Part shown: piece after piece, positions 1 to 12,075 of the stretch | How positions within the stretch are numbered: position 1 is the first letter of the stretch | Layout: each line of letters starts with the position of its first letter | DNA from: an uncultured cyanobacterium | Lineage (GTDB): Bacteria > Cyanobacteriota > Cyanobacteriia > PCC-6307 > Cyanobiaceae | Direction of reading: 5' to 3' | DNA: 12,075 bases | NCBI GenBank assembly: GCA_903831165.1 | Contig: CAIKWV010000222.1 | Location: 1-12,075, forward strand | The notes under the pieces: generated by a model | Databases searched by the model: none | Told to the model about the DNA's origin: nothing | What the model saw: only the letters and a program-made list of their open reading frames with translations | Program-made: the position numbers and the translations under genes

Positions 1-246
1 GGAGGGATCCAGCCGACCCAGGGCACCGTTCACCTCGGCACAGGCCGCCTTGAGCTGGCCGAAGGCCCGGATGATGGCCGGGGGCATCCGCTCGCCGTAG
101 CGGAAGAAGTGCAGGGCGCGCTGGGTCTGGGCGCCCCAGTAGTGCTCGGCCGGCACCGCCAGGCTGCCGAGGCTGTCGCTCTCGAGCCGTTGGGGCTGCC
201 CGTTAGGGGGTTCCAGCGCGCCGAAGGTGTCCGTGGAGCCGGCCAT
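1..246 (-). CDS. fumC: Fumarate hydratase class II, N-terminal part (runs off left edge)
   Basis: Class II fumarase interconverts fumarate and malate in the cytosolic TCA reactions. Only the first 82 codons are in the window, read from ATG 246-244 to base 1 with no stop. The visible part matches the family's N-terminus: [20 protein letters not shown] (residues 21-40) followed by TQRALHFF, then GERMP (51-55) and an alpha-helical [16 protein letters not shown] stretch (58-72). These align with the E. coli FumC start as I remember it. The active-site and signature regions lie outside the window. The start codon shares its A with the TGA of the upstream PSI-factor gene (TGATG). No good Shine-Dalgarno precedes it, so translation is probably coupled to that gene. 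The first 20 residues are a variable extension before the conserved core. A related aspartase or argininosuccinate-lyase superfamily member is possible, but the N-terminal motif favours fumarase. Confidence 0.9.
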
Positions 247-887
247 CAGCTGGAAGGAACGATTTCGCTGTTGAGCTCGTTGAAGCTCACGGTGGTGCTG
301 TTGCCACTGCGCGGCGCCATCGGGATGCCGGTGGCCTGGCTGATCACCGTATTGATCGCATCGACATCCACCTGGCCGCTGGCGTCGAACACCAGCTTGC
401 CGTTGCCATCGAAGATCACCACCTGGGGGATGGTGCCGTTCCAATAGCCCGCCGGGTCCGCCGGCCCTTCGATCGGGCGGTTCTGCAGCGGATCGGTGAC
501 CAGGGGGATCAGTTCGATCGCCTGGCCCCAGAGGCGCTGCAACTCCGAGACCACCGGCGCGAACCGTTTGCTGACCGAGCTGTCATCGAGGTAGTAGATC
601 ACCACCGTCACTCGCTGGTCCTGCAGGGCCTGGGCCAGGCTGCTGCGGGGAGGCACCAGGGAGCCGTTGCCGGCATAGAGCGCAAAGATATTGCCGTCGT
701 ACCGGTCGTCGTCCAGGGCGGCATGGGCGGGTGCGGCCAGGCCACTGACACCGCCAACCAGCAGCAGCAGGCCCAGCAGGGCGGCCAAGACCCTGGCCAG
801 GGGTCGGTTGCGATGGCCATCGCCCGGGTTCTGGAGCCGGTCCGGCGCCCATCCGGGGGCGATGCCAACGGGAGACGGGTGGTTCAT
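246..887 (-). CDS. Secreted thioredoxin-fold protein, thylakoid photosystem I accumulation factor family
   Basis: I recognise this as the cyanobacterial thylakoid thioredoxin-like family tied to photosystem I accumulation (Synechocystis Slr1796 type). It has a signal peptide: Arg-rich n-region, hydrophobic [16 protein letters not shown] core at about residues 36-51, and a probable AHA|A cleavage near residue 56. It therefore acts in the lumen or at the thylakoid membrane. The mature part has a thioredoxin-like strand VVIYYLDD (about 95-102), a TIPQVVIFD segment with a cis-Pro-type proline (P154), and the conserved tail VSFNELNSE. The CxxC site is absent and the mature region has no cysteine, so a disulfide oxidoreductase role is unlikely and an assembly or chaperone role is inferred. 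ATG 887 (213 aa) was chosen because an alternative ATG at 959 (237 aa) puts the hydrophobic core about 55 residues in. However, the 959 start has an AGGG just upstream and sits 33 bases after the DUF3685 stop, so it stays possible. The gene is co-directional with DUF3685 and overlaps fumC by one base. Confidence 0.8.
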
Positions 888-992
888 GGACCCGCTGGTG
901 CAGCAGGACGTGGGGCCACGGGACACCAGGGCCGGGACGGGAGCTCGCATGGAACTCATTGTGCCCTGTGGCCCTAACGACTGGGCCTGGAT

Positions 993-2639
993 TCAGCCGC
1001 GGCCCACGCTGCGACCCATGCCCTGGAGAATGCCGCGGCCGATCAGGCCGATGGCCCGGCCCACCACCTGGGTCAGCAGCATCACCAGCAGGGAGCCCAA
1101 GCCCCGCACCAGGCTGCGCACCTGAGGCGCCAGGGCATCGCGCGATTCCAGCGCCAGGGTGACAGCCTGCTGCAGCCAGCCCAGCTGACGCAATTCCTGG
1201 TCCCTCGGTTCCAGCAGATCGACGGTCTCGATCGCACCTTGCTCGAGTCGGTAGAGGGGCCGGCGGCTTTCATAGACCTGGATCGGGCGTTCAAACCAGC
1301 TGCTCCAGCGCTGGCGCGCGTTGAGCTGGTTGCGCAGGCGCTCGAGGCTGCGGGTGGCCAGCAGTTCCGGGCGCAGCAGGTAGCGGCGCAGCTCGGGCCA
1401 GTCCGCACAGACGGCCAACACCTCAGCGCTGATCAGCTCGGCGCTGCGCACCAGCCAGTTGTTGAGCAGCAACTCCAGGTAGAGCAGCGCCTGGGGTTCG
1501 TCGGGGGCCAGCAGACGCCCCTCCACCAGCAGCGGTCGGGCCTGGATCAGGGTGCCCAGCATCGGTACCGGATCCGGCAGCTCCCCATCCAGGATCGACA
1601 GCTCGCTGGCCTCCATCCAGGTGGTGGCCACGGGACGCAGGTTCCCCTGCCAGGGCAGCTGCACGTAGGTGCCAGCCATGCGCCGCAAGGCCTGACGGCG
1701 GAGCTCGGGCTGCAGATCCTGCCAACGACGCAATAGCACCTCGCCGCCAAGGCCGTCCTGTTGCAGCCGCTGGCGCAGCTGCTCGAACTGTTCCACCAGG
1801 GCCAGCAGCAGATCGCGGCGCCGATCTGGTTGCAGACCGTCCAGGGCCAGCAACTGGGCACTGCCCAGGGGGGCCGTTGCCGCAGCGGACTGGTTGAGAC
1901 GCTCGCGCAGGGCCTGCCAGAGGCCATCGGCGGTGCGTTGTCTCAGGGTGATCGCCACGCCACGGGGCGGGGCGGCCGATGGGGGCTCAGGGTTGGTGGT
2001 TGTGCTGGCTGGCCAGGCGACGCCCATCGGTCCCCACAGCCAGAGCAGCAATTGCCGGGCGGCGGCCAGTTCCCGGAGCCGACCCAGCAGCAGCAGTTCG
2101 GCCAGCCAGGCGGCAGCTGGCGGATCCAGCAGGCGCCGGCAGACTCGGATTTCGGCATCGATCTGCTGCAGACCGCTGACCAGCAGCCACTGGCCCAGGC
2201 CCAGGGCAGGGGCCTCGTCGCTGGCACCCACCGGGGCCTGGCCATGGCCGATCTCCACCACCCTGCCGCCCCCCAGGAGTGTGGCCACCGCTTGCTGCAG
2301 CCCCGCCGCGTCCGGCTCCTCCAGCAGTCCCTGCAGCGGCAGTTGCAGCAGAAAATCGGTGCTGTAGCGATGGCCTTGGGGCAAGAGCAACAGCAGCGGC
2401 GCCGGCTGCCAGCGCTCCTGCAGACGCTCCAGTTCGGCGCTCAGCTGCAGGGGGGCAGGGCTGCCCTGGAGGCTCCAGAGCACCAGCTGGGGAGCTGCCT
2501 TGAGCTCTTCGGCGCTGGTGAACGCGATCCAACCCTGCTTCGCCGCTGCCAGCCAGACCAGCAGCCCTTCCCGTTGCAAGGGCTCGGCAAACACCAGCAG
2601 CTGCGGCTGGGGCTGGCCCGTAGGGTCGCGGCGGGTCAC
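993..2639 (-). CDS. DUF3685 family protein (cyanobacterial, unknown function)
   Basis: This 548-residue protein matches the cyanobacterial DUF3685 family as I know it; its biochemical role is unknown. The N-terminus (about 12-130) has the alternating strand and helix pattern of a response-regulator receiver: LLVFAEP, LVLWSL (52-57), PLLLLLP (81-87), then GLLEEPDAAGLQQAVATLLGG. The residue at the phosphoacceptor position is Ser (S56), so this would be a pseudo-receiver (inference). The middle is Leu/Gln/Arg-rich and helical. The best conserved part is the C-terminal half, with LPDPVPMLGTL (354-364), LVEGRLLAPDEPQALL (371-386), WPELRRYLLRPEL (414-426), RPIQVYESRRPLYRL (451-465) and EPRDQELRQLGW (477-488). 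A hydrophobic helix SLLVMLLTQVVGRAIGLIG (516-534) before the end suggests membrane association. The start is GTG, because an in-frame stop lies 21 bases upstream and no earlier start exists. It precedes the PSI-factor gene, which may indicate a photosynthesis-related job. Confidence 0.75.
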   Translation of the reverse strand: MTRRDPTGQPQPQLLVFAEPLQREGLLVWLAAAKQGWIAFTSAEELKAAPQLVLWSLQGSPAPLQLSAELERLQERWQPAPLLLLLPQGHRYSTDFLLQLPLQGLLEEPDAAGLQQAVATLLGGGRVVEIGHGQAPVGASDEAPALGLGQWLLVSGLQQIDAEIRVCRRLLDPPAAAWLAELLLLGRLRELAAARQLLLWLWGPMGVAWPASTTTNPEPPSAAPPRGVAITLRQRTADGLWQALRERLNQSAAATAPLGSAQLLALDGLQPDRRRDLLLALVEQFEQLRQRLQQDGLGGEVLLRRWQDLQPELRRQALRRMAGTYVQLPWQGNLRPVATTWMEASELSILDGELPDPVPMLGTLIQARPLLVEGRLLAPDEPQALLYLELLLNNWLVRSAELISAEVLAVCADWPELRRYLLRPELLATRSLERLRNQLNARQRWSSWFERPIQVYESRRPLYRLEQGAIETVDLLEPRDQELRQLGWLQQAVTLALESRDALAPQVRSLVRGLGSLLVMLLTQVVGRAIGLIGRGILQGMGRSVGRG

Positions 2640-2833
2640 GGAGCCAGGCGGATGGCTTCACAGTACCGATGTTGCCAAGCGCAATCCAGGGGCGAGCTCA
2701 GCGGCGCCCAAGCCGCTGAACACTGTGGCTCCCGACCTGGCCTTCGCTGCGGCAACGCTCCACTGCGGCATCAGATAGAGAAACGGTTGCTTCGGATCCG
2801 GGCTCGGCGGGCTGCGACCCGGGGCTCCGGCGC
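2640..2833. other. Intergenic spacer between furC-like gene and DUF3685 gene
   Basis: This 194-base spacer separates two minus-strand genes, so it should hold the furC 3' end signals and any separate DUF3685 promoter. I see no strong hairpin followed by a T-run and no convincing -35/-10 pair. An in-frame extension of short minus-strand ORFs crosses it but shows no family resemblance, so I call no gene here. Confidence 0.4.
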
Positions 2834-3346
2834 TCAGTCCGCCTGGGGACGGCCGCAGAGATGCAGGGTGTAGGACTCGATTGTGAAGCCGGTCAGGGCT
2901 TCGATCTGCTGGAGCAGCTCCGCCGGCAGGGTCACGTCCAGATCCTGGATGGTGCCGGACTGGCTGCAGGTGAGATGGCTGTGGGGATCGGCCCGGTAGC
3001 CGTAGAGGCGCCCGCTGGCCCGGTCCAGGCACTCGATCACGCCGGCGGATTGCAGGGCTTCAAGGTTCTGGTAGACGGAGGTGTGGCCGATGTTGCGGCC
3101 CTGATCGTTGAGCTTTTCAAAAATATCGCGGGCGCTGAGATGGCTCTTTTCCGCCCACAGCAGATCCAGCACCATGCGCCGTTGGCGGCTCAGGCGCATG
3201 CCCAATTCGCGGCAGCGGCGATACACGTCATCGACGTTCTGCCACCGGCCCGCAGCCATGGGCTGGGCCTGCCCAGGCCGATCGCCAGACGCGGCGAACG
3301 CCGGCTCGCGCTCAGGGCGATGGCTGGGGACCGAGGTGGTGGCCAT
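2834..3346 (-). CDS. perR: Fur-family transcriptional regulator, FurC/PerR type
   Basis: This is a cytosolic Fur-family repressor. The core from about residue 37 (residue 1 at ATG 3346), with RRCRELGMRLSRQRRMVLDL, HLSARDIFEKLNDQGRNIGH and TSVYQNLEALQSAGVIECLD, closely resembles Anabaena FurC, the PerR-type peroxide sensor. The winged helix spans about 43-108, with IGHTSVYQNLEAL as recognition helix. The metal-sensing region reads DPHSH (about 120-124) with a later Asp in IQDLDV. Both CxxC zinc motifs of classic Fur are missing: only single cysteines remain in HLTC and LHLCG, as in FurC proteins that lack the structural zinc site. Expected targets are peroxide defence and metal genes, perhaps including its own promoter. 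ATG 3346 gives 170 aa; GTG 3352 or ATG 3259 (139 aa, closer to typical family length) are alternatives, and none has a clear Shine-Dalgarno. A TATAAC box 32-37 bases upstream fits the long form. The perR label is by similarity; a Zur or other Fur role cannot be excluded. Confidence 0.85.
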   Translation of the reverse strand: MATTSVPSHRPEREPAFAASGDRPGQAQPMAAGRWQNVDDVYRRCRELGMRLSRQRRMVLDLLWAEKSHLSARDIFEKLNDQGRNIGHTSVYQNLEALQSAGVIECLDRASGRLYGYRADPHSHLTCSQSGTIQDLDVTLPAELLQQIEALTGFTIESYTLHLCGRPQAD

Positions 3347-3377
3347 CGCCACGCGAATCAGCTGTGGGGGTTCTCTG

Positions 3378-3383
3378 TTATAG
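3378..3383 (-). promoter_or_regulatory. Putative -10 box of the furC/perR-like gene
   Basis: TATAAC on the minus strand is the only clean -10-like hexamer in the 138-base spacer between hisA and the Fur-family gene. It would place transcription start near 3371, about 25 bases before ATG 3346. No consensus -35 lies at the right distance; instead a short inverted repeat (3399-3414) covers that position, which would fit a regulated promoter. Confidence 0.35.
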
Positions 3384-3398
3384 GGGACTCGGTCGGTC

Positions 3399-3414
3399 GA
3401 TGCTGGCTTGCATC
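3399..3414. repeat. Inverted repeat GATGC-N6-GCATC over the expected -35 region of the Fur-family gene
   Basis: A perfect 5-base inverted repeat with a 6-base spacer lies 15 bases upstream of the TATAAC box, where a -35 element would be. It could be an operator. It is short, could occur by chance in GC-rich DNA, and does not look like the AT-rich PerR boxes of other bacteria. Confidence 0.3.
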
Positions 3415-3484
3415 AGCGCCAGGTTCTGCCGTTGCCGGCACCGGCATCTCCGGATCCGGGGTCTGGGGTGGTGTGGGCGGCCCT

Positions 3485-4246
3485 TCAGGCCACGGGCTGA
3501 TTCATGGGGTCCTGCAGCCGCTGTGGGCCGATCGCCTGAAGGGCCTCGGCCAGATCGACGCGACCGTCATAGAGGGCGCGGCCCACGATCACCCCCTCCA
3601 CCCCCAGGGGCGCCAGGCTCAGCAAGGACAGCAGGTCGGCCAGATCGCCGATGCCACCGGAGGCGATCACCGGAATCGAGCTGGCCTGGGCCATGGTGCG
3701 CAGAAAGTCCAGATTCGGCCCCGCCAGGGTGCCGTCGGTGGCGATGTCGGTGGTGATCAGGGCGGCGACGGCTGAGCCCTCAAAACTGCTGGCCAGGGCG
3801 CTGGCTTCCACCGTGCTGGCTTCGATCCAGCCCCGCGTCGCCACGCGTCCCTCCTTGGCATCGATGCCGACCACGATGCGGCCGGGATGGCGCTCGGCCA
3901 GGTCGCGCACCAGCTCGGGATGTTCCACCGCCACCGTGCCGAGAATCACCCGGTCCAGTCCACAGGCCAGCAGGGCTTCGGCCCGTTCGGCACTGCGCAC
4001 GCCGCCCCCCAGCTGCACCGGAATCGAGAGGGCCGCCGTGATCTGCCGGATCACCGCATCGTTGATCGGCAGGCCGGTTCGAGCGCCATCGAGGTCCACC
4101 AGGTGCAGGCGCTGGGCTCCCTGCCCCTGCCAGGCCAGGGCCTGGGCCACGGGGTCGTCGCTGAAACGGGTGACCTGGTCGTAATCCCCCTGGTGCAACC
4201 TGACGCATTGGCCGTCAAGTAAATCAATGGCGGGAATGACATCCAT
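3485..4246 (-). CDS. hisA: Phosphoribosylformimino-5-aminoimidazole carboxamide ribotide isomerase (ProFAR isomerase)
   Basis: HisA is the cytosolic (beta/alpha)8-barrel enzyme for the fourth step of histidine synthesis, an Amadori rearrangement of ProFAR to PRFAR. The 253-residue length fits the family. It opens with the classic MDVIPAIDLLDGQCVRL, carrying the catalytic base D8. The general-acid Asp is D129 in VVGIDAKEG. The phosphate-binding loops are LGGGVR (79-84) and ASGGIG (195-200), and the closing strand is VIVGRALYDG (219-228). DIATDGTL (167-174) is also typical of HisA rather than HisF. The start is ATG 4246 and the family motif begins at residue 2, so no upstream extension is needed. 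No Shine-Dalgarno is obvious. No other his gene is adjacent, as usual in cyanobacteria, where his genes are scattered. It faces an exported-protein gene across an 86-base divergent spacer. Confidence 0.98.
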   Translation of the reverse strand: MDVIPAIDLLDGQCVRLHQGDYDQVTRFSDDPVAQALAWQGQGAQRLHLVDLDGARTGLPINDAVIRQITAALSIPVQLGGGVRSAERAEALLACGLDRVILGTVAVEHPELVRDLAERHPGRIVVGIDAKEGRVATRGWIEASTVEASALASSFEGSAVAALITTDIATDGTLAGPNLDFLRTMAQASSIPVIASGGIGDLADLLSLLSLAPLGVEGVIVGRALYDGRVDLAEALQAIGPQRLQDPMNQPVA

Positions 4247-4332
4247 ACAGATCGCGTTTCAGTGGCACCATCATCGGCCGAGGCCAGTCGGACGTCCGCT
4301 CCGATTCCGGCCTGATCTGCCCCGGACTGTCG

Positions 4333-4986
4333 ATGGCTCCTTCCTTTCGCTGGCTGTCCCTTGCGGCCTTGAGCGCCTTGGGTCCATGGCTGGTGACCAC
4401 GGCCGCCCAGGCCCAGTTGGGCGCCGGTGGCCCTGACCCCAGGCTGGAAGCCGCCTTGCGCGCCCGGCTGTTTGATGGACCCTCCCCCGCCGTCGTGGCG
4501 CCCGCTGCCGATCTCGACAGCTCGGAGTGGGAACAGGCCCGGGCGGCTGGTCAGCATCCCGATTGCGCCGATGTGGGCCCCCTGCGCTATCTGGTTCGCC
4601 GGGCGGATCTCGACGGCGATGGCCGAGCCGAGCAGCTGGCCCTGGTGGTGGGCTCCTACGCCTGTGGCAGCCGTGGCTGCACCCTGATGATCTTCCAGGA
4701 GGGCAGGGAAGCGCTGGAGTTGGTGGCTGAAAGTGGGCTGTTTCAATCTCCTCTGTATCGGCTCGGCGGCCGCCATGGCGGCTGGAGTGACCTGGGCATG
4801 GCCGGCAGCCGCGATGGAGTCGCCAGTGGCTGGCTTGAATTGGAGTTCGATGGCCAGACCTACAGGCCGGCGGCCCGGCTGCCTCTGGCGCCCCCCGGCG
4901 CTGCGGTGGCCTCCCAAGCGCTGTTGAGCCTGCCGCCCCTGCCCTTCGAACGGGTGGGCCATCCGTTGGCCTGTCGAGCCCGTTGA
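4333..4986 (+). CDS. Small exported protein with DxDxDG motif and CGxxGC motif, function unknown
   Basis: I do not recognise a named family. The 217-residue product begins with a signal peptide (hydrophobic LSLAALSALGPWLVTTAA, probable AQA|Q cleavage near residue 27) and has no lipobox cysteine, so a periplasmic location is likely. The mature centre holds RRADLDGDGRAEQLALVVGS (89-108), an FG-GAP or EF-hand-like Asp-rich calcium-type loop, followed at once by YACGSRGCTLMIFQ (109-122) with cysteines C111 and C116. This pairing recurs in bacterial exported hypothetical proteins and suggests one beta-rich domain with a disulfide or metal site. Two more cysteines (C78, C214) could form a second disulfide. 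The start is ATG 4333, with the signal peptide beginning directly at residue 1. It diverges from hisA and ends 21 bases before the stop of the convergent cellulose-synthase-like gene. Confidence 0.7.
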   Translation: MAPSFRWLSLAALSALGPWLVTTAAQAQLGAGGPDPRLEAALRARLFDGPSPAVVAPAADLDSSEWEQARAAGQHPDCADVGPLRYLVRRADLDGDGRAEQLALVVGSYACGSRGCTLMIFQEGREALELVAESGLFQSPLYRLGGRHGGWSDLGMAGSRDGVASGWLELEFDGQTYRPAARLPLAPPGAAVASQALLSLPPLPFERVGHPLACRAR

Positions 4987-5007
4987 GACCCGAACAGGGG
5001 CGCCGTT

Positions 5008-7263
5008 TCAGTAGCGCCGCACCACCGGATTGGCCCCCCAGAGACCGCCCAACAGGCTGAAGAAGGCATTGATGGCGCCGATCTGCCTGGCTTTGGGCAG
5101 GTCCACGCCGCCGCCGTAGAGGAGCTTGAGCAAGTCGCCGGTGGTGGAGGCATCCAGGGGGGCGTAGCGAAGGGCGACCCGGATCGCATTGCCCTGGCCC
5201 AGGCGACGCACCACTTCGACCGGCAACCGCAGATTCGTGTCCTCGAGCAGGAGCCAGCCTTGGTCTTCGCTGGGGGCCGGTACGCCGGGGTTGAGTTGGA
5301 ACGCCGCCCCCGATTCCGACAGATCACAGGTGAATCCGCCGCCGCGGAAGCTGCCCAGCACCAGATGGCCAGAACGCTGGATCGGCACCCGATCGCCTTG
5401 GCGGCGTACGGGTTGATCGATCGCACAGATCAGGCAGACGATCATCAACCAGCCGTTGTGGAGATTCCAGAGCAACATCAACGTCTCGCCCAGATAGCCC
5501 GGGTTGAGCAGGGGGTTGAAGCCCGGCACCAGGGGCAGGATGTAACGCAACAGCAGGATCGTGATCAGTTCGCCGAGACCCAGCAGGAATGGCCAGGCCA
5601 GACTGAGATTGATCGATTGATCGGGCTGAAGCACCGTTGTCGACCGGCTTGGAGGCCGCCGCCGGCCGCTGTTGACGAGCGTGGTGTACAGCCGCTCGAT
5701 GGCCGCCACCGACGTCAGAGTTTCGGAGACTTCTTTCCAGAAGCGTGAGAAGTGCTGGTCGGTCAGCCAGGCGGGCAAGGTGTGCAGCAGGATGATCAGA
5801 GGCACGCCGTAGATCAGGTAGTCGCTCAACGTGGCCTGAATCAGCGGGATGCCCAACAGCAGGGCCAGCATCGGCAGCACGATGAAACTCAGGCGCAGCA
5901 GGGGCGTCAGTTGATCCAGCAGCTGGCTGAGGCGATAACCCGTCCTCAGGGGCGCCAGACCCTTGCCCGCCGGCGCGGTGCCCCCATCAAGGGCGATCTG
6001 CAGTTGCGCTTGGCGATGGTCGATCTGTTGACGCAGGAAGTCCGTGAACGTGCGTGGCGCCTCGCCGATGCTGAGGATTTCGTCGAGGTAAACGATCGTG
6101 TTGCCCTGGCGTTGCAGCCTGGCGGCTCCGAGACTCTCCCAGCCGCCGGAATCGGGGCTTGTGGACTGGAGCATGGTCCGCAGGGCCTGGCGGCGCACCA
6201 GATAGCTGCCCTCACAGCCCTGGACGCTGTTGAAGCGATCGAGCACCACCTCGCCATAGTGAAAAAAGATGTCGCGATCGCCCGGCATCACCTGATCGGC
6301 GCCGAGGTTGCGGTTATAGAACTCTGAGCGGAAATGGGTCAGGGGTGTCTGCACCATGGCTACCCGCTGATCGCTGAAAAAGCCCGTGGTGCGCCGCAGA
6401 AAGTTGGCAAAGGGCATGTAACCGCTGTCGAACACCGCCACCAGTTCGCTGCTGCCTGCCTCGATCGCGGCCAGGACCAGAGGGTCGGCTGCCTGGCCCA
6501 CAAAAGAGACGGCACTGGAAGGCTCGACATAGCGTGCACCCATGGATTCGGCCAGGCTGCGCACGGAATCACGGCCGACGCGATCGACCACGCTGATTGT
6601 TGTTTCCGAATAGTCGATGTTGCTGCAGGCGATCAGGGCGCGGCGAATCAGTCGCTGCTCCTCATGGCCGGTGAGGATCAGGATGTCCACACTGGGTCGA
6701 TCATCCACTCCCGCAATTGCCAACTGGTCGGCCTGGCGCCGCCGCCGCCAGGGGTCGAACAGTGGCGATGGAACCAGGGCCAGTCCCTGAATGAAGAGAT
6801 AGAGAATCTCCACCGCCAGCATCAGGGCACCGCAGCTGAAACCCAGCGAGGATCGATGGTCCAGGGTGCCGCCGCGCCAGTGCAGATAGCGCAAGGTCGT
6901 GGCCGCCAGGATCAACAGCATCAGCACCGTGCTCCAGGGGCGGCGGGGCAGCACGGCCACCACCAACGCCAGGGCCACGGCGATGGCGCTCGGACCCAGC
7001 AGGGCCAGCCAGGAGATCGATTCACCTTGGCCTGACTGCAGGAACAGGACGGCTAACCCATCGCCGATGCCGCGATCGAAGGAGACGTGCTCTGGACGAT
7101 CCAGAACCAGGACGACCAGCAACAGACCCAGGCAGGCCGCCAGAATCCACTGCCAACGGGGTGGCCGCTGAAACGACCTGGGGGCCCTGGAATCCGGCTC
7201 GGGAAGCGGCATTTCAGCCTGGTTGGGGGCAGATGTAGGGCTTGACGCTGTCGAGCGGCTCAC
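5008..7263 (-). CDS. Cellulose-synthase-like (BcsA-type) membrane protein with degenerate GT2 domain and PilZ domain
   Basis: The 751-residue product has BcsA architecture. Four N-terminal membrane helices (about 37-55, 84-106, 109-127, 140-163) precede a cytosolic GT2-like domain (about 188-425), four more helices (455-475, 480-500, 553-580, 591-614), and a C-terminal PilZ domain (617-700). GT2 landmarks align by context: PSVDILILT, the ISVVD strand, AVFDS, VQTP, RNL, LVRRQAL and LDEILSIGEAPRTFTDFL. Key catalytic residues are changed. The UDP-binding DDG reads DRVG (227-230), the DxD reads FDSG (278-281), the TED catalytic base is absent around GGWESL (373-378), and QxxRW reads QQIDH (412-416). 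The PilZ c-di-GMP motifs look intact: RxxxR at R621-R625 and DxSxxG at D647-G652. It therefore looks like a c-di-GMP-binding pseudo-glycosyltransferase (inference); automated annotation would likely call it cellulose synthase. The start is GTG 7263, as an in-frame TAG lies 15 bases upstream; M18 (ATG 7212) is an alternative. No bcsB or other polysaccharide gene is adjacent. Confidence 0.85.
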   Translation of the reverse strand: MSRSTASSPTSAPNQAEMPLPEPDSRAPRSFQRPPRWQWILAACLGLLLVVLVLDRPEHVSFDRGIGDGLAVLFLQSGQGESISWLALLGPSAIAVALALVVAVLPRRPWSTVLMLLILAATTLRYLHWRGGTLDHRSSLGFSCGALMLAVEILYLFIQGLALVPSPLFDPWRRRRQADQLAIAGVDDRPSVDILILTGHEEQRLIRRALIACSNIDYSETTISVVDRVGRDSVRSLAESMGARYVEPSSAVSFVGQAADPLVLAAIEAGSSELVAVFDSGYMPFANFLRRTTGFFSDQRVAMVQTPLTHFRSEFYNRNLGADQVMPGDRDIFFHYGEVVLDRFNSVQGCEGSYLVRRQALRTMLQSTSPDSGGWESLGAARLQRQGNTIVYLDEILSIGEAPRTFTDFLRQQIDHRQAQLQIALDGGTAPAGKGLAPLRTGYRLSQLLDQLTPLLRLSFIVLPMLALLLGIPLIQATLSDYLIYGVPLIILLHTLPAWLTDQHFSRFWKEVSETLTSVAAIERLYTTLVNSGRRRPPSRSTTVLQPDQSINLSLAWPFLLGLGELITILLLRYILPLVPGFNPLLNPGYLGETLMLLWNLHNGWLMIVCLICAIDQPVRRQGDRVPIQRSGHLVLGSFRGGGFTCDLSESGAAFQLNPGVPAPSEDQGWLLLEDTNLRLPVEVVRRLGQGNAIRVALRYAPLDASTTGDLLKLLYGGGVDLPKARQIGAINAFFSLLGGLWGANPVVRRY

Positions 7264-7416
7264 CGTCCCCAGTGCTACTCAAGGAACCCCTTGTCTGGAA
7301 GCTTCTGCATGTGATCGTTGACGTTTGCGGGCCGGTCCCCGCTCCGCTCGGGCCTCAGGGTCAGCTCGGGGATCCGCTCCAGGCGTTTGAATGGCCCGGC
7401 ACGGTTGGTCTGGCTG
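7264..7416. other. Divergent spacer between the cellulose-synthase-like gene and the CSP41-like gene
   Basis: This 153-base spacer must hold both divergent promoters. A TTGACG at 7318-7323 (plus) resembles a -35, but no matching -10 follows at 16-18 bases. I see no riboswitch-like or terminator structure. The epimerase ATG at 7417 has no evident Shine-Dalgarno. Confidence 0.35.
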
Positions 7417-8337
7417 ATGAAGATCCTGGTGATGGGCGGCACTCGCTTCGTCGGGCGACCCCTGGTCGACCACCTGCTGACGGCGGGACACGCGCTGACC
7501 CTGTTCACCCGCGGCCGCCAGCCGCTGCCGGATGGGGTGGAACATCTGGCGGGGGATCGCAGCAGTGATGAAGGGCTCACGGCGCTCGCCGGCCGCCATT
7601 TCGATGTCATCGTTGACAGCTCCGGCCGCAGCCTCGACGACAGCCGGCGGGTGATCGAGCGCACCGGCGCCCCCAGCCATCGTTTCGTCTACGTCAGTTC
7701 CGCCGGTGTCTACGCCGACAGCGAACTCTGGCCCCTGGATGAGGAGTCGCCGACCGATCCCGCCAGCCGCCACGCCGGCAAGGCCGAGACCGAAGCCTGG
7801 CTGCGCCAGCAGGGGATTCCGTTCACCAGTTTTCGTCCCACCTACATCGTGGGTCCCGGCAACTACAACCCGATCGAGAGCTGGTTCTTCGATCGCATCG
7901 TCCATGGCCGGCCGCTGCCGTTGCCCGGCGATGGCAGCACCATCACCCAGCTGGGCCATGTGGCCGATCTGGCGGCGGCGATGGCCCGCTGCATCGAGGT
8001 GGAGGCGGCCACCAACCGCGTCTACAACTGCACCGGAGCCAAGGGCGTGACCTTCCGCGGCCTGGTGGCGGCGGCGGCCCGGGCCTGCGGCCGCGATCCC
8101 GGCAGCGTCGAGATCCGCAGCTTTGATCCGGCGGGCCTGGATAAGAAAGCTCGCAAGGCCTTTCCGTTGCGGTTGGCCCATTTCCTCACCGACATCCAGC
8201 GGGTGCGTCGGGAGCTGGCTTGGGAACCGGCCTACGACCTGGAGGCCACCCTGGCCGACAGTTTCCAGAACGATTACAGCCAGAAGCCTCCGGGGCAGCC
8301 TGATTTCTCGGCCGATGATGCGCTGCTGGCTGGCTGA
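7417..8337 (+). CDS. NAD-dependent epimerase/dehydratase family protein, CSP41 (chloroplast stem-loop RNA-binding protein)-like
   Basis: The 306-residue product closely resembles plant plastid CSP41b and its cyanobacterial homologues. These are atypical short-chain dehydrogenase proteins that bind or cleave stem-loop RNA and support plastid transcript stability. Features in order are a Rossmann start MKILVMGGTRFVGRPLVDHL (1-20), TLFTRG (28-33), VYVSSAGVYADS (91-102), RPTYIVGPGNYNPIESWFFD (140-159), a QLGHVADLA stretch (178-186), an AFPLRLAHF segment (248-256) and a DFSADDALL tail (297-304). The extended-SDR YxxxK motif is not kept: the equivalent RHAGK (118-122) lacks the Tyr, as in CSP41, so epimerase activity is doubtful. 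ATG 7417 was chosen because the Rossmann motif starts there; the open frame extends upstream only through non-conserved sequence from a TTG. It converges on the phosphatidyltransferase gene across 24 bases. A true nucleotide-sugar epimerase is the main alternative. Confidence 0.88.
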   Translation: MKILVMGGTRFVGRPLVDHLLTAGHALTLFTRGRQPLPDGVEHLAGDRSSDEGLTALAGRHFDVIVDSSGRSLDDSRRVIERTGAPSHRFVYVSSAGVYADSELWPLDEESPTDPASRHAGKAETEAWLRQQGIPFTSFRPTYIVGPGNYNPIESWFFDRIVHGRPLPLPGDGSTITQLGHVADLAAAMARCIEVEAATNRVYNCTGAKGVTFRGLVAAAARACGRDPGSVEIRSFDPAGLDKKARKAFPLRLAHFLTDIQRVRRELAWEPAYDLEATLADSFQNDYSQKPPGQPDFSADDALLAG

Positions 8338-8361
8338 ACCTGACGGCTTAAGGGGTTTCTG

Positions 8362-8916
8362 TCACGGCGTTCCTGGTGGATCGCCCCGGCCCTGGCGCAT
8401 GTAGCCCAGGGCCGAGCTCAGGGCCAGCAGCAGTGAGGGCCAGAACAACCACCAGCCGATCCCGTGCAGCAGCTGCGGCAGGCCGCCACCGGATCCGCTG
8501 GCCAGGCTCCAGTCCGCGGGCCAGAGCAACAGCAGCAACGACAGAAACTGCAGGATCGTCTTGGCCTTGCCCCCCCAGGAGGCGGGGCCGCCACTGCCCT
8601 GGCCGGCCCGCCATCCCGAGATCAGCAGTTCCCGGGCCAGCAGCAGCCAGATGGCCCATAGGGGCAGGGCCCGGGACGCCGCCAGCCAGATCAGCGGCGC
8701 CGCGATCAGGATTTTGTCGGTGAGCGGATCCAGGCGCGCTCCCCAGACCGAGCCGCCGCCGGCCCGGCGGGCCAGAGCGCCATCGGCGGCGTCGCTCAGT
8801 CCCCCCAGCAGCAGCAACCACCAGGCCAGGGCCTGATGGCCGCCGGCCAAGGCCAGCAGCAGCGGCAGCCCCACCAGGGCGCGGCCGATGGTGAGCAGAT
8901 CGGCGAGGCGGCGCAG
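8362..8916 (-). CDS. pgsA: CDP-alcohol phosphatidyltransferase, probably phosphatidylglycerophosphate synthase, with apparent CTG start
   Basis: This integral membrane enzyme moves a phosphatidyl group from CDP-diacylglycerol to an alcohol. The likely acceptor is glycerol-3-phosphate, giving PG phosphate, a precursor of the PG needed by thylakoid photosystems. The family signature is complete: D42xxD45G46xxA49R50, eight residues, G59xxxD63xxxD67. Hydrophobic helices lie around it, including ALAWWLLLLGGL, IAAPLIWLAA and LFWPSLLLALSSALGY. The start is unusual. The conserved N-terminal helix (RRLADLLTIGRALVGLP) lies upstream of the first GTG (8874), and no in-frame ATG, GTG or TTG exists between it and the stop at 8949-8947. 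CTG 8916-8914 is preceded by AGGAG at ideal spacing (6 bases). That gives 184 aa, near family size. Acceptor specificity cannot be read from sequence, so a second CDP-alcohol transferase paralogue is possible. The gene converges with the CSP41-like gene and diverges from the CBS gene. Confidence 0.85.
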   Translation of the reverse strand: MRRLADLLTIGRALVGLPLLLALAGGHQALAWWLLLLGGLSDAADGALARRAGGGSVWGARLDPLTDKILIAAPLIWLAASRALPLWAIWLLLARELLISGWRAGQGSGGPASWGGKAKTILQFLSLLLLLWPADWSLASGSGGGLPQLLHGIGWWLFWPSLLLALSSALGYMRQGRGDPPGTP

Positions 8917-8922
8917 CGGTCT

Positions 8923-8927
8923 CTCCT
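8923..8927 (-). promoter_or_regulatory. Shine-Dalgarno AGGAG deciding the CTG start of pgsA
   Basis: The strongest ribosome-binding match noticed in this window sits 6 bases before CTG 8916-8914. It is in a place that makes no sense for the downstream GTG at 8874. An ATG at 8944-8942 lies upstream, but in a different frame. Confidence 0.6.
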
Positions 8928-9022
8928 GGTGTGGGTGCGGCCATTCTCACCGCTGATTCGGCCGGCCAGCGCCGGGCGACAGCCGGCAGCGCAGCAGAAT
9001 GGATTGATCCGGAAATTCCCGC

Positions 9023-9490
9023 ATGGTTGTCGAGCGCTCCGTTGGCGAAGTGATGAGCAGCCCCGTTTTGAGTGTGCGGCGGGAGACACCGCTGCAGGAG
9101 GCCGTGCAGCTGATGAGTGACCATCACATCTCCGGCCTGCCGGTGCTGTCGGAGCAGGGCGCCCTGGTGGGTGAACTCAGCGAGAAGGATCTGATGGTGC
9201 GGGAGAGCGGTTTTGACGCCGGCCCGTACGTGATGCTGCTGGATGCCGTGATTTACCTGAAAAATCCCCTGCAGTGGGATCGCCAGGTGCATCAGGTGCT
9301 GGGCAATCTCGTCGGCGATGTGATGGGTACCCACCCCCACACCTGCAGCCCCCAGACCGGCCTGCCGGCCGCCGCCCACCAGCTGCATGAGAACGGCATC
9401 CAGCGCCTGTTCGTGCTCGATGAGGCCGGTCAGCCCGTGGGCGTGCTGACCCGCGGCGATGTGGTGCGGGCCCTGGCGGCCGCCGCCTGA
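9023..9490 (+). CDS. Tandem CBS-domain protein
   Basis: The 155-residue cytosolic protein consists of one CBS pair (Bateman module). CBS1 spans about 7-60, with VGEVMSSPVLSVRRETPLQE, HISGLPVL and GALVGELSEKDLM. CBS2 spans about 97-153, with VGDVMGTHPHTC, GIQRLFVLDEAGQPVGVLTR and GDVVRAL. There is no fused enzyme or channel domain. Stand-alone CBS pairs usually bind adenine nucleotides and modulate a partner or thioredoxin; the ligand cannot be told from sequence. The linker 61-96 (FDAGPYVMLLDAVIYLKNPL and following) resembles that of other cyanobacterial and plant chloroplast CBSX-like proteins, which is a comparison from memory. The start is ATG 9023, immediately before the conserved SVGEVM motif, with only a weak GGA upstream. 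It diverges from pgsA over 106 bases and converges on pdeM. Confidence 0.9.
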   Translation: MVVERSVGEVMSSPVLSVRRETPLQEAVQLMSDHHISGLPVLSEQGALVGELSEKDLMVRESGFDAGPYVMLLDAVIYLKNPLQWDRQVHQVLGNLVGDVMGTHPHTCSPQTGLPAAAHQLHENGIQRLFVLDEAGQPVGVLTRGDVVRALAAAA

Positions 9491-9646
9491 GTGTTGCTCG
9501 GGACCGGCCGTCCTCGGTGCCCAGGCGGCGGTGCCGGCTGGCCGACCAGCCAGCGGCCATCGCTTGGCGACTGAAGGGTTCGCCGGGCGGTCTCCGTTGT
9601 TGATCGTCCGACAGGGCAGCTCAGGATGGCAAGCCGAGCCTGTCGC
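9491..9646. other. Convergent spacer between CBS gene and pdeM
   Basis: This 156-base spacer between converging genes holds one 6-base perfect inverted repeat, GCTGGC at 9537-9542 and GCCAGC at 9549-9554, with a 6-base loop. It lies where a two-way transcription stop could be. No T-run follows on either strand, so it is a weak terminator candidate at best. I see nothing else. Confidence 0.3.
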
Positions 9647-10369
9647 TCAGGCGGCCGCCCTGGCCCGTTCCGCCGGCCAGGGCACGATCGCGCCTTCGGC
9701 CACGACCCAGAGGTCGGCCGGCTGCGGGTAGGGATGGCCGCCGGTGAGCGCGCCGAACGAGGGCAGCACCAACTGCTGGCGCTGCGGGTCGAAGGCAAAG
9801 CAGGGCAGCCGCAGGCGATCAGCTTTGCGGCCGAGCTGGGCCACAGGATGGAGATGGCCGCAGACATTGAGCAGACCCGCCCGGGGATCGGGTCCGTGGC
9901 TGAGCCACAGGGGGCCCAGCGCCTGGGCCGGTTCCTGGGGCAGCCCTTCATGCCACTGGCCGCGGTCATGGTTGCCGCCGATCAGCCGCAGGGGGCAGCC
10001 CAGCAGGGCCGGCAGGGCCGCCAGCTTCTGGCGCAGGGATTCGGTCAGGCCCAGGCGGTCGTGGACCAGATCGCCGAGCACGATCACCTGCCGGGGGCGC
10101 CAGCGATGGGCCAGCTGCAGCAGGGCATTGAGGGTCTCGGCGTCGCCATCGCTGGGCAGGGGGATGCCCCGGGCTTGGAAGCTCTCGGCTTTGCCCAGAT
10201 GTAGATCGGCCACCAGCAGCACTTCCTGGTCCGGATCCCAGAGGGCCCGGGCGGCCAGCAGCTCAAAGGAATGGCCCCGCCATGGGAAGGGCGCCTGGGC
10301 CGTGGGTTCGCCTTCGGCTGGCTGCGAGCCGCCGGGCCCGCCCCCAGCCGCCGGGCTGACGCCGCCCAT
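9647..10369 (-). CDS. pdeM: Metallophosphoesterase, ligase-associated PdeM type
   Basis: This calcineurin-like phosphoesterase has two-metal motifs in order: VADLHLGKAESFQARGIPLP (53-72, D55 and H57), VLGDLVH (97-103), GGNHDR (131-136), LSHGP (156-160) and CGHLHP (170-175). DLHLGKAESF followed by RGIPLP is characteristic of PdeM, the endonuclease often found with an ATP-dependent DNA ligase, an Lhr-type helicase and an exonuclease in DNA repair clusters. Those partners are absent here; the only linked gene is a GST-fold protein. The length of 240 is normal, but the first 28 residues are Gly/Pro-rich and not conserved. ATG 10369 is supported by its one-base overlap with the gst stop (TGATG) and AGGG just upstream, which points to translational coupling. 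DNA-repair function is inferred from the family, and the substrate is unproven. Confidence 0.85.
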   Translation of the reverse strand: MGGVSPAAGGGPGGSQPAEGEPTAQAPFPWRGHSFELLAARALWDPDQEVLLVADLHLGKAESFQARGIPLPSDGDAETLNALLQLAHRWRPRQVIVLGDLVHDRLGLTESLRQKLAALPALLGCPLRLIGGNHDRGQWHEGLPQEPAQALGPLWLSHGPDPRAGLLNVCGHLHPVAQLGRKADRLRLPCFAFDPQRQQLVLPSFGALTGGHPYPQPADLWVVAEGAIVPWPAERARAAA

Positions 10370-10983
10370 CAGCCCTGGCCCATGGCCAGCTGGTAGGCGG
10401 GGCGTTCGCGGGTGGCTTCGATGCTGGCCTGCACCCGGGGGAAGGGGTTCAGGTCGACCTGGGGGCAGAACAGGGGCAGATAGGCCAGATAGGACTGGAC
10501 GGCACAGTCGGCGGCGCCCCAGCTCGGTTCACCGCTGCTGGCACAGGCTCCCAGCAGGGAGGGGCCGGCGGCCAGCAACGAGTCCAGGGTGGCCAGCTGC
10601 CGTTCCAGTTCCTGCGGTTTGCTGGCGGCCTGGATTAGGGCGGGACCGAAGCTGGCGTTGGCGTAGAGCAGCCACTGCACCGTCAGCGAGCGCCGGGCTG
10701 CCCCTGTCTCGCCGCTGAACTCCTGGCCGTGGTGTTCGGCCAGATGCTGGAGGATGGCGCCGCTTTCGAACAGCTTCAGCGGCCCGCCATCGGGCCCCTG
10801 GAGGCTGTCGTCCACCAGGGCGGGCACCTTGCCGAAGGGGTTGATCGCCAGAAAGGACTCCTGCCGGTGCTCACCGGCGCCCATATCGAGGCTGATCCAG
10901 GCGTAGGGGATGGCTTTCTCCTCGAGATACCAGCGGACCATCGACGCCCGGCTGCGGGCGGCGCCATAGAGGCTGAGGCTCAT
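10369..10983 (-). CDS. Glutathione S-transferase family protein
   Basis: The 204-residue cytosolic protein has the two-domain GST fold. The N-terminal thioredoxin-like domain (about 1-85) begins LSLYGAARSRASMVRWYLEE, where a Ser in SRAS (11-14) probably occupies the catalytic position. It contains NPFGKVPALVDD (48-59) with cis-Pro P54, and LFESGAILQHLAE (71-83) with the glutathione-binding E73-S74. The helical C-terminal domain carries PSWGAADCAVQSYLAYL (153-169) with the conserved N-capping Asp region, and RVQASIEATRERPAYQ near the end. The substrate is unknown; detoxification or a glutathione-dependent reaction is usual. The start is ATG 10983. The stop overlaps pdeM by one base, so the two genes probably share a message. 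It diverges from the AAA-domain gene at the right end. Confidence 0.92.
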   Translation of the reverse strand: MSLSLYGAARSRASMVRWYLEEKAIPYAWISLDMGAGEHRQESFLAINPFGKVPALVDDSLQGPDGGPLKLFESGAILQHLAEHHGQEFSGETGAARRSLTVQWLLYANASFGPALIQAASKPQELERQLATLDSLLAAGPSLLGACASSGEPSWGAADCAVQSYLAYLPLFCPQVDLNPFPRVQASIEATRERPAYQLAMGQG

Positions 10984-11046
10984 CGTGAAGCGGCAACGGC
11001 AACCCGGTCATCTTCGGTCCAGAATCGCTGCAGCCGTGGACCAGGC

Positions 11047-12075
11047 GTGACATCGGCGTTCCAGGAAGGCGGGCCGGCCAGCGATCAGCGACCTGGGCCC
11101 CAGGCCGGCCCTGCGCATGAGGCGGCTGCAACCTCGGCGGCCTGTCTGTTGCGCCTGGCCCCCCATCTGCTGGGTCGGGTGCGGCGCGGCATCGTCGGCA
11201 ACAGCCGCTATGCCCAGAACCTGCGCGATTCGATTCGCCGGGCTTCCGTTGCCACCGATGGCAAACCGGTGCTGATCAGCGGCGAGCCGGGCCTGGAGAA
11301 GGACAACATCGCCGCCCTGATCCATTTCGGCTCCTCAGCCCGCAACCAGCTGTTGGTGCGCCTCAATGCCGCCCTGCTGCGGCCCGATGGTGCCGAGTTG
11401 TTCGCCAGCGGCGGTGGCGAGCCTTCCCTGCTGGAGTGCCTTGGAGCCGGTTCGCTGCTGATCGATCAGCTGGATCTGGCGCCGGCGGAGCTGCGGCCCC
11501 GGCTGCTGCGCCTGGCCGGCGACGGCAGCTGGAGCGATCCAGATCAACCCGGAGCGGTCTTCCAATTCCCGGGTCGGGTCTTTTTCACGGCGGAGAAGGC
11601 CCTGCCGGAGTTCGATGGTTGTTGCCAGTTGATCCGGGTGCCGCCGCTGCGGGTGCGTCGCCAGGATCTGGGGGAGTGGCTGCGCTACGGCGTGCGCCAG
11701 AAGGCCCTCAGCCTGGGCTGGAGCCGGCCGCCCCAGATCAGCGAGGAGTTGATCAAGCGCCTGCAGACCTACGACTTCCCGGGCAATGTGCGCGAAATGA
11801 CCCAGCTGATCGAGCGGGCATTGCGCCAGTGCGCCGGTAGCCATCCCGAGCTGTTGCCCGACGACGTGTTCTGGACCGGGCGGCGCGGCCCTCAGCGGGC
11901 CCGCTTTGACCTCTGGCGCTGGAAACCGCAGCTGCGGGACTGGATGCGCGCGCCCCGGTTCTGGAACGGCCTGCTGTTCGGCCTGGTCAGCTGGGTGTTC
12001 GTGCTGGTCAATCTCTGGCTCTGGTTCGGGCCCCAGGACCGCCAGCACAACGGCGCCCTGAACCTGTTCTGGGCC
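11047..12075 (+). CDS. NtrC-like AAA domain protein with C-terminal membrane region, partial (runs off right edge)
   Basis: The frame is open from before 11047 to the window edge and encodes a sigma-54-interaction-type AAA module. Visible are IVGNSRYAQNLRDSIRRAS, a Walker A-like GEPGLEKD (11281-11304), AGSLLIDQLD as Walker B (11446-11475), a VFFTAEKALP strand, RVPPLRVRRQDL (sensor region) and FPGNVREM (11776-11799). A hydrophobic segment FWNGLLFGLVSWVFVLVNLW (from 11959) begins a membrane part. Three features argue against an ordinary activator. The GK of Walker A is EK, Walker B has DQ instead of DE, and no GAFTGA loop for sigma-54 contact is present. Cyanobacteria also generally lack sigma-54. 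I recall cyanobacterial proteins joining such a domain to a membrane 4Fe-4S (NapH-like) part; that part lies beyond the edge and is inferred only. GTG 11047 is the chosen start. It is weakly supported (AGGC just before); TTG 11149 is an alternative, and the frame stays open upstream into the antisense of gst. Confidence 0.7.
   Translation, partial: MTSAFQEGGPASDQRPGPQAGPAHEAAATSAACLLRLAPHLLGRVRRGIVGNSRYAQNLRDSIRRASVATDGKPVLISGEPGLEKDNIAALIHFGSSARNQLLVRLNAALLRPDGAELFASGGGEPSLLECLGAGSLLIDQLDLAPAELRPRLLRLAGDGSWSDPDQPGAVFQFPGRVFFTAEKALPEFDGCCQLIRVPPLRVRRQDLGEWLRYGVRQKALSLGWSRPPQISEELIKRLQTYDFPGNVREMTQLIERALRQCAGSHPELLPDDVFWTGRRGPQRARFDLWRWKPQLRDWMRAPRFWNGLLFGLVSWVFVLVNLWLWFGPQDRQHNGALNLFWA

What the first reader, a model, noticed from the sequence alone, without database searches (positions are those of the whole stretch)
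5008..7263. BcsA-like protein with ruined catalytic core but intact PilZ c-di-GMP motif
Fold landmarks and BcsA topology (4 TM, GT2, 4 TM, PilZ) are clear. However, DDG reads DRVG, DxD reads DSG, TED is missing near GGWESL, QxxRW reads QQIDH, and I find no FxVTxK gating loop in about 530-550. The PilZ RxxxR (621-625) and DxSxxG (647-652) are intact. This suggests a membrane pseudo-glycosyltransferase that senses c-di-GMP without making polymer. It may be a regulatory or scaffold partner of an active synthase elsewhere, or a new kind of c-di-GMP-gated membrane protein.
Basis: partly seen in the sequence, partly recalled or inferred. Interest (0 to 1): 0.72.

Follow-up and report, generated by a model that had tools for sequence, protein, structure and literature searches.

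The report
Inactive cellulose-synthase-like c-di-GMP sensor candidate
Some Cyanobium-like cyanobacteria keep a relative of the cellulose-making enzyme that has lost residues needed to make polymer but has kept the residues that read the signal molecule c-di-GMP, so it looks like an enzyme turned into a membrane signal receptor.

The parts
5008..7263 (-). pseudo-BcsA gene, 751 aa from GTG 7263; alternative start ATG 7212 (Met18, 734 aa) favoured by relatives
6700..7161 (-). N-terminal membrane part (residues about 35-188), helices 36-54, 85-104, 109-132, 139-163 and a 173-184 helix
   Evidence: secondary structure
5989..6699 (-). GT2-fold core, residues 189-425; 27 of 80 intact-conserved columns lost in groups I and II, among them 197, 199, 228, 248, 257, 259, 261, 262, 264, 281, 370, 375, 376, 413, 416
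6574..6585 (-). D227-R-V-G230 in place of the DDG motif
6421..6429 (-). D279-S-G281 in place of DxD
6136..6144 (-). G374-W375-E376 in place of TED (Glu at the catalytic Asp position)
6016..6030 (-). Q412-Q-I-D-H416 in place of QxxRW
5413..5988 (-). C-terminal membrane helices and interface helix, residues 426-617; the gating-loop stretch (about 532-547) lacks FxVTxK
5104..5412 (-). PilZ domain, residues 618-720 (PF07238, 34.7 bits)
5389..5403 (-). RxxxR motif R621-QGD-R625, intact
5308..5325 (-). DxSxxG motif D647-L-S649-E-S-G652, intact
5011..5103 (-). C-terminal helix and tail ending WGANPVVRRY (residues 721-751), the region with the highest mean identity in groups I+II

Best explanation
A BcsA-type synthase gene in an ancestor of these cyanobacteria lost polymer-making chemistry and was kept as a membrane c-di-GMP receptor. 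Shown by sequence: donor, metal and acceptor residues and the gating motif are lost, the PilZ motifs are kept, the predicted fold is that of BcsA, and the protein is under purifying selection. Inferred mechanism: c-di-GMP binds R621/R625 and D647/S649/G652. In active BcsA this frees the gating loop over the active site. Here no gating motif is left, so the PilZ movement would instead change the surface of the GT-like platform, the interface helices and the conserved C-terminal tail, and so switch binding of a partner protein. The partner is not identified. In 4 of 7 carrier genomes (two of them 64% and 88% complete) no other BcsA-like protein was found, so the output there is probably not cellulose synthesis.
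For: D228, K259, N262, D281, E375, D376 and W416 are lost in 28 of 28 group I+II rows, and R621, R625, D647, S649 and G652 kept in 28 of 28. BcsA fold. dN/dS 0.149, 0.206 and 0.254 for three carrier pairs; GT region 0.11-0.24. GT/PilZ divergence ratio 1.16 [0.91-1.50] in 27 dead rows against 0.42 [0.33-0.53] in 12 intact rows. 71 positions fixed in groups I+II (95% or more) and rare in group IV (10% or less). Single clade with 100/100 support, stem 0.62. Adjacent HlyD gene: 0 of 7 dead copies, 22 of 22 intact copies of the same family. c-di-GMP is probably made: 16 GGDEF matches in G000, 12 to 31 in the six other carriers (activity not judged).
Against: No binding, activity or phenotype data. 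D227 and Q412 are kept in 28 of 28 rows, D279 is D or E in 27 of 28, and Glu376 is found in 27 of 28, which could mean residual or altered catalysis. Five of 8 group I rows keep the Arg of QxxRW. The interval of the GT/PilZ ratio includes 1, and pairwise dN/dS is not lower in PilZ than in GT in two of three pairs (0.201 against 0.161; 0.288 against 0.242; third pair 0.100 against 0.112), so the GT core is about as constrained as PilZ. Sister group III (4 rows, 3 distinct) keeps ED of TED but has lost R621 of RxxxR, so within the clade PilZ is not always the part preserved. No candidate partner lies beside it: hisA and the epimerase lie there in genomes without it too.
Confidence: 0.65

Rival explanations
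1. It is still a glycosyltransferase with altered chemistry: Glu376 acts as base, D227 and D279 hold the nucleotide, and the donor or acceptor differs. In group II, Arg281 could replace the metal (metal-free GT-A enzymes that use basic residues are recalled, not tested).
For: D227 in 28 of 28, Glu376 in 27 of 28, Q412 in 28 of 28 and R281 in 20 of 20 group II rows; purifying selection on the GT region, dN/dS 0.11-0.24.
Against: D281 becomes Gly in 8 of 8 group I rows with no basic replacement there; K259, N262 and W416 are lost in 28 of 28, V539 and K542 of the gating motif in 28 of 28 and T540 in 26 of 28; P0010 has Gln at 376; no exporter partner beside it.
Confidence: 0.17
2. It is a subunit of a heteromeric synthase: this protein senses c-di-GMP for a catalytic BcsA-like paralogue that itself has a weak PilZ.
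For: Three of 7 carriers (G019, G029, G035) hold an intact paralogue 58-69% identical to P0038; PilZ of P0038 falls below the Pfam cut-off (15.9 against 22.5 bits).
Against: No such paralogue was found in G011 (98%) and G015 (99%), nor in the less complete G000 and G007. Nineteen of 35 genus genomes without the pseudo-synthase have a second-tier match of similar score (97-118 bits; not classified further), so there is no sign of association.
Confidence: 0.1
3. It is a decaying pseudogene that happens to be still open.
For: Catalytic motifs are lost; long stem branch of 0.62; dN/dS higher than that of intact relatives (0.15-0.25 in three pairs against 0.06-0.11 in three).
Against: No stop inside in any of the 7 carrier genomes; long invariant blocks in 21 proteins; dN/dS well below 1.
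Confidence: 0.03

Closest known systems
BcsA, c-di-GMP-activated cellulose synthase (PDB 4p00, 9fmz)
   Same: Fold over most of its length, TM order, C-terminal PilZ with RxxxR and DxSxxG
   Different: DDG, DxD, TED, QxxRW and FxVTxK are altered or lost
Cyanobacterial XcsA (Tll0007 type) with HlyD-like XcsB and an endoglucanase (review PMC12430437, passages read)
   Same: PilZ-bearing BcsA relative in cyanobacteria; its intact relatives in the same family sit beside an HlyD gene (22 of 22)
   Different: The window gene stands alone between an epimerase and hisA, with no HlyD within 1,500 bases, and lacks catalytic residues
Romboutsia RiGT2 mixed-linkage glucan synthase (PMC10374906, passages read)
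   Same: GT2 plus PilZ with RxxxR and D/NxSxxG
   Different: RiGT2 keeps D, D, D, QxxRW and FNVTLK and makes polymer in yeast
BgsA of Sinorhizobium (PMC5567048, search listing with start of abstract only)
   Same: BcsA-like, c-di-GMP responsive
   Different: The reverse arrangement: active enzyme without a predictable c-di-GMP domain

Membership tests
UDP-forming cellulose synthase (BcsA/CelA, TIGR03030) | score above the curated cut-off of 699 bits | tested here: not met
   155 bits
UDP-forming cellulose synthase (BcsA/CelA, TIGR03030) | D, D, D, QxxRW catalytic motifs | tested here: not met
   D228, D281, D376 and W416 changed in 28 of 28 group I+II rows; D227 and Q412 kept in 28 of 28
UDP-forming cellulose synthase (BcsA/CelA, TIGR03030) | FxVTxK gating loop | tested here: not met
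   V539 and K542 columns lost in 28 of 28 rows (one gap), T540 in 26 of 28; the alignment has gaps here
UDP-forming cellulose synthase (BcsA/CelA, TIGR03030) | BcsA fold over GT, membrane and PilZ parts | tested here: met
UDP-forming cellulose synthase (BcsA/CelA, TIGR03030) | polymer synthesis from UDP-glucose | not testable with these tools
   needs an enzyme assay
UDP-forming cellulose synthase (BcsA/CelA, TIGR03030) | BcsB partner | not tested
   the BcsB family was not searched in the genomes
Xcs system (XcsA with HlyD-like XcsB) | HlyD-like XcsB gene adjacent or in the genome | tested here: not met
   0 of 7 carriers within 1,500 bases; genome search with one XcsB-like query: no match in 6 of 7 (two of these incomplete), one 25% match at E 3.7e-4 in G011
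PilZ c-di-GMP receptors (PF07238) | domain above cut-off, with RxxxR and DxSxxG | tested here: met
   34.7 bits against 22.5; motifs in 28 of 28 group I+II rows; group III has lost R621
PilZ c-di-GMP receptors (PF07238) | binds c-di-GMP | not testable with these tools
   needs a binding assay

The most novel reading that the evidence does not exclude
A lineage of cyanobacteria converted a whole cellulose synthase into a membrane c-di-GMP receptor. It is the only BcsA-like protein found in some of its genomes, where the GT core and membrane bundle serve as a c-di-GMP-switched platform for another process rather than for making polymer.
Probability: 0.5. Interest if true: 0.76.

Novelty: new variant of a known kind. 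Interest (0 to 1): 0.6.

Why it matters
BcsA is a textbook c-di-GMP-gated enzyme. A conserved relative in which the sensor outlives the chemistry would show that the regulatory half can be reused as a membrane receptor, and would give a natural way to study how PilZ movement is passed on without catalysis. The clade holds a graded series (group III keeps ED of TED, groups I and II do not), so the order of loss can be studied. Four dead members carry a source's name 'cellulose synthase (UDP-forming)' (P0008, P0018, P0022, P0029), which would mispredict cellulose production.

Tried and rejected
Decay or sequencing error: rejected by conservation in 28 rows and by dN/dS. Intact catalytic residues placed elsewhere by a better alignment: rejected, since flanking conserved blocks (QTP, RNLG, YLDE) fix the register and intact relatives align there; the gating-loop stretch is aligned with gaps and is less certain. 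General partner of an active BcsA: rejected for the two most complete group I genomes. Pseudo-synthase versus intact PilZ operon in the genus: 7 of 42 genomes have the first, 11 of 42 the second, none both (the identity of the groups); no inference drawn, as the genomes are related. The context of the nearest intact rows P0033 and P0034 was not read (no locus). Plasmids: 443 records matched, none at 60% identity or more; the 10 listed are E. coli bcsA. The genome-contig scan gave 3 loci, on contigs of the same lengths and with the same identities as those of G007, G011 and G015.

Literature: searches (20 listed of 157; 20 of 198; 18 of 18) aimed at an inactive or degenerate BcsA or glycosyltransferase; others (20 of 161; 12 of 539; 12 of 18) at PilZ or c-di-GMP in cyanobacteria; no title or abstract start listed reports a catalytically dead PilZ-bearing BcsA. 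Passages were read in PMC12430437, PMC4594306, PMC10374906 and PMC4849487 and the outline of PMC10237404. The library lacks most subscription papers, so this is weak evidence of novelty.

Limits: one search scored only the 7,996 candidates sharing most words; one search scored at most two candidates a genome. P0041 is a distant GT2 (43 bits) with QRFKY and was left out of the intact set. The tree warns that long branches meet between the dead clade and other rows. In one search, ORFs over 800 aa (L008, L028, L030) were cut to their last 800 residues. Left out of the 28-row counts: P0002 (the window's own protein), L002, L003 and L005 (near-copies of P0004, P0006 and P0018 in the tree), L004 (same motifs as P0009) and the fragment P0030; the four L rows show the same losses and PilZ motifs. 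P0031 and L006 are the same protein apart from the start. For the GT/PilZ ratio P0029 (530 aa) was also left out, and the 12 intact rows omit L008 and L085-L095. HlyD adjacency was counted in the family only; outside it, two stretches (L049, L050) have an HlyD of the same cluster next to the synthase and one (L051) does not. YN00 failed for many pairs, which stopped with an error; NG86 values are quoted, and dS of 0.82 for G000-G007 is near saturation.

Full report
What is there. The window is contig C222 of a 64% complete genome in 640 contigs. Named relatives are MAG records titled LacPavin, JR-MC and Umea and proteins labelled Cyanobium. The finding's gene runs on the minus strand, 7263 to 5008, 751 codons without a stop. 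Twelve of the 20 other rows of alignment A2 begin at its Met18, so ATG 7212 is a likely start. It lies alone: upstream is a divergent epimerase (7318-8337), downstream an unknown 217-aa ORF (4333-4986, +), then hisA (3485-4246) and a Fur-family gene (2834-3352).

Check of the observation. All motif readings were confirmed by alignment with intact relatives. The near intact set typically reads PTYNE, LDDG, HRKAGN, FDCD, (I/V/L)ED-Q, QRLRW and a loop ending (L/I)VT-x-K; the window reads ILTGHE, VDRVG, GQAADP, FDSG, WES, QQIDH and no loop motif. Roles from papers: the second Asp of DxD is expected to act through the metal on the diphosphate, the TED Asp is the predicted base, and the QxxRW Trp stacks on the acceptor sugar (PMC10374906, passages; PMC4849487, passages). 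These are lost here, with Glu376 at the base position. The two PilZ Args contact c-di-GMP in BcsA, and one of them lets go of a salt bridge that holds the gating loop at rest; both Args are present.

Is it conserved. Of the 40 proteins (P0002-P0032) are dead by motif and fall in three groups; P0033-P0040 have the catalytic motifs. Group I has 8 counted rows (window included; 69% identity or more), group II 20 (about 53-61%) and group III 4 (3 distinct, 42-46%). In groups I and II together D228, K259, N262, D281, E375, D376 and W416 are lost in 28 of 28; R621, R625, D647, S649 and G652 are kept in 28 of 28. Against a simple story: D227 and Q412 are kept in 28 of 28, five group I rows keep the Arg of QxxRW, and position 376 is Glu in 27 of 28. 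Group III keeps ED of TED but has changed R621 to Gln in 4 of 4 rows. Of 116 columns conserved in 27 intact rows, groups I and II both lost 27 of 80 in the GT core, 7 of 18 in the C-terminal membrane part, 1 of 9 in PilZ and 2 of 9 in the N-terminal part.

Selection. NG86 dN/dS is 0.149 (G015-G011), 0.206 (G000-G007) and 0.254 (G035-G029), against 0.06-0.11 in three intact pairs and 0.10-0.11 in two hisA pairs. The GT core diverges 0.42 times as much as PilZ in 12 intact rows [0.33-0.53], but 1.16 times [0.91-1.50] in 27 dead rows; group III is between (0.70). So the GT core has lost its special protection and PilZ and GT are now about equally constrained; region-wise dN/dS shows PilZ lower than GT in only one of three pairs. 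Mean identity in groups I+II is highest in the C-terminal tail (0.79) and PilZ (0.73-0.74), whereas in 12 intact rows it is highest in GT (0.86) and lowest in PilZ (0.65).

Origin. In the tree (43 rows) groups I, II and III form one clade with 100/100 support, nested among intact PilZ-bearing synthases, P0034 and P0033 being the nearest intact rows. One conversion explains the data. The tool warned that long branches meet here, so the exact nearest intact row is unsure.

Genome setting. All 7 carriers among the 42 genomes of the genus have the gene between the epimerase and hisA. In 19 of 20 genus genomes without it whose hisA was examined, the epimerase lies within 1,500 bases of hisA and the gene is not there; in one (L072) the flank ended too soon. 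Intact relatives lie elsewhere, each next to an HlyD-type gene: 22 of 22 copies in the family, against 0 of 7 dead ones. By clustering, the gene beyond HlyD is the same one in 12 of 14 wider stretches of intact copies (not in L046 and L051), and it is a GH10 hydrolase where annotated (L042). This resembles the published XcsA-XcsB-endoglucanase arrangement (PMC12430437, passages). In a family-wide draw of 400 genomes 28 had a match at E 1e-60 or better; the 10 outside the genus have intact catalytic motifs as far as their frames run (L095 stops before the gating loop).

Is there an active partner. With an intact paralogue (P0038) as query, G019, G029 and G035 have one; none was found in G000 (64%), G007 (88%), G011 (98%) and G015 (99%). 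So a partner synthase of the BcsA kind is not the general explanation. c-di-GMP itself is probably made: 16 GGDEF matches in G000. G000 has two PilZ matches, this gene and a 151-aa frame.

Reading. The sequence evidence for loss of canonical synthase chemistry is strong; the step to 'receptor' rests on the kept PilZ motifs, the shift in relative constraint and the missing export partner; the output is inferred and its partner unknown. The main rival is an enzyme with changed chemistry.

Noticed in passing
P0036, P0038; L093, L094: The reverse case: intact GT motifs with a weak PilZ. P0036 and P0038 score 15.9 bits against the PilZ cut-off of 22.5; L093 and L094 have both PilZ motifs changed while keeping LDDG, DCD, ED and QRLRW.
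   Followed up: partly
L006, L007, P0031, P0032: Group III has lost catalysis but also the first Arg of RxxxR (R621 to Gln in 4 of 4 rows, 3 distinct), so its c-di-GMP binding is doubtful.
   Followed up: partly
window 4333-4986 (+): 217-aa ORF with no Pfam match; tblastn matches beside hisA in 13 of 20 genus genomes, plus a partial one in L072.
   Followed up: partly
L046 8326-11786: G003 has a second synthase-HlyD pair, intact by motif (L085), a few genes from the epimerase neighbourhood where the dead gene sits in other genomes.
   Followed up: no
L042 10592-15242: The intact synthase region reads NAD-dependent DNA ligase - GH10 - HlyD - synthase; GH10 rather than the GH8 usual beside bacterial cellulose synthases (GH8 is recalled).
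   Followed up: no
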